Assembly: GCF_035593305.1 (NCBI RefSeq)
Contig: NZ_CP141615.1
Coordinates: 1,674,001-1,738,000, forward strand
Source: Limnochorda sp. L945t
Lineage (GTDB): Bacteria; Bacillota; Limnochordia; Limnochordales; Geochordaceae
Reading direction: 5' to 3'
DNA length: 64,000 nucleotides
This document shows positions 1-64,000 of the stretch, one piece after another. The translations under genes and the position numbers were made by a program. Within the stretch, counting starts at the first letter, position 1. Each line of letters begins with the position of its first letter. Under the pieces are notes generated by a model. That model made no database searches and was not told the DNA's origin. It was given only the letters and a program-made list of their open reading frames with translations.

Positions 1-434
1 GCCAACAGCGCCTGTGCGAGCCCCTCCATCCGCTGGTGCAAGTCCAGGAGCGAGCGGCGCAAGTCCATGCGGTAGAGCGTCACGTCGATGTCGTTGCGAC
101 TGCGGGCGAGATGGAGGTTGTCGGCCACCTCGCCCACCTCCTGGCGCAGGCGTTGCTCGATGGCGAAGAAGAGATCCTCCACGTCTCCCCGGTACGGCTC
201 CTGCTCGAGCGAGCTCTTCTCGACCCGGTCAAGTCCTGCCGCAATCCGGCCTGCTTGGGATGGAGAGAGCCACCCGGCCCGCACCAGCGCCACCAGGTGC
301 GCCCGCTCCAGCTCGAAGAAGAACGTCCAGTACCGCCGCTGCCAGTGTTCGTAGCCCGGCCGCAGCACGTAGGCGACGTAGGCCTCGTCCCACGAGGGCT
401 CCCGCCGGCGGGCTCCTTCGCCCTGCTCCCTCAC
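1..434 (-). CDS. Argininosuccinate lyase-like protein (partial, N-terminal part)
   Basis: The first ~144 residues of a lyase-superfamily protein are visible; the rest lies beyond the left edge. It starts at GTG (434-432), 6 bp after the stop of the upstream permease gene. A motif reading HLARSRND (about residues 108-115) followed by IDVT matches the conserved SRND block of argininosuccinate lyase, a substrate-binding region of the fumarase/aspartase superfamily. The N-terminus (WQRRYWTFFFELERAHL) is also ArgH-like. No other arginine genes are visible; it is the last visible gene of a sugar-import operon. It may be a paralogue acting on another substrate; that is inference. Family confidence is high, exact reaction uncertain. 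Confidence 0.75.
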   Translation of the reverse strand, partial: MREQGEGARRREPSWDEAYVAYVLRPGYEHWQRRYWTFFFELERAHLVALVRAGWLSPSQAGRIAAGLDRVEKSSLEQEPYRGDVEDLFFAIEQRLRQEVGEVADNLHLARSRNDIDVTLYRMDLRRSLLDLHQRMEGLAQALL

Positions 435-440
435 GCCCTG

Positions 441-1262
441 TCACCCTTTCACCCCGGTCAGCACGACGCCCTCGATGATCTGTCGCTGGAAGATCCCGAA
501 GACCACGATGACCGGTACGATGGCGAGACCGGAAGCCGCCATGATGAGGTTCCACGCCGATCCTGCCTCTCCGGAGAAAAGCGCCATGCCGACCGGTAGC
601 GTGCGCATGGCATCGGACTGGATGATGATGAGCGGCCACAAGAAGGCGTTCCAGTTGCCCAGGAAGGTCAGGATGGCGAGCGCCGACATGGCCGGGCGCA
701 CCAGGGGAAGTGCGATCCGGCGGAACAGGCCGAACTCCGATACCCCGTCGATGCGGCCCGCATCCAACAGGTCGTCCGGCAACGTCTCGAAAAACTGGCG
801 CATGAGGAATACCCCGAAGGCGCTCATCAACCCTGGAAAGGCGATGCCCCAGTAAGTGTCCACCCACCCTCGCTCGCTGGAGGTGACGAACCATGGGATG
901 ACCAGCATCTCCGTCGGGATCATGAGCGTGGACAGGATGAGGACGAAGACGAGGTCTCGCCCGGGAAACCGGAGTTTCGCCAGCGTATAGCCCACCAGCG
1001 AGTCGAAGAAGAGCACGCTTGCGGTGGTGGCGGTGGCCACGACGAGGCTGTTGAGGTACCAGCGCGGAAAGCGGGTGGCGGTCAGGACCTGGAGGTAGTT
1101 GTCCAGCGTCGGCCGGCTGGGCCAGAAGCTCAAGGCGAAAATCTCGTCGAACGGCTTGAAGGACGTGATCAGCATCCAGAAAAACGGGAACAACACCACC
1201 ACGCCGCCGAGCGTGAGTACGGCGTACGCCGCCGCGCAGACGAGCCTTCGACGCACTCGCAT
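441..1262 (-). CDS. Carbohydrate ABC transporter permease, MalG type
   Basis: A 273-residue inner-membrane permease with about six hydrophobic segments. Its cytoplasmic EAA-like loop (DAGRIDGVSEFGLFRRIALP, roughly residues 160-185) contacts the transport ATPase. N-terminal FPFFWMLITSFKP and C-terminal QRQIIEGVVLTGVKG are typical of the second permease of CUT1 sugar importers. It starts 3 bp after the previous permease stop, so the two are one transcription unit with the binding protein. No ATPase gene is in the cluster; such importers often share a common MsmX-type ATPase (established for the family, inferred here). Confidence 0.93.
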   Translation of the reverse strand: MRVRRRLVCAAAYAVLTLGGVVVLFPFFWMLITSFKPFDEIFALSFWPSRPTLDNYLQVLTATRFPRWYLNSLVVATATTASVLFFDSLVGYTLAKLRFPGRDLVFVLILSTLMIPTEMLVIPWFVTSSERGWVDTYWGIAFPGLMSAFGVFLMRQFFETLPDDLLDAGRIDGVSEFGLFRRIALPLVRPAMSALAILTFLGNWNAFLWPLIIIQSDAMRTLPVGMALFSGEAGSAWNLIMAASGLAIVPVIVVFGIFQRQIIEGVVLTGVKG

Positions 1263-1265
1263 GGC

Positions 1266-2216
1266 TCAGTACTCGACCCTTCTGGACAGGAATCGAAGCT
1301 GCAGCAACGCAACCGCCATCATGACGGCGAAGAGCACCACCGTGGCAGCCGCCGCCTGCCCCATGCGGAAACGCTGGAAGGCGACCTGGTAAATGTACAG
1401 CGCCACCGTGAGGGTGCTGTCGAGCGGCCCGCCCTGGTCGAGGAAGTTGAGGTTGACCACCTGGGCGAAGAGCTGCAGGTACTGGAGCGTACCGATGACG
1501 ACGGAGAAGACGATGGTGGGGTTGAGCAGCGGGAGCGTGATGTGCCGGAAGAGCCGCCACGGCCCCGCCCCGTCCATGCCGGCAGCCTCGTAGTAAACGC
1601 GCGGGATGGACTGCAGGCCGGCCAGGAAGATCACGACTTGAAAGCCAAGGTTCTGCCAGACCACCATCGCCACCACCGCGTACAGGGCTTGCTCCGGGCT
1701 GTTGAGAAAAGGCTGCGGGGGAAGCCCCAGGAGGTCCAGGACGCCGTTGACGGCTCCGAAGTTAGGGGAGTAAAGCCACTGCCAGACCCATGCCGCCGCT
1801 ACCACCGGCGTGACGTAAGGGACGAAGTACACGGCTCGCAGGAGCCCGCGTAGCCAGCGCACCTGCTCCAGCAACATGGCGAGCGCGAGCCCCAGCGCGA
1901 GCTGCAGCGGCACGCCCACCACCGTGTACTGAAGCGTGTTGAGCAGGGCGCGGGCAAATCGAGGATCTGCGGCGAGTTCACGGAAGTTGGCCGCCCCCAC
2001 GTAAGGCTGGGCCTCACCCACGATGTTCCATTCGTGGACGCTCAGGTTGAAAGCCTGTACCGCCGGCCAGATCCGGATGGAGAGGAAGAAGGCGAGGGGC
2101 ACCGCCAGGAAGGCGTACGCCCACAGCGCTCGCTGCCAGCGAAGCGGTACGGACGGGCCGAGTCCCCGGCGCTTGCGGGCCAGCAGCGGCTGCGCCCTCC
2201 TCGCGAGCTGCGCCAT
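1266..2216 (-). CDS. Carbohydrate ABC transporter permease, MalF/UgpA type
   Basis: A 316-residue membrane protein with about six transmembrane segments and the EAA loop (EAAGMDGAGPWRLFRHITLP). The N-terminal arm with YAFLAVPLAFFLSIRIWPA is typical of the first CUT1 permease. The ATG start has a strong ribosome binding site (GAGGAGGGAG) upstream. It should form the heterodimeric channel with the following MalG-type protein and accept substrate from the binding protein encoded just upstream. The sugar cannot be read from the permease. Confidence 0.93.
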   Translation of the reverse strand: MAQLARRAQPLLARKRRGLGPSVPLRWQRALWAYAFLAVPLAFFLSIRIWPAVQAFNLSVHEWNIVGEAQPYVGAANFRELAADPRFARALLNTLQYTVVGVPLQLALGLALAMLLEQVRWLRGLLRAVYFVPYVTPVVAAAWVWQWLYSPNFGAVNGVLDLLGLPPQPFLNSPEQALYAVVAMVVWQNLGFQVVIFLAGLQSIPRVYYEAAGMDGAGPWRLFRHITLPLLNPTIVFSVVIGTLQYLQLFAQVVNLNFLDQGGPLDSTLTVALYIYQVAFQRFRMGQAAAATVVLFAVMMAVALLQLRFLSRRVEY

Positions 2217-2243
2217 CGCCTTCTCCCTCCTCGGCTGCGATGT

Positions 2244-3542
2244 TCAGCGGCGCTTCGCCCAGAAGTCGTCCAGGATCTTCTGTTCCCGCTGGGCGGCCTG
2301 GGCCAGGGCCTGCGCAGGCGGCACGCCCTGCAGGATCACCGCGTTGATGGCATCCAGCATGACCTGGCGTTGCCCGCTTTCGTCGACGAAGAAGGTCGCG
2401 TGCGCGTAGGGCAGGCTGGCAATGAAGGGGCCGTAGACCGGATCCTTGCGCAACGCCGGGTCATCTGCCAGCGCGCGGCGGGCAGGGATCTCCCCTACTA
2501 CCTCGAGCCAGTATCGCATGGCTTTCTCGGAGGTGAGGAACTTCAGGAACTTCACCGCTGCGTCCAGTTTTTCACCTCGAGCGTTGCGGGTGATCCCGTT
2601 GGCCCAAAACGACCCGAAGTTGGAGCGGAGCGGGTGGGGGCCCCCGGTCGGCAGCTCGGCCACGCCCCAGTCTACCCGGGCGCCGCTCTTGATCGAGCCC
2701 ACGGCAAACGACCCGTCCACGATCATGGCGGCCAGGCCCTGCATCAGCGCGTCCCGGTAGCCGCTGTCGCCGGGAAAGAAGTTGAGCACGCCGATGCGGT
2801 ACTTGGTGACCCAGTCGGTGTAAAAACCGAGGGCTGCTGCGCCCTGCGGGTTGTCGTACGTGACCTTGCGCCCGTCCTCGGAGTACGGGGCCGTGCCCCA
2901 CTGCCGGAAGAGCACTTCCCGCACCAAGTGATGATCCTGCCCGTTGGGCGCGACCGCAAAGCCTACGCGGCGAAAACGGCTGTCCGATCGCTCCGTCAAA
3001 GCCTCGGCGGCCTTCAAGAACTCGTCCCACGTCGCAGGCGCGCCCTGAAACCCGGCCTGCTTCAGCATGTCCTTGTTGTAGAACAGGGCCAGGGTGCGCA
3101 CCGCCGTGGGAAGTGCCCAGTACTTCCCGTCCAGCTTCGCCGCCTGCACCATCGGCGCAAACTCCGCTTCGATCTGCGCCGGCGGGAAGGCGTCCGGCGG
3201 CAAGGGCTGCAGGTACCCGGACTCCACGTAAAGAGGCAGCCATCCGTAAAACAGGTTGACCACGTCCGGGCCGCGGCCTGCCGGGACGGAGGCGGCCACG
3301 CGCTGATTGTACGCCTCGTACGGGAACGTCTGGTGGACCACCTTGATGCCGGGGTTTTCCGCCTCGAACTGGCGGATGAGCTCGTTGATGGCCTTCACCT
3401 TCGACGGGTACTCGTACTGCCAGTACGTAATGGTCACCGGGCTGGCGCCGGCGACGCCGGGAGCCGCCACGATCGCCCCCATCGTCACCGCCGTCGCCAC
3501 CGCCCACGCCACCAGCCGTATGGGCCCATGCCGGTCAGCCAT
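2244..3542 (-). CDS. Extracellular solute-binding protein, family 1 (sugar importer)
   Basis: A 432-residue exported binding protein. The N-terminus has a signal peptide: basic start, hydrophobic stretch AVATAVTMGAIVAAPGVAGA, then the mature start at about SPVTITYWQYEYP. The body (VKAINELIRQFEAENPGIKV, NGITRNARGEKLDAAVKFLKFL) is typical of SBP_bac_1 proteins. I chose ATG at 3542 because AAGGGG lies just upstream; an in-frame GTG at 3566 would add eight residues. No lipobox cysteine is evident. It delivers substrate to the two downstream permeases. Confidence 0.92.
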   Translation of the reverse strand: MADRHGPIRLVAWAVATAVTMGAIVAAPGVAGASPVTITYWQYEYPSKVKAINELIRQFEAENPGIKVVHQTFPYEAYNQRVAASVPAGRGPDVVNLFYGWLPLYVESGYLQPLPPDAFPPAQIEAEFAPMVQAAKLDGKYWALPTAVRTLALFYNKDMLKQAGFQGAPATWDEFLKAAEALTERSDSRFRRVGFAVAPNGQDHHLVREVLFRQWGTAPYSEDGRKVTYDNPQGAAALGFYTDWVTKYRIGVLNFFPGDSGYRDALMQGLAAMIVDGSFAVGSIKSGARVDWGVAELPTGGPHPLRSNFGSFWANGITRNARGEKLDAAVKFLKFLTSEKAMRYWLEVVGEIPARRALADDPALRKDPVYGPFIASLPYAHATFFVDESGQRQVMLDAINAVILQGVPPAQALAQAAQREQKILDDFWAKRR

Positions 3543-3570
3543 CGCTTCTCGCCCCTTCCTGTTCACCGGG

Positions 3571-6282
3571 TCATGCAGTGGGCCTGTGTGCCGGGAAACT
3601 CACCATGTTGGCCATCATCCGGAAGGCGCCGGGAACCAGATGGTCGAGCTGGTAGTGCCACGAGAGGCTCGTGTAGAGGTAACTCCCTTTCCCGAAGCGC
3701 GCGAAGAGCATCCCCCCTTTGAGGACGTCGTGGCCCGGATCCCCGGTTGCCACCAGCGGGACGAACTCCGGAGCCCAGCTCATCGGGAAGTACAGACCCC
3801 GTTCCTTGACCCAGCCATCCCAATCGGACGGCCCGATGGCGTTGGGCCACCGGAAAAGCGGGTGGGCCGGCTCCAGGATCTCCACCGGGGCCGTCTCGTC
3901 CGTCACCCTCCAGCGGAAAGACGGCCGCCCGATCTCCAGACGGTAGGGCGGGGTACGCTCGGGGTCCCAGCCATCCTGGGGGCGGTGGAGCTGAACGACG
4001 AGGTGGCCCCCTGCCTGCACGTAGTCGAGAAGCCGGCGATTGGCGGCTCGCAGGTCGTCCCTCGCACCGTACGCGTAGAGCCCCACGACGATGGTATCGT
4101 AGGCCCCCAGATCTCCCGCTCGGAGCTCCTGGGGGCTCAGCAGGCGCACCGAGACCCCCATCCGGCGCAGGTGGTCGGGAACGCTGTCAAAACCGCCGGT
4201 CACGTATCCCACGCGGACGGGCGCGACTTGCCACGCAAACACCTGGACGCTCGCAACCGCGGGGCTCAGCAGGTGGGTACGCCCGACGTGTGGGTACTCC
4301 ACGGCTTGCACCGTCGTGCCTTCCCCGGTGGACGCCCCCGCTCGCGCCGGCTCGGTACCGGGCGCCACCGACGCCCGCAAGGCCCAGCGGCCCGCGACGA
4401 GCCCGGGGCGGGGACGCAGCATGAAGGTGAGGCGGCGCACGTCCTGGCCCTCGAGCCCCACCCGGGCAACGTCGGGCTCGACGTCCCATCCGCCCGTCCA
4501 TTGGTTCGATGGTGCAGGCTGCGGCGCACCCCTTGCGTCACCACGCTCGACGTTCAGGCGTACGGCCACCTCTCGTGGAGTACGGCCGTGGTGGCGCACG
4601 AGCACGTCGACGGAGAGGGCCGGTGGAGAACCGCCCGCCGTCACCGGTTGCAGGTTGAACAGATGCCGGTCCGGATCGAACGCGACAGAGACCTCCGGAA
4701 GGAGCGCGAGGGGCCGGGGCAACTCGACGGGGAGGCTCACGGGCGCGGCGCCACCCTCCTCGCCGTCGAGCTCGTAGTGCACGACGCCGCGGATCTCGGG
4801 CAGGTGGTACGGGTCGAAGTAAGGCCCGCCAGGCGGCGCGTGGACGCGAAACGCCCGCTCCGCGACCTGATGAGGGCCGACCGGCTGAGGCTCCTCCTGG
4901 CCGCCGGCAGGACAGGAACTCCACCCTGCCGGGAGCTGGAGCTCCAGGCGGACGTTGCGAAGCGTGCGCTGTCCCCCGTTGTACGCCCGCAAGCGCAGCG
5001 TCACGGCGTCGCCCGGCGTGAGCTCGTACGCGCTCGACTCGAGTTCGGCTACGAGCAGCGCCGCCACTGCGCTCAAGCGGGCCAACTGGCCCTCCTTCAC
5101 CTTCAGGCGGAAGCGCAGGTCGGCGGCAAGCTCCCCGGGCAAGCGAGCCTCGAACGCCCGAGCGTCGCCGGCGGGACAGTGGGCCTCACGCGGTGCGTCC
5201 AGCCATCCAAGCAACGCCCGCACTTCGGCCAGCGCCCGATGGGTAGCCTCCAGCACCCGGGAACGATCCGGAAAGGCCCGCACGATCGCCTCGATCGCGC
5301 GGTGAATCCTCGTGAGCCGATCGGACACGGCCTCCGAGCCGGCGGGCAGCCCGCCCGCCAGATCGCCCACCGTCCAGGCGAGCCCGTCGAAGAGGGAGCG
5401 TTCGGCCGCCCTTGCACGCAGGAGCTGCCCGGTCGCATGCACGAGTTCCGCGTAAAAGAGCTGTGGCCCCGGCGCCGGGCGCCGCCCCATCCCCTGGGAA
5501 CGATGCAGCCGCCGGGAGGCTTCACCCAGCTGCGCGTACGACAGGCCGAGCGCCTCGTCGAAACGGCCCAGATCGATCACGACGGTCGGCTCGCCGGGTT
5601 CGGTGGACAAGTAGACGTCGCCGGCCTCCATCGCCGGGTTGGCCGGAACGTACACCTTCTTCACCGTCCAGGGCCCGAGGCCGCCGGAAAGCTGCTCCGG
5701 GAAAGCCGCCGGATCCCCGGCAATGCGTGCAGCCTGTAGGGTCAGGCGGGTAATGGCCCGGTGATGCCCGTGTTGGCCGTACTCGTCCCGAAACGAGGTG
5801 ACCACCACGTCCGGGCGCTCTTCGCGGATGACCCGAACGAGCCGCCGCAGGGTGTGCTCGGCGCCCCAGTGCTGCAGGGTCTCCTCGGGGCTGCGGGAAA
5901 AGCCGAAGTCGTAGATGGGATCGCCCCGCGTGTCGCCGAGGAAGCGCAGGCGCACGCCGAGCAGGCGCGACGCCTCCTCGAGCTCGCGAGTACGCAAGAG
6001 GCCCAGCAGCCGATCGCGCTCGGGGCCGATGAGGTTCTGGCCGCCTTCGCCCCGGGTGGCGATCACGCTGATCGTGCGCACGCCGAGCCCTCGGGAGGCC
6101 ATCGCCAGCAACGCGCTCAGCTCGTCGTCAGGGTGGGCACCCACGTTCATGAGGCTCAGCACCGTGGTGAGAGGCCGGATGGCCTGTTCGAGCGCCAGGA
6201 GGCTCCTGTCCGGAGCTCCGGGCAGGCAGCCGAACGGCAGTCCGGGCTCCTGAGCCGCCGTCCACGTGTCTGTTGCGGCCAA
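3571..6282 (-). CDS. PIG-L family deacetylase with beta-sandwich and ThuA/GATase-like C-terminal domains
   Basis: A 903-residue protein, far longer than a simple PIG-L enzyme (about 230). Residues ~45-280 are the zinc-dependent de-N-acetylase domain: AHPDDE at ~49-54, then TRGEGGQN and a GQHGHHRAI metal-ligand block. The middle (~430-640) resembles a NEW3-type beta-sandwich (GDAVTLRLRAYNGG). The end (~690-900) resembles a ThuA/GATase1-like fold (AYDTIVVGLYAY, LLDYVQAGGHLVVQLH). The TTG start at 6282 follows AGGAGG and lies 2 bp after the ROK stop. Family members remove acetyl from N-acetyl-hexosamines; the substrate here is inferred. No export signal is seen. Confidence 0.85.
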   Translation of the reverse strand: MAATDTWTAAQEPGLPFGCLPGAPDRSLLALEQAIRPLTTVLSLMNVGAHPDDELSALLAMASRGLGVRTISVIATRGEGGQNLIGPERDRLLGLLRTRELEEASRLLGVRLRFLGDTRGDPIYDFGFSRSPEETLQHWGAEHTLRRLVRVIREERPDVVVTSFRDEYGQHGHHRAITRLTLQAARIAGDPAAFPEQLSGGLGPWTVKKVYVPANPAMEAGDVYLSTEPGEPTVVIDLGRFDEALGLSYAQLGEASRRLHRSQGMGRRPAPGPQLFYAELVHATGQLLRARAAERSLFDGLAWTVGDLAGGLPAGSEAVSDRLTRIHRAIEAIVRAFPDRSRVLEATHRALAEVRALLGWLDAPREAHCPAGDARAFEARLPGELAADLRFRLKVKEGQLARLSAVAALLVAELESSAYELTPGDAVTLRLRAYNGGQRTLRNVRLELQLPAGWSSCPAGGQEEPQPVGPHQVAERAFRVHAPPGGPYFDPYHLPEIRGVVHYELDGEEGGAAPVSLPVELPRPLALLPEVSVAFDPDRHLFNLQPVTAGGSPPALSVDVLVRHHGRTPREVAVRLNVERGDARGAPQPAPSNQWTGGWDVEPDVARVGLEGQDVRRLTFMLRPRPGLVAGRWALRASVAPGTEPARAGASTGEGTTVQAVEYPHVGRTHLLSPAVASVQVFAWQVAPVRVGYVTGGFDSVPDHLRRMGVSVRLLSPQELRAGDLGAYDTIVVGLYAYGARDDLRAANRRLLDYVQAGGHLVVQLHRPQDGWDPERTPPYRLEIGRPSFRWRVTDETAPVEILEPAHPLFRWPNAIGPSDWDGWVKERGLYFPMSWAPEFVPLVATGDPGHDVLKGGMLFARFGKGSYLYTSLSWHYQLDHLVPGAFRMMANMVSFPAHRPTA

Positions 6283-6284
6283 CG

Positions 6285-7541
6285 TTACCCCAACCTCCTC
6301 ACGTCCAGCGCCCCCGCGGCCCACCGCTTGCCCTTCTCCCCGGCTTTCCACGCGGGTGCCTGAGCGAGCAGCTGCTCTTTCACCATGTCCGAGGCCAGCG
6401 CGCACGCCCCCATGAGCCCTGCCCGCTGCCCCAGCGCGGAGCGCAGCAAGACCGGCCGAAACGGTACCAATCGAGCGGCCTCGACCTCGACGAGGGGAAG
6501 GAGGGCAGCAAGATAGGGGCTGATGGGACCGCCGAGGAAGATCGCCTCCGGCGCCAGCACGGCGTACGTGTTGACCAGGGCCCGGGCGAGAAGGCGGGCT
6601 CGCTCTCGAAGAAGGGCCAGCGCTTCCTGCCTTCCGGCGGCCGCGTCGTCGAGGAGACGGCGTACGGCCGCCTCCACACCGGCGTCCACCGGCGGGCTCG
6701 GGCTCGCGGGCCCGCCGGAAGCCCCCAGGCGCGCATAATCCCGGGCCAGTGCCGGTAGGGCCACGCGGGACTCCAGGTTGCCGAAGCCGCCGGGCGTATC
6801 GGCCCAATCGGGGTCGAGCACCATGTACCCGATCTCCCCCGCCTGGTTGAGGCGGCCCCGATGGATCTGCCCATCGAGGATGATCCCCATGCCGACGCCG
6901 GTACCGATCGAGACGAACGCAAAGCTCCCGTAGCGGGCGCCGTCACCGAAGCGCCACTCGGCCAGGGCCGCCGCATTCACGTCGTTGTCGACCACGACGC
7001 GCAGGCCGAGTTGCTGTTCGAGCAAGTGCCTCACGGGCGTGCCGGCCCAGCCCACCACCGGCGCCAGGCTCACCTCGCCCGTTTCAGGGTCGGTCACGCC
7101 CGGGGCGGCTATCCCCACGCCCAGCAGCTCCGGGCGCTCTCGTGGGGCTCTTTCGACCATGGCCCGAACGGCGGCCACGAGGTGATGCACCGCTTCGGCC
7201 CCTCTGGCACTCTCCGGGAGGGAGAAGCGATCCTCCACCAGGGACGTCCCATCCAGCAGGAACAGGCCCATGGTGGCGGCCATACCGCCCAGGTCCACCG
7301 CCAGTACGCTCGCCCGGGCCGGGTGAAAGCGAAGGAGCATGGGGCGACGCCCGCCTCGGGAGGCGCCCTCGCCGCCCCACACGACGAGGCCCGACGCGAG
7401 GAGATCGGCCACGATCTCCGAGGTGGAGGGCATGCTGAGCCCGGCCAGGCGAGCCAGGTCTGCTCGAGAAACCGGCCCGTGGCGCTCGATGAGCTCGAGC
7501 ACGACCCGGCGGTTGCTGGCCCGCACGTCGCCGCCGCGCAC
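6285..7541 (-). CDS. ROK family transcriptional regulator
   Basis: About 418 residues. The N-terminal winged helix (RRVVLELIERHGPVSRADLARLAGLS) precedes a ROK sugar-kinase-like fold with VLAVDLGG, DNDVNAAALAEWRFG and GTGVGMGIILDGQI. The expected zinc-binding CxCGxxGC motif near the middle is not visible: the region reads GRLNQAGEIGYMVLDPD, so metal binding may be lost. GTG at 7541 is the likeliest start because the reading frame upstream lacks family resemblance; GTG at 7526 is possible. It heads the PIG-L and importer operon and probably responds to a sugar or amino sugar. Confidence 0.85.
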   Translation of the reverse strand: MRGGDVRASNRRVVLELIERHGPVSRADLARLAGLSMPSTSEIVADLLASGLVVWGGEGASRGGRRPMLLRFHPARASVLAVDLGGMAATMGLFLLDGTSLVEDRFSLPESARGAEAVHHLVAAVRAMVERAPRERPELLGVGIAAPGVTDPETGEVSLAPVVGWAGTPVRHLLEQQLGLRVVVDNDVNAAALAEWRFGDGARYGSFAFVSIGTGVGMGIILDGQIHRGRLNQAGEIGYMVLDPDWADTPGGFGNLESRVALPALARDYARLGASGGPASPSPPVDAGVEAAVRRLLDDAAAGRQEALALLRERARLLARALVNTYAVLAPEAIFLGGPISPYLAALLPLVEVEAARLVPFRPVLLRSALGQRAGLMGACALASDMVKEQLLAQAPAWKAGEKGKRWAAGALDVRRLG

Positions 7542-7673
7542 GACCGATCCGGCCAGATGGAGCCGGTGGCCGCTCAAGCGCCGTCCACCACGATCCGCTG
7601 GAAGCCCCCCGCTCGCCACGCCACGCCACGGCAACCCGCAGGTCAGGGCGTGACGCATCGATGTGTGAAAGGG

Positions 7674-7696
7674 AACTTTGTTCGGCTGCCTAAGTT
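7674..7696. promoter_or_regulatory. Candidate operator between ROK regulator and MFS gene
   Basis: In the divergent intergenic stretch there is an imperfect inverted repeat, AACTTTG and CTAAGTT, separated by 9 bp. This stretch is more AT-rich than its surroundings. Location between the divergent regulator and transporter genes is the main argument; no ROK consensus was matched. Confidence 0.3.
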
Positions 7697-7724
7697 TTGG
7701 GTCACCGGGAGATTAGCTGAAGTT

Positions 7725-8969
7725 GTGAATATTCCTTCTAAGACTCCGGCGAACGCATGGGAACCCGTGGACAACGCCGGTCGAAACGTACGGGTGACGT
7801 TGGTGGCGAGCGCCCTGGCCTCCGGCCTTGTCTTCCTGGGCGTGTCCATGACCCGGCCGCTCCTTCCTCTGTTGCTCCGGCAATGGGGTGCATCTGCTCC
7901 CACGGTGGGCGTCACGGCGAGCCTGTACGCGCTGTTGCCCCTCGTGCTCGCCATTCCGACGGGTTACTGGATCGACCACGTCGGGCCCAGGCGCGCGGCA
8001 CTGCTCGGCAGCCTGGGCCTGGGGAGTGCGCTCGCGGTGGTGGCGGCGGCGCCGTCGGAGAGGGCGGTGGCGTTCTCTCAACTGCTGGCCGGGCAAGGGC
8101 AATTGGTCGTGGTGCTGGCGACACAGGCGGCTGTCGTTTCCGGGGCGTCGGGACGGCAGCTCGAGCGTAATGTGGGGCTGTTGCTCGTCTCGGCCGCGGT
8201 CGTGCGCATCCTCGGCCCCGCCATGGGTGGCGCCATCGCCTCACGGTGGGGAGTGCTGGCAGCTTTCGCAGCAGCGGGGGCAACGACCGGCCTGGCCGTG
8301 CTCCCTTCGTGCCTTCTCGAAAGCCGGACGCACGCCGGGCCGGCCGGGCCGGCCCGGCCGGCCCTCACAGCGATGGCCCGGGTAGCCGGGTGGCTGCGCC
8401 GTGAACCCGTCATGCAGGCCACCGTCGTCGTGACCCTCGGGGTGCTCTTGGGGGAATCGGTGCGACAGGTGTTCTTGCCGCTCGTGCTAGCCGGGCGCTC
8501 CTACGGGCCCGAGGTGGTCGGGGCGGTGGCCTCGGCCGCCGGGTTGGGCAGTATCGCGGCCAGACCGCTTCTCGGCGAGTTGGTACAGGCAGCGGGCGGG
8601 CGCTGGCGGCTGGCGGTTGCCACGCTCGCGGTGACCGCGCTTTGCGCGGCGTCGGTGCCCTGGCTGGAAGACCCGTGGGCGTTGGGGGTGGTCGCCCTCG
8701 TCTGGGGCGCTGCCTCCGGGCTGTGGCCCTCGCTCGCCACCGTGCTGCTGGCCGAGCGGTACCGCCGTGACGAGCAGGCGCTGGCCCTGAGCGTGCGGCT
8801 GACCGCAAACCAGCTCGCCGAACTCGCCGGGCCGGTCACAGCGGGGTTGATCGCGTCGCAGTGGGGGCTGGGCGCCGCCTTCTGGGCGACGGCGCTCGTC
8901 TGCGCGGGGCTGGTGCCCGGCATCACACGCTGGACGAACGGCAAGGACGAGGCCCGTCGCCGAGCATAG
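7725..8969 (+). CDS. Major facilitator superfamily transporter
   Basis: About 414 residues with 10-12 hydrophobic segments. The first loop has IPTGYWIDHVGPRRAALLGSLG, the MFS motif A region. The frame stays open far upstream, but hydrophobic MFS sequence begins only at VTLVASALASGLVFLG (GTG 7794); GTG at 7725 and 7767 are alternative starts and none has a strong ribosome binding site. It is divergent from the ROK regulator and could be co-regulated with the sugar operon. Direction and substrate of transport are unknown. Confidence 0.85.
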   Translation: MNIPSKTPANAWEPVDNAGRNVRVTLVASALASGLVFLGVSMTRPLLPLLLRQWGASAPTVGVTASLYALLPLVLAIPTGYWIDHVGPRRAALLGSLGLGSALAVVAAAPSERAVAFSQLLAGQGQLVVVLATQAAVVSGASGRQLERNVGLLLVSAAVVRILGPAMGGAIASRWGVLAAFAAAGATTGLAVLPSCLLESRTHAGPAGPARPALTAMARVAGWLRREPVMQATVVVTLGVLLGESVRQVFLPLVLAGRSYGPEVVGAVASAAGLGSIAARPLLGELVQAAGGRWRLAVATLAVTALCAASVPWLEDPWALGVVALVWGAASGLWPSLATVLLAERYRRDEQALALSVRLTANQLAELAGPVTAGLIASQWGLGAAFWATALVCAGLVPGITRWTNGKDEARRRA

Positions 8970-8985
8970 CACCCGCGCATCGGCG

Positions 8986-9207
8986 TCAGGGGATCCAGGT
9001 GCCCAAGGGGCGCACCAGGTGCACCAGCACGCTGGTGAGGCTCGGGAGCTCCACCCCCATGGCATTGGCCACCGCCAGGCCGATGCCCGCCAGCCAGAGC
9101 GCCACCGACGCTGTCAGCGCCGTCCACTCCCGCCGCGCCGCGAACTGCCGCACGTCGGAGACGGCCAGCGCACCCAACACGCACCCCAGCAGCACCGCCG
9201 TGCTCAC
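8986..9207 (-). CDS. Small two-helix membrane protein at the end of the ger operon
   Basis: A 73-residue protein starting at GTG (9207-9205) that overlaps the gerC stop as GTGA, implying translational coupling. It has two hydrophobic stretches, TAVLLGCVLGALAVSDV and SVALWLAGIGLAVANAMGV, separated by a basic loop. The overlap, strand and composition argue for a real gene. A role in the germinant receptor complex is inferred from position only; small extra ger-operon proteins are known in some spore formers. Confidence 0.6.
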   Translation of the reverse strand: MSTAVLLGCVLGALAVSDVRQFAARREWTALTASVALWLAGIGLAVANAMGVELPSLTSVLVHLVRPLGTWIP

Positions 9208-10550
9208 CGTGGGGTCACCTCTTCCTCGGTGAGCCCGAAGCGCCGCACCTGGAATCGCACCCGGACCTCCACCGGGAGCCGGGCCAGGATGGTGCGCCAC
9301 CGGGGCTCCAGCGCCTCCCAGAGATCCGGCCGCGACCGGTATACCTGCAGGCCGAATCCCACGGGGTCGGCGTGCAACTGCCCGTGAACCTTTCGAATGG
9401 TGTGCCGCACGTCGGCCGTGAGGAGCCGGACCACCTCTTGTTCGACGGCCCTGACGCCCGCGCCGCCCAGCGGCGTCGGGCAAAGGGTCTCCCCCAGCTG
9501 CCCTTCGGCCCGGATCTCCACGGTAAACCTCGGCAGCCCCGTCACCGGCGGACCGGGCGAGGGGGCTGCCGGCGCCATGGTCCCACCCACCTCCGGTCCC
9601 TGCAGTCTTCTCTCCACCCTCCATCGGACGACACGGATGGCCACCAGGCTCGGGCCCGGGCCACTACCCGGGGCCCGCGATCGACCCTTCGGGCATGCCA
9701 CGCTGATCGTGAACGGGCGGCTGGCTCCCCTCAGCAGTTGCAGCGCCCGCGTTTCCTCTCCCGAAAGCCACCCCACCAGCCGGTCATCCTGGAAGATGGC
9801 CGTACCTTCCACCCGTGCCACGGCCGGCCACTCCCCGGCAGGCAGCGGCACCAGGCGCATGTCCGGCGCCAGCGGCTTTTCGGCAACGAAACCCGGCGCA
9901 ACCGGGTCGATGCCCGGTTGCTCGTAGGCCGCCAGGAACTCATGCAGGCGCTGCGGGATCGCGGTCACCGCGGTGCGCCGGAGGATGTCCTCCAGCCGGG
10001 CCAGATGCTCCGGCGAGCCCGTGAAGGGCCCCGGAAGGTCGAGGAGACGGTAAGCCGGCATGCCTCTCGCCACCGCGAGCCAGGAGGTCCGGCGGAATTC
10101 CCGGTCGCGGGCGACGGACTCGAGCACCTGCCGCAACCCGCTCGCCGCGAGCCGCTCCCCCACCACGATGAGCCGCAGGTGAGCCCAGAAAGGTTGGCGG
10201 GGGCTCACCTCCTCGAGGCGTTCCCGGGCTTCGACCAGGCTGGGTCCGGTGGCCCCGGTGATCCAGGCCGTGGGCCCTCGAGGGCCGAAAGTCGTGCGGG
10301 CAAAGGGTATCGTACCGCCGGAGGCTCCGCCGCCCGCCCCGCCACCCCCTATCCCGGAGGCGGCCGTGGGCTGGGGAATGGAGAAGGCCCCTGTCAACAG
10401 GATGCCATTGCCGTCCGGAGCACGGTCCACCGCCATCGCCGTCGCCACCGCGAGGCTTTCGATCTCGCGGTGATCCCAGCACCCGGATGCCGCCAGCGAA
10501 AGCAGCGCCAGAAAGAGCATCGCTTCCCAGCGTCGCCTCCGGCGACCCAT
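9204..10550 (-). CDS. Ger(x)C family spore germination lipoprotein (GerC)
   Basis: 448 residues. The start has a lipoprotein signal ending in LAASGCWDHREIESL; the lipobox cysteine followed by WDxREIxxL is diagnostic of Ger(x)C proteins. The protein would be anchored to the outer face of the inner spore membrane as the C subunit of a nutrient germinant receptor. A glycine-rich insertion (SGIGGGGAGGGASGG) follows the first strand and looks like low-complexity expansion. It lies 4 bp downstream of the gerB stop. Confidence 0.93.
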   Translation of the reverse strand: MGRRRRRWEAMLFLALLSLAASGCWDHREIESLAVATAMAVDRAPDGNGILLTGAFSIPQPTAASGIGGGGAGGGASGGTIPFARTTFGPRGPTAWITGATGPSLVEARERLEEVSPRQPFWAHLRLIVVGERLAASGLRQVLESVARDREFRRTSWLAVARGMPAYRLLDLPGPFTGSPEHLARLEDILRRTAVTAIPQRLHEFLAAYEQPGIDPVAPGFVAEKPLAPDMRLVPLPAGEWPAVARVEGTAIFQDDRLVGWLSGEETRALQLLRGASRPFTISVACPKGRSRAPGSGPGPSLVAIRVVRWRVERRLQGPEVGGTMAPAAPSPGPPVTGLPRFTVEIRAEGQLGETLCPTPLGGAGVRAVEQEVVRLLTADVRHTIRKVHGQLHADPVGFGLQVYRSRPDLWEALEPRWRTILARLPVEVRVRFQVRRFGLTEEEVTPR

Positions 10551-10554
10551 ACGG

Positions 10555-11694
10555 TCACCTCCTCGACCTCCCGGGACTGCCGGGCCGGCGCCACCACGTC
10601 GCCGCTACCCAGACGGCAGTCGGTACCCACACGAGCCCGATCATGTACGGCGCCAGCACCCGCACCTCGCTGAACTGTTTCAATTCCTTGAGGTCACCGG
10701 CCAGCACCATGGCTCCCACGATGACCAGCAGCGCCATCGGACGCACCAGCCGGCGGTGGTCGCCGAGACCGAGCAGTTCGGAGAGGCCCAACAGCGCCGA
10801 GTGCAGGAAAAGTCCCGCCGCGGATAGCAAGCTGAGTCCCCAGGCGCCCACGGCAAGCGCATCCACCCGCTGGATGAACTCCCCGATCAGGACGAGCTGG
10901 GCCGCGCTCAGCAGTGGAAACTGCGTCTCCGCCGCCACCTCCTCGGACATCACGCTCACCACGAGCACGACGAGGAGAGCGCCCAGGCCGCTCGCAGCGG
11001 CAACGCCCGCCATGAGCGCCCTCCTGCTCCTCGGATGGTCGAGCACGGACGGCGCGACGGCCGGATAGAAGAAGACCTGAGTGTGCCACGCAGACGCCGC
11101 CAGCACCCCGCTGAGAAGCCCTCGCCAGCCGCTTTGCAGGACCGGCTGGAGTCTGGCCAGCTCGATCTGGGGCGCGAGCAGGAGGCCAATCGCCACGACG
11201 GCGATCACGACGACAGTCCCCAGGATGGAAATGACCCTCCCGACCGTGGGGCTGTCCTGGAAGGCGATAACGGCGGCCGCAAGGCCGGTGACGGCCACCA
11301 CCACGACCAGCGGGGTCCTCGGCAACACCGCGCTCACGACGACCTCGCTGTAGTCTCGTACGACGAGGGTCGTGCGGTGCAGGTAGGACCAGACGAACAA
11401 CACCGTGACCAGACCGCCGGCCCATTTGCCGAGCGGCTTTCGCAGCTGCTCGGCCAACCCGGCACCGGGCATGACACTCGGACCGTAACTGAACGCCCAC
11501 GCCAGGCCCATCCCCACCGGTATGCTGGCGATGAGGGCGATCCAGGCGTCTCGCCCTGCACGCGTCGCCGTCAGGATCGGCATGAGCGCCAGCAGGTTGG
11601 TGAGCCGCGTCGTGAGGGCAAACCAGAACACCTGGGAACTGGTCAGACCATCGCCCGGCCGCCGGTAGCCGGGACGGCCCGCGGGTGCATCCAT
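10555..11694 (-). CDS. Spore germination protein GerB family (amino acid permease-like)
   Basis: 379 residues, close to the usual ~365, with about ten transmembrane segments. FWFALTTRLTNLLALMPIL and QFPLLSAAQLVLIGEFIQRVDAL match the GerAB type of the amino acid/polyamine/organocation superfamily. ATG at 11694 lies 5 bp after the gerA stop. In characterised receptors the B subunit binds the germinant. The frame stays open far upstream as antisense sequence, which is not coding. Confidence 0.92.
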   Translation of the reverse strand: MDAPAGRPGYRRPGDGLTSSQVFWFALTTRLTNLLALMPILTATRAGRDAWIALIASIPVGMGLAWAFSYGPSVMPGAGLAEQLRKPLGKWAGGLVTVLFVWSYLHRTTLVVRDYSEVVVSAVLPRTPLVVVVAVTGLAAAVIAFQDSPTVGRVISILGTVVVIAVVAIGLLLAPQIELARLQPVLQSGWRGLLSGVLAASAWHTQVFFYPAVAPSVLDHPRSRRALMAGVAAASGLGALLVVLVVSVMSEEVAAETQFPLLSAAQLVLIGEFIQRVDALAVGAWGLSLLSAAGLFLHSALLGLSELLGLGDHRRLVRPMALLVIVGAMVLAGDLKELKQFSEVRVLAPYMIGLVWVPTAVWVAATWWRRPGSPGRSRR

Positions 11695-11699
11695 GAGGC

Positions 11700-13415
11700 T
11701 CAAGAGCCGTGATCCCCTCGCGGCAGCCGGCTCCGCATGAGCTCCTTCGGCATCAGCCATCCGGGGCGCCGGCGCATCGCCCACCACGGCAGGCGCAACC
11801 CCACGTCTTTCCAGTCCTGCAGGTGCAGCGGTGCCACCGGTGCCAGGTACGGTACCCCGAACGAACGCAGGGCACACAGGTGCACCAGGAGCAGCACCGC
11901 CACCGCCTGCATGCCGAACAGCCCGAGCAGCGCCCCACTCATGGTGAACACGAATCGCGTCACCCTGGCGGCGAGGGCCAGGGAAAAGACGGGCGTCGCG
12001 AAGGAGGCGATGGCCGTCATCGCTACCACGATGACCATGGCGGGACTGACCAGGTTGGCGCTGATCGCCGCCTGGCCGAGTACGAGCGCCCCTACGATGC
12101 TGATGGCGGGCCCCACGACCCTGGGAAGGCGAAGGCCCGCTTCCCGCAGGATTTCGAATTGGACCTCCATGATCAGAGCCTCGGCGATGGCCGGAAACGG
12201 CACACCTTCGCGGGCCGCCGCGATGGAGAGGAAGAGATGGGTCGGCAGGAGCTCCTGGTGATAGGTGAGCAGGGCTACGTAAAGACCGGGGAGCACCAGC
12301 GAGATGATCAGCGCGAGAAAACGCAGGCCCCGCATCCCGACGCTCAAGACGGCACGCTCGTAGTAGTCTTCGGAGACTCCCAGCAACTGGGTGAGGACCA
12401 CAGGGCCAACCAGCGCGAAAGGCGAGCCGTCCACCAGGATCGCGAAGTGACCCTCGAGGAGATTGCCCACCACCACGTCCGGCCGCTCGGTGCGCAGTGT
12501 CTGCGGGAAAGGTGAAAACGGCTGATCCTCGATGAACTCCTCGATGTAGCCGGACTCCAGCACTCCGTCGATCTGGATCCGACCCAGCCGAGAACGCACC
12601 GTGTCGAGGATGGCCGGGTTGATGAGATCTTCGATGTAAACCAGCGCGACCCGCGTCGCGGTCCGGGAGCCGACTCTCTTCTCCTCGAACCGCAACCCGG
12701 GGTGGCGGAGGCGGGACCGGATCAAGGCCATGGACGAGCCGATCTGCTCGTTGAACCCCTCCCTCGGCACGCGCACGCCGCTTTCGGCATCCGGCTCCTC
12801 GACCACGCGGCCGGGCCGTGCCGCGGTATCGGCCGCCCACAGGCGCTCTTCGGGATCGACGAGGATGGTCCAGCCGTCGAGCAGCCTGCCGGTGGCTTCG
12901 TCGACGCCGTCGACGGGCGTCACGGCAGGGACGTAGACGGCGGGCAAGGACGCTCGGGGGGTGGCGCCGCCCGGCGCAGCGCGCCCCTGGGTGCTGGACG
13001 CCGGGCCGGCCGCTGGCCCGTACCCGTCGCTCCGCAGCAGCGGGCCGACGATGTGCTGCGCTACGGCGGTGGCGTCCACCATGCTGTCGAGGAACAGCAC
13101 CCAGTAACGAGCGGCTGCGCTCGGAGCTCCATCGGTGGGCGCGCGGTCGACGGCACGTACGACCAGGTCAGGGGGCTCGGCCAGGCGCGCTCGGACGGTC
13201 TGGACGATGCCGGGTTCCGTCGGACTGCCGGCTGCCGGGGCGCCGCCAGGAAGGCGCGTGGCCGGCGCTCCCCAGAAGGGCGGACCACCCGGCGCCGCCC
13301 GTATCCATCGCAGGAGCCACGTCAACGCGTTGGTGCGGCCCGTGTCCCTCACCTGCCCGCCCACCGGTACGGCGCCGGGCCCGGGATGCCGTACCAGGTC
13401 CGTACGGACATGCAC
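11700..13415 (-). CDS. Spore germination protein GerA family
   Basis: 571 residues. The N-terminal soluble half contains TRVALVYIEDLINPAILDTV and YIEEFIEDQPFSPFPQTLRT, followed by ERPDVVVGNLLEGHFAILVD, the GerAA hallmark. The C-terminal half has four to five transmembrane segments including PGLYVALLTYHQELLPTHL. It is the A subunit of a germinant receptor and first gene of the ger operon. The start (GTG 13415) is uncertain because the first ~100 residues are Ala/Gly/Pro-rich and poorly conserved in type. Confidence 0.93.
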   Translation of the reverse strand: MHVRTDLVRHPGPGAVPVGGQVRDTGRTNALTWLLRWIRAAPGGPPFWGAPATRLPGGAPAAGSPTEPGIVQTVRARLAEPPDLVVRAVDRAPTDGAPSAAARYWVLFLDSMVDATAVAQHIVGPLLRSDGYGPAAGPASSTQGRAAPGGATPRASLPAVYVPAVTPVDGVDEATGRLLDGWTILVDPEERLWAADTAARPGRVVEEPDAESGVRVPREGFNEQIGSSMALIRSRLRHPGLRFEEKRVGSRTATRVALVYIEDLINPAILDTVRSRLGRIQIDGVLESGYIEEFIEDQPFSPFPQTLRTERPDVVVGNLLEGHFAILVDGSPFALVGPVVLTQLLGVSEDYYERAVLSVGMRGLRFLALIISLVLPGLYVALLTYHQELLPTHLFLSIAAAREGVPFPAIAEALIMEVQFEILREAGLRLPRVVGPAISIVGALVLGQAAISANLVSPAMVIVVAMTAIASFATPVFSLALAARVTRFVFTMSGALLGLFGMQAVAVLLLVHLCALRSFGVPYLAPVAPLHLQDWKDVGLRLPWWAMRRRPGWLMPKELMRSRLPRGDHGS

Positions 13416-13495
13416 AGCTTTCCCGCAGGCTGGCGTTTTCTCTCGTTGAGGGATTTGGAAGGACAGCGGGATTCACGCGCCTGCCCGACGAGCAG

Positions 13496-14713
13496 CTATG
13501 AGGGCCGGAGCCAGTCATGGCTCTGGAGCCGGTCGTAGATCTCCAGGTGCGCCTGTGTCACCGTGGCGACACCGAACCTCGAGCGTGCCCGGGCGGCCGT
13601 GCGAGCCAGGGGAGCCAGACAGGAGGGGTCCTTCACGATCCGGGCGAGCAGCGCCGCCAGCTCATCCGGACGCTCCGGATCGAAGAGCCACCCGGTACGA
13701 CCGTGCTCGACCAGCTCCGGCAACGCGCCACGCCGTGCTGCTACCACCGGGACCCCATGCGCGTACGCTTCGACCACGACCCTCCCAAAGGGCTCGTGCC
13801 ACAGGGAGGGCACCACCAGGACATCGATCTGTGCGAGCAGCCATCCGGGCTGCACGAAGCCGACAAACCGCACGCCCGTGGAAGGGCAGAGTCGTTGTAG
13901 CCGCCGCAGATACTCCGGGCTTCCCCTGCCGGCGATCCACGCTTCCCAGCCCGGCACACCGACTGCGTGCAGAGCACGCAGCAACACCTCCACCCCCTTG
14001 GCAGGCTCCAGCCGTCCGAGGAAACCGAAACGGACGGGACGGTCCTGTCCCGCGAGCGGTGGCCGCTCTGGTCCATCCACGGGCCCCTCGTCCGCGTTGG
14101 GGACCACCTCCCGGATGGAGGCGCCGGGGAAGTACCCGAGCCATTCATGAAGCCTCAGGAGAAAGTCACTCGTGGCCACCACGGCGTCGACCGCGGCGGA
14201 GGCCCTCCTCCTGCCCCACGCGTACACCCGGCAATCGGGGCAGGGTCGTGCGCAGGCCCGCCCGTGCCGGTACATCGTGTTGCGGGGGCAGAGCAGGTAG
14301 TAGTCCCGCGGTGTGTGCACCACCGGGATCCCCAGGCGCTTCACGGCTTCCCAGGCGGCCACCGAGAAGCCCGCGAGGTTTTGGGTGTGCACCACGTCGG
14401 GCCGGGTGGCCTCGACAATCCGGGCAAGGCGGCGGGCCATCACCGGATTCCAGGTATCGAGGCCATGCCAGGCCAGTTTCCGATGGGCGGGCCTCCTGCC
14501 CGGGTCGAACGGCCAGTAGGCATTGAACAGGGGTATCCGGTGGACTGTCACCCCCTCCTCCTCGGTCGTCACGCGGCCGGGGGTTGAGCTGGCAGCGGCG
14601 ACGTGGACGTCATGGCCGGCCCCGGCGAGCCCTCGAGCGAGCAGCCGTACGGAGCGTTCAGCACCCCCCACCGTGGGGGGAGGATAGAGGGTATTGACCA
14701 GGAGCACTCTCAT
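13496..14713 (-). CDS. Glycosyltransferase family 4 protein
   Basis: 405 residues with a GT-B fold. N-terminal MRVLLVNTLYPPPTVGGAER is the acceptor-domain start. C-terminal PVRFGFLGRLEPAKGVEVLL and HEPFGRVVVEAYAHGVPVVA carry the EX7E nucleotide-sugar motif. A cysteine cluster (CPRNTMYRHGRACARPCPDC) near residue 150 resembles the zinc-like Cys patch seen in some family 4 enzymes. It overlaps the end of the neighbouring glycosyltransferase gene by 56 bp. It belongs to the exopolysaccharide cluster; the sugar is unknown. Confidence 0.9.
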   Translation of the reverse strand: MRVLLVNTLYPPPTVGGAERSVRLLARGLAGAGHDVHVAAASSTPGRVTTEEEGVTVHRIPLFNAYWPFDPGRRPAHRKLAWHGLDTWNPVMARRLARIVEATRPDVVHTQNLAGFSVAAWEAVKRLGIPVVHTPRDYYLLCPRNTMYRHGRACARPCPDCRVYAWGRRRASAAVDAVVATSDFLLRLHEWLGYFPGASIREVVPNADEGPVDGPERPPLAGQDRPVRFGFLGRLEPAKGVEVLLRALHAVGVPGWEAWIAGRGSPEYLRRLQRLCPSTGVRFVGFVQPGWLLAQIDVLVVPSLWHEPFGRVVVEAYAHGVPVVAARRGALPELVEHGRTGWLFDPERPDELAALLARIVKDPSCLAPLARTAARARSRFGVATVTQAHLEIYDRLQSHDWLRPS

Positions 14714-15917
14714 GGCGAATTCCCATCACTTCGTGGTAGAGCGTCACGGTCTTTCGGGCCACGTGAGACCAGGTGTACTCCCGTGTAACGAGCGCATGCG
14801 CAGCCTCGGCCAACTGCTGGCGCCGCACGGGATGCTCCTGGAGCTCGAGAATGGCCCTCGCCAGGGCGTTCGGGTCACCGGCCGGCACGAGCAGGCCGGT
14901 CTGCCCGTCTCGCACCACTTCAGGCAGTCCCCCCACGTCGGTGGCCACGACCGCCCTCCGCATCGCCATGGCCTCGAGCGCGGCCAGGCTCACCGCTTCC
15001 ATCAGGGAGGGCAGGACCACGACGTGGGCCATCGCGTACACGCGAGGCATCTCCATGTGGGGGACGTTGCCGAGGTCGACCACGTATCCCGCCTCTGTCA
15101 AGGGTTGCAGGACGGTCATGACCTGTCGCGCATATCGCGGGTCGGTATTGAATGCCGAGGCCGACCCCGCGAAGACGAAGCGCCAGCGGACGTCAGGTCG
15201 CTGCTGCACCAACAGTCGAGCGGCCAGGGCGAAATAGAGGACCCCGTTCTTCTCGACCATGCGACGCGGGCACAAGACGACCGCATCACCGTCCACGGGC
15301 CGCAGCGGACGGACGGAGGGGCTGAAGACCTCCGGGTCCACGCCGTTGGGAATGTACCGCAACAGGTGCGGCGGGAAATGCCATAGGGCCCTGGACTGTG
15401 CCTCGATCTCCCGGCTCACCGCTATCACCGCTCGCACGCCGGAGTAGAGCAGCCTTGCCGCCATCCGACCCGAGCGCGTGCGGGCATCCACGAGAAAAGC
15501 GGAACTGTGGTTGGTCCAGACCCAGGGGACCCCATGTACCCTGGAAAACCACGCGGCGCCCATGGAGGAGTCCCGGTAGTCGTGCTGGTGGACGATCAGG
15601 GGCCGTCCTGCCTCGTGCAATCGCCGTAGCCCCCGCACGACCGCTCGGGCCCGTTGCCACAGCCTGTGATAACGGGACCCCCCCGAAGGGTAGCGGAGCC
15701 TGACTACAGGGGGTGACATGGATGGCTCCCACTCCAGCCGCGGTTCGCTCCGGCTGGCATCGCCCACGGGCTGGAGGACCATGACTTCGTGTCCGAGGGC
15801 CTCGATGGCCCTGGCGAGGTGGTAGACGTGGGCCGCGATCCCGCCGATGTTGGGCAGGTAGTCTGTGGAAAGCATCACGACCCGCGGCGCCCGCGCGGTC
15901 GCGCCCTGGCGCTCCAA
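14658..15917 (-). CDS. Glycosyltransferase family 4 protein
   Basis: 419 residues. MLSTDYLPNIGGIAAHVYHL is typical of GT4 N-termini; DGDAVVLCPRRMVEKNGV and PSLMEAVSLAALEAMAMRRA form the donor-binding part. The TTG start at 15917 directly follows the flippase stop and has an AGGGGGGAG ribosome binding site, which supports it; GTG further in is an alternative. Cytoplasmic enzyme, probably adding one sugar to the lipid-linked repeat unit. Confidence 0.9.
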   Translation of the reverse strand: MERQGATARAPRVVMLSTDYLPNIGGIAAHVYHLARAIEALGHEVMVLQPVGDASRSEPRLEWEPSMSPPVVRLRYPSGGSRYHRLWQRARAVVRGLRRLHEAGRPLIVHQHDYRDSSMGAAWFSRVHGVPWVWTNHSSAFLVDARTRSGRMAARLLYSGVRAVIAVSREIEAQSRALWHFPPHLLRYIPNGVDPEVFSPSVRPLRPVDGDAVVLCPRRMVEKNGVLYFALAARLLVQQRPDVRWRFVFAGSASAFNTDPRYARQVMTVLQPLTEAGYVVDLGNVPHMEMPRVYAMAHVVVLPSLMEAVSLAALEAMAMRRAVVATDVGGLPEVVRDGQTGLLVPAGDPNALARAILELQEHPVRRQQLAEAAHALVTREYTWSHVARKTVTLYHEVMGIRHESAPGQYPLSSPHGGGC

Positions 15918-17324
15918 TCAGCTCCCCCCTTCCCTCGCCGTCGCGCGTTTGTCGGCTCCGGCGCCGAAAGGAAGCATCCCCCGCCGCCGGAGGATGGTGA
16001 GCATGGCCAGCGTCACGAAGGCTTCGGTGGAGGTGACGGCCACCGCCATCCCCGCCGGCCCGTGGGAGGGGGCCAGCACCCACGCCAGCAGCACGTTGAC
16101 GACTCCGGCAGCGGCCACCGTGAGCGTGAAGCTGCGCTCCAGCCCCAGCGGTATCATCCACTGCGTGCCGAGCACGTTGTTGGCGGCGGAGAGGGGCATG
16201 AGGAGCGCCAGTATGCGTACTACCGGTATGGCGGGCTCATATCCCGGCCCGAAGAGGAGGCGAACCAGCACGGGAGCCAGTACGATGACGCCGGCGGCCA
16301 TCAGGCATCCTGCAGCGGCCATGGCGACGAGACTCAGGCGCGCGAGACGATGCGCACGGGTGCGATCCTCGGAGACGAGATGGCTGATGTGCGGAAACAA
16401 CGCCTGGCTCAGCGGCCCGAAGAGGCCGAGGGCAGCACGCACCACTTTGTCTGCCGCGGCATAAAACCCGACCAGCGAAAACGGGACCAGGAGCCCCAGC
16501 GGCAGCGTGTTGAGCGTCGTGTAGAGGTTGTTGGTGAGCCGCAGCAAGAACAGTACCGACCCTGCCTTCAACGCCTTCCGGGTGCCCTCCAGGGTGGGCG
16601 TCCGCCAGGACAGATCCCGGTACATGAGCGCCGTCGTGACGACCGTGACCACCGCCGACGTGACAGCCTGCAGGGCCAGCACGACAGGGCCGTCTGCCGG
16701 TGCGCGGACGGCGAGAAAGATAGCGCCGGCCGCGACCACTCGGCCGGCGAAATCGAGGGCCGCGGGTACCTGGAGCTGTTCGCGGCCCTGGAAGTACCAC
16801 AGCGGGTTGAATCCCTGGAACACGGCCGCGCCCACGGCCCATACCAGGTAAGCCGTACCGCCGTGGAAGCTGGGAATCCACCGCGGCCCGGCGAGCGAGA
16901 GCGCCAGGACGGGCACCACCAGCACGAGCTTGGAGCCGAGCACTTCCGCCGCGATACGACTCAAGGCGGCGGGGGAGGCCCGAAGCTGCGCGACCTCCCG
17001 TGTGGCGGAAAGCCCGAATCCGTACTCGAGCAGCAACGCGATCCAGAAGCTGAAGGCCTGGTAGAAGGCGAGCCGGCCAAAGCTCTCCGGCCCAAGCACC
17101 CGGGTCAGGTAAGGCAGGGTAACGAGTGGCACGACGTAGGTCGCAAAGCGTACGGCGTAGAGCGCGGTAGCGTTCCTGACCACCGGATGGGACAGCGACC
17201 GAAGGAGCAGGCCTCCGTACCTTCCGTATCCTCCCTCGCCGAGCCGGCCGGCCGCCGGATCTGCCGTGCGGGAGCCACCCTCCCCACGCCGAGCGGGAAC
17301 CGGGCAGGCTGCTCCTGGGGTCAC
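15918..17324 (-). CDS. Polysaccharide flippase (oligosaccharide exporter, Wzx type)
   Basis: About 468 residues with 12-14 hydrophobic segments. ATYVVPLVTLPYLTRVLGPESFG is the family's N-terminal signature. The GTG start at 17324 overlaps the upstream gene's stop as GTGA; the frame is open further upstream but without family resemblance. The protein would flip the undecaprenyl-linked repeat unit across the membrane. It sits between the ligase and two glycosyltransferases, which fits a Wzx-dependent pathway; a Wzy-like role could be held by the ligase homologue. Confidence 0.88.
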   Translation of the reverse strand: MTPGAACPVPARRGEGGSRTADPAAGRLGEGGYGRYGGLLLRSLSHPVVRNATALYAVRFATYVVPLVTLPYLTRVLGPESFGRLAFYQAFSFWIALLLEYGFGLSATREVAQLRASPAALSRIAAEVLGSKLVLVVPVLALSLAGPRWIPSFHGGTAYLVWAVGAAVFQGFNPLWYFQGREQLQVPAALDFAGRVVAAGAIFLAVRAPADGPVVLALQAVTSAVVTVVTTALMYRDLSWRTPTLEGTRKALKAGSVLFLLRLTNNLYTTLNTLPLGLLVPFSLVGFYAAADKVVRAALGLFGPLSQALFPHISHLVSEDRTRAHRLARLSLVAMAAAGCLMAAGVIVLAPVLVRLLFGPGYEPAIPVVRILALLMPLSAANNVLGTQWMIPLGLERSFTLTVAAAGVVNVLLAWVLAPSHGPAGMAVAVTSTEAFVTLAMLTILRRRGMLPFGAGADKRATAREGGS

Positions 17325-18811
17325 GCCCGTACCCACGCCTCTTCCGGCAGCCCCCAGAGCATCCCGGTCAACAGCCACATATAAGGGAAGACGAAGTCTG
17401 GAACCGCCGCGCTCTGCAACAACACCACCGTCAGCAGGGTGAGGGCGAGAATGGGGGCGCCCCGGGTTAGACCCCGCCAGGCGGCCCACGCCATACTCCC
17501 GTACAGTATCGCGAAACCCGCGATCCCGAGGTTGGCCAGGGTATTGGACGCCAGGTCCTTGGTGCGCAGCGTACCGGCACCCCAGCCCAGCAGCGGGCGC
17601 TGCAGCCACAGCTTGAGCCCTCCGAAGAGCGCTGACTTGCGTTCCTCACCCGAGTCGGTGGAGCCCTTCTGTACCCCCTTGCGGGCGAGTGCATCGACAA
17701 TCTCCCGGCCTACGCTCCGGTGTTGCCGGTAGGCCGGCCCTTGCCGGGGCGCGAGAGCCTGCCGCTCCCCTCCTGCCGCCTGAGGCGTGACGGCGGCTGT
17801 GAGGCCTGGCGCGGCCAGCAGCAGGGCCGCTCCGACCATGGCGGTCCCCGTCCACAGGATGGCCCGCCTTGGCCTGCTCGGCGGCACGAGGGCCGACCCG
17901 GCGAGCGCCAGCACACCGCCCACCCCCAGCCCGAGCATGCCGGTCGTGGAAAAAGAGGCCATGGCCGAGACGACCAGGGCAGCGGTCAGCCACGGGTTAG
18001 CCCACGCAGCGCTCAGGAGAGCGGTCGGCACCATGAACATGGCGTACATCGACGGCTCGGGGAACGTGCTGTTGACCTGCTTGAGCGGGCCTGCCATGGC
18101 CCCGGCCACCATGGCGAAGGTCGGGTTGTCGTTGAAAAGCCGCGGATACCCCCACCCCAGGTAATGGCTCACCAGCTGGATGCCTCCCCATGCGGCGGCC
18201 GCCACAGCTCCCCAGAGCCACGGGCCAGCCACTGCCCGAACGAGAACCCCGGCGCGCCGGGCACCGTCACTCGAAACGCCGAAACCCCGGGGCCACAGCC
18301 CGGCGCACGCCCGGGTCTCTCGGTACGCCACGGCCGCCACCAGTACCATGGCGTAAAGGTACAGAAGGTGGAAGAGGCGCTTGCCTGGGTCGAGCAGCTC
18401 GACCCCCCTGGGCACGCCCCCCGCGCCACCCTCCGACAGTGCCCTGGCCGGCCCGGCGCCCAGCTCCCACCCCAGGGTTACCGTCGCCACCCACGCTGCG
18501 ACGAGCCACGCAAGCCGGCGTCTGTCGCCGTCCGTAGCCAGACCGGGATGCTTCCCCGTGCCCTGCGGCCTGGCTCTCACCCGGCCCCACAGCCACTCCC
18601 CCACGGCCCGCAAGAGGTACAGCGCCGCGAACCATTGGTACGGCTGCACGCCATAGTCGAACCGCTGGACGATGACGACGGCGGTGGAGGGAAAGGCCGC
18701 CCCGAAGAGCAGGCCTGCGAAGATCGCGCGACTGCCGCGCCAAAACAGCACGACCCCTGCCAGCAGGAAGAAGAGGCCGGCCGGCGTCACGACCATGGTC
18801 GGTTGCACCAT
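17321..18811 (-). CDS. O-antigen ligase family (Wzy/WaaL-like) membrane protein
   Basis: 496 residues with about 11-12 transmembrane segments. A large loop near residue 350-400 (SVGREIVDALARKG through ERKSALFGGLKLWLQRPLLG, then WGAGTLR) corresponds to the family's periplasmic catalytic loop; the LWLQRPLLGWGAGT block is characteristic. It is either polymerase or ligase for the exported glycan. It is coupled to the flippase through a GTGA overlap. Confidence 0.83.
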   Translation of the reverse strand: MVQPTMVVTPAGLFFLLAGVVLFWRGSRAIFAGLLFGAAFPSTAVVIVQRFDYGVQPYQWFAALYLLRAVGEWLWGRVRARPQGTGKHPGLATDGDRRRLAWLVAAWVATVTLGWELGAGPARALSEGGAGGVPRGVELLDPGKRLFHLLYLYAMVLVAAVAYRETRACAGLWPRGFGVSSDGARRAGVLVRAVAGPWLWGAVAAAAWGGIQLVSHYLGWGYPRLFNDNPTFAMVAGAMAGPLKQVNSTFPEPSMYAMFMVPTALLSAAWANPWLTAALVVSAMASFSTTGMLGLGVGGVLALAGSALVPPSRPRRAILWTGTAMVGAALLLAAPGLTAAVTPQAAGGERQALAPRQGPAYRQHRSVGREIVDALARKGVQKGSTDSGEERKSALFGGLKLWLQRPLLGWGAGTLRTKDLASNTLANLGIAGFAILYGSMAWAAWRGLTRGAPILALTLLTVVLLQSAAVPDFVFPYMWLLTGMLWGLPEEAWVRA

Positions 18812-18915
18812 CCCGTGTAAAGCGGGCGCCGGGTCAGCTCCTATATCCTTTCGTGGCCCCGCGGGGCAATGCGTCGTCCGTGCCGGCCGGCGAGGGCGAC
18901 TGCGTGGTGCGCCGG

Positions 18916-20259
18916 CTATTCGCAGGGCCGGCCCGCCCGTGCGGCGACCGCGGCCTGCCTCCTTCTCCCGACCTGCCGCCCGACGGCGAAGTACGTGAAT
19001 CCCAGCGACTCCATCGCTTCACCGTCGAGGCAGTTTCGCCCGTCGAAGATGACCCAGGGACGCTCCATCGCTCGGCGTACCGCCGCCCAGTCCGCCTCGC
19101 GAAACTCTTGCCACTCCGTGGCCACCACCACCGCCTGCGCACCCGCGACCGCCTCGGCGAGCGTCGCCGTGCGCCTGGCCCCGGGCCCCAGCACCTGCTC
19201 CGCCTCCTGGGAGAGCCGGGCTACCGGGTCGTACGCCCGCACCTCGGCCCCTGCCCCCGCCAGCATCCGGGCAATCTCCACTCCCGGCGACTCCCGGGTG
19301 TCGTCGGTGCCCGGCTTGAACGACAGGCCCAGCACCGCCACGCTCCGCCCGGCCAGCCCTCCCAGCGCCTCGTGCAGCCGCTGTACGACCCGGATCCGCT
19401 GGCGACGGTTGACCTCGATGACTGCCGTGAGGAGCTCGAAGGAGTACCCGTTGAGGGCCGCCGTGAAGTCGAGCGCCCGCGTGTCCTTCGGGAAACACGA
19501 GCCGCCGTAGCCGATGCCCGCCTGCAGGAAGTGCGACCCGAGACGTGGATCCATCCCGACCCCCCGGGCGACGTCGTCGATGTGGGCGCCGACCAGTTCG
19601 CACACGTTGGCGATCTCGTTGATGAACGAGATCTTGGTGGCCAGCAGCGCGTTGGAGGCGTACTTGACCATCTCGGCGCTGGTGATGTCCGTCATCAGAA
19701 GCGGTGCCCCCAGGTGCCGGTAAAGCTCGGCCACCCGCTCGCCCGCCCCGGGCTCCGCGGCCCCCACGACGACCCGGTCGGGGTGCAGCCAGTCATCCAC
19801 CGCCTTGCCTTCCCGCAAGAACTCGGGGTTGCTCACGTAAGCGAGATCCCGCCCGGCCGGCTCCAGGTACGCCCGCACGAGCTCGAGCCCCGTGCCCGGC
19901 GGGACGGTGCTCTTCATGGCGACGACGGTACCGGGGCGGGCCGTGGCCGCGACCTCCCTGACCGCCTGGCGCACCTGGGTGAGATCGGTCTGCCCCGAAG
20001 GGCCCGAGGGGGTGCCGACTGCGATGAGCACCACGTCGCAAGGGGGAAGAGATCCTGCCGACTCGACGAACGTCATCCGGGCGGCGACGGAGTCCAACCA
20101 CTCCTGCAGGCCCGGCTCGTAGAACGGCACCCGGCCCTCCCGCAGCGCCGCAAGCTTCGCCGGGTCGGCCTCCGCCACGGCCGTGTCGTGGCCGGCCGCC
20201 GCCAGCCCCACCGCCGCCACGAGCCCGACGTAACCTGCCCCGACCACACCCACGTGCAT
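18916..20259 (-). CDS. UDP-glucose/GDP-mannose dehydrogenase family (UDP-glucose 6-dehydrogenase)
   Basis: 447 residues. N-terminal Rossmann motif GVVGAGYVGLVAA; active-site block GIGYGGSCFPKDTRAL with the catalytic cysteine; central YASNALLATKISFINEIANV; C-terminal domain with VLGLSFKPGTDDTRESP. It oxidises UDP-glucose to UDP-glucuronate with two NAD+, supplying an acidic sugar to the polysaccharide cluster. UDP-glucose is the commonest substrate for this sequence type, but other nucleotide sugars are possible. Confidence 0.93.
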   Translation of the reverse strand: MHVGVVGAGYVGLVAAVGLAAAGHDTAVAEADPAKLAALREGRVPFYEPGLQEWLDSVAARMTFVESAGSLPPCDVVLIAVGTPSGPSGQTDLTQVRQAVREVAATARPGTVVAMKSTVPPGTGLELVRAYLEPAGRDLAYVSNPEFLREGKAVDDWLHPDRVVVGAAEPGAGERVAELYRHLGAPLLMTDITSAEMVKYASNALLATKISFINEIANVCELVGAHIDDVARGVGMDPRLGSHFLQAGIGYGGSCFPKDTRALDFTAALNGYSFELLTAVIEVNRRQRIRVVQRLHEALGGLAGRSVAVLGLSFKPGTDDTRESPGVEIARMLAGAGAEVRAYDPVARLSQEAEQVLGPGARRTATLAEAVAGAQAVVVATEWQEFREADWAAVRRAMERPWVIFDGRNCLDGEAMESLGFTYFAVGRQVGRRRQAAVAARAGRPCE

Positions 20260-20283
20260 CGTGCTGCAACCCCCTATGCAAGC

Positions 20284-21324
20284 CTACGCCCCGGCCAGCT
20301 CGTCAAGGGCCCGGCGCAGCTCGGCCGCGGCCTTGTCCCACGTGAACAGCCGGGCCCGGGCCACCCCCTTGCTGCCCAGCGCCGAGCGCAGCTGCGCCGA
20401 ATCCAGCAATCTCCGGACGGCGTCTGCGATGGCCTCGGGGTCGTGAGGATCGACCAGGATGGCCGCGTCCCCGGCCACCTCGGGCATCGGCCCCGTGGCC
20501 GACGTCACCACCGGCACGCCGCACGCCATGGCCTCGAGGACCGGCAGCCCGAACCCCTCGTACAGCGAGGGGTAGACGAAAAGCCGGGCCCCGGCGTAAA
20601 GCGCCGGCAGGTCCGCGTCGTCCACGTACCCGATGAACCGCACCCGGGAGAGCGAGTTCGCCGGGCCCGGCTCGCTCGCCTGCGGGACCCGGAAAGCCCG
20701 GTGAGCCGCCCCGGCTACAACCAGTTCGACGCCCTCGTACGCCTTCTGGATGCTTCGCCACGCCTGGAGCACCCTCGCCAGGTTCTTCCTCGGATCATGA
20801 GAGGCGACCATGAGCACGTACGCCTCGGGCAGCCCCAGCCGCCGCCGCACGGTCTGGATGGCCTCTTCCTCCTGCGGGGCGAACCGCTCGTCCACACCGT
20901 TGGGCACCACCCGCACCCGCTCAGGTGGCAGGCCGAAGCGCTCCACCAGCCGGCCCTTCGAGAACTCCGACACGGTGAGAACGGCCTCTACCCGGCGCAC
21001 CAGGCGGGGCCAAAAGATGGCATACCACCGGGCAAACGCGCCGCTGAACCATTCGGGGTGTTCCACGGCGGCGAGGTCGTGGATGGTGACCACCTGGCGG
21101 GCCACGGCGAGCGGGCCGGTGTTGGCCGGGCTCCAGAGGAGGTCGCGGCGGGAAAGGCGCGCCGGCAGTACGGCCTGTTCCCAGAGATGGCCGGGCAGGC
21201 CTTCGGCAGCCACGCCGGGAGCGACGAGCCGGACTTGCGGCCCGAGGCGCCGGGTGAGTTCCCGGGCGTAGCGCTGGACACCCGTCACGCGCTGGCGTAG
21301 GAACCGGCCGTTGACGGCGATCAC
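20284..21324 (-). CDS. Glycosyltransferase family 1/4 protein (mannosyltransferase-like)
   Basis: 346 residues. Starts GTG at 21324, overlapping the stop of the upstream CueP-type gene as GTGA. VIAVNGRFLRQRVTGVQRYAREL and VPNGVDERFAP, MVASHDPRKNLARVL, PSLYEGFGLPVLEAMACGVP are typical of the mannosyltransferase-like group of GT4 enzymes. It lies just downstream of the CueP-type gene and upstream of the dehydrogenase. Cytoplasmic; sugar specificity not readable. Confidence 0.9.
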   Translation of the reverse strand: MIAVNGRFLRQRVTGVQRYARELTRRLGPQVRLVAPGVAAEGLPGHLWEQAVLPARLSRRDLLWSPANTGPLAVARQVVTIHDLAAVEHPEWFSGAFARWYAIFWPRLVRRVEAVLTVSEFSKGRLVERFGLPPERVRVVPNGVDERFAPQEEEAIQTVRRRLGLPEAYVLMVASHDPRKNLARVLQAWRSIQKAYEGVELVVAGAAHRAFRVPQASEPGPANSLSRVRFIGYVDDADLPALYAGARLFVYPSLYEGFGLPVLEAMACGVPVVTSATGPMPEVAGDAAILVDPHDPEAIADAVRRLLDSAQLRSALGSKGVARARLFTWDKAAAELRRALDELAGA

Positions 21325-22004
21325 AGGGCGGCGGCTCCAGCTGCGGGAGGACCGGCCTCCCCAGAACCGGACTCCGAAGCGGGCTCCAGGTGGATGGTGG
21401 TGATGCACGTCGGCGAGCCGGCGCGGGTGGAGAGCGTCCCCGAGCCCTGGCGGCCCAGCTGCTGCGACCGTATGGTGAGCTCCAGCTCCCGGTCCCTGGG
21501 CAGCCACAGTTCGAAAAAGCCGTTGGGGAGCGTCGTGACGGTGCCCCGGAAGACCGTCTCTCCGGCCAGCGTGCGGGCCGTCACCTCGAAGCGCCGTCCC
21601 GGCAGTTCGCCCTGGCAGCTGGAAAGGACGTGGTTGTAGCAGGGGTGGGTGCGGCTGACGAAGGGGGCCACCGCGACGTACATCCGATCCGGCGGCAGCG
21701 GCACCGCCGCCTCCTGGCCGTCGCTCCACCGGACCCGTAGCGCCTGAGAGGTGATGGAGCTCTCCACCGGCTTGCCTTCCGCCCGCCACCGGTTGGCAAG
21801 GGCCACCGCCTGCACCGGGTCGAGCCGGGCAAAGGCCCTTGCCTCGGACGACGGCGAAGGCCCGCCCAGCCTCCAGACGGCAAACCCGCTCAGCCCCAGA
21901 GCCAGTACCGCTCCGACGCCCAGGGTCCATGCACGCCGGCGGGCGCCCGGCCTCTCGTCGTGCTCTCCGCGAGTGCCTCTGCGTTCCGATGCTGGGTCGT
22001 CCAT
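21321..22004 (-). CDS. cueP: CueP-family copper-binding protein, membrane anchored
   Basis: 227 residues. After a short basic N-terminus comes one hydrophobic segment (AWTLGVGAVLALGLSGFAVW), then a CueP domain: MYVAVAPFVSRTHPCYNH, SCQGELPGRRFEV, NGFFELWLPRD and PTCITTIHL. Three cysteines (THPC, SSCQGE, SPTC) match the copper-binding cysteines of Salmonella CueP, a periplasmic copper chaperone. Here it appears tethered outside the cell rather than freely secreted. ATG 22004 was chosen over an in-frame start 21 codons upstream. It is coupled to a glycosyltransferase gene, an unusual partner. Confidence 0.85.
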   Translation of the reverse strand: MDDPASERRGTRGEHDERPGARRRAWTLGVGAVLALGLSGFAVWRLGGPSPSSEARAFARLDPVQAVALANRWRAEGKPVESSITSQALRVRWSDGQEAAVPLPPDRMYVAVAPFVSRTHPCYNHVLSSCQGELPGRRFEVTARTLAGETVFRGTVTTLPNGFFELWLPRDRELELTIRSQQLGRQGSGTLSTRAGSPTCITTIHLEPASESGSGEAGPPAAGAAAL

Positions 22005-22119
22005 CCAACATACCCCCCGTGAGATGGGCGTCGTGCCTGGGGCCATGATACCAGGCGTCCGCCCCACCGGGGGGAGGGAACCTCGCCCTATCCTGCGTCA
22101 AGCGTGCGGTTTGCGTCTG

Positions 22120-22914
22120 TCAACGCTCGAACCACAGGAGCACGAGCAGGCCGATGAGGATGCGGTACCAGCCGAAGGGGCGCAGGTCGTGGGTCGCGAC
22201 GTAACGCAACAGCCACCCGACGGCCACGAACGCGCTGGCGAAGGCCACCACGAGCCCGACGCCCAGGAGCAGCAGGTCACCGGCGCCGAGCCCCGAGAGG
22301 CTCGTGGCAAGCTCGAAGAGGGTGGCAAGCCCGAGCGTGGGAATGGACAGGTAGAAGGAAAACGCTGTGGCCGTGGTACGGTCGAGGCCCGACAGGAGCC
22401 CGCCCACGATGGAGGCCGCCGACCGGGAGACCCCCGGGACGAGCGACAGGGTTTGCGCCAGCCCCACCACCAGGGCCTGGCGGGTACTCACCGCGCGCAG
22501 CTCGTGCACCTGCTCGGCGTGACGCCTCCTCTCCACCAGCAGCAGGGCGATGCCGCCCGCGAAGAGCGAGACCGCCACCACGACCGGCGAGAAGAGGACG
22601 GCCTTGATCCACCGGTGCAGCAAGACGCCTACGACCGCCGCCGGCACGAAGGCCACGACCACGTTGAACCACAGCCGCCGCACGCCGGTGTCGCTGGCCA
22701 GCGTGCGCAGCTGTCGGCTCAAGTCTTCCCGGTAGAACCAGACCACCGCCAGGACGGCGCCCAGCTGGATGAAGATCTCGAAGGTGGCTGCCAGCGGCCC
22801 GCCGAAGCGCAGGATATCCCCCGCCAGGATCAGATGGCCCGTCGACGAGATGGGCAGAAACTCCGTGACCCCCTCCACCAACCCCATGACGGCGGCCTTG
22901 ACGATGGACTCCAC
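22120..22914 (-). CDS. uppP: Undecaprenyl-diphosphatase (UppP/BacA)
   Basis: 264 residues, about eight transmembrane segments. Catalytic motifs are present: VEGVTEFLPISSTGHLIL with the conserved glutamates and PISSTGH, and LVPGVSRSAASIVGG (PGxSRS). It dephosphorylates undecaprenyl pyrophosphate to recycle the lipid carrier used for peptidoglycan and for the glycan cluster next to it. Divergent from the dGTPase-like gene. Confidence 0.96.
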   Translation of the reverse strand: MESIVKAAVMGLVEGVTEFLPISSTGHLILAGDILRFGGPLAATFEIFIQLGAVLAVVWFYREDLSRQLRTLASDTGVRRLWFNVVVAFVPAAVVGVLLHRWIKAVLFSPVVVAVSLFAGGIALLLVERRRHAEQVHELRAVSTRQALVVGLAQTLSLVPGVSRSAASIVGGLLSGLDRTTATAFSFYLSIPTLGLATLFELATSLSGLGAGDLLLLGVGLVVAFASAFVAVGWLLRYVATHDLRPFGWYRILIGLLVLLWFER

Positions 22915-23116
22915 GACCCCACCCCACTCCTCACTCCCCGGCCCGAAGCGGGCAACGCCGGATGCGATTCGCCGTCAGGTCACCCCATCCTGCGCCGACC
23001 TCACCCCGGCTCGCCGGAACGGGTGCGCCTGACCCTGCGCCCCGGGAAGGTCTCGCAGCCGTGGTAAACTGAATGGGCGTTCCGCTCGCCGGGGGCCGCA
23101 AGAGGTGGGGTCAGAC

Positions 23117-24355
23117 ATGGACCTGGTGCAAGAGCCGCGCCACGAAGCGCTGGACGAGGGAAGCCAGCCACAGGGCCGGCCCGCTGACCTGAGCTTTTGC
23201 GCGACGCCGCTCGAGGAGCCGTGGACCCGGCGGGAATACCGGACCGTCGGCGCAGATCCCCGGGACCCGTTCCGCCGGGATCGCGACCGGATCGTACACA
23301 GCCAGGCGTTTCGGAGGCTTCAGCACAAGACCCAGGTCTACATCATCCACGAAGGGGACTTCTACCGCACCCGCCTGACCCACACGCTCGAGGTCGCTCA
23401 GATCGCGCGCTCCATCGCCTACGGGCTGGGCCTCAGCGAGCCCCTGGCGGAGGCGATCGCGTTGGCCCACGACCTGGGCCACACTCCCTTCGGGCACGCC
23501 GGGGAGCAGATGCTGGACAAGCTGCTGCGCGACGCGGGCGACGAGGCCGGCTGGGACTCCAACCATCATTCCCTCACGGTGGTGGATCGGCTCGAGCAAG
23601 CCTACCCGCAGCACCCGGGCCTCAACCTCACCTTTGCCGTTCGCCAGGGCATAGCCCGCCACCAGACGCCTTTCGACGAGCCGATCGCCGGTTTCGACGC
23701 CTACCCCCAGCCGACGCCGGAAGCGCAGGTGGTCAACCTCGCCGATCTCATCGCCTACTGCGCCCACGACCTGGAAGACGCCATCGCCATGGGGCTCGTC
23801 ACCGTCCGGCAGCTGCAGGAGACCCCGGAGCTTTCGTTGTGGCAGGAAGCATGGGGGCAGGCGGAACGGGAGATGCGGGCGTCCGATCGCGTGGGGGGCC
23901 TGGCCGCCGACCAGCGCGAAGAACTCACCGCCCGGCGGGCGCGCCGGCACCTGATCGACCGCCTCATTTGGGACGTATGGACCGCCACGGGCGCCGCGGC
24001 GCAGCGCCTCGGCGTGCGCTCGCACCACCACGCGGTGCAGTCCGCAGAGCCCATCGTGCGCCTGTCCGAGGAGACGGAGCAGCGCCTGCACCAGGTGGTG
24101 CAGTTTCTCTTCGACACGGTGTACACGAGCTCGGTGGTGCGTCGCCAGAACTTCCGGGGCCAGTACGTCTTGCGCCGGCTGTTCGAGGTACTCCTCGACC
24201 ACCCCGACCTGCTGCCTCCTGCGCTGCGGGCCGGCGAGCCGCGCCGCCGCTACGTGGCGTTTTATCTCGCCTCGCTGACCGACCGGGGCGCCGTCGACCT
24301 CTACCAGGAGCTCTTCAGCCCCGGCGAACGGATCTTGAGCCGCCACGTCCGGTGA
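23117..24355 (+). CDS. dgt: Deoxyguanosinetriphosphate triphosphohydrolase-like protein
   Basis: About 412 residues. HD-domain phosphohydrolase with RIVHSQAFRRLQHKTQVY, RLTHTLEVAQIARSIAYGLG, then AIALAHDLGHTPFGHAGE (the HD motif) and NHHSLTVVDRLE. This is the dNTPase family that removes triphosphate from dNTPs. ATG 23117 is preceded by AGAGGTG with good spacing; an upstream GTG (23105) is possible but lacks that site. Most Gram-positive members are dNTPases of broad specificity rather than strict dGTPases. Confidence 0.92.
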   Translation: MDLVQEPRHEALDEGSQPQGRPADLSFCATPLEEPWTRREYRTVGADPRDPFRRDRDRIVHSQAFRRLQHKTQVYIIHEGDFYRTRLTHTLEVAQIARSIAYGLGLSEPLAEAIALAHDLGHTPFGHAGEQMLDKLLRDAGDEAGWDSNHHSLTVVDRLEQAYPQHPGLNLTFAVRQGIARHQTPFDEPIAGFDAYPQPTPEAQVVNLADLIAYCAHDLEDAIAMGLVTVRQLQETPELSLWQEAWGQAEREMRASDRVGGLAADQREELTARRARRHLIDRLIWDVWTATGAAAQRLGVRSHHHAVQSAEPIVRLSEETEQRLHQVVQFLFDTVYTSSVVRRQNFRGQYVLRRLFEVLLDHPDLLPPALRAGEPRRRYVAFYLASLTDRGAVDLYQELFSPGERILSRHVR

Positions 24356-24385
24356 GCGGCACCCGGCGAGAGGGCGCGGGCTCCC

Positions 24386-25465
24386 TTACCCGCGCGACTC
24401 GTCCCCCACCGCACCTTGGGACTCGACGGGGCCCACGATGCGCCGGCTCATGTCTGTGCCGAGATCGATCATGGCGCCGGTCCCGTCCCCCAGCTCCACC
24501 ACCGGCCGGGCCGGAAGGCCCGGCGTCAAGCGGACGACCCGGGCCACCTCCCCGGTGTTGAGCCGTACCCAGCAGCCCACCGGGTAGGGCGCCACTCGCG
24601 CCAGGAAGCGGCGGACCATGACCGGGTCGAAGGCGGTACCGGCCCGCTCGGCGATCCAGGCGATGGCTCGATCACGCCTCCACGCCGGCCGGTACGGGCG
24701 GTCGCTGGTAAGCGCGTCGAAGACGTCGACCACCGCCACCAGTCGCGCGAAGGGGTGAATCGCCTCCCGCACGAGCCCCCTCGGATACCCGGTGCCGTCC
24801 CATCGCTCGTGATGCTCCCAGGCAATGTGGGCGGAGCGAACGTCGAACGCACCCTGACGCCGGATCGCTTCGAAGCCGAGTCGGGTGTGCTCCTGGACGT
24901 AGCGGTACTCCTCCTCGGTCAGCTTCCCCGGCTTCGTCCATACAGATTGGGACAAGCGAGCTTTTCCGGCATCGTGGAGCAGTGCTCCTACCCCGAGCGC
25001 CTTGAGGTCGGCCCGATCCCACCCGCTGTGAATGCCCAAGAAGATGGCCGTCGCCGCCACGCTGACCGAATGCGCGAACAAGACGTCTTGAGCGGCCCGG
25101 ACGGCTTCCAGCTCGCCCAAGACTCCCGGGTGCTCCAACGCATCCTTCAGGATGGCCCATACCACCGGGAAGACGGGACGGCTCTGGATGGTGAGGCCTC
25201 TTTCCAATCGCTGCAGCTGGCGGCGCACCACTCGAAACGCCGCCCGCTTCGTCTCTTCTGACAACAGGCGAGGACACGCGTTGCGGTGCAAGGCTGCACC
25301 GGCCGAGGGGTAAACATAGAGAGTCCGTATGCCCAGTTCGCCCAGTCGCCGCAGGTGATAAGGACTCAACGTCGCCCCCGCCCGCAGCAACGCTCGCCCT
25401 TCCAGGTCGACATCCGTGGCCAGCACCATGCCGGCCTGTACGGTCTCCAGGGAAAGCATCAGCAT
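24386..25465 (-). CDS. HD-GYP domain cyclic-di-GMP phosphodiesterase
   Basis: 359 residues. The N-terminal third (MLMLSLETVQAGMVLATDVD, GRALLRAGATLSP) resembles the DUF3391-like start of many HD-GYP proteins. The C-terminal catalytic part has LLHDAGKARLS, AHIAWEHHERWDGTGYPRG and VVDVFDALTSDRPYRPAW, so the HD and GYP motifs are intact. A short PilZ-like or OB-like tail (CWVRLNTGEVARVVRLTPG) follows. ATG 25465 follows GGAGGAGA. It is 56 bp downstream of the FapA gene and hydrolyses c-di-GMP (family knowledge). Confidence 0.93.
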   Translation of the reverse strand: MLMLSLETVQAGMVLATDVDLEGRALLRAGATLSPYHLRRLGELGIRTLYVYPSAGAALHRNACPRLLSEETKRAAFRVVRRQLQRLERGLTIQSRPVFPVVWAILKDALEHPGVLGELEAVRAAQDVLFAHSVSVAATAIFLGIHSGWDRADLKALGVGALLHDAGKARLSQSVWTKPGKLTEEEYRYVQEHTRLGFEAIRRQGAFDVRSAHIAWEHHERWDGTGYPRGLVREAIHPFARLVAVVDVFDALTSDRPYRPAWRRDRAIAWIAERAGTAFDPVMVRRFLARVAPYPVGCWVRLNTGEVARVVRLTPGLPARPVVELGDGTGAMIDLGTDMSRRIVGPVESQGAVGDESRG

Positions 25466-25521
25466 CCGGGTCTTCTCCTCCGTTCGGTCTCCGTGCCGCG
25501 TGCCGGGTTGGGTCGTCGTCT

Positions 25522-27270
25522 TCAACCCTTCCAGGCTTCTGCCGTGATGCGCCCGTCGTGAAGGCGAAAACAGACCATCCGATAGGGGCGCGTCACCTTC
25601 ATGCGTTGTCCGCCGACTTGCAGGACGATGTCCGGGAGGACCGAGTAGGCGCACACCCGGAACTCCTGTCCCACGACGACGTGCGTCACGGCCGCCGGTC
25701 CTCCCAAGGTCTGGCACACCACGTCGCCTGCGGCCACCACGATCTCCCCGCCCACGATCCGCCCTGCAGGAGCCTCCAGCCCGGTGCCGGCATACAGATG
25801 GGATTGGTAGCTGCCCCGGCCGCTGAAGCGGATGCGGCCCGAAGCCTTGATCTCGCTGTGGTGCGCGTAGGGCACGCGAATCGAGGCTTCTCCCGCCTCC
25901 TCCGGCCCCAGACCCTCCCATGCCTGCCTCACCTGCTCGGTCAGGCCGTCCAACGTCGCTGCATCGACGTGGGCGGCGCCAGGCCCCGTGAGCCGCGCCG
26001 GCAACAACTGCGCGAGCTGCCCCGGCAGCTCGCCCGCGGCGGGATGGGCCTGCAACTGGCGCAGGCTTTCCCTCAGGGCCGTCCCCTTGCGCTCGAGGAC
26101 GAACGGCACCACCTCGTTGTCTCGTCGCCCGCTCTGGCGCACGACGGCCGATGCTACCTGGCCCAGGTAAGCCAGCTCGTGCTCGATCCGCTTCAGAAGC
26201 GCTTTCAAGGTCATCTGCGCCGGTACGGCTTCGGAGCCCGCAACCAGGGTAGAACGAAAGATGCTGCCCCCGACCTGAATGCTTTGCGCGGACTCGATGC
26301 GTGCGCCGTCGACGCCTCCCCCGATCTCGACCTTGCCCCCCGCGGCAATGGCTGCTCCCTCCCGGACATGCCCGAGCACGAGGACGTCACCGGGGAACCG
26401 GATGGTCACGCCGGCTCCGGCCAGATCGCCAGGAACCCGGTGCACCGGCTGGACTCCGATCGTCGTGCCGTGGACCAGCAACCGGCCGCCCCGGGCGGCG
26501 GTCACCGTGAGGCCGTCGGGCGAAAGTTCCGCCGCCCGTCCGGCCTGAAGGGGCGGGTCACGAGGAGGCGGAGGTGGGATAGGGGCGCCCCGGACCGATC
26601 GTCCTGGTTTCCCCGGCTCGGCCGGGGTCTTGTACGCCAGTACCTGGCCGGCCTCGACGAGCGCGCCCGGCGCGAGGCCCTCGGCCAGCTGCACTATCGC
26701 ATCCCGGGGCGGTTGCGGGCCATCGCCTCGGGCCACCACGAGCGGCTCGCCTTCCGAGCCGCCACCTGCGTTGGCCAGCTCGATGGCCTGTTTCAACGCT
26801 TCGTCGTCGATCCCGTGGCACACCCGGGCAGCCTGCAAAGCAGCCGTAACGTCCCCCAGGGTCACCGGCCGGGCGTCGATCGTGCCGACGGGTTGCGTCT
26901 GGACCTTGAGGTAGGTTGACGGCGGGCTGTCGGCGATGGCATGACGGGTACCGGGCTTGCGCCGGATACGAAGGACGACCGTGAGTTCGTCTCGGCTCAC
27001 CTCCACCTGTACGTCGACCGCCGGTGGAACGTCCACCGCCTCCAGGCGGAGCTGGTCACGGGGGAAGATCACCGTCGGTGCTTGGAGCAGGCGATCATTG
27101 CAGTAGATCCGGACGTGTTCCCCGGGCTCGATGGTCGGGAAGGCCCCGCGGCCCTGAGGAGGGGTGTACTGCACGGCTCCGTTGACGATTGCCAGCGTGC
27201 CGTGAACAGGGGCGACGCCGGTCGCCGGTGGGGGCTTTGGGGATGTACGGTAGGCAAAACGCGGTCGCAC
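25522..27270 (-). CDS. FapA/DUF342 family protein
   Basis: About 582 residues. The N-terminal part (GAFPTIEPGEHVRIYCND) and middle beta-solenoid (GVTIRFPGDVLVLGHVREGA, GKVEIGGGVDGARI, QSIQVGGSIFRS) match the FapA/DUF342 family, first linked to polar localisation in Vibrio. A helical segment (LKALLKRIEHELAYLGQV) follows, as usual. I place the start at GTG 27270 because the ATG at 27303 lies inside the riboswitch; AAGGTGG is the ribosome binding site. The gene is 56 bp upstream of the HD-GYP gene and probably co-transcribed. Confidence 0.85.
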   Translation of the reverse strand: MRPRFAYRTSPKPPPATGVAPVHGTLAIVNGAVQYTPPQGRGAFPTIEPGEHVRIYCNDRLLQAPTVIFPRDQLRLEAVDVPPAVDVQVEVSRDELTVVLRIRRKPGTRHAIADSPPSTYLKVQTQPVGTIDARPVTLGDVTAALQAARVCHGIDDEALKQAIELANAGGGSEGEPLVVARGDGPQPPRDAIVQLAEGLAPGALVEAGQVLAYKTPAEPGKPGRSVRGAPIPPPPPRDPPLQAGRAAELSPDGLTVTAARGGRLLVHGTTIGVQPVHRVPGDLAGAGVTIRFPGDVLVLGHVREGAAIAAGGKVEIGGGVDGARIESAQSIQVGGSIFRSTLVAGSEAVPAQMTLKALLKRIEHELAYLGQVASAVVRQSGRRDNEVVPFVLERKGTALRESLRQLQAHPAAGELPGQLAQLLPARLTGPGAAHVDAATLDGLTEQVRQAWEGLGPEEAGEASIRVPYAHHSEIKASGRIRFSGRGSYQSHLYAGTGLEAPAGRIVGGEIVVAAGDVVCQTLGGPAAVTHVVVGQEFRVCAYSVLPDIVLQVGGQRMKVTRPYRMVCFRLHDGRITAEAWKG

Positions 27271-27386
27271 TTGGTTCACCACCTTCGGTAGCCCGGCCGG
27301 CATGGCCTTGCGGCTTTAGCCCCGTGGCTTTGGGCCCCGTCCTTTCGGAACGGTTTCCCCTTGTCGGGTGGGAGGTGGGTCACGCC
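27268..27386 (-). promoter_or_regulatory. Cyclic-di-GMP-I (GEMM-I) riboswitch
   Basis: Reading the minus strand: AAGGGGAAACC, a stem capped by a GAAA tetraloop (CCGTTCC-GAAA-GGACGG), then CCCAAAGCC, a second stem with a CTAAAG / CCATG tetraloop-receptor-like bulge and GCAA cap, then GGGCTACCGAAGG. Order and spacing match the GEMM-I consensus. The 3' strand (GAAGGTGG) doubles as the ribosome binding site of the FapA gene and can pair with CCACC at the 5' side, suggesting translational control. Confidence 0.85.
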
Positions 27387-27398
27387 GGAGATGCAGGG

Positions 27399-27614
27399 CT
27401 AGCGGTTCATGGAGGGCGGATGTCGCTCCCTGAACCAGTCCACCGTGCGGCGGGTGGTGTCGAGAAGGAAGAGCTGGATCTCGCCGTAGACCAGGTGGGC
27501 CAGCGACTCGAGGTCCTCGGGCGAGTACGAGGCCCCGGACGCTTCGAGGAAGTCGCGCACGAGGTCGCGCAGGCGTTTTCGGTCGACGATGCGCTCGACG
27601 TCCACGTACTCCAT
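27399..27614 (-). CDS. Uncharacterised 71-residue protein upstream of the c-di-GMP riboswitch
   Basis: A short acidic/basic helical protein (MEYVDVERIVDRKRLRDLV to HPPSMNR) with no signal or membrane segment. The ATG has a near-perfect ribosome binding site (GAGGAGGT, 7 bp spacing), the best reason to call it real. It ends at the 5' edge of the riboswitch. Not recognised; possibly a small cytoplasmic partner of the same module, since the genes point the same way. Confidence 0.6.
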   Translation of the reverse strand: MEYVDVERIVDRKRLRDLVRDFLEASGASYSPEDLESLAHLVYGEIQLFLLDTTRRTVDWFRERHPPSMNR

Positions 27615-28131
27615 GGCAGGGACCTCCTCACGGCAGGCTTGGAAAGACGCGAAGGGACAGGGCGGGCAAGGAGACGCGTGGCGACGGGGGCAGCGGCCCG
27701 GGGTGTAGTCAGACTATCTGGCAAATCCTGGGGGGGGGGGTACGGTGGATCCGGACAAGGCCGCCAACGACGCAGCCGCGTACATGGGCGCGGCACCGCA
27801 CACTGCCGTGGGCAGCGCCGCAGGTACGCCGATCTCTCGCTGATAGATGCCGGTGCGCCGCCGCGCGGCCGGCAAGCCTAACCACGCTACGCGACCGGCT
27901 CCAGGCATCGACGGGCGCAACAAACCCGACCCCATCCCCCGGAGCTGAGGCGTGCATTCGACGCAGGCCGAGAAAATCCTACGGAATTCGTGAGCCGCGC
28001 GTCAAGCCCGGCGCTGCGCAAGTGGATACGCCGGGCCGAGATGGACGCCAGAGAGCCGTGCACCGCGCCTGCATGGAGTGCATGCGTACCATCCACGCTG
28101 CAGCCGGAGCACCTACGGGGCGGGTGGGCCT
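27615..28131. other. Intergenic stretch without a recognised gene
   Basis: About 515 bp. Open frames here are short and unlike proteins. It contains a run of 11 G residues at 27730-27740, immediately after an AT-rich patch. No riboswitch or RNA gene was recognised. A promoter for the leftward c-di-GMP module is expected here but no clear -35/-10 pair was found. Confidence 0.5.
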
Positions 28132-29544
28132 CTACAGGGTCCGGAAGACCACGGAAGCCGCTTCACGGCCAAAGCGCAAGGCAATCTCCACGGGAGAGAT
28201 CCTTGCCCACTCGACGGGACCGTGGGAGACCGCTGCCTCCACCCGCTCGACGGGTGCACCCAGGTGCCATTTCAGTTCTCGAGCCCCGGTGCCGTTGGAC
28301 ACGGCTATCCAGCAACGGTCTCTGTCGCCGGCATCCCGAACGTAGCGGATCACGCCGGGTGGGTGCTGCCCCGGCTCGCCTGCGTCATCGGTCACCAGAC
28401 GGAAGCCGCCCTCCTGCAGCGCCGGGGAATCGCGCCTCGTCCGTGCAAGCCGCTGCACATGCGCAAGCGTATCGCGATCCCAGCCCGTCTCGTCCTCCCA
28501 CGGAAAGGTGCGCCGGCAGTCAGGGTCCTTGCGGCCACGCAGACCCACCTCATCCCCGTAGTAGACAAGCGGCAGGCCTGGAAACGTGAAAATGACCGTC
28601 AACGCAGCTCGGACACGTTCGCCGTCGCCCCGAAAGAGGGTGGCCACGCGCGGCGTATCGTGGCTGCCGACCAGGTTCCACATCGCAAGGCGGTGCTGGG
28701 GCGGATACGCCGTGGCAAGGGTCTCCAGCATTCTCCCCGCCTCGTCTGCCCGAGTCTGGCCCCGCAGGAAGCGAATCAGGGCATCGCGCAACCGGTAGTC
28801 CGTGGCCCCGTCAAACTCGTCCTCCCCGAGCCAGGGCGACGGATCTCCCCAGTGCTCGCCGACAAGGTAGGCTTCGGGGTTGGTCTGCCGGACGGTACGG
28901 TTGAGCGCTTTCCAAAAGTCGTGCCCCTCGACGTACCATGGCACGTCGAGCCGCCAGCCATCGATGCCCTGAGCGGTCCAGTGGCGAACGGCTCCAAGAA
29001 GGTATTCGGTGACGGCAGGGTTCTTGAGGTTCCATTTCGGAAGGTAGTAAATCCCGGCGTGTGCGTAGTTGGGCCTGGGCCGCCGCCGAACCGGGTAACC
29101 CCCAAAGTGATACCAGTCCCAAGTGGGCGATCCGGGTCCCTCCCGTTCGGCCTGAACGAATGCCCAGTGGCGGTCGCCGCTGTGATGGAAGACTCCGTCC
29201 AGGACGAGGCGCATGCCCCGGTCGTGGAGCGCCTTCACCAGCCGGCGGAAGTCCTCCTCCGAGCCCAAGGCCGGGTCGATTCTCAGGTAGTCTGCCGCGT
29301 CGTACTTGTGTGGAGACGGAGCGGCAAAGATCGGCGTCAGATAGAGGGCGTCCACGCCAAGTTCCTGCAGGTAGTCGAGGCGCTGTTCGATCCCCTGCAA
29401 GTCACCCCCGAAAAATGAGCGCCGCGTCGGGCGTTCGCCCCACCGCCGGACGCCGGGAGGATCGTTGGCGGGGTCACCGTTGCAGAACCGGTCCGGCATG
29501 ATTTGGTAGAACGCGCAGCGGTACACCCACCGAGGAACAGCCAC
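28132..29544 (-). CDS. Glycoside hydrolase family 13 alpha-glycosidase (neopullulanase/cyclomaltodextrinase type)
   Basis: 470 residues. (beta/alpha)8 enzyme with all four GH13 regions: DGVFHHSG, GWRLDVPWYV (nucleophile Asp), YLVGEHWGDP (acid/base Glu) and LVGSHDTPR (stabilising Asp). The MPDRFCNGDPAND block is typical of subfamily 20 enzymes, but the N-terminal CBM34-type domain is absent, so it starts almost directly with the barrel. No signal peptide, so it should act on imported maltodextrins. Last gene of the LacI-controlled importer operon, 4 bp after the permease. Confidence 0.92.
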   Translation of the reverse strand: MAVPRWVYRCAFYQIMPDRFCNGDPANDPPGVRRWGERPTRRSFFGGDLQGIEQRLDYLQELGVDALYLTPIFAAPSPHKYDAADYLRIDPALGSEEDFRRLVKALHDRGMRLVLDGVFHHSGDRHWAFVQAEREGPGSPTWDWYHFGGYPVRRRPRPNYAHAGIYYLPKWNLKNPAVTEYLLGAVRHWTAQGIDGWRLDVPWYVEGHDFWKALNRTVRQTNPEAYLVGEHWGDPSPWLGEDEFDGATDYRLRDALIRFLRGQTRADEAGRMLETLATAYPPQHRLAMWNLVGSHDTPRVATLFRGDGERVRAALTVIFTFPGLPLVYYGDEVGLRGRKDPDCRRTFPWEDETGWDRDTLAHVQRLARTRRDSPALQEGGFRLVTDDAGEPGQHPPGVIRYVRDAGDRDRCWIAVSNGTGARELKWHLGAPVERVEAAVSHGPVEWARISPVEIALRFGREAASVVFRTL

Positions 29545-29548
29545 GGTC

Positions 29549-30382
29549 TCAACCCTTCACTGCCGAGGATGCGATTCCCTCGATGAACCGGCGCTGCCCC
29601 GCAAGGAAGGCCAGCACCGACGGCAACAGCGCGACCACGGTAGCAGCCGCCAGCAACGTCCAAAACGTCCCGTACCGCCCCGAGAACATGGCCAAGCCAA
29701 CTTGGACCGTTTGCATGCGCGTCGAGTTGGTCACCACGAGAGGCCACAGGAAGTCGTTCCAGGCAAAGAGGAACGAAAAGATGGCGCTGGCGGCAACGAC
29801 CGGCCTGGACAGAGGAGCCACCACTCTGGCAATGATGGTGAGCGTCCCGGCCCCGTCGATCCGCGCCGCTTCCTCAATCTCCACGGGAATAGAGAGGAAA
29901 GACTGCCGGAAGAGGAGAACCGCAAAGGCGCTCGTGGCCCGAGGGACGATGAGCGCTGCATAAGTGTCAATCCATCCAAGCCGGCTCACGATGAGGAAGC
30001 CAGGGATCAGAGTAACCTGCTGCGGAATCATCATGGCCGCGAGCACGGTGATGAAGAAGAGATGCTTGGCAGGGAAGTGCATGCGCGCCAGGGCGTACCC
30101 CGCCAGTCCGGAGAAAACAGTCTGTGTGACGGTGATGCCCACCGCCATGATGGCACTGTTGAGAAAGAAGCGATCGAACGGCGCTACCTGCATGGCACGG
30201 GCGTAATTCATCCATTCGAAACGTGTGGGGATCAGCAATGGAGGGGAGAAGACGGCCTTCTCCGGCTTGAGCGACGTTGTCAAGAGCCACAGAAAAGGCA
30301 ACGCCGAGAAGAAGGCCCCCGCCAGTAACGCTGCGTGCATGCCAGCCGTCGTCGCCGCGCGGGCCACACTACGTTGTCTCAT
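29549..30382 (-). CDS. Carbohydrate ABC transporter permease, MalG type
   Basis: 277 residues, six predicted transmembrane segments. EAARIDGAGTLTIIARVVAP is the EAA loop; SALPFLWLLTTSLKPEKAVF at the start and the GQRRFIEGIASSAVKG end are typical. It overlaps the preceding permease gene by 14 bp. Partners are the MalF-type permease and the binding protein upstream. Confidence 0.94.
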   Translation of the reverse strand: MRQRSVARAATTAGMHAALLAGAFFSALPFLWLLTTSLKPEKAVFSPPLLIPTRFEWMNYARAMQVAPFDRFFLNSAIMAVGITVTQTVFSGLAGYALARMHFPAKHLFFITVLAAMMIPQQVTLIPGFLIVSRLGWIDTYAALIVPRATSAFAVLLFRQSFLSIPVEIEEAARIDGAGTLTIIARVVAPLSRPVVAASAIFSFLFAWNDFLWPLVVTNSTRMQTVQVGLAMFSGRYGTFWTLLAAATVVALLPSVLAFLAGQRRFIEGIASSAVKG

Positions 30383-31322
30383 ACCTGCGGCCTCCCGAGG
30401 TAAACCTGTACTGCACCAGCGTGGCGGCGAAGATCAGGGTAAAGACCGCGAAAGCGACCGCGGAGGCGTACCCCATTTGAGAGTAACGGAACCCGTAGCG
30501 ATAGAGGTAATATCCCAGCACATCGGTCGCCCCGAGCGGGCCGCCCGTCGTCATGACGTACACGAGGTCGAACACCTGGAACCCCTCGATGAGCCCGGTA
30601 ACCGTCACAACGAACGTGGCCGGCGCGAGCAGGGGCACTGTGATGCGCCGAAATCGCTGCCATGCCGTCGCTCCGTCAATTGCGGCAGCCTCTTGGAGCG
30701 AACGTGGAATGTCCTGGAGTGCCGCAAGATAGATCACCATGTTGAATCCGGTTCGTTTCCAGATGCCTACCATCATCACCGCGGGAAGGGCCCATGCCGG
30801 ATCTGTCAACCATGACGGCCCGGCGATGCCAAGCAGCGCCAGCATTCGGTTGAGCACGCCCTGGTACGGGTCAAGGAGGTACTTCCACACCACGCCGACG
30901 GCAACGCTGGGAGTGACAACCGGCAGAAAGTAGAGAACACGGTAAGCCGCCCTTCCCGTTATGTTCTGATTGAGCAGGACAGCGACGGCAAGCCCGAGCA
31001 CGGCGGACCCGACGGTCACTATGCTCGCGTACGCCAGCGTCACGATCACCGAATTCCGGAACTCCGATGATGTAAGCAACGTGGCGTAATTGCGAAGGCC
31101 GACCCACCGCCTGACGGGAGATAATCCATCCCAGCTCACGAGGCTGAGATAGATCGAATATGCGGCCGGAAGCAAAGTGAAACCTCCAAGCACCAGGGCT
31201 GTAGGAGCAATCAACAGCCCGGCGTATCCGGACCGGCCTACGAGAGGGAGGGCGGGCGCTTCCCGCCCCCCTGTCCGGTGCATCTGCCCCGCCACCCTCG
31301 CCCGGAAGGCCTCTCTTTGCAT
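30369..31322 (-). CDS. Carbohydrate ABC transporter permease, MalF type
   Basis: 317 residues with six hydrophobic segments, an EAA loop (QEAAAIDGATAWQRFRRITVP) and the usual N-terminal LIAPTALVLGGFTLLPAAYSI. The gene starts 7 bp downstream of the binding-protein stop. No ATPase subunit is encoded in the operon. Confidence 0.94.
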   Translation of the reverse strand: MQREAFRARVAGQMHRTGGREAPALPLVGRSGYAGLLIAPTALVLGGFTLLPAAYSIYLSLVSWDGLSPVRRWVGLRNYATLLTSSEFRNSVIVTLAYASIVTVGSAVLGLAVAVLLNQNITGRAAYRVLYFLPVVTPSVAVGVVWKYLLDPYQGVLNRMLALLGIAGPSWLTDPAWALPAVMMVGIWKRTGFNMVIYLAALQDIPRSLQEAAAIDGATAWQRFRRITVPLLAPATFVVTVTGLIEGFQVFDLVYVMTTGGPLGATDVLGYYLYRYGFRYSQMGYASAVAFAVFTLIFAATLVQYRFTSGGRRYETT

Positions 31323-31329
31323 GCTGTGG

Positions 31330-32622
31330 TCAGGGCTCTTGCAGCAGCGGGCGCACCTCGGCCGCTGCCTCGGTCAGGGCCTGTTCCGGGGTAACGCGTT
31401 TGTAAAGCGCCTCAACAACGTGATTGGCGACGATGTCCGACACCTGTGCATACCGGGTCACCGCGGGCCGCGCATGCGCGTAGGCCTGCACCTCAACGAA
31501 CGGCTTGAGCAGGGGCCTGGAATTCGCCACCCAGGCGCGGTAAGCAGGATTGCCGGCGACGGACCTCCGAACCGGGATGAAGCCGGTCAGCCGATCCCAC
31601 TCCACCTGCACCGGCGTGCTCGCAAACCACTCGATGAACTCCCACGCCGCTTTTTCGTGCTCGGGTGTGGAACGAAAGACGAACATCTGTTCCCCACCCA
31701 GGTTGGTCGCGAACGATCCGCCTGGTGCTGCAGGAAACGGGGCCGCCCCCAGCTCGAAGTCCACCTGCATCGGGAAGAACTCGGTCATCCACGAGCCGTC
31801 CATGACCATGGCAGCTTCGCCTCTGCCAAATAGACCCCACGGTGCGAGCGGGCTGATCTTGTGGTCGTGGATGAGGTCGACCCAGAACCGGAGCGCCCGT
31901 ACCCCCGCCTCCGACTGAAACGCAGGCTCCCGGTTATCCGGGCTCAAGAACTCGCCGCCAGCCGACCACAGGTAAACCTGCCACTGCCAGGTGGTCCCTT
32001 CACCACCCTGCGTGAAGAGTTCGAGGCCCCATTTGCCGGTGCGCTGCCGGATCTGGCGGCCGAAAGCGGCGAGTTCATCCCAGTTTCTCGGCGGCCTCTC
32101 GGAGTCAAGCCCGGCCTGCGCAAACAGCTGCTTGTTCCAGAACAGCGCCAGGTTGGACGAGCTGACGGGGAGGCTGTACAGGTGGCCGTTGTACCGTCCG
32201 TACGTGAGAGGTGCAGGGAAGAAATCGTCCAGCTTGACGGCGTTCGAAGTGGCGATGTACGTGTCGAGCGGCACGAGCGCGCCGCTCCGGACCAGCAGCG
32301 GCATGTTCACGAGATCTTGAACGGCGAGATCCGGGGTCTGCCTGGACGCCAGGGCAGTGCGCAGCTTCGTGAGAAGCTCGGATCCTGGCACGAACAGGGG
32401 CTCGATGTCGATGTTGGGGTGGGCTTTCTCGAAGTCCTTGACCAGCTTCTCAAGTGCCTGTCCGTTCGCCCCGTCCCAGTAGTGCCAGAGGGTGAGGCGA
32501 ACCGCTTCGCTCGCGGCAAGCGCGGGGGCGCTGCCCAGTGCGAGCCCAAGGCTGACAGCCAGCACAAGCCGTAGTGCCCGTACCGCAAGGCGGCCGGAAG
32601 GGCCGTTGGAAGAAAACCGCAT
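31330..32622 (-). CDS. Extracellular solute-binding protein, family 1 (maltodextrin-type importer)
   Basis: 430 residues. Signal peptide ALRLVLAVSLGLALGSAPALA, mature start near ASEAVRLTLWHYWDG. The fold motifs LVKDFEKAHPNIDIEPLFVP and GEAAMVMDGSWMTEF match SBP_bac_1. ATG at 32622 has AAGGAG upstream; an upstream in-frame start would add 20 charged residues before the signal. The GH13 gene in the same operon suggests alpha-glucan oligosaccharides as ligand (inference). Confidence 0.92.
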   Translation of the reverse strand: MRFSSNGPSGRLAVRALRLVLAVSLGLALGSAPALAASEAVRLTLWHYWDGANGQALEKLVKDFEKAHPNIDIEPLFVPGSELLTKLRTALASRQTPDLAVQDLVNMPLLVRSGALVPLDTYIATSNAVKLDDFFPAPLTYGRYNGHLYSLPVSSSNLALFWNKQLFAQAGLDSERPPRNWDELAAFGRQIRQRTGKWGLELFTQGGEGTTWQWQVYLWSAGGEFLSPDNREPAFQSEAGVRALRFWVDLIHDHKISPLAPWGLFGRGEAAMVMDGSWMTEFFPMQVDFELGAAPFPAAPGGSFATNLGGEQMFVFRSTPEHEKAAWEFIEWFASTPVQVEWDRLTGFIPVRRSVAGNPAYRAWVANSRPLLKPFVEVQAYAHARPAVTRYAQVSDIVANHVVEALYKRVTPEQALTEAAAEVRPLLQEP

Positions 32623-32700
32623 CGTGGGTCGCTCCTTCCCCGAGTCATCAAGCAGCTCGCGTTCCTGTTCTGGCGACCACAACGCCTCTAGCGCTTCGTC

Positions 32701-33708
32701 TCACCCCCCGTCGGTCGAAGCGCGCCTGACCAAGTGAGGCTGAAGGCGTATCTGGGTCGGAGGGTGACCGGACGAATGCAGTCGTTCCAGTAGAAGCTGA
32801 GCCCCCGTCCGTCCCATTTCGTCGAGGGGTTGTGCCACGGTGCTGAGCCCGTACTCCTCCGTCCAGGCGAGGCCGTCGTACCCTACCACCCGTATGTCCT
32901 TGCCGACCGCAAGACCGAGGGCTTTGGCCTCATCGAGGATCCCCCTGGCCATGAGATCACAGGTGGCGAACACGTTGAGCGGAGGCCGCACCCGCTCCAG
33001 AATCTGCCGGGCGGCGATCCGGCCGCCAGCCCAGCTGAACTCGGTAGCGATGATGTTCTCGGCGGCCATGTACACGCCGTCCTCCCCGAGGGCCGCCCGG
33101 AAGCCGGCGAGACGCTCGTGGAAAACCCCGCTGGCGAAGGGGGTCGAGAACCATTCCTCCACCAATACGACAAACGTCGGGGCGGGGCGCTCGCAGAGGA
33201 GCTTGCCTGCTAGGTATCCCCCAAGGCGGTTGTCCACGAAGACCGAGTCGAAGCGTGGATTGGCCATGTCGATGAGGACGGTCGGCAATGCAGCTGGTAG
33301 GGACTGACCCGAGTAAAGGCGGTCCGGGTCGAGAGAGATGAGCACCAGGCCGTCCGACTGGTACGGCAGAGCGTCCTCGGAGCGGTACCGGGAAAGCCGC
33401 GCCTCGCTGAGCACCGGGAAGAGGGCGATGCCGAGGCTGTGCTCATCCAGGGCTTCGTCCAGGGCGCTGATGACCGCCGTGTAGAAATCCGTGTCAACCC
33501 TGGGAAGGATGACTGATACCGAACCGGTTCGGCCCCGGCGGAACTGCCGAGCCACGTGGTTAGGGTGAAAACCGAGTTGGCGGATAGCGTCGAGCACCCG
33601 CCGGCGCGTATCGTCAGCCACATCGGGATAGTTGTTGAGCACTCGCGAAACCGTGCTGGGCACGACGCCGGCGCGCCTCGCCACGTCCCGGATGGTCGGA
33701 CGCTTCAC
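32701..33708 (-). CDS. LacI family transcriptional regulator
   Basis: 335 residues. N-terminal helix-turn-helix TIRDVARRAGVVPSTVSRVL plus hinge helix region HPNHVARQFRRGRTGSV, then a periplasmic-binding-protein-like sensor domain (DGLVLISLDPDR, DIRVVGYDGL). It is the first gene of the importer/GH13 operon and has a LacI-type operator overlapping its own promoter region, so autoregulation with the operon is likely. Confidence 0.95.
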   Translation of the reverse strand: MKRPTIRDVARRAGVVPSTVSRVLNNYPDVADDTRRRVLDAIRQLGFHPNHVARQFRRGRTGSVSVILPRVDTDFYTAVISALDEALDEHSLGIALFPVLSEARLSRYRSEDALPYQSDGLVLISLDPDRLYSGQSLPAALPTVLIDMANPRFDSVFVDNRLGGYLAGKLLCERPAPTFVVLVEEWFSTPFASGVFHERLAGFRAALGEDGVYMAAENIIATEFSWAGGRIAARQILERVRPPLNVFATCDLMARGILDEAKALGLAVGKDIRVVGYDGLAWTEEYGLSTVAQPLDEMGRTGAQLLLERLHSSGHPPTQIRLQPHLVRRASTDGG

Positions 33709-33726
33709 AGAAGTCCCCCTGACGCT

Positions 33727-33782
33727 GCAAAAACGTTTCCGGAACCGATTTTGATCCTAGATCCTCGGGTTCATCCTGTCAA
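33727..33782 (-). promoter_or_regulatory. Sigma-70 type promoter and LacI-type operator of the GH13/importer operon
   Basis: On the minus strand: -35 TTGACA (33782-33777), 17 bp spacer, -10 TAGGAT (33759-33754). Just downstream lie two nested palindromes, TTCCGGAA and AAACGTTT (33744-33731), the second with the central CG step typical of LacI-family operators. A repressor bound there would block transcription start. Confidence 0.8.
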
Positions 33783-34527
33783 GGCCAGGAATGCCGGGTA
33801 GCGACCGGAGTGCCTGCGTTTCATCCACGTTGCAGAAGAGGAAGACAATCCCAGGACTCAGGAAGGCGTCACGACGAATACCGAGGACGTGCTGACCAAG
33901 AATGGCGATAGCTCTCAGGGCTGCTGAGTGTCGCCGGCGCCGGGCGTCGCCTGCGCCCCAGGGTGAGGCGACCCGGGTGACGCCTTTCGGGAGGCGTCCA
34001 CCGTTTCTACGACGAAGCGGGCATCGGCGATGGTCCGGCTGGCGTCACCCTCCGTGTATCACTCGGCCGGTATGAAATCCACATCCTCCAAGCTCGGCGA
34101 CCTCCGGGGCCGCTCGAACGACGTCGGAGTACGCCCCGGCATCCTGGAGGACGTCCTATACCTGGAGGCGGGCCCGGGTCTTCTCGATGTATGCTTCCCC
34201 GAGGGTGCGGCACGTCACGGCTTCAGGACCTCTCCCGGGAGAAAGTCCGGTTCGAGATCCCGGTACCAGCCGCCGTACGGAACCCGGCAGGGCCCGGCCT
34301 CCTCCAACCGGCACCGGAGAAGCCCCGGCCGCCGCTTGAAGAGAAGGGCCAGAGGCCCGCCGGACAAGCCCTCTACGACCGGGAAGAGGTCGGCGTCTGA
34401 GCCGTCAAGAGCCTGCCGACGCCGTCGCGCACCCTCTCTGCCACGGTACCTGCGCTCCCCAGGCCGCAACGCCGCCGGCTTCCTCGCTCGGTCCCAAGGC
34501 GCGCCCCCGGAGCCAGGGGGGCCAAGG
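33783..34527. other. Stretch without a recognised gene
   Basis: About 740 bp between the operon promoter and a small membrane-protein gene. Open frames exist on both strands but none has a recognisable family motif. A minus-strand stretch at 34215-34400 (ending WYRDLEPDFLPGEVLKP) and another at about 34160-34210 (LGEAYIEKTRARLQV) read like tails of decayed proteins, in different frames. I can assign neither. Confidence 0.4.
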
Positions 34528-34668
34528 CTACGCCCCGCCGTTTCCCCTTCGATGAAGGGCCCGGCCGCTGTAGCCTACCCATAGCACAAAGGCTGCGACC
34601 ATCAACACGGTGAGCAGCCCGTGCAGGAAGCCCTCGAAGAACTCGGGCGTGAACGACACCGACCTCAC
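34528..34668 (-). CDS. Small single-pass membrane protein
   Basis: 46 residues from GTG at 34668: a short N-terminus (VSFTPEFFEGFLHG), one transmembrane helix (LLTVLMVAAFVLWVGYSG) and a basic tail (RALHRRGNGGA). The length and charge pattern recall small oxidase-associated (CcoQ-like) or other single-span proteins, but no family can be assigned. A second GTG nine bases downstream is an alternative start with a TGAGGT site upstream. Confidence 0.4.
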   Translation of the reverse strand: MRSVSFTPEFFEGFLHGLLTVLMVAAFVLWVGYSGRALHRRGNGGA

Positions 34669-34893
34669 CCCCGCCTTTGCACGGAAACATTCGACGGATC
34701 ACGACCGGCAGGAGACGCGCGGCCACGAGCAAGTGGCCCAACCCAGTATACACCCCTGGAAAGTACCCGCGCCAGGGGCGGTCAGGCCGAGATGGGCGAC
34801 GCCCCTACTGCACATGACGAGCCCTGACGACAGCACGACTATCGTCGCAGTGCACCCGGTCCGGCCGAAGGGCATTGCACTCCAAACGCCGTC

Positions 34894-34922
34894 TTGTGCG
34901 GGGTACCCGACGGTGTCATAAT
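34894..34922 (+). promoter_or_regulatory. Promoter of the T-box/aspartyl-tRNA synthetase unit
   Basis: -35 TTGTGC (34894-34899), 17 bp spacer, -10 CATAAT (34917-34922). The predicted start is a few bases before the first T-box elements, which fits. Confidence 0.6.
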
Positions 34923-34929
34923 GGTGGCA

Positions 34930-35266
34930 CTGCAGAGCGGCAATGCTGAACGGCGACGACGGGAAAGAGTAAGCAGTCCGGCGCTCCACAGCGACGGGGG
35001 ATGGTGGGAGCCCCGGAGTAGCGACTGCCGAACGACCTCCCCGAGCCGCTGTTGCGAACAGGCGGTCCGCCCCAGGGCCGTAGCCAGTAGTGACAGCCGG
35101 GCCCTTCCCGTTACAGGAGGAGCGGCCGGCCTGGACAGCGCGGCGCCCGTTTCAGAAAGACGCCGGCAGGCCGTCCGCACGTGAGCGAGCGCGCGTGCGC
35201 TAAGACGGGTGGCACCGCGGAAGCGGCAGAAGGCCCTTTCGTCCCGACGGGACGAAAGGGCCTTTC
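34930..35266 (+). promoter_or_regulatory. T-box leader upstream of aspartyl-tRNA synthetase
   Basis: Stem I is recognisable by GACGGGAAAGAGTAAGC (AGTA loop E), the apical GGGGGATGGTGGGAGCC block and the specifier side GCCGAACGACC. The T-box proper, GGGTGGCACCGCGG, is at 35207-35220, followed by a terminator. The TGGC bulge would pair with a tRNA whose discriminator base is G, as in tRNA-Asn and tRNA-Asp. The specifier can be read as AAC (Asn, 35031-35033) or GAC (Asp, 35034-35036). Confidence 0.88.
35230..35266 (+). terminator. T-box regulated intrinsic terminator
   Basis: A 14-bp perfect stem (GGCCCTTTCGTCCC and its complement) with a 3-nt loop, followed by a T-rich tail (TTTCATTT). It directly follows the T-box sequence, which would form the competing antiterminator. 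Confidence 0.85.
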
Positions 35267-35298
35267 ATTTCTCCCCGTCATTTCGGAGGTGGCACGGG

Positions 35299-36558
35299 AT
35301 GCAGGACAGGGTTTGCACGTCTCAACTGGGTGCCCACGTTGGCGAGCGGGTGACCGTGGCAGGATGGCTCCACGCCCGGCGCCGGCTCGGAGGGCTGACC
35401 TTCATCCTGATCCGGGACGGCTGGGGGCTGTGCCAGCTCACCGTCGAGGGACGAGATCCGCTGGAAGGAGTGGAAAACGAGAGCGTCGTGGCAGCAACCG
35501 GCACCGTCGTGGCTGCCCCGGAGGCACCTGGAGGTATCGAGTTGCGTGACGGCACGACCACGGTGATCAGCCCTGCTGAGGCCCCTCCCCTGACTCTGAG
35601 TAAGCGGGAGCTCCGGGCGTCGCTTCCAACCCAGCTCGACCTGGCGGCCATCAGCTTGCGCCATCCGGCGCGGCGTCGGGTGTTTCAGGTGGCCGCGGCA
35701 ATGGTGGCGGCTTTCCGGGAAACCCTGAGGGGCCGGGCGTTCACCGAAATCTTCACCCCGAAGGTGCTGGGCGGCGCGAGTGAGGGCGGGGCCAACGTGT
35801 TTGCGCTCGATTACTTCGGCAGGCGAGCCTTCCTGGCGCAAAGCCCGCAGCTGTACAAGCAGATCATGGTGGGCGTCTTCGAGCGGGTTTTCGAGGTCGG
35901 TCCCGTCTTTCGGGCCGAGCCGCACGAGACGACCCGCCACCTCAACCAGTACACGAGCCTGGATGCAGAGATGGGGTTCATCACGGACCACCGGGACGTG
36001 ATGGCCGTCGTGGAAGAGGTGGTGGCCGCCATGGTGGCAGCGGCCGGCGCCCAAGAGCAGGGCGTGCGCCGCCCGTTTCCCACCGTCGCGTTTTGGGAGG
36101 CGCAGGAGATCATCCACAGTGCGTTTGGCCGGGACGTGCGGGGCGAAGAGGACCTCTCGCCGCAAGACGAGCGGGATCTGGGCCAGTGGGCCAAGGCTGA
36201 GTTTGGGAGCGATTTTCTCTTCGTCACCGGCTACCCGCTGGCCAAACGCCCGTTCTACACGCAGCCGGATCCAAACCACCCGGGGGATTCCAACAGTTTC
36301 GACCTCTTGTTCCGCGGTCTCGAAATCGTGACCGGCGGGCAGCGGCTCCACCGTTACGCCGACTACCTGGCCGCACTCGAAGCGCGGGGGATGGCGGCCG
36401 CCCCTCTGGAGTGGTATCTCCTCGCATTCCGGCACGGCATGCCGCCACACGGCGGGTTCGCCATCGGCCTGGAGCGCTTCGCGGCGCAACTCCTGGGGCT
36501 GGCCAACGTGCGGGAGGCAGCGCTGTTCCCGCGCGACATGAGCCGGCTTCAACCTTAG
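35299..36558 (+). CDS. aspS: Aspartate--tRNA(Asp/Asn) ligase, archaeal type
   Basis: 419 residues, the length of the archaeal-type enzyme and much shorter than bacterial AspRS (about 590). N-terminal OB-fold (VAGWLHARRRLGGLTFIL), class II motif 2 (PVFRAEPHETTRHLNQY) and motif 3 (GGFAIGLERFAAQL). GGQRLHRYADY supports AspRS rather than AsnRS. The His in GWLHARR resembles non-discriminating enzymes that also charge tRNA-Asn, where discriminating archaeal enzymes carry Trp (from memory). ATG 35299 follows GGAGGTGG. Controlled by the T-box leader. Confidence 0.85.
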   Translation: MQDRVCTSQLGAHVGERVTVAGWLHARRRLGGLTFILIRDGWGLCQLTVEGRDPLEGVENESVVAATGTVVAAPEAPGGIELRDGTTTVISPAEAPPLTLSKRELRASLPTQLDLAAISLRHPARRRVFQVAAAMVAAFRETLRGRAFTEIFTPKVLGGASEGGANVFALDYFGRRAFLAQSPQLYKQIMVGVFERVFEVGPVFRAEPHETTRHLNQYTSLDAEMGFITDHRDVMAVVEEVVAAMVAAAGAQEQGVRRPFPTVAFWEAQEIIHSAFGRDVRGEEDLSPQDERDLGQWAKAEFGSDFLFVTGYPLAKRPFYTQPDPNHPGDSNSFDLLFRGLEIVTGGQRLHRYADYLAALEARGMAAAPLEWYLLAFRHGMPPHGGFAIGLERFAAQLLGLANVREAALFPRDMSRLQP

Positions 36559-36720
36559 GCCGAGCTCAGCAGGGACGCAGCCGGAAACCCGTAGGGACGG
36601 CTCCAAGACCCTGGCAGTCGCCCCGGACTGAAGGCCTGGCCGACGAAAAGCAGCAGCCATACCGCGCCCGCGAGCCACGAGTACCAGCGTGATGCTCTGT
36701 TCGTCGCCCGGTACCCTCCG

Positions 36721-37347
36721 CTACGTCAATTGCATCGCCTGCAGCGCCTCTCTGGCGTTGGCGGCCAGGAGCAAGGCGAGCGCCAGCACCACGCCGAGCC
36801 ACTCCTGGCGGCGCAGGCCTGGCGGCTCGATCCGGACCAGTTGCTGCCGGAACGACCACCAGTGACCAAGGATCCTATACCGGGCCAGGCCGCGCAGGGA
36901 GACGGCCAGCAGGACGTACGCGGTGATCTCGTAGATCCCGGACCGGCCGAAGACAACGAAAGAAGGGGCCATCCGGCCCTGCGGGATGGGGATGGCGAAC
37001 GAATTGGTCCCGAGGAACGCTCCGTACAGGAGCGCGTTCCACAGGGGCACGAGGTAGCCCAGCGAAAAGCCCCCTTCGGTCTCCACGAGGCTCGCCACGC
37101 CGGTCACCAGGCCCGCCGATGCCAGGTTGACGCCGGCGATCCGCAACCATTCGGCAACGAACGTCCTCTCGGTCGTTGCGCCGCCGGCGAGGCGACTGCC
37201 CGGGAAAATCCCCCGCAGCATGCCCTCGGGCAGCCATGCGCAGCTGACCACCCATGCGATCACGAAGGCCGCGGCTACTCCTACCCACAGCGCCAGGAAT
37301 CGCACCCAGACGCTGTCGTGCAGGAGCAAGCCCCTGGCCAGTCGCAC
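36721..37347 (-). CDS. Multi-pass membrane protein, possibly SpoIIM-like
   Basis: 208 residues with about five hydrophobic segments (FLALWVGVAAAFVIAWVVSC; LVPLWNALLYGAFLGTNSFA; GIYEITAYVLLAVSLRGLA; WLGVVLALALLLAANA). GRSGIYEITAYVLLAVS resembles the HGxxELpA region of SpoIIM-family proteins, but the match is weak. Convergent with aspS. No operon partner on its strand. Confidence 0.6.
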   Translation of the reverse strand: MRLARGLLLHDSVWVRFLALWVGVAAAFVIAWVVSCAWLPEGMLRGIFPGSRLAGGATTERTFVAEWLRIAGVNLASAGLVTGVASLVETEGGFSLGYLVPLWNALLYGAFLGTNSFAIPIPQGRMAPSFVVFGRSGIYEITAYVLLAVSLRGLARYRILGHWWSFRQQLVRIEPPGLRRQEWLGVVLALALLLAANAREALQAMQLT

Positions 37348-37747
37348 CCCAACCAGCCTCCCCCTTCGGACTGCGCGAGTGCAGCGCGCAGGTGCCGGGG
37401 TACCAGAAACCGAACCTTACCGCTCGGCGGTTTGTACTACGGCGGAAGTGCGACGCATCCTTTCCTGAATCGTTCCCTTGAGGCCGTCCCTGCCCGCAGC
37501 CAGAGGCCCATGGCGCTGAAGCGCGGCGCAACCAGGTCGCCGCTGGCCAGACCGGTCCATGCCGGCGGCGCGGCGGGGCAGCGCCCCAGCCCATTTTGCA
37601 GCAGCGCGTGCCTCCGTTGAACGGGCCAGGCAGCGTCGTTCGGCTCCCCTCATGGTGCGATTGAGAGGAGCCGGGGACACCGTCACGAAGTGTCACGGCG
37701 AGCGGTTGCTTGGCGACCTGCACCTGCGTGAGGGAGAGGTGCCGACG
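37348..37747. other. Intergenic stretch, nothing recognised
   Basis: About 400 bp between divergent genes (membrane protein leftward, DinB rightward). It must hold both promoters but I see no convincing -35/-10 pair, repeat or RNA element. Confidence 0.5.
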
Positions 37748-38209
37748 GTGGGCCTGATACCTGAGTTCGTGCTACGAGCGATGAGCGAGCGTCCGTTTCA
37801 GCTCATCGAGCTATGCCACAGGCTGCCCGACGGCTGGTGGACGTGGCAGCCGCACCCCCGGGTGATGAGCATCCGGACCATTCTCGTGCACATGATGGAG
37901 GCCGAGGAGAGCTGGGTGTCGCACATCGTCAAAGGCGAGGCGCGGCCTGACCGCAGGTCCTCCGCGTTCGCCTCGCCCGATGTGCTGGAAGCCGTGTGGC
38001 GGCCGGTGCGGGCTCGCACCGTAGAATGGCTCGCCAGCCTCGACGAATCCGCCCGCACCGAGAAGCGCAGGATCCCGGGCACGCCGACCGAGGTGACGCT
38101 CGAAGCCATTGCCTGGCACCTCGTCACCCACGACTTCCACCACAAAGGGCAGGTATGCACCCGGCTCGCCATGCTCGGCGTGGAGGTGCCCGACCTCGAC
38201 ATCATCTGA
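37748..38209 (+). CDS. DinB family protein
   Basis: 153 residues, the usual length of a DinB four-helix bundle. The metal-site histidines appear in ILVHMMEAEESWVSHI and HLVTHDFHHKGQVCTRLAML. Family members are metal-dependent enzymes, some of them thiol transferases; the substrate is unknown. GTG 37748 has GGGAGAGGTG upstream; the frame is open further upstream without similarity. Followed 43 bp later by a methyltransferase gene. Confidence 0.85.
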   Translation: MGLIPEFVLRAMSERPFQLIELCHRLPDGWWTWQPHPRVMSIRTILVHMMEAEESWVSHIVKGEARPDRRSSAFASPDVLEAVWRPVRARTVEWLASLDESARTEKRRIPGTPTEVTLEAIAWHLVTHDFHHKGQVCTRLAMLGVEVPDLDII

Positions 38210-38252
38210 AGCAGCCCGGACGTCATCCTGGCACATCGATGGGGGGACTGCC

Positions 38253-39029
38253 GTGGACGATTACCGTACCATCAACCGCCTGGCCTGGAGCAAACTCGTC
38301 CGCCACGGCTGCGTCTGGACCCGGCCGGTCGCCCGGGACGATCTCGCCCGCGCCCGGGAGCTGGTCGATCCCTACGGCTGGGTCGAATGGAAGCCCGGCC
38401 TCGAGGTGCTGTGCCTCGCTTCGGGAGGCGGTCAGCAGGCAGTGCTGTTCGCCGCATCCGGCGCCAGGGTGACCAGCTACGACCTGACCCCCGAACAGCT
38501 CGAACGGGACCGCGAAACCGCCGAACGCTTCGGCCTTCATGTGGAGACGGTCGAGGGCGACATGTGTGACCTGGGGGCACTGGTCGGGGCCGGCAGGGTC
38601 TACGACCTGGTTTACCAGCCCGTCTCCTCCGACTACGTGCCCGACGTCAACGTGGTGTACCGGGAGGTGGCCCGGGTGCTGCGCGCGGGCGGCCAGTACT
38701 TGGTCACGCACTGGAACCCGATTTACTGGCAACTTGACGAACAGTGGACCGGGGGATACCGGGTCGTCCTCCCTCAAAAGCCTGGCGACCGGCGGGTGCA
38801 GGAACAATGGGAGATTGACGGACGGAAGGTGCCTGTCGGCACGGTGACGTTCTTCCACCCACTTGATGACCTCGTCGGCGGCTTGTGCCGCGCTGGGTTC
38901 GTCATCGAAGCTTTCCGGGAAGGCGACCGGGGGGATCCCGACGCGACGCCCGGTTCATGGGATCATCTGCGCGCCTTCTTCCCGCCGCTGTTGGCCATAA
39001 AGGCGCGGCGGGTGCCGCCCGCGCAGTGA
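38253..39029 (+). CDS. Class I SAM-dependent methyltransferase
   Basis: 258 residues. SAM-binding motif I VLCLASGGGQQAVLFAASG with the following acidic VTSYDLTPEQLERDRE; motif around VEGDMCDLGAL; then VYREVARVLRAGGQYLVTHW, typical of UbiE-type small-molecule methyltransferases. GTG 38253 follows a GGGGGGA site. It may be co-transcribed with the DinB gene. Substrate unknown. Confidence 0.88.
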   Translation: MDDYRTINRLAWSKLVRHGCVWTRPVARDDLARARELVDPYGWVEWKPGLEVLCLASGGGQQAVLFAASGARVTSYDLTPEQLERDRETAERFGLHVETVEGDMCDLGALVGAGRVYDLVYQPVSSDYVPDVNVVYREVARVLRAGGQYLVTHWNPIYWQLDEQWTGGYRVVLPQKPGDRRVQEQWEIDGRKVPVGTVTFFHPLDDLVGGLCRAGFVIEAFREGDRGDPDATPGSWDHLRAFFPPLLAIKARRVPPAQ

Positions 39030-39122
39030 GCCCGGCCCCGGAGGTAGAGTCCTTCGTACCCCAGGAGCACCTCCGCCGCCGACTCCAAAGGAAGCAGACC
39101 ACGCTTGAGAAACATCCTGCCA

Positions 39123-40433
39123 TCATTGGGCACTGCCACCGGCATTGACCACGCTCGCGCTCGTGGCCAGGGCGCGAATCGGTCTGACACCGGAAGTGAT
39201 GAGAGCCATGACGACCACCAGAATCCCGGCGATGATGAACATGAGACCGATGCCTCTGCCCGGACCCGTGCCGATCACGTGGCCGACGGAAGAAGCCAGC
39301 AGGCCCCCCTCTTCGAGAAACGGATTGAAGACATGATCCGCCAGCAGCCCCGATATGCCGTACGCGACAATGAATCCGAGCTGGGACAGGATGCCGATGA
39401 TTCCCCAAACCCGGCCCTGTTTGTCGTTAGGGATATTCCTCCGGATCAACACATCAGCGCTGGCATTCACGAAGGGCAACGCGCTCAGGAAGAGAAAGCC
39501 GGCTGCGATGATGAAATGAACGTTCGTCGTCACGCCCATGAGCGACAGCGCCAATCCGGCGATAACCAAACCGATGACCAACATGTCCATATACCGGTGC
39601 CCCATGCTGAACATCCCGATCAGCATGCTGCTTATCAGCATGCCGACGGCACTGACCGATTGGATCGTACCCAACGTCCTGGCATCGGCGAAAGAGAGCA
39701 CCATCGGTCCGATCAACGTTTGAAGGAAGCCAAGGTAGAACGTCACAACCGAAATAACCAAAATCAGAAGCGCAACGCCGCGGTTTGAAACGATGGCACG
39801 CCAACCTTCGGCCAAATCTTTCATCCAGTGGCCGGTTTCCGCGCCCTGTTCCGATCGCTTCATCTGCTTCTTGATGACAAGAACGGCGAAAACAGCGACA
39901 ACAAAGGTACCAATATCGACCGCCAATACCGTCTCGATGTTTGAGAAGCTAAACAATGTACCGGCAATGAAGGGAGAAAGCAAGAATTTGGATGATTCCG
40001 CCAACTGGACAAGGCCGCTGCCTTTCGAATACTGCTCTTCGGTCAGCCAATCGGTGGCCGAAGCTTTGTAAGCGGGGCTTTGCAATGCAACAAAGATCGA
40101 GCTTACCGTCACCCCGGCATAAATGTGCCACATGTCCACGTCTCCGAACAGCATCGTCAGCAAGATGAAAACAACGCCGGATGCCGAACCGAGATCACCG
40201 ATGATCATCATGGCCCTGCGATCAAATCGATCGGCCAGAACGCCGCCAATCGGCCGCAGCAATATGGACGGTAAGAACGAAAGGAGCGTAATCAGGGCAA
40301 CGTTGGTCGCCAGTCGCGTTCGCTCGAACGCATAAACCACCAGGGAAAAAGCAGTCATACCGCTTCCGATCGAGGACACCAGCTGTCCGCCCCAAACCAC
40401 CAGAAAGTTCGTGAACGACTTGTCTTGATCCAC
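39123..40433 (-). CDS. MFS efflux transporter (drug exporter type), horizontally acquired
   Basis: 436 residues, 12 transmembrane segments, with RPIGGVLADRFDRRAMMIIG as motif A; the overall type is that of macrolide-type exporters. Codon use is visibly more AT-rich and unlike the neighbours on either side, pointing to recent acquisition from a moderate-GC Bacillota (inference). The next gene on the strand is a damaged ABC ATPase of similar composition. Confidence 0.88.
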   Translation of the reverse strand: MDQDKSFTNFLVVWGGQLVSSIGSGMTAFSLVVYAFERTRLATNVALITLLSFLPSILLRPIGGVLADRFDRRAMMIIGDLGSASGVVFILLTMLFGDVDMWHIYAGVTVSSIFVALQSPAYKASATDWLTEEQYSKGSGLVQLAESSKFLLSPFIAGTLFSFSNIETVLAVDIGTFVVAVFAVLVIKKQMKRSEQGAETGHWMKDLAEGWRAIVSNRGVALLILVISVVTFYLGFLQTLIGPMVLSFADARTLGTIQSVSAVGMLISSMLIGMFSMGHRYMDMLVIGLVIAGLALSLMGVTTNVHFIIAAGFLFLSALPFVNASADVLIRRNIPNDKQGRVWGIIGILSQLGFIVAYGISGLLADHVFNPFLEEGGLLASSVGHVIGTGPGRGIGLMFIIAGILVVVMALITSGVRPIRALATSASVVNAGGSAQ

Positions 40434-40501
40434 GGCTCACCAATCCCTCTCTTCACCTGTCATATATCTGTATTACGGCCGAATGGAATCCCTTCAGCGA
40501 G

Positions 40502-40834
40502 CTAAAGGCCCAGATTGCTCAGCCAATCAGTAAGCAGGTTCTCCCTCTCTTTCCTGCTGTTGGCGCTTCCGTTTTCACATTTCTCCAGCCGCTTTTCCGC
40601 AACGAGCCGGCCGTCCAGCATGAACAACACCCGCTCCGTTGTGGCCGCGACTTTGATATCATGGGTGACGAGCAAAATCGTCGCCCCCGAACGGTTCATT
40701 TCCGCCAAGAGCGCCATGATTTCGCCGGCGGCATACGAGTCGAGCGCGCCGGTCGGCTCATCGCCGAACAGAATGTCCGGATCCTTGATCAGCGAACGGC
40801 ATATCGCCGCCCAGAGCCTGCGCCGATAACTCAA
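40502..40834 (-). pseudogene. ABC transporter ATPase, C-terminal fragment
   Basis: 110 residues retaining Walker B and D-loop (DPDILFGDEPTGALDS) and the switch histidine (ILLVTHDIK). The signature region, expected LSGGQ, reads LSYRRRLWAAICRSL, as if altered by small indels, and everything upstream including Walker A is missing. Close to the MacB/LolD type. Composition matches the AT-richer MFS gene beside it. The cut lies where IS110-associated sequence begins. Confidence 0.8.
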
Positions 40835-40835
40835 C

Positions 40836-41219
40836 CACCCCGGTCAAAGGCCTGATGGGCCGAGGTCCTCAGGAATAGGGGCTCCGGGTGCTCTTTCTGT
40901 TTTTCGCTAGAAAGGCCCGGCCCGGGCCTCCAGGAAAAGGCAAGCACCCCCGGGTGGCGAATCGACGGTCGCCAGAAAGGCAACATCCAGGGGGTGCCCC
41001 AGCCGATGGGAGATGGCCCCTCCCGCCGGCGGTTGCGACAGTGCTCTAAGGTCCTTGTCAAGGGGGTCGGATCAGCTCCGTGAAGCTGCCTGGAGAGGTT
41101 CGCGGCATTGACAGCCCTCCTGCAGGTCGGTAGCTTGAGTACGGGGCTGGTATTGTTGGGGACCAGCGGAGCGGTCCGCCGAATGCCTCTTGCGTCATGC
41201 CAGCCCTCGCCTGTGCTAC
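40836..41219 (-). ncRNA. Non-coding end of IS110-type element, candidate bridge (seek) RNA region
   Basis: 384 bp lie between the transposase stop and the cut ABC gene. They carry no convincing frame but several hairpins on the minus strand, for example GGACC-GCTCCGCT-GGTCC and a GGCCCGGGCCGGGCC block. IS110-family elements are known to encode a structured guide RNA in a non-coding end. That this is that RNA is inference from position and structure. Confidence 0.3.
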
Positions 41220-42533
41220 TCAGGCGGCCGCGTTGCGCCGTCGCTGTCGCTGGCGCACCTCTTCGGGTACCTTCCACTGCTGGGCCAGGGCGCGAGCCTG
41301 GGCCGCCGTAATGGGTTGCCCCTCCAGATTCCGGAGTACGTAGGAGCGATGCTCTTTGAGCACGGTGAAGATCCGATCCAGCAAGTGCACGCCTACCTCG
41401 CACACCGCTTTGGCATGGGGAGCCCCCTTCATCACCATGGCCCGGTAGTAGATGAACGCGAGCTGTGGGTCGCTATGGCGGGCGCGATCGGCGGCCAAAA
41501 ACAGGATCCGCTTCAGCCACGATGGGCCGGCTTTGCTCATCCGGCCGTGCCGCTTACGCAGCCCCGAGGCCTCGACCCGCGGCACCCACCCGCTATAGTC
41601 CCGCAGCTGCCGGCTGTGGACCAGCACCTGAACCAGCGGAGCCAGCGCCAGGAACGCCGGCGCCGCAACCCGACCGACGCCGGGCAGGCTCTCCACGGAG
41701 CCATCGGGATCCAGGAGCCGGTAGAGGGCGTAGTTGCGCTCTTGCACGCGTTCCAAAGCATCGCGGATGGTTTGCAACAGCTTCCACTCGGTGGAGATGA
41801 CCGTATCCAGCCCGCTGGCGGGAGCGGCCGGGATCCAGCCCAGCGCCACCGCCTGCTGGCCCAGTTGCACGAGCTCGCGGGCCAGGCCGAGCGATACCTT
41901 TTTCCCGCTCTGGCGCTCAAGCGCCTCGGCCAAGGCTTCCGGGGTCTGGCGCGCCAGGCGGCTGGCATGGGTCCAATGCAGGTAGACGGCTTTGGTGAGC
42001 GGGCTGTCGAGATCCGATAGAACAGCTGGAAGGCCCGGGACCGCCTCATCGACGGCCGCTTTCAGCGCTTTGGTCACGTTGCCGAGCAGCATGGCGAGCT
42101 TGTGTTCCAGCTTCACCCCGCGACGCAGCGCCTCCCAGTGGGCGCCTGTAGGGCGCACCACTCGGTTGAGGTGCTCCGGATGGGCTCCCAGATGCGCCAG
42201 CGCCAGCGCATCGGTTCGGTCGGTCTTGCGCCGCTTGTCGCCCAGGGCCGCCCGCATGGCCTTCACTTGCTCCGCGCCGGCCCAGAAGACCGCGTGGCCC
42301 TGGTCCACCAGGTAGTAGGCCAGCATCTTGGAGACCCCGCCGCTGGGCTCCAGCACGAACCGAAACTCCGTCCCCTGGGGCGCCTGGCTCACCATCGTGT
42401 TCAGGAACTTCTCGAGCTCGGTGATGGCATGGGAAAACTTCGTCTTGCGTACCGGGCGCTGCTCGTCGTCAAGCACCTGCGCCGTGTGGGCCGACTTGCT
42501 CCCGACGTCGATCCCCACCATCCAGGTCGGCAA
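41220..42533 (-). CDS. IS110 family transposase (DEDD recombinase)
   Basis: 437 residues. The N-terminal RuvC-like DEDD domain has VGIDVGSKSAHTAQVL, FVLEPSGGVSKML and DKRRKTDRTDALALAHLG. The C-terminal Tnp20-type domain has VESLPGVGRVAAPAFLALAP and a serine-containing SKAGPSWLKRILFLAADRAR. Length is at the long end for IS110. The reading frame is complete and likely functional. Flanking sequence does not show a simple insertion: the other half of the ABC gene is not on the far side. Confidence 0.92.
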   Translation of the reverse strand: MPTWMVGIDVGSKSAHTAQVLDDEQRPVRKTKFSHAITELEKFLNTMVSQAPQGTEFRFVLEPSGGVSKMLAYYLVDQGHAVFWAGAEQVKAMRAALGDKRRKTDRTDALALAHLGAHPEHLNRVVRPTGAHWEALRRGVKLEHKLAMLLGNVTKALKAAVDEAVPGLPAVLSDLDSPLTKAVYLHWTHASRLARQTPEALAEALERQSGKKVSLGLARELVQLGQQAVALGWIPAAPASGLDTVISTEWKLLQTIRDALERVQERNYALYRLLDPDGSVESLPGVGRVAAPAFLALAPLVQVLVHSRQLRDYSGWVPRVEASGLRKRHGRMSKAGPSWLKRILFLAADRARHSDPQLAFIYYRAMVMKGAPHAKAVCEVGVHLLDRIFTVLKEHRSYVLRNLEGQPITAAQARALAQQWKVPEEVRQRQRRRNAAA

Positions 42534-42863
42534 TGTTCATACCCCCGATAGCGCTGAGATGTCAGGCGGGTAAGGGCCTCCCGGACGGCTGCAGCTCCAA
42601 ACTTGTCTCTGATGAGGCGCCGCCGCTCGGCCCAAGAGGGCCGGAGGGCTCGCCAATGCTCTGTAATCGGGCCCTGGCAGCCGGCGGGAAGCAAACGCTC
42701 TGTCCGTCAAGGGCCTACGCCCTGATTCGTCTAGTGGTCGCCTCGTCCCGCCCCCGCCAGAGTAAGCCGTCGCTGAAGCGAGCCCTTCCAGCCACACTTA
42801 TCCCCTTATCCACAGCCATCCACAGGGGTTCCCCCCGGCCCCCCTCCCCCGGGCTACTACGTC
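42534..42863. other. Upstream non-coding side of the IS110 element
   Basis: 330 bp with no convincing gene. It may hold the transposase promoter and, if this is a 5'-type IS110, the guide RNA instead of the 3' side. A stretch with TTATCCCCTTATCCACAG near 42798 is AT-richer. No element boundary could be fixed by eye. Confidence 0.4.
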
Positions 42864-43169
42864 ATGGTCGCGGGACGAGAGGCCTACCGGGAAGGACCGT
42901 ACAAGTTCGTCAGGTACGCCGGATCTACCTTCCGCCTGGGCCAGCATCTGCACCGTCTGCGGGATCACCGCAAGCGGGTGGAGATCCCGGGTGCCGTCAT
43001 CGGCGGCGTCGTCCTCTTCGGCTTGGCCCTGCGGGTGCCGTCGCGGATGGAGCTGGACCGGTGGGTGCGCGAGGGGCCTTTCGGAAGCTCCTGGGCCGGC
43101 GGCGTCCCCCCCCCCTTGCGCGACTGCATCCGGGACTGGGCGAGCCTCGCCAAGCTTCCGGGCCCTTGA
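42864..43169 (+). pseudogene. Probable N-terminal fragment of a DDE transposase
   Basis: 101 residues: GPYKFVRYAGSTFRLGQHL, KRVEIPGAVIGGVVLFGLAL and PSRMELDRWVREGPF look like the N-terminal region of an IS4-like transposase, and PPPLRDCIRDWASLAKL like the following helix. The catalytic part is missing; the frame stops just before the AbiE promoter. The assignment is from general resemblance only. Confidence 0.35.
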
Positions 43170-43212
43170 CATGTCGAGCGTTAGTCGCATAGGATTAGAC
43201 GAACGCTCGACA
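43166..43212 (+). promoter_or_regulatory. AbiE promoter with palindromic operator
   Basis: -35 TTGACA (43166-43171), 18 bp spacer, -10 TAGGAT (43190-43195). Perfect 11-bp inverted repeats, TGTCGAGCGTT (43172-43182) and AACGCTCGACA (43202-43212), flank the -10 box. AbiEi antitoxins bind such repeats to repress their own operon, so this is very probably the AbiEi operator. Confidence 0.85.
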
Positions 43213-43239
43213 CGACGTGTGGGCCAGGAGGTGAAGCCT

Positions 43240-43875
43240 TTGCCACGAACGACTCGGAACCCAAGCCCCGAGCGGCTTTTCGAGATCGCCTCGGTGCAGG
43301 CGGGGTACTTCACCGCGGCACAGGCCCGCAGTGCCGGCTACACCAGACAGAATCTGGCGTATCACGTGGCGGCCGGGCGCTTCGAGCGAGTTGCCCGAGG
43401 TCTCTACCGGCTTCGCCAGTATCCCTCGTTTCCGTATGAGGACGTCGCTGCCGCCTGGCTCAAGGCGGGGCCTCACAGGGCAGTAGTATCGCACGAGACG
43501 GCCTTGGTGCTCCACGATCTGTCGGCCGTGCGGCCAGACAAGATCGACCTGACCGTGGAGCGACCGCATCGACCGGCAGGAAACCGGCCCCGTCTTCCCG
43601 GTGTGCGCATCCACACGACCGTGCAGCCCCTTGATGCCCAGGACGTTGTCCGTATCGCGGGGGTTCGAGTGACCTCGGCAGTTCGTACCATCCTCGACGC
43701 CGCCGATGCCGGCACCGACCTGGATCAGATCGTGGCCGCCGTCCGTGAAGGTATCAAGCGGGGGCTCTTCACCCCCTCGGAGATGGAAGAGGCCGCCCGA
43801 ACGCGAAGGGCGCGGGTGCGTCGCCTGATCTCGGTAGCTCTTCAGGAGGCCGGATATGGCTCGGCAGTTCACTGA
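43240..43875 (+). CDS. AbiEi family type IV antitoxin
   Basis: 211 residues. N-terminal winged helix (SPERLFEIASVQAGYFTAAQARSAGYTRQNLAYHV), then the AbiEi antitoxin domain (RVARGLYRLRQYP, VVSHETALVLHDLSAVRP, IDLTVERPHRPAG). TTG 43240 is chosen because AGGAGG lies 8 bp upstream; GTG 43231 overlaps that site. Type IV antitoxins counter AbiEii without direct binding and repress the operon. The overlapping toxin gene downstream is broken. Confidence 0.88.
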   Translation: MPRTTRNPSPERLFEIASVQAGYFTAAQARSAGYTRQNLAYHVAAGRFERVARGLYRLRQYPSFPYEDVAAAWLKAGPHRAVVSHETALVLHDLSAVRPDKIDLTVERPHRPAGNRPRLPGVRIHTTVQPLDAQDVVRIAGVRVTSAVRTILDAADAGTDLDQIVAAVREGIKRGLFTPSEMEEAARTRRARVRRLISVALQEAGYGSAVH

Positions 43876-44140
43876 CGCGGCGTCCTTTCGGGCTTCCATC
43901 GAAGGTCGGCTGCGGGCCCATGCCCGAAAGCTCGGCATTCAGGCTGTGGTCGTGCGACTGCAGGCTGCCCTAGAACGCCTGATGGCGCGTCTCGTGGTGG
44001 TCGCGCCCGGTCGGTGGGCGTTGAAGGGCGGCCTTGCACTCGACACCCGCCTGGGAGAGCGGGCCAGGGCGTCTATGGACACCGTTATCGCCCACCCTCC
44101 GGCGGGCGTCCTCGAGAGCACCCAGAGCGTGTTCGTGTAG
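43856..44140 (+). pseudogene. AbiEii-type nucleotidyltransferase toxin, truncated
   Basis: The first ~75 residues are AbiEii-like: FRASIEGRLRAHARKLG, RLQAALERLMARL and the substrate-binding start KGGLALDTRLGERARAS. The family continues with a KDLD-type metal motif at this point; here the sequence changes abruptly after SMDT (about 44080) and stops at 94 residues against about 300. The catalytic core is gone. The gene overlaps AbiEi by 20 bp, as in intact AbiE operons. Confidence 0.8.
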
Positions 44141-44613
44141 CTCCTCCGGAATGGCGAGCATGCCAATTTAGAGCCACGGGTAGCTCTCCGCCGGGCCCGT
44201 GATGGGCTTCACCTCGTCCGCGTACAGCCGTACCGCAACCTCTCTGCGGGAGGGCAAGCCGAACAGCCCCACTGCCATGCCGTCCCTTCTCCTCGCGGAG
44301 CTCCCCCACAAGGCCCGAAACCCTCCGCGGCCGTCTTCCCCCGTCTCGCTGTTCACGCGCCACGGCGGTCCGCGCAGATGGCACGGAAATCGCACGCCCT
44401 GTATCTCGCCGCCTCGGTGGCCGGAGGGTAGCGTCCGGTTCGCAGACCATCGACCCACTGCTGCAGCCGCACCACCCGCACCCTGACCGCCCGCCCTTCC
44501 CAGGTCCCTGCCGCCGATCCTCGCCCTCCGCCGCTCGTGCCTCGACCCTGGCGATTCGTCCCGCCAGCCCGCGCACCTGCTGCGGTACGGTCGCCCCGGC
44601 TGGAGTTTGACAC
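44085..44613 (-). pseudogene. Debris of one or more genes, including a PD-(D/E)XK nuclease-like tail
   Basis: On the minus strand 44353-44480 reads RLQQWVDGLRTGRYPP then YRACDFRAICADRR, like the C-terminal end of RecB-type PD-(D/E)XK nucleases. Further downstream, other frames read GLPSRREVAVRLYADEVKP and MLAIPEELHEHALGALEDA, sensible protein sequence separated by stops and shifts. The last piece runs into the AbiEii break point. No function can survive here. Confidence 0.35.
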
Positions 44614-44673
44614 CTCACTTCGTGATTTCCCCGTAACGACGAGGTTTGCTGAGGGCGCGGAAGGGGCGTACCA

Positions 44674-46269
44674 CTACGCGGCTTGGGTCGGGAACAGCTC
44701 TTCGACGCGGTTGGGTGGCCGGATGCCCAGGATCCGGAAGACCGCCGGGGCGGTGCCCTCCAGCTCCGTGCGCAGCAGGTAGCGCTTCGCCTTGATCTGC
44801 AGCGGGACCGCCTTGAGCTTCTCCAGGTCCGTCAAGGCCTGGCGGTAGGAGACCGCCTCCCCCAGCTTGTGGCGCAGGTACGACTCCAGGACGAAGGCGA
44901 GGAAGCAGACGGCCACATGGCCCCGCACGTGCTCGTCAGTCCACACGTAGACCGGCCGAATCTCCAGGGAGCTTTTGAGGTCCCGGAAGGCCCGCTCGAC
45001 GCGCCAAAGCGTCTTGTAGCTCTGCGCCACCTCGGCGGCGTCCCGGTTCGTGTTGGTCAGCACCACGAACTTCCCGTCGTAGCGAGCACCCGCCTCGATG
45101 GCGGCCTCGTTGATCTCCACGGCGTCCCGGTGGACCTTCAGGTAGCGCCGGTAGCGGCTGTGGCGGATGAGATCGCCGGGGCTCCCCTCCTTCAGCGCCT
45201 GACGCAGGCGGGCCACCACCTCTTCGCGGACCTGCCGGTCGTGCTCGGCCGCCTCGGGGTTGGAGGCCAGGATGTAGCGACGCCCTTCGCGGACCACCTC
45301 TTTGACCTTCAACGTGGGGCTGACGACCCGGTAGCGCCCGGGGCAGCCGACCACCTCGTCCCGCACCACCCGCGCCCGCCGCATGCGCATGCCCACGATG
45401 TACTCAAGGCCCGCCTGCTCCAGCGCCTCCAGCGTGCGCCCGCCGACGGCGCCCCGGTCCGCCACGAAGAGGACCTTCTGGAAGGCGAACCGGTGCTTGA
45501 GCTGCCCGATGATGGCCCGCGTCGCTGTCACGTCGTTGAGGTTGCCGGGATAGACCGCATGGGCCAAGGGCCACCCGTCCCGGGTGAGCAGCACCCCCAC
45601 CACCATCTGACGGCGGTCGGTGCGTTTGTCCTTGGCGTTGCCAAACTGCGCCAGCTTCTCGGGCCCCCGGCCTTCGAAGCGCACCGTCGTGGTATCCCAG
45701 AGGACAAGTTCCAGGTCCTGGTTGAACAGGTCGGTGAACCGGGCGAACAAGAAGTCCTCGACCCGGTGGGCAAAGCGGTGCACGTACGTGAGCGCCCGGT
45801 AGAAGTGGTGCAGCTTCAGGCCAGCAAAGCGGGGCTCCCAGATGGTGGGCAGCCACTCCTCGACCAGGCTCTTGCGGGAGGCAGGATCCATCAGCCGGTT
45901 GAGCACCATGGCGAACACGGCCTCCGGCAGGTCGAACTCGACCAGGGTCTCCTCCCACAGCCACCCCCAAAGGCGGGCCAGCCCCAGCTCCTCCCACAGC
46001 CGGCGGAAGACCAGCACCGGCCCCCAGGTCAGCCCGCCTTCGCCCTTGAGGTCCTTCTGGAGGTTCAGGACGGTGAGCTTGCCGGCAAACTGGCTGAGGG
46101 CCTCCAGGATGGCATCGACCCGGGCCCGGCCCTCGGGCTGGTCCCAGCGGCCGATGGTGGCGATGACCCGCTGGCGGGGTTTGCCGTTGACCCGGATCGC
46201 CTCGATGACCTGCAGGTACTGGCGCACCGTGCCGTCCTTGTTGCGCTGCTGGTTGACCCGGACAAACAT
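44674..46269 (-). CDS. IS1634-type (IS4 superfamily) transposase
   Basis: 531 residues from ATG 46269 (13 more if an upstream ATG at 46308 is used; the family normally begins MFVRVNQQRNKDGT). DDE transposase: LVLWDTTTVRFEGRG (first Asp), LFVADRGAVGGRTL (second Asp) and YKTLWRVERAFRDLKSSLEI (YREK-type Glu block). The frame is complete. I could not identify convincing terminal inverted repeats by eye. Confidence 0.9.
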   Translation of the reverse strand: MFVRVNQQRNKDGTVRQYLQVIEAIRVNGKPRQRVIATIGRWDQPEGRARVDAILEALSQFAGKLTVLNLQKDLKGEGGLTWGPVLVFRRLWEELGLARLWGWLWEETLVEFDLPEAVFAMVLNRLMDPASRKSLVEEWLPTIWEPRFAGLKLHHFYRALTYVHRFAHRVEDFLFARFTDLFNQDLELVLWDTTTVRFEGRGPEKLAQFGNAKDKRTDRRQMVVGVLLTRDGWPLAHAVYPGNLNDVTATRAIIGQLKHRFAFQKVLFVADRGAVGGRTLEALEQAGLEYIVGMRMRRARVVRDEVVGCPGRYRVVSPTLKVKEVVREGRRYILASNPEAAEHDRQVREEVVARLRQALKEGSPGDLIRHSRYRRYLKVHRDAVEINEAAIEAGARYDGKFVVLTNTNRDAAEVAQSYKTLWRVERAFRDLKSSLEIRPVYVWTDEHVRGHVAVCFLAFVLESYLRHKLGEAVSYRQALTDLEKLKAVPLQIKAKRYLLRTELEGTAPAVFRILGIRPPNRVEELFPTQAA

Positions 46270-46309
46270 GACACTTCCATGATGAGCCATCATGGCCATC
46301 CGTGTCAAT

Positions 46310-46790
46310 ATCCGAGCGCTACATCACGCGTCGAACGTAGCATTACACTCGCGGCGTTTTTCGGGAGGGCCTGCGCGTCATGACGGGCTTTGAGGGCATC
46401 GAGGTATCCCAACAAGGCCCACCACTGTAAAACTCCAGCCCGGCAAGGCACGTACGGGCACTTCAGCATTCGCCATCCTGTCGTCCGTGGGACTATTGCT
46501 TCGGCAGGTGCTCAAAGCTCTGCCAGGCGGCCGCGCGGTCTCGGCCTCTCGGTTTAGCTACCGCGGGCAGGACGCAGACGTCGCCTGCATCCTGGATTGG
46601 TGAGCAACGTGGAGAGGGGCGAGAACCGTCCACTGGGCACCGTTCGTGGGCCTGGGTTTGAATCCCGGTCGAGTTTTCGTCGCCGAACCTTCGAGCAAAG
46701 GCGACAAACGCCTCGCAAGCCACCCACGGGAGACGGCAGCGGTCGCTGAATGCGCCTCCGCGAAGCGTCGGTTGTTAGTCGCGCTCCGAT
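46310..46790. other. Stretch without a recognised gene
   Basis: About 480 bp downstream of the Uma2 gene and upstream of the transposase start. Open frames are short and unconvincing. A T-arm-like sequence (CTGGGTTTGAATCCCGG, about 46652-46668) occurs without the rest of a tRNA. Confidence 0.4.
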
Positions 46791-47357
46791 TCACCCGAAG
46801 ATGGGGGCCAGCTCCAGCGTGAACCCCGGCAACTCCGGCTCCAGCGTCACGCGGACAGCCTCCCGGTAGCGATCTACCTCTCGGCCAGGACGGTGTAGCT
46901 CGACCGCCTGCCCTTCCGGGTCGATGAGGACGGCCAATTGTGCCCCGTTGGCGAGGTAACTGTGCATCTTCTCCCGCAGCTCGACCAGCGTGTTGGAGGC
47001 CGAGCGCACCTCGAAGACCACGTCAGGGCACAGGGGTGGAAAGCCCTCCCGAGCTTCCCGAGATAACGCCTCCCAGCGCGCCCGTCGCACCCAGGAGGCG
47101 TCCGGAGAAAGAAGGGCACCGTCCGGCAGCTTGAACCCCGTCGAGGAGTCGAAAACGTACCCTAGACCTGTTCGGGCGTTCCAGTTGCTCAGCTGCCTCA
47201 ACACCTCGGCACTGCGCCTGCCACTTTCGCCTCCCGTCGGGCTCACGACCAGCCTCCCGTCCGCGGTGCGTTCGAACTGATAGCCGGGGTTGCGCTGGGA
47301 AAGGGCCAGCAGTTCCTCATCCGTGACCCGGCGCATCAGGTCGAGTTTGATGGCCAT
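46791..47357 (-). CDS. Uma2 family endonuclease-fold protein
   Basis: 188 residues of the DUF820/Uma2 PD-(D/E)XK fold: GYQFERTADGRLVVSPTGGE, then SPDASWVRRARW, CPDVVFEVRSASN with the conserved Asp, Val-Glu type strand, and LREKMHSYLANGAQLAVLID. ATG 47357 follows GGGAGGGTGAGG and lies 2 bp after the DUF433 stop, so the two are co-expressed. Function of Uma2 proteins is not established; nuclease activity is predicted from the fold. Confidence 0.88.
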   Translation of the reverse strand: MAIKLDLMRRVTDEELLALSQRNPGYQFERTADGRLVVSPTGGESGRRSAEVLRQLSNWNARTGLGYVFDSSTGFKLPDGALLSPDASWVRRARWEALSREAREGFPPLCPDVVFEVRSASNTLVELREKMHSYLANGAQLAVLIDPEGQAVELHRPGREVDRYREAVRVTLEPELPGFTLELAPIFG

Positions 47358-47359
47358 CC

Positions 47360-47602
47360 TCACCCTCCCCCTTCGTCGGGGCCGACAGGAAAAGGCGGAG
47401 AGCTTTCCATCGCCTGCGCGGCGTAAAGGAGGACCTCCCGGATGTCCTCGGGTTCGAGATCGGGGTACGCCTCGAGGATTTCCCGCTCCGACATCCCGTC
47501 CGCCACCATGCCCACCACCGTCGCGACCGGGATGCGCAGGCCTCGAATGCAGGGCACCCCGCCCATCTGGCGCGGGTCCACCGTAACGCGGCTAAACCGC
47601 AC
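47360..47602 (-). CDS. DUF433 family protein (antitoxin-like)
   Basis: 80 residues from GTG 47602 with GAGGGAC upstream. VTVDPRQMGGVPCIRGLRIP, VATVVGMVADGMSEREILEA and YPDLEPEDIREVLLYAA form the DUF433 winged-helix domain, seen in antitoxins usually paired with a DUF5615 PIN-like toxin. Here the 3' neighbour is Uma2, not DUF5615. Confidence 0.85.
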   Translation of the reverse strand: MRFSRVTVDPRQMGGVPCIRGLRIPVATVVGMVADGMSEREILEAYPDLEPEDIREVLLYAAQAMESSPPFPVGPDEGGG

Positions 47603-48212
47603 ATCCCGTCCCTCTGTGTCTACGTCTTCGCCCCCCAGTCGGCATGTCCTCAGTCGGCCGGTCGGGGCCGTAGCCCAGGAGTTCCAGAACGCGTTCCGGG
47701 ACCGGGGCCAGGGAGGACCTGCCGGCCGCGTGCACGACCGGCGCGTTCCGCCCCCCCCTTGCGACGAGGCTGAGCGAACTTGCAACGGCGTGTATAAGCC
47801 TGAGTCGATATCGCAGGCCAGCCAACCCTCTTCGGCCAGACCGGCGAGTTCGGCTCGGGGACCGGACGCGTTCGACCGGCCCTCGACTCGAGCTGCCTTC
47901 CGCGGTCCCACCCTTCGGCGTCTTCGGCTTCGCATGGGGTAGACAGCCTCGCAGAACTTACCCGGAGCCTTGCCAACGATCCCGTGCTGCCGGAGTGAGT
48001 ATACCATGTCCGGACGCGGCGCTGTCCGAGTCCCGATCCCCTCCTGCCCCCTCCCGCGAGCTGTTCGGGCACGGGCCAGCGGCTCGTGTTCGTCGATGAA
48101 CTCCCGAGACAAGGCGTTGTCCATCTTTACGAGCTACCAGGTCGCCCACTCCAGGGACTCGGGCCCACTTCACCGCCGATGTCGGGCTTCGCCGGGCAGC
48201 TGAAAGGAGACC
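47603..48212. other. Stretch without a recognised gene
   Basis: About 600 bp upstream of DUF433. Minus-strand pieces such as LAPVPERVLELLGYGPDRP and MVYSLRQHGIVGKAPGKF look protein-like but sit in different frames with interruptions, suggesting gene decay. No family assigned. Confidence 0.35.
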
Positions 48213-48610
48213 ATGCGCCTTTCCCCATCGTCCCTCGCGTCGCTACCCATGTGCCACAGCCACGTCCGCATCCCGGTGCATCGGCGCCGCTGCCGGCAGT
48301 GCCACCGGACCGTCTCGTTTCCGCCCGCCTTCCTGCGGCCCCGCCAGGGACTGATGCAGGCGCAGCTGCTGCCCGCCGAGGCGGCCTGTTGGACATGGTG
48401 ACGCTGCCGCTTCAGGGCGACCCGGCCTGGTCTCAGCCCGCCCGCAGACTCCCCACACCCTGGCGCCTTCCCGATCCAGCGGGCTCCGGGGAGACTGGAA
48501 GCAAACCCCACGCCAGGGGGTGAGCTTCCATGGCCCCATGGCCCGACGAGACGCTGGCGTTGTTTCGCTATGCCCTCATCGCCCCGCTGCTGGACCCGAC
48601 ATCCGGACGC
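48213..48610 (+). pseudogene. Transposase remnants
   Basis: Two short pieces on the plus strand. At 48213-48401, HVRIPVHRRRCRQCHRTVSF then PPAFLRPRQ looks like the zinc-ribbon end of a transposase N-terminal domain. At 48530-48610, DETLALFRYALIAPLLDP resembles the conserved start of an integrase-type (IS481/ISNCY) transposase. Neither continues into a catalytic domain. Confidence 0.4.
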
Positions 48611-48649
48611 CATCCTCGTGACCGGCGACGGCATCGAGCTCCTGACCTG

Positions 48650-49702
48650 CTACGGCAACATGTCGGGCCGGCCGGCTGCCGGGCCGCCGCAGCACTTTTT
48701 GTACTTTCGCCCGCTGCCACACCAGCACGGCTCGTTGCGGCCCGGGGGCCAGGGCACGGCCATCCCCCGCGCCGAAATGAGCGCCGCGTAGGCCGCTACG
48801 GATTCGGGTCTAGACGGGTCACGGCCTTCGCGCCGGGCCCACTCGACGAGTTCGTCCACCGCGATGGGGGCCAGCGCCGGGCTTTGGCCGAGTTCCTTCA
48901 GCCGGACGAGAGCGTTTTGGACGGCGCGCCGGTGTGCCTCGTAGCTACGCTTTTCCGGCACCTCCCGCCACTGAGGCCACCGGGCCAGGGCAGCTTCCAG
49001 CTCGTCCGGCGGAAACCACGCCACCGCCGGCTGCACCCGTTGCCGGCCGCCCACGGGGAGCAACGACGTCTCTCCCGGCTCCTGGTGTTCGGCCAGAGGG
49101 TAGCGGTCAAGGTGGTCAGGGTCGTCAGTGCGGTCATGCTCTTCGAGAAAGCTGTCCGCTCTCCTTTCAAGGTCGTCGCACGGCCGGCCCAGCGCGGCCA
49201 GGCTCTCCCGCCGAAGGTCGGAAAGCTGGGCCACCAGCCCCTCGGGGTCGCCGGTGGCCAGCGCCAGCTCCAGGCCCCTGGTTAGCCACCGGAGCGCCAC
49301 CTCGTGGTCTCCGGCCGCTTGATAAGCCATGCCGGCGTTGTTGTAGAGCCACACGTCGTCGGGGTATTCCTCGGCGAGAGTGGCGAACAGTTGATCCGCT
49401 TCCTCCCGGCGACCCAAGCGCAGCAGGTACTCCGCGATATCGGCCCTGCCGTCGGGCACGCTCCGCAGACCGGCTTGCAGAGCCCGCTGCTTGGCAACGA
49501 TGGCTTCCTCCAGCCGGCCGGCCCCCGCGTAAGCGTCCGCGAGCTCGCTGTACAGAGCGGCCATGTCGCAGACCTTCCGAGCTCCCGGAGCAGCAGCCAG
49601 CTCGTCGAGAAGGCCAACTGCTTGGTCATAGTCCGGCTCAGGGCCGTGGAGCAGGGCCAGGATCCGCTGTTCCTTGCGCAGCCATTCCCTCGAGGCTTCC
49701 AC
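48650..49702 (-). CDS. TPR and SEC-C domain protein
   Basis: About 350 residues. Several tetratricopeptide repeats occupy residues ~20-180 (MAALYSELADAYAGAGRLEE; LYNNAGMAYQAAGDHEVALR). The C-terminus has a SEC-C zinc-binding motif, GRNEPCWCGSGRKYKKCC. SEC-C modules occur at the ends of SecA and of many accessory proteins. GTG 49702 with GGGAGG upstream is the likely start. Role unknown. Confidence 0.85.
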   Translation of the reverse strand: MEASREWLRKEQRILALLHGPEPDYDQAVGLLDELAAAPGARKVCDMAALYSELADAYAGAGRLEEAIVAKQRALQAGLRSVPDGRADIAEYLLRLGRREEADQLFATLAEEYPDDVWLYNNAGMAYQAAGDHEVALRWLTRGLELALATGDPEGLVAQLSDLRRESLAALGRPCDDLERRADSFLEEHDRTDDPDHLDRYPLAEHQEPGETSLLPVGGRQRVQPAVAWFPPDELEAALARWPQWREVPEKRSYEAHRRAVQNALVRLKELGQSPALAPIAVDELVEWARREGRDPSRPESVAAYAALISARGMAVPWPPGRNEPCWCGSGRKYKKCCGGPAAGRPDMLP

Positions 49703-49977
49703 AGGGCCTCCCTCCCTGGCCGAGCGGCGGTCGACTTGGGCACGACGTCGGGGCGAAGGCGCTTTTCCAGCGCTCCTCCTACCTTTCGGCCCCAACCTTA
49801 CCTCACTTCGGTGGCCAGGGCAATCTCAACGGCGCTTCCGGTTACGTCGTGCGTCGGCTTACGAGCCCGACCCAGCCTGCCGACACGAGGCCGGGGGTTC
49901 GGGGTGTGGTACGATGAGGCCGGAAACTTCAGGGACAGTCCCGAGTTACGAACGGGTGCGAGAGGAAGTTGGGTGAA

Positions 49978-50217
49978 ATGCCTGAACTCACGGTCGTCTT
50001 GCCCGACCATGTTTCGAGGGATGAGGCCCTTCTTTACCTCGCGATGAAACTTTACGAGGCACGTAAGCTTTCACTGGGCAAGGCCGCCGAGCTGGCCGGT
50101 TATTCCGTCCGGGCGTTCGTAGAGATCCTCAACAAGCACGGGATCTCGGTTTTCCGTTACCCGCCCGACGAGCTCGACAAGGACGTGCAGCATGCCCTCG
50201 ATCCTCATCGTGGATAG
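49978..50217 (+). CDS. UPF0175 family antitoxin-like protein
   Basis: 79 residues. ALLYLAMKLYEARKLSLGKA and AAELAGYSVRAFVEILNKHG match the UPF0175 helix-turn-helix family, usually paired with a PIN-like DUF3368 toxin. ATG 49978 follows GAGGAAG. The partner frame starting inside its 3' end is truncated. Confidence 0.88.
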   Translation: MPELTVVLPDHVSRDEALLYLAMKLYEARKLSLGKAAELAGYSVRAFVEILNKHGISVFRYPPDELDKDVQHALDPHRG

Positions 50218-50254
50218 CTGGGGCTGGTGGACGGCGTCGGCGCGTACTCTTTGA
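50192..50254 (+). pseudogene. Truncated partner of UPF0175 (DUF3368-like start)
   Basis: A 20-codon frame starting at ATG 50192, overlapping the antitoxin stop as expected for the partner toxin. Only MPSILIVDS resembles the beginning of a PIN-like protein (first strand and catalytic Asp); the following residues are unrelated and the frame stops. Confidence 0.45.
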
Positions 50255-50470
50255 AACCCTTTCAATGGCCGCCAGGAGTGAGCACAGCCTTCGGGCTTGA
50301 GTCTCGCCTTCGACGCTCTCAGAAGGCGCTGTCCCTTCTCGATGATGTGCTCTCTGAGGGAAGGAGAAGCCTCATCGAGGTCCACCACGTCGACGGGGAT
50401 GCCGCACGTCGCGTCGAGCGCGGCCAGCGCTGCGTAGACGGAAGTTCCGGGCCGCCGATCCGCCATGAGC
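50255..50470 (-). pseudogene. MntA-like nucleotidyltransferase antitoxin, C-terminal fragment
   Basis: The minus strand reads RPGTSVYAALAALDATCG then IPVDVVDLDEASPSLREHII and EKGQRLLRA, closely resembling the C-terminal half of minimal nucleotidyltransferases (MntA type). The N-terminal GSxxxxxDxD catalytic part is absent; a duplicated sequence lies where it should be. Confidence 0.5.
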
Positions 50471-50505
50471 GCCCGTGACGACAGCATTTCAGGGGGATTC
50501 AACGA

Positions 50506-50644
50506 GCATCCTCGGGCTACCGGGTATCGGTCGGCAACCCGAGCCGGTATGCGGGACGGGCCGGCGACCGCGTAGGGAGGCGAGGAAGATAGCGTCCAAG
50601 CTGCGCCGCCACGGACGGGACTCGTGGAGGAAAGCCGAGATCCT
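50506..50644. repeat. 139-bp direct repeat, copy 1 (with integrase N-terminus)
   Basis: This segment matches 61087-61225 in the same orientation with four mismatches and no gap by my alignment. The second half encodes the start of an integrase (KIASKLRRHGRDSWRKAEIL on the plus strand), which breaks off at the end of the repeat. Confidence 0.85.
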
Positions 50645-50727
50645 GGGTAACTGCATGGCAGCCCCCCACCCCAGCGTCCAGCGGCGGGTACAGGGCGGTG
50701 TGCGCGCCGGCTACTCACGGTAGGTCG

Positions 50728-51282
50728 TCACCGGGGGGGGGCGATGAGCGTGGGAAAGCGGGCAGGCTCGCGCTGGGAGGGAACGCCCACCAGCAGCACC
50801 GGCCGATCTCCCTCGTGCCCATGGCCGGGCGGAAGGCGCTGCCCAGGTCCGCTCACAGGGGCGCCCCCGGCTCGGGCTTTACCGGCTAACCACCTGGGAC
50901 CTCCCCCTCGGGCCACATCCCAGCGCACCGGTACCATCCGCTGGCGGAGAGCCCCCAGGTAGTCAGCCAGCTCCTCAGCAGGAATCTCTTTTTCGACTTC
51001 CTTCAGGGCCCGGTCTGGGTCCTCTCCTCCGGCGTCCAGCCACGCCCGGTCGTCGTCGGAAAGCTCGTCCGGTAGGGTGGCCGGCCCCTCATCCACCGTC
51101 TGCCCGCCCCGCCCCAGCTGGTGGACATACAGGAAGGCCTCCAACGCCTCGGTCCGGATCCGCCACAACAGGCCCAGCTCCACGATCGGGAGGCGCTCTT
51201 CCATCCGCCATCGGTAGACGGTCCGCTCGGTCATGCGCACCTGTTCGGCCACCTGTTCGGGGGTTAAGAGGCGGTCCGTCAT
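50728..51282 (-). CDS. MerR/excisionase-type HTH protein with out-of-frame MazF-like remnant
   Basis: 184 residues. Residues 1-60 are a helix-turn-helix of the excisionase type (LTPEQVAEQVRMTERTVYRW). The middle is acidic (ELSDDDRAWLDAGGED), as in antitoxins. After about residue 118 (MVPVRWDVARGG) the frame appears shifted; the tail GDRPVLLVGVPSQREPARF then PTLIAPP resembles the core of a MazF/PemK toxin. Probably an antitoxin gene whose overlapping toxin gene is broken and fused in frame. Confidence 0.55.
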   Translation of the reverse strand: MTDRLLTPEQVAEQVRMTERTVYRWRMEERLPIVELGLLWRIRTEALEAFLYVHQLGRGGQTVDEGPATLPDELSDDDRAWLDAGGEDPDRALKEVEKEIPAEELADYLGALRQRMVPVRWDVARGGGPRWLAGKARAGGAPVSGPGQRLPPGHGHEGDRPVLLVGVPSQREPARFPTLIAPPR

Positions 51283-51429
51283 GGGCGTCGTCTCCCTTCA
51301 TGTGTTGCGGCCAGTGCACCATTGACCCTGGGGCGGGCAGGAAATATCCGCCCCCCAACGAACCCTCTGCTCCGAACTTGACGCCGACGAGTTCGGAGAT
51401 CTGGCGGCGGCACACGGGGGGAACTTTCG

Positions 51430-52344
51430 TTGCTCCGGCTAGGGAAAGTGGTGCTGGGCGTCGGTCTCGCATCCGTCTTTTTTGCCGTCGGAGCCGAGGT
51501 GTTCATGATATCGCGGCCGTTTGAAAAGGCGCCAGGCGTCTCTCCGGGGGACGTCGGTCTGGCCTACGAGGATGTGGTGATCGACGGGGCCGGCGGGGTA
51601 GAGCTGCGAGGCTGGCTCCTCCCCGCGCGAGGTGCGCGGCGGTCCGTGATCTTGGCACCGGCGGGGGGCGAGAATCGCGCCGAGATCGGCGGGGATACGT
51701 CCTTGCCGCTCATACGTAAGCTGGTGGAACACGGCTTCACCGTGCTGGCTTTGGACATGCGAGGGTATGGGCTGTCGGGAGGACGGCCTACGTGGGGTTT
51801 CCTGGAATCGAACGACTTGGAGTCGGCCGTCCGGTTCATGAATGCGAGAGGGTATCCCAACGAGGCTGTCGCCGTAGTTGGCTTCTCCATCGGAGGTGTG
51901 GCTGCGTTACGGCTGGCCGGGCGGCTACCGGAGTTGGGAGCCGTCGTCGCGGATGGCGCGTTGCCCAGCGTCCGCTGGACGGTGCGCGCGGTGCTCCCTT
52001 GTTGCGACGCAGCAATTTCCCCGTTGGTGCGTCTGTGGGCAAGGGTGCTCCTCGGTGTGGATGTGGACGAGATCCAACCCGTCGAAGACTTGGCGAGGTT
52101 GGACGGGCGCAGGGTGATGCTCGTATACGGGTCGGAAGACGAGCTGGCAAAGGCGGGTGCGCCTGCAGTCATGCAAGCTGCCAACCCGCAGGCGACGGTC
52201 GTCGTGGTCCCAGGTGCTCGGCATATCCAGGCCTATCGGATCAACCCGGAGGCGTACGGTGAACGCCTGGTTCGCTTCCTGGATGACGCTATGGGGAGGC
52301 CTCTCGCGCCTGAAGGGGCCGGGTCCAGCGTCCGCCCGCGCTAG
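51430..52344 (+). CDS. Alpha/beta hydrolase
   Basis: 304 residues. One N-terminal hydrophobic segment (GKVVLGVGLASVFFAVGAEV) suggests a membrane anchor or signal. Nucleophile elbow GFSIGG (Ser), acid in YGSEDEL and catalytic His in PGARHIQAY. LALDMRGYGLSGGRPTWGF is typical of BAAT/DUF-type serine hydrolases. TTG 51430 follows GGGGGGAAC. Substrate unknown; it is one of the few intact housekeeping-like genes inside the island. Confidence 0.85.
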   Translation: MLRLGKVVLGVGLASVFFAVGAEVFMISRPFEKAPGVSPGDVGLAYEDVVIDGAGGVELRGWLLPARGARRSVILAPAGGENRAEIGGDTSLPLIRKLVEHGFTVLALDMRGYGLSGGRPTWGFLESNDLESAVRFMNARGYPNEAVAVVGFSIGGVAALRLAGRLPELGAVVADGALPSVRWTVRAVLPCCDAAISPLVRLWARVLLGVDVDEIQPVEDLARLDGRRVMLVYGSEDELAKAGAPAVMQAANPQATVVVVPGARHIQAYRINPEAYGERLVRFLDDAMGRPLAPEGAGSSVRPR

Positions 52345-52353
52345 CCACAGGGC

Positions 52354-52977
52354 TTAGGACTCGGCTCCCTCTCGCGCAGCATGGGCTGTACGGGCAGCCC
52401 TGCGCTCGGCGATGATAAACGACCCTAGCACGACCGATGCGGCCAGGACTTGCCCCAGAATGGTCTCTCGTGTCGGGAACACTGCAAACCAAGTTTGAAC
52501 CCACTCCGGTATGGGTACGTGGAGCTCCGTGGCGGGGATCCATCCCGCAAGCTGCATCTCCTGCGCCTGTTCACCGACCATCACCAAGAACACGAGTCCA
52601 AGCATGGCTCCCGTCAGCACCAGCATCTTCTGATACGGAAGTCGTTGGTGTGCGACCATCGTGAGGAAGCCAGCGATCACCGTCAGGACAAACCCTACCC
52701 CCGCGCCCCAGATGACCGTACTCATGCCCCGCTGCAGCCTGGTATCTTGCAGAAACAGAACGGTTTTGAACCCCTCTCGGAAGACGGCGCTGAGGCCAAG
52801 GACGATCAATCCCACGACGACTCGGTTTCTGGAAATGAGGTTGGCTTCGGCTTTTTCGGTTAGCGCTTGCTTGATCTTCATATGAGCAGATATCCAGCCG
52901 GTCCAGTAAAGCCTGTGGAAGAACCAGTTCATAACTAAGACGAGCACTAGCACAGCTGATATGAACGAGGCCGTCAA
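52354..52977 (-). pseudogene. FTR1-type iron permease, N-terminally truncated
   Basis: 207 residues covering the C-terminal part of an FTR1 permease: LVMNWFFHRLYWTGWI and the second iron-binding helix, LSAVFREGFKTVLFLQDT (REGF in place of REGxE-type). The first half with the first REGxE helix is missing. The frame starts at a TTG exactly where sequence beside the second IS110 element begins. Without both REGxE helices it should not transport iron. Confidence 0.75.
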
Positions 52978-52984
52978 CCCCCGG

Positions 52985-53240
52985 TGTGATCCGCCGGGGT
53001 GGAGCCGGGCCGGGGATGTCGTCGACGGTTGGCACTCTGATATCCGCGGGTTGGCTACCGCACTTTACGCCATCCGTCGGGGAGCTGCCTCGAACTAGAG
53101 GCGCACGTACGGCTCAAGCGCCGTGTGCATAGCAGTCTCGAGGGTTCCCCCCACCGGTCCCCGGTCGCGTCCGGCTCACCCGGTCGGCTGGATCCGTGGT
53201 GAGACCTCCGAACGCCGCCGCTTGCCTCCGGATCGTCAGG
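52985..53240 (-). ncRNA. Non-coding end of second IS110-type element, candidate bridge (seek) RNA region
   Basis: About 255 bp between the transposase stop and the broken FTR1 gene. Several short hairpins are possible on the minus strand (for example GACCGGGGACCGGTGG and CCCGGCCCGGCTCC regions). The position after the transposase is that of the guide RNA in the IS1111-type subgroup. Inference only. Confidence 0.3.
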
Positions 53241-54350
53241 TCAGGCTACCACCCCGTTCCGCTGCGCCTCCACGTGGCAGGCAATGGCCCAGGCAAACCC
53301 CAAGAGCTCTCGGGCTACGGCGGTCACGGCGACGGCCGAAGCCTTTCCTCGGCTCAGCAGGCGCCAGTACTTGCGATGCAGCCGTTCCTGCGCCTTGAGG
53401 GAAACTCGGAGCACTTCGGGGTCGGCCCCCTGTTGCCTGGCCCGCAAGGGCGCCTTGACGGCGGGCCGGTGCCGATAGGCCCAGGCCGCCTCCCCCAGCA
53501 CAAAGCGCACGTGGGCATTGCCGGTCTTGGTGATGCCCCCGCGCCGGGTCTGCGCCCCGCTGGAAAACTCCCGCGGCACCAGGCCCGCATACGCCATGAG
53601 TTGAGCGGGGCTTCGAAAACGCGAGAACTCCCCGATCTCGGCCACCAGCGTGACCGCCGTGACCTCTTGCACCCCTCGGAGCGCCTGGAGGGCCTGGATG
53701 ACCGGTGCGTGCCGACCTTCGGTGGCCATCGCATGGATCTCGGCCTCCAGGCGTTCGACCCGGGCCTGCAACTCGTGCACGGCATGCAGGTACTCCTGGA
53801 AGGCCACCTGGGTGGCCCGGTGGGGGAAGCTCAGCGTGTCCAGCCAGCGCATGAACATCCGGGACCACCGGGTGGTCCCTTTGGGTGCCGGTACGCCATG
53901 GCGCAGCAAAAAGCTGGTCAGCTCCTGGCGGGCGCGCCGCAAGTCGCGCTTGGCGCCTTCCCGGGCCCGCACCAGATCCCGCAGCGCCTCTTCTTCTTCG
54001 CCGGGCACCCAGACCGGCGTCAGCTCGCCGGCTCGCAGCAGCTGCGCCAAGCGCACCGCGTCCCGCCGGTCGGTCTTCACCTGGTCGCCGGGCCGCACCG
54101 GAGTGAGCGATGGGGCCACCACCACGCATCGGACCCCCAGCCCGGTCAACAGCCGATACAGTCCGTAGCCGGTCGGCCCTGCCTCGTAGCAAGTCAACAA
54201 CCCCTCCGGCTGGCCCAAGCGCCGGACCAGCTTACGCACCGCCTCTGGGGTGTTGGGCACGCTCCCCAGGTACCGGGCCGGGGCCGTCCCCCGCTCGGCC
54301 ACGGCCACCGCGATGGCCTCCTTCGACACGTCCAGACCCACGAACTTCAT
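53241..54350 (-). CDS. IS110 family transposase (IS1111-like)
   Basis: 369 residues from ATG 54350. DEDD domain: KFVGLDVSKEAIAVAVAE, LLTCYEAGPTGYGLYRLL and DQVKTDRRDAVRLAQLLRAG; C-terminal LQALRGVQEVTAVTLVAEIG and SSGAQTRRGGITKTGNAHVR with the serine motif. It is a different subtype from the 41-kb copy. The frame is intact. Confidence 0.92.
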   Translation of the reverse strand: MKFVGLDVSKEAIAVAVAERGTAPARYLGSVPNTPEAVRKLVRRLGQPEGLLTCYEAGPTGYGLYRLLTGLGVRCVVVAPSLTPVRPGDQVKTDRRDAVRLAQLLRAGELTPVWVPGEEEEALRDLVRAREGAKRDLRRARQELTSFLLRHGVPAPKGTTRWSRMFMRWLDTLSFPHRATQVAFQEYLHAVHELQARVERLEAEIHAMATEGRHAPVIQALQALRGVQEVTAVTLVAEIGEFSRFRSPAQLMAYAGLVPREFSSGAQTRRGGITKTGNAHVRFVLGEAAWAYRHRPAVKAPLRARQQGADPEVLRVSLKAQERLHRKYWRLLSRGKASAVAVTAVARELLGFAWAIACHVEAQRNGVVA

Positions 54351-54486
54351 GATAGAATCCATTTGCCGGCTCCCTTCACGTGTAGCTCTGCGTCCCCCTG
54401 GGGACGTAACCTACGTTCGTCGTGAACGGGGGCCGGCCTCGTTCATCGTAACTAGTGTCGCGTAACGGAAGTGCGTTTTCTTCAAA

Positions 54487-55000
54487 TCACCGCTCTCGCG
54501 CCCTGGCTTTGGCCAGGATTTGATCGGGGGTCTTGACCCAGACAAACGGCTTGGCATCCTCCTTCCAGGCTTCGATGAATCGCCGGATGGTGGGCGACCA
54601 GCATGTCGACGTCGTAAAAGTTGCCCCGGCGCAAAGCCTGGCTCTGCAGGATGCGGAGTACGACCCAAACCGACCACCGCATGCGATCCATGCCGACCAC
54701 CGGATACGATTCATGCCGACCAGCGATTCCGGAGCAAGCCGACCACCGCTTGCGAAACATGCCGACCACTTTGACCGGCACCCCGGATTCGGTGGTCGCC
54801 ATCGTCGTAACAGGTGGACGACATGAATCGGAACGAGTGGACGGCATGAATCGTAACGGGTGGTCGATTTCGTCGGAATACGCAAGGATCCCGAACCAAA
54901 TCTCCACCATGTTGAGCCAGGAGGCGCCCGTAGGCGTGAAGTGCAGCGGTCGCGTCGCCCCGGAGTGCCGGGCGTATACGACATCTGGTGCGCTCCCCAC
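54487..55000 (-). pseudogene. IS630-family transposase fragment interrupted by a MITE
   Basis: C-terminal part of an IS630 DDE transposase in two pieces. 54885-55000 reads LHFTPTGASWLNMVEIWFGI; 54487-54651 continues SQALRRGNFYDVDMLV and, in a shifted frame, PFVWVKTPDQILAKA. The two pieces join cleanly if the 233-bp insert is removed. The N-terminal half is absent. Confidence 0.75.
54652..54884. mobile_element. IS21-like MITE with multiple subterminal repeats
   Basis: A 233-bp insertion with TGCG...CGCA ends, flanked by AGGA on both sides (54648-54651 and 54885-54888), a probable target duplication. The left half has four or five copies of a CATGCCGACCAC-type unit spaced about 20-26 bp; the right half has the complementary GTGGTCG/GTGGACGGCATG units, so the halves are inverted. 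Arrays of short terminal repeats in this arrangement are characteristic of IS21-family ends. No gene lies between them. Confidence 0.75.
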
Positions 55001-55060
55001 GAGATGTACGGGATGGTGATGCGCATCGTCGTCGGTTCTGCCGTAGGCCCGGGTACCACG

Positions 55061-55084
55061 CCCCCCCCGGCTAGCCGGGGGGGG
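55061..55084. repeat. Perfect 24-bp GC palindrome
   Basis: Eight C, then GGCTAGCC, then a run of ten G (55077-55086), of which eight complete a perfect palindrome. It could form a very stable cruciform or RNA hairpin. No T-run follows, so it is not a standard terminator. Confidence 0.7.
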
Positions 55085-55161
55085 GGCCTCCTGGAGATCC
55101 CGACGCTCAAGCTACGCTCGAGATCCCCTCCCTGAAGTGCTCAAAGAGCGGGAGGCACGAC

Positions 55162-55275
55162 ATGAGTCGCCTGTCGCACGCAGAGCCTGCGTGGGCCGAG
55201 CGGTCCGACGGCGACATCATTCCCTACGGGGAGGCCGACCGCGTCGCGCTGCTCGCGACCCTGCTACCGGGGTAG
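55162..55275 (+). CDS. Small 37-residue open frame
   Basis: ATG 55162 has a good ribosome binding site (GGGAGG, 6 bp spacing). The peptide (MSRLSHAEPAWAERSDGDII and ending VALLATLLPG) is not recognised and may be the start of a truncated gene. No partner frame follows on this strand. Confidence 0.35.
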   Translation: MSRLSHAEPAWAERSDGDIIPYGEADRVALLATLLPG

Positions 55276-55327
55276 CCTGGGGCTGGTAACCATAGCGGCG
55301 AAGACAAGTCGGGCTTTCCGCGGGTCC

Positions 55328-55750
55328 TCAGTGAACTCCCATGGCGTCAAGAACGACCAGACCCTCCACGTGCTCGAAGTGCCGGGCATTATGCGTCAGT
55401 ACGGCCGCCTGCCTGGCCATGGCCGATGCGGCGATGGCCGCGTGGGGAAGGTGTATGGTGATGCCACGCCGCCGAAGGCGTTGCAGAATCGAGCCTGCCT
55501 GCCACGCGATCTTGCCGTCGAACGGGACCTCTTCGAGGGACTCAATCAGCGAGCGGGTCGAGGGCTCCTCGTGCGGCTGCATTGCTTGAGTGATCTCGAG
55601 GACGGACAGAGGGGAAACCAAGGGGATGCCCAGGGTAGCCGCCCACGAAAGTAAGACCTCGCCGGTGCTGTCGCCCCGCAGGTGAAGGACCAGAACCGAC
55701 GTGTCGACGAGAACCCGGGCAGGCGGAGGAAGGCGGAGATCAACCTTCAC
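55328..55750 (-). CDS. VapC-type PIN domain toxin
   Basis: 140 residues. PIN nuclease: RVLVDTSVLVLHLRGD (first Asp), SVLEITQAM (conserved Glu), HLPHAAIAASAMAR in place of the usual D-acidic helix, and LTHNARHFEHVEGLVVLD. The third acidic position (usually xxxDxxIAAxA) reads LPHAAIAASA, so an Asp appears replaced by His; activity may be reduced. The start overlaps the antitoxin gene by 11 bp. Confidence 0.85.
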   Translation of the reverse strand: MKVDLRLPPPARVLVDTSVLVLHLRGDSTGEVLLSWAATLGIPLVSPLSVLEITQAMQPHEEPSTRSLIESLEEVPFDGKIAWQAGSILQRLRRRGITIHLPHAAIAASAMARQAAVLTHNARHFEHVEGLVVLDAMGVH

Positions 55751-56003
55751 GGAACCACTCCCGCCGTAGGCCCTCTACATACGCCGCGACGCTCTCCGGC
55801 CCGGTCAGCTCGGGGTGGTCCGCCACCTTCCATGCGCCCGCGCTCTCCCGGAGTGCCGCGCGAAAACGCGTTCGTTTCAGATACTCTGAAGCGGCGTCGG
55901 AGAAGAACTGGCTGAGGTTCGGCGCTTGCCTCCTAATCTCGCTTAGCAGGTCTGCACGGACCGTGATAGTCACCCGCTTTGTCTTGGGAGTCACTGCGCT
56001 CAC
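55740..56003 (-). CDS. VapB-type ribbon-helix-helix antitoxin
   Basis: 87 residues. KRVTITVRADLLSEIRRQAP is a ribbon-helix-helix DNA-binding start; the C-terminal part (YVEGLRREWFREG) would contact the toxin. It precedes and overlaps vapC as usual; the pair forms a complete type II module apart from the questionable toxin residue. ATG or GTG start near 56003; ribosome binding site not strong. Confidence 0.82.
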   Translation of the reverse strand: MSAVTPKTKRVTITVRADLLSEIRRQAPNLSQFFSDAASEYLKRTRFRAALRESAGAWKVADHPELTGPESVAAYVEGLRREWFREG

Positions 56004-56067
56004 CCCGCGTATCGAGTATACGCGTCCTCGCGCATACCGTCAATCGGGCGCGATCACCCATGTCGCC

Positions 56068-57578
56068 GGACAGTGATAATGTCACCCCGTGAACGGGACT
56101 GAGATTTTGTCACCCCCCTGATGACCGGAGGGGGCCCGGGGTGGGGCCCCGGGGGGTGCCCCCCGGGGCCGACGCCCGCCCTGGCGAATGTCTCGTCCCC
56201 ATGAAGGGTGACGTCTTCTTGCGTCCCGACGAGGCCCAGCGCATTCCCGTGCTCGAGCGTCTGCTCAAAGGCGAGATCACGGTATGGGAAGGAGCTCAAG
56301 CCCTCGGACTGTCCGAACGCCATGTCCTACGTCTCAAGCACGCCTTCGCCCAGCACGGGGCTGCCATCCTGGCCCACAAAAACCGCGGCCGCCGACCCAG
56401 CCATGCGGTCCCCGACGCCGTGCGCCAAACCGTCCTGGGTCTGGCGCTGGATGTCTACCGGGATGCGAGCTGCCAGCACATGGCCGAACTCCTGGCCGAG
56501 TACCATCAGGTCCATCTCAGTGCCAAGACCATCGCCCGCATCCTCAAGGCGGCCGGGATTCCCTTGGCCCATACCCACAAAGCGGCCCGCCGGCGCCGCT
56601 CCCGGGAGCGGATGCCCCAAGCCGGCGCCTTGGTCCAGGTCGACGCCAGCCCGTTTGCCTGGCTGGAAGACCGCGGTCCTCACCTCTGCTTGCATGGGGC
56701 CATCGACGATGCCACCAGTCAGATTCTGGGCCTTTGGTTTCTCCTCACCGAGCAACTGATGGGCTATCTCCAGGTCCTCCGCCAGATCCTCCAGCACCAC
56801 GGCGTGCCCGTGCGCCTCTACTCCGACCGCCACACCCTGTTCTTCTCCCCCAAGCAGGGCCGGCTGTCCATCGACGAGGAACTGGCTGGCCAGACGATCC
56901 CACTGACCCAGTTCGGTCAGGCCCTGCAGGCCCTCGGGATCGTCCATATCCCGGCCCGTTCCCCCCAAGCCAAAGGCCGCATCGAACGCCTCTGGCAAAC
57001 CCTCCAAAGCCGCCTGGTAACCGAGCTGCGCATTGCCCGCGTCCGCACCCTGGACGATGCCAACCACTTCCTGCCCGGGTTCATCGAACGCTTCAACCGC
57101 CGCTTTGCGGTCGCCCCGAAAGACCCCCAGCCCGCCTTCCGTCCTGCCCCCAATGCCCATGAGCTTCTCACTATCCTGGCCTTGCGGGAGACGCGCAAGG
57201 CCTCCGCCGGCTCCACGATCAGCTTCCAGGGCAAGACCTATCAGCTGCTGGATGCGCACCGCCACGTGGTGCCCCTGACGCCCCGCCGGACGGTCACCGT
57301 ACTGACCGGCCTGGACGGCGTGCGACGCGCACTCTACGCCGGCCAGGTCTATACCCTGCAGGAACTGGACGTCGTTACGCCCCCACCACTGCCTAACCCC
57401 ACACCGGTGACGGCCCCGCCGCCATCGCCCCGCCCTACCCCTCGCTCGCCAGCCACGCACCCGTGGCGCCGGCCCTTCAAGGACATGCGCGTCCCACGCT
57501 CCCCCGCTCTGTACACTTAGCGGGATGACATAATCTCGGTCCCCATGAACGTGCGAAAGGGTGACAAAGTCACTGTCC
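56068..57578 (+). mobile_element. Complete ISNCY-type insertion sequence
   Basis: About 1.51 kb bounded by inverted ends: GGACAGTGATAATGTCACCC at the left and the inverse of GGACAGTGACTTTGTCACCC at the right. A second, inner conserved block (GGGAC.GAGAT..TGTCA.CCC) is also inverted at each end. An 18-bp sequence, ATCGGGCGCGATCACCCA, lies outside both ends (56043-56060 and 57585-57602). Confidence 0.78.
56201..57520 (+). CDS. ISNCY family transposase (integrase-type DDE)
   Basis: 439 residues. N-terminal helix-turn-helix (EGAQALGLSERHVLRLKHAF), then the rve-type catalytic core: LVQVDASPFAWLEDRG (Asp 1), VRLYSDRHTLFFSP (Asp 2) and PQAKGRIERLWQTLQSRL (Glu). A C-terminal region (SFQGKTYQLLD, proline-rich tail) follows. 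ATG 56201 is preferred; the frame upstream lies in the element end. Intact and presumably active. Confidence 0.92.
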   Translation: MKGDVFLRPDEAQRIPVLERLLKGEITVWEGAQALGLSERHVLRLKHAFAQHGAAILAHKNRGRRPSHAVPDAVRQTVLGLALDVYRDASCQHMAELLAEYHQVHLSAKTIARILKAAGIPLAHTHKAARRRRSRERMPQAGALVQVDASPFAWLEDRGPHLCLHGAIDDATSQILGLWFLLTEQLMGYLQVLRQILQHHGVPVRLYSDRHTLFFSPKQGRLSIDEELAGQTIPLTQFGQALQALGIVHIPARSPQAKGRIERLWQTLQSRLVTELRIARVRTLDDANHFLPGFIERFNRRFAVAPKDPQPAFRPAPNAHELLTILALRETRKASAGSTISFQGKTYQLLDAHRHVVPLTPRRTVTVLTGLDGVRRALYAGQVYTLQELDVVTPPPLPNPTPVTAPPPSPRPTPRSPATHPWRRPFKDMRVPRSPALYT

Positions 57579-57593
57579 CTTGACATCGGGCGC

Positions 57594-57656
57594 GATCACC
57601 CACGTAAGATGCTACCGAAAGGGCACTGGCTCACCCATCTAAGAATGTTACCGAAG
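57594..57656 (+). repeat. Tandem terminal repeat of the following element
   Basis: Two degenerate copies about 37 bp apart of TCACCCA..TAAGA.G.TACCGAA.GGG. They precede the broken integrase-type transposase and look like its left-end transposase binding sites. Confidence 0.55.
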
Positions 57657-57672
57657 GGTGGATGAGGTGCCC

Positions 57673-58262
57673 ATGTCCCTTCGCAGCCGACGGGAGTACC
57701 TGATCGAGATGCAGCGACGCTACGCCATGCGCCGAAGCCGTCAGGAAAAGGCCCCCATCATAGACGAGGTAGTCGCCACCCTGGGCTATCACCGCAAACA
57801 CGCCATCCGTTGCCTGCGTCAGCCGCCGGCGGCGGCTCGCCCGCCGGTCCGCCGTTGGCGCCCGTTGCAGTACACCGAGAGCCTGGCGGCCATTCGCCTG
57901 GTCTGGGAAGCCCTGGACTACCCGTGCGCCGAACGCCTGCATCCCGTCCTGCTGGCCACGGCCGAGCGTTGGCAGCACATGGGGAGCTCTGCGCCGGGCC
58001 GTGCTAGGCCGCAGTCAGCGCGTCGTCTTCGACGCTCTTTGCACCGTGCTGGGGGAGTGGCCGTACCCGGTCTGGGCCCTGCACACGGACAATGGCTCCG
58101 AGTTCCTCAGCCACCACCTGATCCGTTTTGCCCGCGAGCACGGCCTGCGGTTCGAACGGGGCCGCCCATACCGCAAGAACGACCAGCCCTACGTGGAGCA
58201 GAAGAACCGCCAACTGGTGCGGAAGTCGTCGGCTATGCCCGCCACGACACGCCGGCCCCCGG
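57673..58262 (+). pseudogene. Integrase-type transposase, degenerate
   Basis: The N-terminal part is in one frame (MSLRSRREYLIEMQRRYAMR, EVVATLGYHRKHAIRCLRQP); an internal deletion or shift occurs near 57985-58000; the core continues in another frame (VWALHTDNGSEFLSHHLIRF, KNDQPYVEQKNRQLVRK). It ends at about 58262 where IS1182-like sequence in the opposite direction begins. Only one catalytic Asp and the Glu region remain. Confidence 0.8.
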
Positions 58263-58455
58263 CGTCGTACTTGTCGGCGACCTGCTGGCGGATGAAGGAG
58301 AAGTCCACCGCCGCATCGATGCGGCGCAGGATGTAGTGGGGCGGCACCAGCTCCTCCAGGCTCACCATCTGGAAGAGGTCCGCGTGTGGCCCCGTCTTCC
58401 CGATCACGACGCTGCCCCCCGAGCCCGAACCCTTCTGGAAGGAGGGTTCACCCAT
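58262..58455 (-). pseudogene. IS1182-family transposase, N-terminal fragment
   Basis: The minus-strand frame from 58455 (MGEPSFQKG) includes FQMVSLEELVPPHYILRRID and AAVDFSFIRQQVADKYDAGG, the conserved start of IS1182/IS5-type transposases. It is cut after about 60 residues at the junction with the integrase-type pseudogene. Confidence 0.8.
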
Positions 58456-58651
58456 CGCCCCCGAATACCTGCTCGGACCCCGACTTTTTCACCACGCTTC
58501 TGACGCTAACCCATGAACTCGCCCCGGGCCCGTCCCTCATTCGCAGCGCTGGCATACGGCAGCGGCCACTCGGCTCTCCAGGAGGAGGATGGACACATGT
58601 AGGGGCCGCCGCGCCCTGACGCCTTGGCTTGAGCTGCAGCGTGTAATCCGC

Positions 58652-59522
58652 TCACGCGCGGACGAGGTGGACGACGCGCTCGGCATCGGTCACTAAGAGG
58701 GACCGTCCCCGCGGTGAGAGATAGCGCGTCTGGTACTCTCGATTTCCCACGTCCTCGATGACGCCCAGGTGATACGTTTCGACGAAGGGACGCAGCTCCC
58801 CCGGCTCGAGGCCGAAGATCCAGGGTGCCCGGTTCTTAGCGGTCAAGTAGTCCATCAGCGCATCGGCTCCAGGAACGTGTGACCGGCGCTCGACGACGCT
58901 TCGTAGGACATAGGTGAACACGAGGATAGAGCCTGTGGCGCAGCCGCCCACGAAGGTCAGCGTCCTGCGCACGCGCCTCCGTGATGTACTGCGTGACGCC
59001 TTCCCAAACGAAGACGGCCGGCCGCGAACGGTCGAACCCAGCCTTGGCCAGGATGGTGCCCAAATCATCCACGTCGAAGTCGACAGGGACGAACCGCACG
59101 TTGTCCGGCAAGCTGCGCAGACAATTGCGGAGCCGGGCCTGCTTGCGCACCTGTAGCGCCGGAAGGTCGAGCTCGAACACAGTGACGCCGCCTACACCGG
59201 GCAAGCGGTAGGGCCGGGTGTCGAGCCCGGCGCCCAGGAGCACCAGCTGGTCGATACCGTGGCCTGTGCCGGACTGCACGACATCATCTATGTAGCGCGT
59301 GCGGCATACCTGGGCACCGTAGAGCCCTGGTAACATGCCTTCCATCCGCCTAACCGCAACCCTGCGCATCCAGGCTGATCGCATCAACGTTCGGATGAGC
59401 CCGCCGACCAAGTCGCCCACGACCGGATCGACAAACAGTCGGAAATGCTTCGGCTGATACTGTTCGATGAGGCGGCACGTCGCAGCGCCGAGCGCAGTGT
59501 TCCCGACGTTTTGTCCGCTCAC
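58652..59522 (-). pseudogene. SAM-dependent methyltransferase (TIGR00027/LCMT type), frameshifted
   Basis: The 5' frame (58836-59522) has AQVCRTRYIDDVVQSG, QLVLLGAGLDTRPYRLPG (SAM-binding) and AVFVWEGVTQYITEA. After about 58980 coding continues in another frame as VRRTLTFVGGCATGSILVFT and ends near 58652. A single indel between TEA and VRR explains this. Family members methylate small molecules or carboxyl groups. A sequencing error is a possible alternative. Confidence 0.78.
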
Positions 59523-59706
59523 GAGCCGTCCTCCTTTACGATCCCCACAAACTCACTCGCGATGCATCGCGCGGCTACGGCGAACCATGCCAGGGCATGC
59601 TGGACAGCCGTCGAAGTGAGGCCACGCCGTTCGCTGCCGCCCCATCGTTCCGCTCTTTGGCGGCGATGAGAAGACGCAACGTCCATCCGACGGCACTTTG
59701 CGGTTG

Positions 59707-60133
59707 TCATTTGATGGCATCGGCATCGACCGGCACCGCGCACACCATGCCTTCGCTGAAACCAGCCGAGCCGACCCCGAGCGCCCGGTTAAACCGGCCT
59801 CGCATGTTCTCCAAAGCGATCACGTGCGTGAGCTCCACCAGCTGCGCGTCGTCGAAATGCGTGCGCAGCTTGGCGAAGAGTTCATCGGATACCGCTACAG
59901 GCGTTCGGCTCATGGCGACCGCGTAGTCGAGGACGAGCTTCTCAATTTCGTTGAAGAGGTCGCTGGTTCGGTAGAACGGCAGCGCCAGTAGCTCCTTGTC
60001 GCTGAGGCCCACCGTCGCGCAACCTGCGAGCCCATGTCGATGCAATACTCGCAGTGTGTCATTGTGGCCGCTTTCAGCTCGGCGAGGGCCCGCAAAAACG
60101 CCACTCCCGTGGACCCGCAAAGGCCCTCCAGGG
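59707..60133 (-). pseudogene. Carboxymuconolactone decarboxylase/AhpD-like protein, frameshifted and 5'-truncated
   Basis: The 5' part (59910-60104 frame) reads ALAELKAATMTHCEYCIDMG, with the CxxC of the AhpD fold; after SQVARRW a one-base deletion shifts the frame to GLSDKELLALPFYRTSDLF and AVSDELFAKLRTHFDDAQLV, ending at 59707. The first 30-40 residues of the family are missing; the preceding Uma2 gene ends here. Confidence 0.75.
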
Positions 60134-60158
60134 TCTGCTGGCGGCGGTGCGAGCTCCT

Positions 60159-60704
60159 TCACACCTCGGGGAAAAGATCGGCCACCCGCACCGAGAAGCC
60201 TGGTATGGCCGGGTCGGCCAGAGTATCGGCCGCCTCGAAGACCTGCGGCCGGTGGGGATGGGCGTAGACCATGACCCGGCGGCGGTCCGGGTCGACCAGC
60301 CATACGCTTTTCGCCCCCGCCGACAGCCAGGCTTCGATGCGTTCCTGCACCTCGCGAAAGGTGTCGTTCGGTGACAGGACCTCGATGGCGACGTCAGGGG
60401 GCATGGTATAGTAGCCTTTGGGCCGAGGGCTTGGCAGATGCTCGCGGGCGATGAAGGCCACGTCTGGGGCACGCACGGTATCGGGGTTCTGGGCCAGAAG
60501 AAAACCGGCCTCTACCAGCACTCCACCAAGACCCTGGCGGAGCACAAAGCTTCCAAGCAGCGCGGCGATGCGACCGGCGATCTCCCCATGCTCTCCGCCG
60601 GGCGGGGCCATCTCCACCAGCTCCCCTTTCACCAGCTCGTAGCGCTTACCGTCCCTGGGGAGCCGCAGGAGGTCATCGGCGGTCAACAGCGTCCGCGTCG
60701 CCAT
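60159..60704 (-). CDS. Uma2 family endonuclease-fold protein
   Basis: 181 residues. LTADDLLRLPRDGKRYELVK, then GELVEMAPPGGEHGEI, APDVAFIAREH, PPDVAIEVLSPNDTFREVQE and AGAKSVWLVDPDRRRVMVY cover the whole Uma2/DUF820 PD-(D/E)XK domain. ATG 60704 follows GGGAGGGGAAG. It is a different subfamily from the 47-kb Uma2 protein and has no partner gene. Confidence 0.9.
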   Translation of the reverse strand: MATRTLLTADDLLRLPRDGKRYELVKGELVEMAPPGGEHGEIAGRIAALLGSFVLRQGLGGVLVEAGFLLAQNPDTVRAPDVAFIAREHLPSPRPKGYYTMPPDVAIEVLSPNDTFREVQERIEAWLSAGAKSVWLVDPDRRRVMVYAHPHRPQVFEAADTLADPAIPGFSVRVADLFPEV

Positions 60705-60825
60705 GGGCTTCCCCTCCCGACGTTCAGTATACCATCTGGACGGCTGCCCCCGAGGCCAAGGTCTGCCCGACAGGGTGAGCTGACCTGGCGCATCCGACAC
60801 AGAAAGCCCGCCGCGTCGCGGATCA

Positions 60826-60848
60826 GGGGTACCCCTCACGGGGTACCC
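60826..60848. repeat. Paired palindromes upstream of the excisionase-like gene
   Basis: GGGGTACCCC, four bases, then GGGGTACCC. Each unit is self-complementary and the two can also pair with each other. It lies 3 bp before the ATG of the HTH gene and could be an operator or translation-blocking hairpin. Confidence 0.5.
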
Positions 60849-60851
60849 TTC

Positions 60852-61082
60852 ATGCACCGCGGACCGTTGCAGGGCACCACGGTGCCTGCCGCGCAACCCC
60901 CCGCCGCCTTCCGACCGTCGCTGCTCAAGGTATGGCCGGAGGTGGGCCAGACCCTGCGGGCGCACCGGACCCGAGCCTACGAGCTCTTACCTTCGCTCCC
61001 CGGCGTCATCCGCCTCGGGCAGCGCCAGTACCGGGTCATCCGGGACGCGTTGCGGCGGCGGCTGGAGGAAGCGGCCCCGTAG
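60852..61082 (+). CDS. Excisionase-like helix-turn-helix protein
   Basis: 76 residues. LLKVWPEVGQTLRAHRTRAY, then ELLPSLPGVIRLGQRQYRVI and RDALRRRLEEAA fit the MerR/excisionase fold, with the arginine-rich wing. The first 20 residues are uncertain and no standard ribosome binding site is seen. It is followed by the integrase remnant, the usual xis-int order of an integrative element. Confidence 0.55.
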   Translation: MHRGPLQGTTVPAAQPPAAFRPSLLKVWPEVGQTLRAHRTRAYELLPSLPGVIRLGQRQYRVIRDALRRRLEEAAP

Positions 61083-61086
61083 AGCC

Positions 61087-61225
61087 GCATCCTCGGGCTA
61101 CCGGGCATCGGTCGGCGGCCCGAGCCGGTATGCGGGACGGGCCGGCGACCGCGTAGGGAGGTGAGGAAGATAGCGTCCAAGCTGCGCCGCCACGGACGGG
61201 ACTCGTGGAGGAAAGCCGAGATCCT
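61087..61225. repeat. 139-bp direct repeat, copy 2
   Basis: Matches 50506-50644 with four mismatches. It covers the stretch between the excisionase-like gene and the integrase plus the first ~20 integrase codons. This copy is in the natural xis-int context, so it is probably the parental one. Confidence 0.85.
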
Positions 61226-61399
61226 AGCGCAGCTCGCCGCCGGCACGTATACCGAACCGTCAAAGCTGCGGCTGGCGGACTTCCTTGACCAATACTTCCT
61301 CCCGCAATGGAGCTGATTGCATACAATCCTGTGGCGAAGGTGAAGCCGCCGGAGGTGGTGCGCCGCCGGCCGGACGCCGTCACGAAGGAAGAGGGGTAG
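61161..61399 (+). pseudogene. Tyrosine recombinase (integrase) remnant
   Basis: GTG 61161 with GGGAGG upstream begins KIASKLRRHGRDSWRKAEIL, then LAAGTYTEPSKLRLADFLDQ, the N-terminal arm and core-binding region of phage-type integrases; it stops at 61316. In the next frame YNPVAKVKPPEVVRRRPDAV and TKEEG continue the end of the core-binding domain, then stop. The catalytic domain is absent. It lies 100 bp from the 3' end of tRNA-Phe. Confidence 0.75.
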
Positions 61400-61497
61400 G
61401 CCTCCTGACCGTCGGCAGTTTTTGGCTAGTTTTCGGCTATCAGCTGGATTTTTGGTAGCTGGTTTCCAGACCCGATCCCGCAAACCCGCATAAAAAA

Positions 61498-61573
61498 TGG
61501 TGCCGAGAGCCGGAATCGAACCGGCGACACCGGGATTTTCAGTCCCGTGCTCTACCAACTGAGCTATCTCGGC
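61498..61573 (-). tRNA. tRNA-Phe (GAA)
   Basis: 76 nt on the minus strand with encoded CCA. Acceptor GCCGAGA/TCTCGGC, D-arm TAGCTCAGTTGGTAGAGCA, anticodon stem GGGAC-TGAAAAT-CCC type with GAA anticodon, T-arm GCCGGTTCGATTCCGGC. Remnants of an integrase lie on its 3' side. Confidence 0.97.
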
Positions 61574-61670
61574 ACCGCAGGACGACCCTATTTTACGGGC
61601 CACACCCCACTTTGGCAAGGGTCGGGCGGCGCGTGCAGCGAACTGGTCCGGCGGGAGGCGGTGTCCTACG

Positions 61671-62861
61671 GTGCAAGCTGCCTGGCCGCGCCGCGTCGTC
61701 GTCGCTCCTGACTCGTTCAAGGGCAGTGCCTCCGCCCGGGAGGTGGCCGAGGCCATCGCACGGGGGCTGTCGCGGGCCATGCCCGGCCTGAGCGTCGAGA
61801 CCGTCCCCATGGCCGACGGCGGTGAGGGCACGGTAGAGGCGCTCGTCGAGGCCACGGGGGGCCGGTACGTGACCGAGACCGTCACGGGCCCGCTGGGAGA
61901 GCCGGTCGAGGCCCGCTTCGGGATGCTCGGCGACGGGCAGACCGCGGTCATCGAGATGGCGGCGGCCTCGGGGCTGCCCCTGGTGCCGGCTTCTCGGCGC
62001 AACCCGCTCGTGACCACGACGTACGGCACGGGCCAGCTCATGCGAGCCGCCCTCGACGCCGGCGCCACCCGTATCCTCATCGGCATCGGGGGCAGCGCGA
62101 CGGTCGACGGCGGCGCCGGCATGGCCCAGGCTCTCGGCGCTCGGCTGCTGGACGACGAGGGCCAGCCCATCGACTTCGGCGGCGGAGCCCTTCATCGCCT
62201 GGCGCGCATCGACCTCTCGAGTATCGATCCCCGCCTCCGCTCGACCACCATCCTGGTAGCGTGCGACGTCCGCAACCCCCTGGTCGGGCCGGAGGGGGCA
62301 GCGGCCGTCTTCGGTCCCCAGAAGGGGGCGACCCCGGCGATGGTACGCACCCTCGACGACAACCTGCGCCACCTGGCGGCCGTCATCCGCCGTGACCTCG
62401 GGGTCGACGTGGCGGACCTCGCCGGGGCGGGAGCCGCCGGTGGGCTCGGCGCCGGGCTCGTGGCCTTTTGTGGCGCGCGCCTGCAACCCGGCGTGGAGCT
62501 GGTCATCCAGGCCGTCGGTCTCGAGCGTCGCTTGCAGGGCGCAGACCTGGCGGTGACGGGAGAAGGCTCCCTCGACCGGCAGACGCCCTTCGGCAAGACC
62601 CCGGCGGGGGTGGGCCGCCTCGCCCGGCGGCTCGGGATCCCCGCCATCGCCCTCGTGGGTGCCATCGGCGAGGGGGTCGACGACGCCGTCCTGGATGCCT
62701 GCGGGTTGGACAGCGTCTTTTCCATCGTCCCGGGCCCCATGCCGCTGGACGAAGCCATCCGGGGCGCGCACAGGCTGCTGGAGCAGGCCGCGTGGCGCCT
62801 GGGCCGGTGGCTGAGCCGCCGGCCGCCTCGAACGGAGGTCGCTGCCCACGAGCTCCCGTGA
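61671..62861 (+). CDS. glxK: Glycerate kinase (GlxK/GarK type)
   Basis: 396 residues. RVVVAPDSFKGSASAREVAE, ETVPMADGGEGTVEAL, GIGGSATVDGGAGMAQALGA and VTGEGSLDRQTPFGKTPAGV are diagnostic of type I glycerate kinases, which phosphorylate glycerate with ATP. GTG 61671 follows GGGAGGCGG. The next gene may start in overlap with its stop (GTGA at 62858). Confidence 0.94.
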   Translation: MQAAWPRRVVVAPDSFKGSASAREVAEAIARGLSRAMPGLSVETVPMADGGEGTVEALVEATGGRYVTETVTGPLGEPVEARFGMLGDGQTAVIEMAAASGLPLVPASRRNPLVTTTYGTGQLMRAALDAGATRILIGIGGSATVDGGAGMAQALGARLLDDEGQPIDFGGGALHRLARIDLSSIDPRLRSTTILVACDVRNPLVGPEGAAAVFGPQKGATPAMVRTLDDNLRHLAAVIRRDLGVDVADLAGAGAAGGLGAGLVAFCGARLQPGVELVIQAVGLERRLQGADLAVTGEGSLDRQTPFGKTPAGVGRLARRLGIPAIALVGAIGEGVDDAVLDACGLDSVFSIVPGPMPLDEAIRGAHRLLEQAAWRLGRWLSRRPPRTEVAAHELP

Positions 62862-62949
62862 CCCCCGGGGCGATCGGCCCCTGGACCGCCGCCTGGTCAT
62901 CGCCATCGCGTACGGCGCGCTGGCCACCCTCGCCATCGCGCTGTTCGTC

Positions 62950-63387
62950 GTGCTCCGCTGGCCCTCGACCATCCCCGGCCGGGCCGGGCCTGCCTGGGAG
63001 GACGCCATGGCGGCGCTGATCGGCGGCGAACTGAGCGAGCGGTATCCCGGCCGGCCCATCCTGCTCGTCCCCGTGCTCCCGTTGCCCGGTGGGCCGGCTG
63101 CCCCCGCGGCGACCCGGGGCGTATCGGGGCTGGTGGTCTCGTCCTCGCAGGTCACGCATCTGCACCTGCTGGCCGCGTGGCTGGAACCGGCGTCCCCGGA
63201 CCGCCCTTATCAGGTCGAAATCGAGCTCCGGAACGGCGGGGTGCTGGGCGCGGGAATGCTGCGGGTCACGGGCCGGGGACGCTGGGGGTTCGACGGGGAT
63301 CTCCCCGTCGCCCTGGCAGAGGTGCGGGCCGTTCGCATCGTTCGGGATGGCCGGCCGGTGCTGCGGGGCGAGGCTCTCGCACCCTGA
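62950..63387 (+). CDS. Uncharacterised protein with probable N-terminal membrane anchor
   Basis: At least 145 residues. The in-frame sequence upstream of GTG 62950 (LVIAIAYGALATLAIALFVV) is a clear transmembrane helix, yet no ATG, GTG or TTG precedes it in this frame. A GTG overlapping the glycerate kinase stop (62858) is one frame off. Either a rare start codon (CTG) is used or there is a one-base indel. The rest is a small beta-rich domain (YQVEIELRNGGVLGAGMLRV). Not recognised. Confidence 0.55.
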   Translation: MLRWPSTIPGRAGPAWEDAMAALIGGELSERYPGRPILLVPVLPLPGGPAAPAATRGVSGLVVSSSQVTHLHLLAAWLEPASPDRPYQVEIELRNGGVLGAGMLRVTGRGRWGFDGDLPVALAEVRAVRIVRDGRPVLRGEALAP

Positions 63388-63425
63388 GCGACGCAGGCGG
63401 AAGCGAAAGGCGGGGAGCCAAGAGC

Positions 63426-64000
63426 GTGGACACCGAGGCGCGCATGGACACCGACACTCAGGCGTTCTTGTCGCTCTTCTTCAGCATCGAGGGCATCCTG
63501 CGTCGCCTGGCCGGCGGCCGGGAGGAGGGCTTCGCGCGCCTCGTCGCACGCGCCCGCGACCACAACGCCGTGGTGCGCCGCTTCGAACAGGAGCTGCGGG
63601 CGTTCAACGAACTGCGCAACATGCTGGTGCACGCGCCGCTCACCATCCCGGTGGCCCGCCCCTCCCCGGAGGCGGTGCGCGCCCTGCAGCGCATCTACGA
63701 CCACCTGACCCACCCGCAGCTGGTGCTCCCCCGCTTTGCCCGGCAGGTGGTGAGCCTCACGGACGACCAGCCGTTCGCCGACGCCATCGAGGCCATGCAC
63801 AAGACCGGGTACTCTCAGTTCCCCATTTACCGGGGGGCCGCGTTCCAGGGCCTGCTGACCGACGGGCTGATGGCCCGGTGGATCGCCGCCCGGCTCGACC
63901 ACGACTTCGCCCGGCTGCTCGAGGTGCCTCTCAAGGACGTCCTCCACCAGGTGCCCGAGCGTAGCACGGTCGCCTTCGTCTCACGCCGCGCCACGGTCGC
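63426..64000 (+). CDS. CBS-domain protein (partial, runs off the right edge)
   Basis: 191 residues visible from GTG 63426 (GGGGAG upstream). An N-terminal helical part (FLSLFFSIEGILRRLAGG; FNELRNMLVHAPLTIPV) is followed by PFADAIEAMHKTGYSQFPIY and RGAAFQGLLTDGLMARWIA, a CBS motif, and a second stretch (VPLKDVLHQVPERSTVAFV) beginning another. CBS pairs bind adenosyl nucleotides. Function unknown. Confidence 0.75.
   Translation, partial: MDTEARMDTDTQAFLSLFFSIEGILRRLAGGREEGFARLVARARDHNAVVRRFEQELRAFNELRNMLVHAPLTIPVARPSPEAVRALQRIYDHLTHPQLVLPRFARQVVSLTDDQPFADAIEAMHKTGYSQFPIYRGAAFQGLLTDGLMARWIAARLDHDFARLLEVPLKDVLHQVPERSTVAFVSRRATV

Follow-up and report, generated by a model that had tools for sequence, protein, structure and literature searches.

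A GEMM-I riboswitch whose closing helix holds the Shine-Dalgarno sequence of a fapA paralogue in Limnochorda sp. L945t

The stretch of the Limnochorda sp. L945t genome analyzed here (64,000 nucleotides, referred to as the window) carries a genuine GEMM-I riboswitch, confirmed at the sequence level as a further case of a known class, directly before a fapA gene. The element belongs to the class-I c-di-GMP riboswitches and probably switches off translation of the adjoining fapA in cis when c-di-GMP is high. It would represent a compact switch of this class in which the closing helix of the aptamer is also the ribosome-binding site. The aptamer, its overlap with the Shine-Dalgarno sequence (SD), the identities of the genes and the recurrence of the riboswitch-fapA pair were all computed in this analysis, and feature coordinates are collected in Table 1.

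Table 1. Coordinates of the predicted riboswitch, its neighboring genes and the related five-gene rows
Feature	Coordinates	Strand	Basis
GEMM-I aptamer core	27284..27369	-	RF01051, 71.4 bits
P1 5' strand CCACC (proximal register)	27367..27371	-	Sequence, folding, P1 covariation
P1 3' strand GGUGG, core of the fapA SD AAGGUGGUGA	27279..27283	-	Sequence, folding
fapA, 582 aa, GTG start	25522..27270	-	PF20250 and PF03961; SD position for the start
HD-GYP phosphodiesterase gene, 359 aa, own ribosome-binding site GGAGGAG	24386..25465	-	PF13487, 106.2 bits
71-aa ORF, SD GAGGAGG	27399..27614	-	Homologue in G001; ends ~30 bases before the aptamer
Five-gene row	L102 6647-11611 (G028); L103 6379-11446 (G033)		Pfam

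A cmscan search of the whole window returns a full-length match to RF01051 (c-di-GMP-I, GEMM-I) that covers model positions 1-87 of 87 with an E-value of 5.2e-12 and a score about twice the gathering score of 35 bits. A preliminary description of this DNA had proposed a minus-strand GEMM-I aptamer, to be checked with this covariance model, from the order of its elements, a GAAA-capped stem and a receptor-like bulge, and all of these are present in the RF01051 alignment. P2 is capped by the GAAA tetraloop, P3 contains the receptor-like bulge CUAA (GGCUAAAGCC), the conserved junction CAAAGCCACGG is in place and the ACCGA at the 3' end of the aptamer provides the junction CC expected near that end. 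Numbered as in Rfam, the junction contains the pairs G12-C37 and G13-C36; the consensus has C-G in place of the latter, so that both of its bases have changed in a compensatory way. With P1 added, the aptamer spans 27371-27279; the interval 27268-27386 of the preliminary description includes leader and the start codon besides the aptamer. The window copy is the only GEMM-I site found in a scan of the 3.31-Mb genome, and since GEMM-I is carried by 33 of 41 related genomes, its occurrence here is not due to chance. No GEMM-II element was found in the same genome, using a model that gave no match in control genomes either.

The gene behind the aptamer encodes a FapA protein, as first described, with both Pfam domains of the FapA/DUF342 family scoring above their cut-offs (PF20250, FapA_N, 95.7 bits against 27; PF03961, FapA beta-solenoid, 69.2 bits against 31). 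Translation likely starts at GTG 27270, because a strong SD, AAGGUGGUGA, lies just 5' of this codon and is a near-perfect complement of the anti-SD (-14.0 kcal/mol). The alternative ATG at 27303 is an unlikely start that falls within the aptamer, which supports the initial warning that the gene start could be misplaced. As a paralogue the window protein is divergent, sharing at most 34% identity with any other FapA in the set, and a second FapA of the same genome is encoded within a chemotaxis/flagellar locus. The FapA tree places the window protein apart from the remaining GEMM-linked FapAs, with a long branch leading to it; a separate origin of the window riboswitch-fapA pair was considered and set aside, as one clade of GEMM-linked FapAs is not rejected (p-AU 0.42). 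FapA is not limited to Gammaproteobacteria, since it is also found in flagellar operons of spirochaetes (PMC11607428) and a flagellar-locus copy exists here.

The overlap originally noticed between the aptamer and the fapA ribosome-binding site resides in P1, as the 3' strand of this helix is the core of the SD. A second CCACCU at 27378-27373 (minus strand) is able to replace the P1 5' strand. When the aptamer pairs are forced during folding, the unpaired probability of GGUGG is at most 0.05 at 37 °C and at most 0.09 at 65 °C. In unconstrained folds of the GC-rich leader the SD is mostly paired already (unpaired probability 0.05-0.6), so switching is not proven by folding alone. When the longest transcript (27640-27240) is folded, some of the partners of the SD lie outside the adjacent leader, and a competing leader-aptamer helix formed by CCGGCGUG and CAUGCCGG appears in minimum-energy folds only. 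When its C-rich 5' strand is shuffled, the window P1 by itself is not significant (p 0.48). An SD in the P1 3' strand directly after the core is present at ten other GEMM-I sites of related genomes. Five sites, the window and four belonging to other genes of related genomes, share one register; pairing in their P1 reaches 96%, and four of the five pairs differ on both sides. None of 500 shuffles reaches a covariation score as high, and slid versions of the helix are 40-68% paired. The conservation of SD-P1 pairing while both strands change points to masking of the ribosome site by a ligand-stabilized helix.

No terminator follows the window aptamer. A strong intrinsic terminator is located between aptamer and fapA at 9 of the 12 other GEMM-I-fapA loci, and its upper stem complements the 3' ligand-binding strand of the aptamer at -12.9 to -20.2 kcal/mol. 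Against shuffles this complementarity gives p 0.014-0.16 per locus, values that are individually modest and come from loci related to each other. The arrangement is that of an OFF switch, in which the ligand would hold the aptamer strand and allow the terminator to form. Two different platforms, one with the SD in P1 and one with a terminator, thus predict the same direction of control for fapA.

The 41 related genomes contain 81 GEMM-I sites, which precede flgB/flgC, Tad/Flp pilus, chemoreceptor and other genes, the names being read from translated starts and not from profile matches. fapA comes directly after GEMM-I at six of these sites, distributed over four families (the window and five other relatives), compared with a chance expectation of about 0.03 for this adjacency in relatives when 2500 genes per genome are assumed. 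A scan of GTDB with five GEMM-linked FapAs then identifies 14 loci, 5 of which were already known, and GEMM-I lies just upstream at seven of the nine others, the exceptions being L115 (Carboxydocella) and L121. A genome-wide scan using the window FapA as the sole query yields no confirmed relative, and two related FapAs of genome G016 have no GEMM-I match close by. Altogether there are 13 GEMM-I-fapA loci including the window, among them the near-identical L119 and L120. The widespread FapA/DUF342 family, whose role is obscure, gains from this a recurrent link to c-di-GMP, with a predicted sensor heading the gene in most members of one FapA subfamily. The pairing was not found in the open-access literature, the search reaching few subscription papers and supplementary gene lists.

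In the proposed mechanism, high c-di-GMP would lock the three-helix aptamer together with P1, and because the P1 3' strand is the fapA SD, ribosome start would be blocked and no FapA, a protein of flagellar-assembly type, made. At low c-di-GMP, P1 would open more readily and fapA would be translated. The HD-GYP gene has its own ribosome site and would be affected, if at all, via polarity or mRNA decay; such an effect would add a self-reinforcing loop in which high c-di-GMP results in less phosphodiesterase. With OFF as the best-supported direction, any effect on the phosphodiesterase would therefore be positive feedback and not homeostatic. Ligand binding, the OFF direction and the effect on HD-GYP are the inferred parts of this scheme.

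The aptamer’s predicted ligand is c-di-GMP rather than cGAMP, in agreement with the preliminary description, because the RF01051 alignment places a G at Rfam position 11, the equivalent of G20 in Vc2. The same position, G11 in Cd1, sets selectivity between cyclic dinucleotides (PMC9262584). A change at G20 can shift the specificity of a GEMM-I aptamer, which is the ground for considering a GEMM-Ib variant that binds 3',3'-cGAMP, but with the selective G in place this is the least probable of the alternatives. The genome itself encodes five GGDEF domains, five HD_5 domains and flagellin. As to direction, an ON switch would require the ligand-bound fold to disrupt a structure that hides the SD, so that high c-di-GMP raises both FapA and HD-GYP and feeds back negatively through the phosphodiesterase. 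Class-I ON switches such as Bc2 exist (PMC6366702), negative feedback on a phosphodiesterase would be sensible and the free fold predicts an SD that is mostly paired without ligand. This reading is nevertheless improbable, given that the ligand-stabilized P1 itself contains the SD in a layout that recurs at other genes, and that the terminators of sister fapA loci complement the aptamer 3' strand as in an OFF layout. An SD predicted to be mostly hidden in either state would also suit a degenerate, non-switching relic, and a decayed half-aptamer does occupy the orthologous place in the same-family genome G001. The window copy, however, retains a score of 71.4 bits, the conserved junction letters and the compensated pair of the junction helix, which leaves a relic highly improbable.

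The extent of the controlled unit is a separate matter. A phosphodiesterase gene follows fapA after a 56-base gap, as the preliminary description had stated; its HD-GYP identity is given by PF13487 and by motif alignment, and c-di-GMP hydrolysis is predicted. Its H/HD/K/H/HH/D residues (HD, HDAGK, H, HHERWDGTGYP, D) align with the HD...HDxGK...H...HHExWDGxGYP...D residues of PmGH (4mcw), among them its metal ligands. The third-metal Glu of PmGH is not conserved, and a two-metal site is likelier. The initial proposal that the switch governs fapA together with HD-GYP is likely for fapA, whose ribosome site overlaps the aptamer, and is not established for HD-GYP. That the whole unit is controlled, mainly for feedback on c-di-GMP degradation, is possible though doubtful. 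The two genes are adjacent in the window, and an HD-GYP gene lies in the same row behind fapA in G028, G033, L118, L119 and L120, behind a terminator where the leader is readable. Control in the window, on the other hand, seems to be translational, and a separate SD serves HD-GYP; moreover, fapA has no HD-GYP gene behind it in G027, G037, L123, L126 and L128. HD-GYP therefore accompanies fapA at 6 of 11 readable loci and is missing at five (L125 and G035 end too soon and were left out).

The riboswitch of those five HD-GYP-containing relatives is followed by a row of five genes, fapA - STAS - HATPase - HD-GYP - SpoIIE phosphatase, confirmed with Pfam in G028 and G033 and located by tblastn in L118, L119 and L120. 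This row would constitute a partner-switching module under a predicted c-di-GMP riboswitch. A broader reading takes GEMM-I and fapA as a conserved c-di-GMP-silenced unit, extended in several lineages to the STAS, HATPase anti-sigma, HD-GYP and SpoIIE phosphatase genes, such that high c-di-GMP silences FapA, the partner-switching module and the phosphodiesterase that degrades it, and creates a double-negative, bistable motile/sessile RNA switch; this is rather unlikely. No description of such a bistable switch for a class-I c-di-GMP riboswitch was found in the open-access literature searched. Genome G001 also argues against HD-GYP as the obligate target, as it keeps the gene without an intact aptamer or fapA. 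There, the HD-GYP orthologue (73% identical) stands behind the 71-aa ORF, fapA is absent from that place, and a decayed half GEMM-I aptamer that has lost its 3' strand lies between the two genes (L131, 9397-9540). The half aptamer aligns locally to the window aptamer with a score of 68, compared with 42 for the best of 2000 shuffles, and is below Rfam detection even at E 10. Judged by its sequence it is a fossil riboswitch, with a deletion having apparently removed fapA and half of the aptamer and left HD-GYP. The joint loss of fapA and riboswitch, with HD-GYP remaining, suggests that fapA is the invariant partner and that control of HD-GYP is secondary; fapA may thus be the constant target and phosphodiesterase control optional.

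Among known systems, Cd1, which precedes the flgB flagellar operon of C. difficile, also belongs to RF01051, has a flagellar-type target and is OFF at high c-di-GMP, as is predicted for the window switch. Cd1 works by a terminator and controls the flgB operon, whereas the window switch has its SD in P1, is predicted to be translational and precedes a fapA paralogue with HD-GYP behind it. For Vc2 of Vibrio cholerae, likewise GEMM-I, a translational OFF mechanism has been described that depends on how stable P1 is (Inuzuka 2018, cited in PMC9262584). The ribosome site that Vc2 masks lies far from its aptamer, whereas in the window it forms the 3' strand of P1. Control of c-di-GMP metabolism by c-di-GMP riboswitches is rare (PMC6366702), so the link to HD-GYP, if shown, would be unusual and possibly a rare case of an RNA switch over a c-di-GMP-degrading enzyme. 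Geochorda cells (Geochordaceae) are immotile despite flagellar and chemotaxis genes (PMC11456536), and a putatively c-di-GMP-silenced flagellar-type gene, probably present in Geochordaceae, offers a testable link to this trait.

The 71-aa ORF upstream of the aptamer has a 59% identical homologue in G001, belongs to no Pfam family and may be the transcript's first gene. With its strong SD and its homologue, it suggests that the riboswitch may lie between cistrons and not in a plain 5' leader. No sigma-70 promoter is found close to the aptamer, with one weak match at 28005-27976. About 100 bases 5' of the ORF, the sequence CCAGATAGTCTGACTA (27706-27721) is also found conserved in G001, occurs only once in the window genome at up to two mismatches, and is possibly a regulator or promoter site.

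Tandem GEMM-I aptamers about 190-220 bases apart occur at L065, L069, L077 and L078, the first followed by a terminator-like hairpin and the second with an SD in P1; all four pairs precede similar genes for small, secreted-looking proteins. Also in G001, an HD-GYP gene immediately precedes a gene for a fusion protein (L108, 8250-10547), in which FapA carries an anti-sigma-type HATPase domain (PF13581) at its N-terminus. Outside the family, HD-GYP has its nearest match, at 49% identity, in G004 (L110, 10417-11499); the gene there likewise adjoins a fapA-like gene, but without GEMM-I. Finally, the window contains a tRNA gene at 61501-61573 on the minus strand (RF00005, 76.3 bits), with the anticodon GAA (Phe) assigned by eye.
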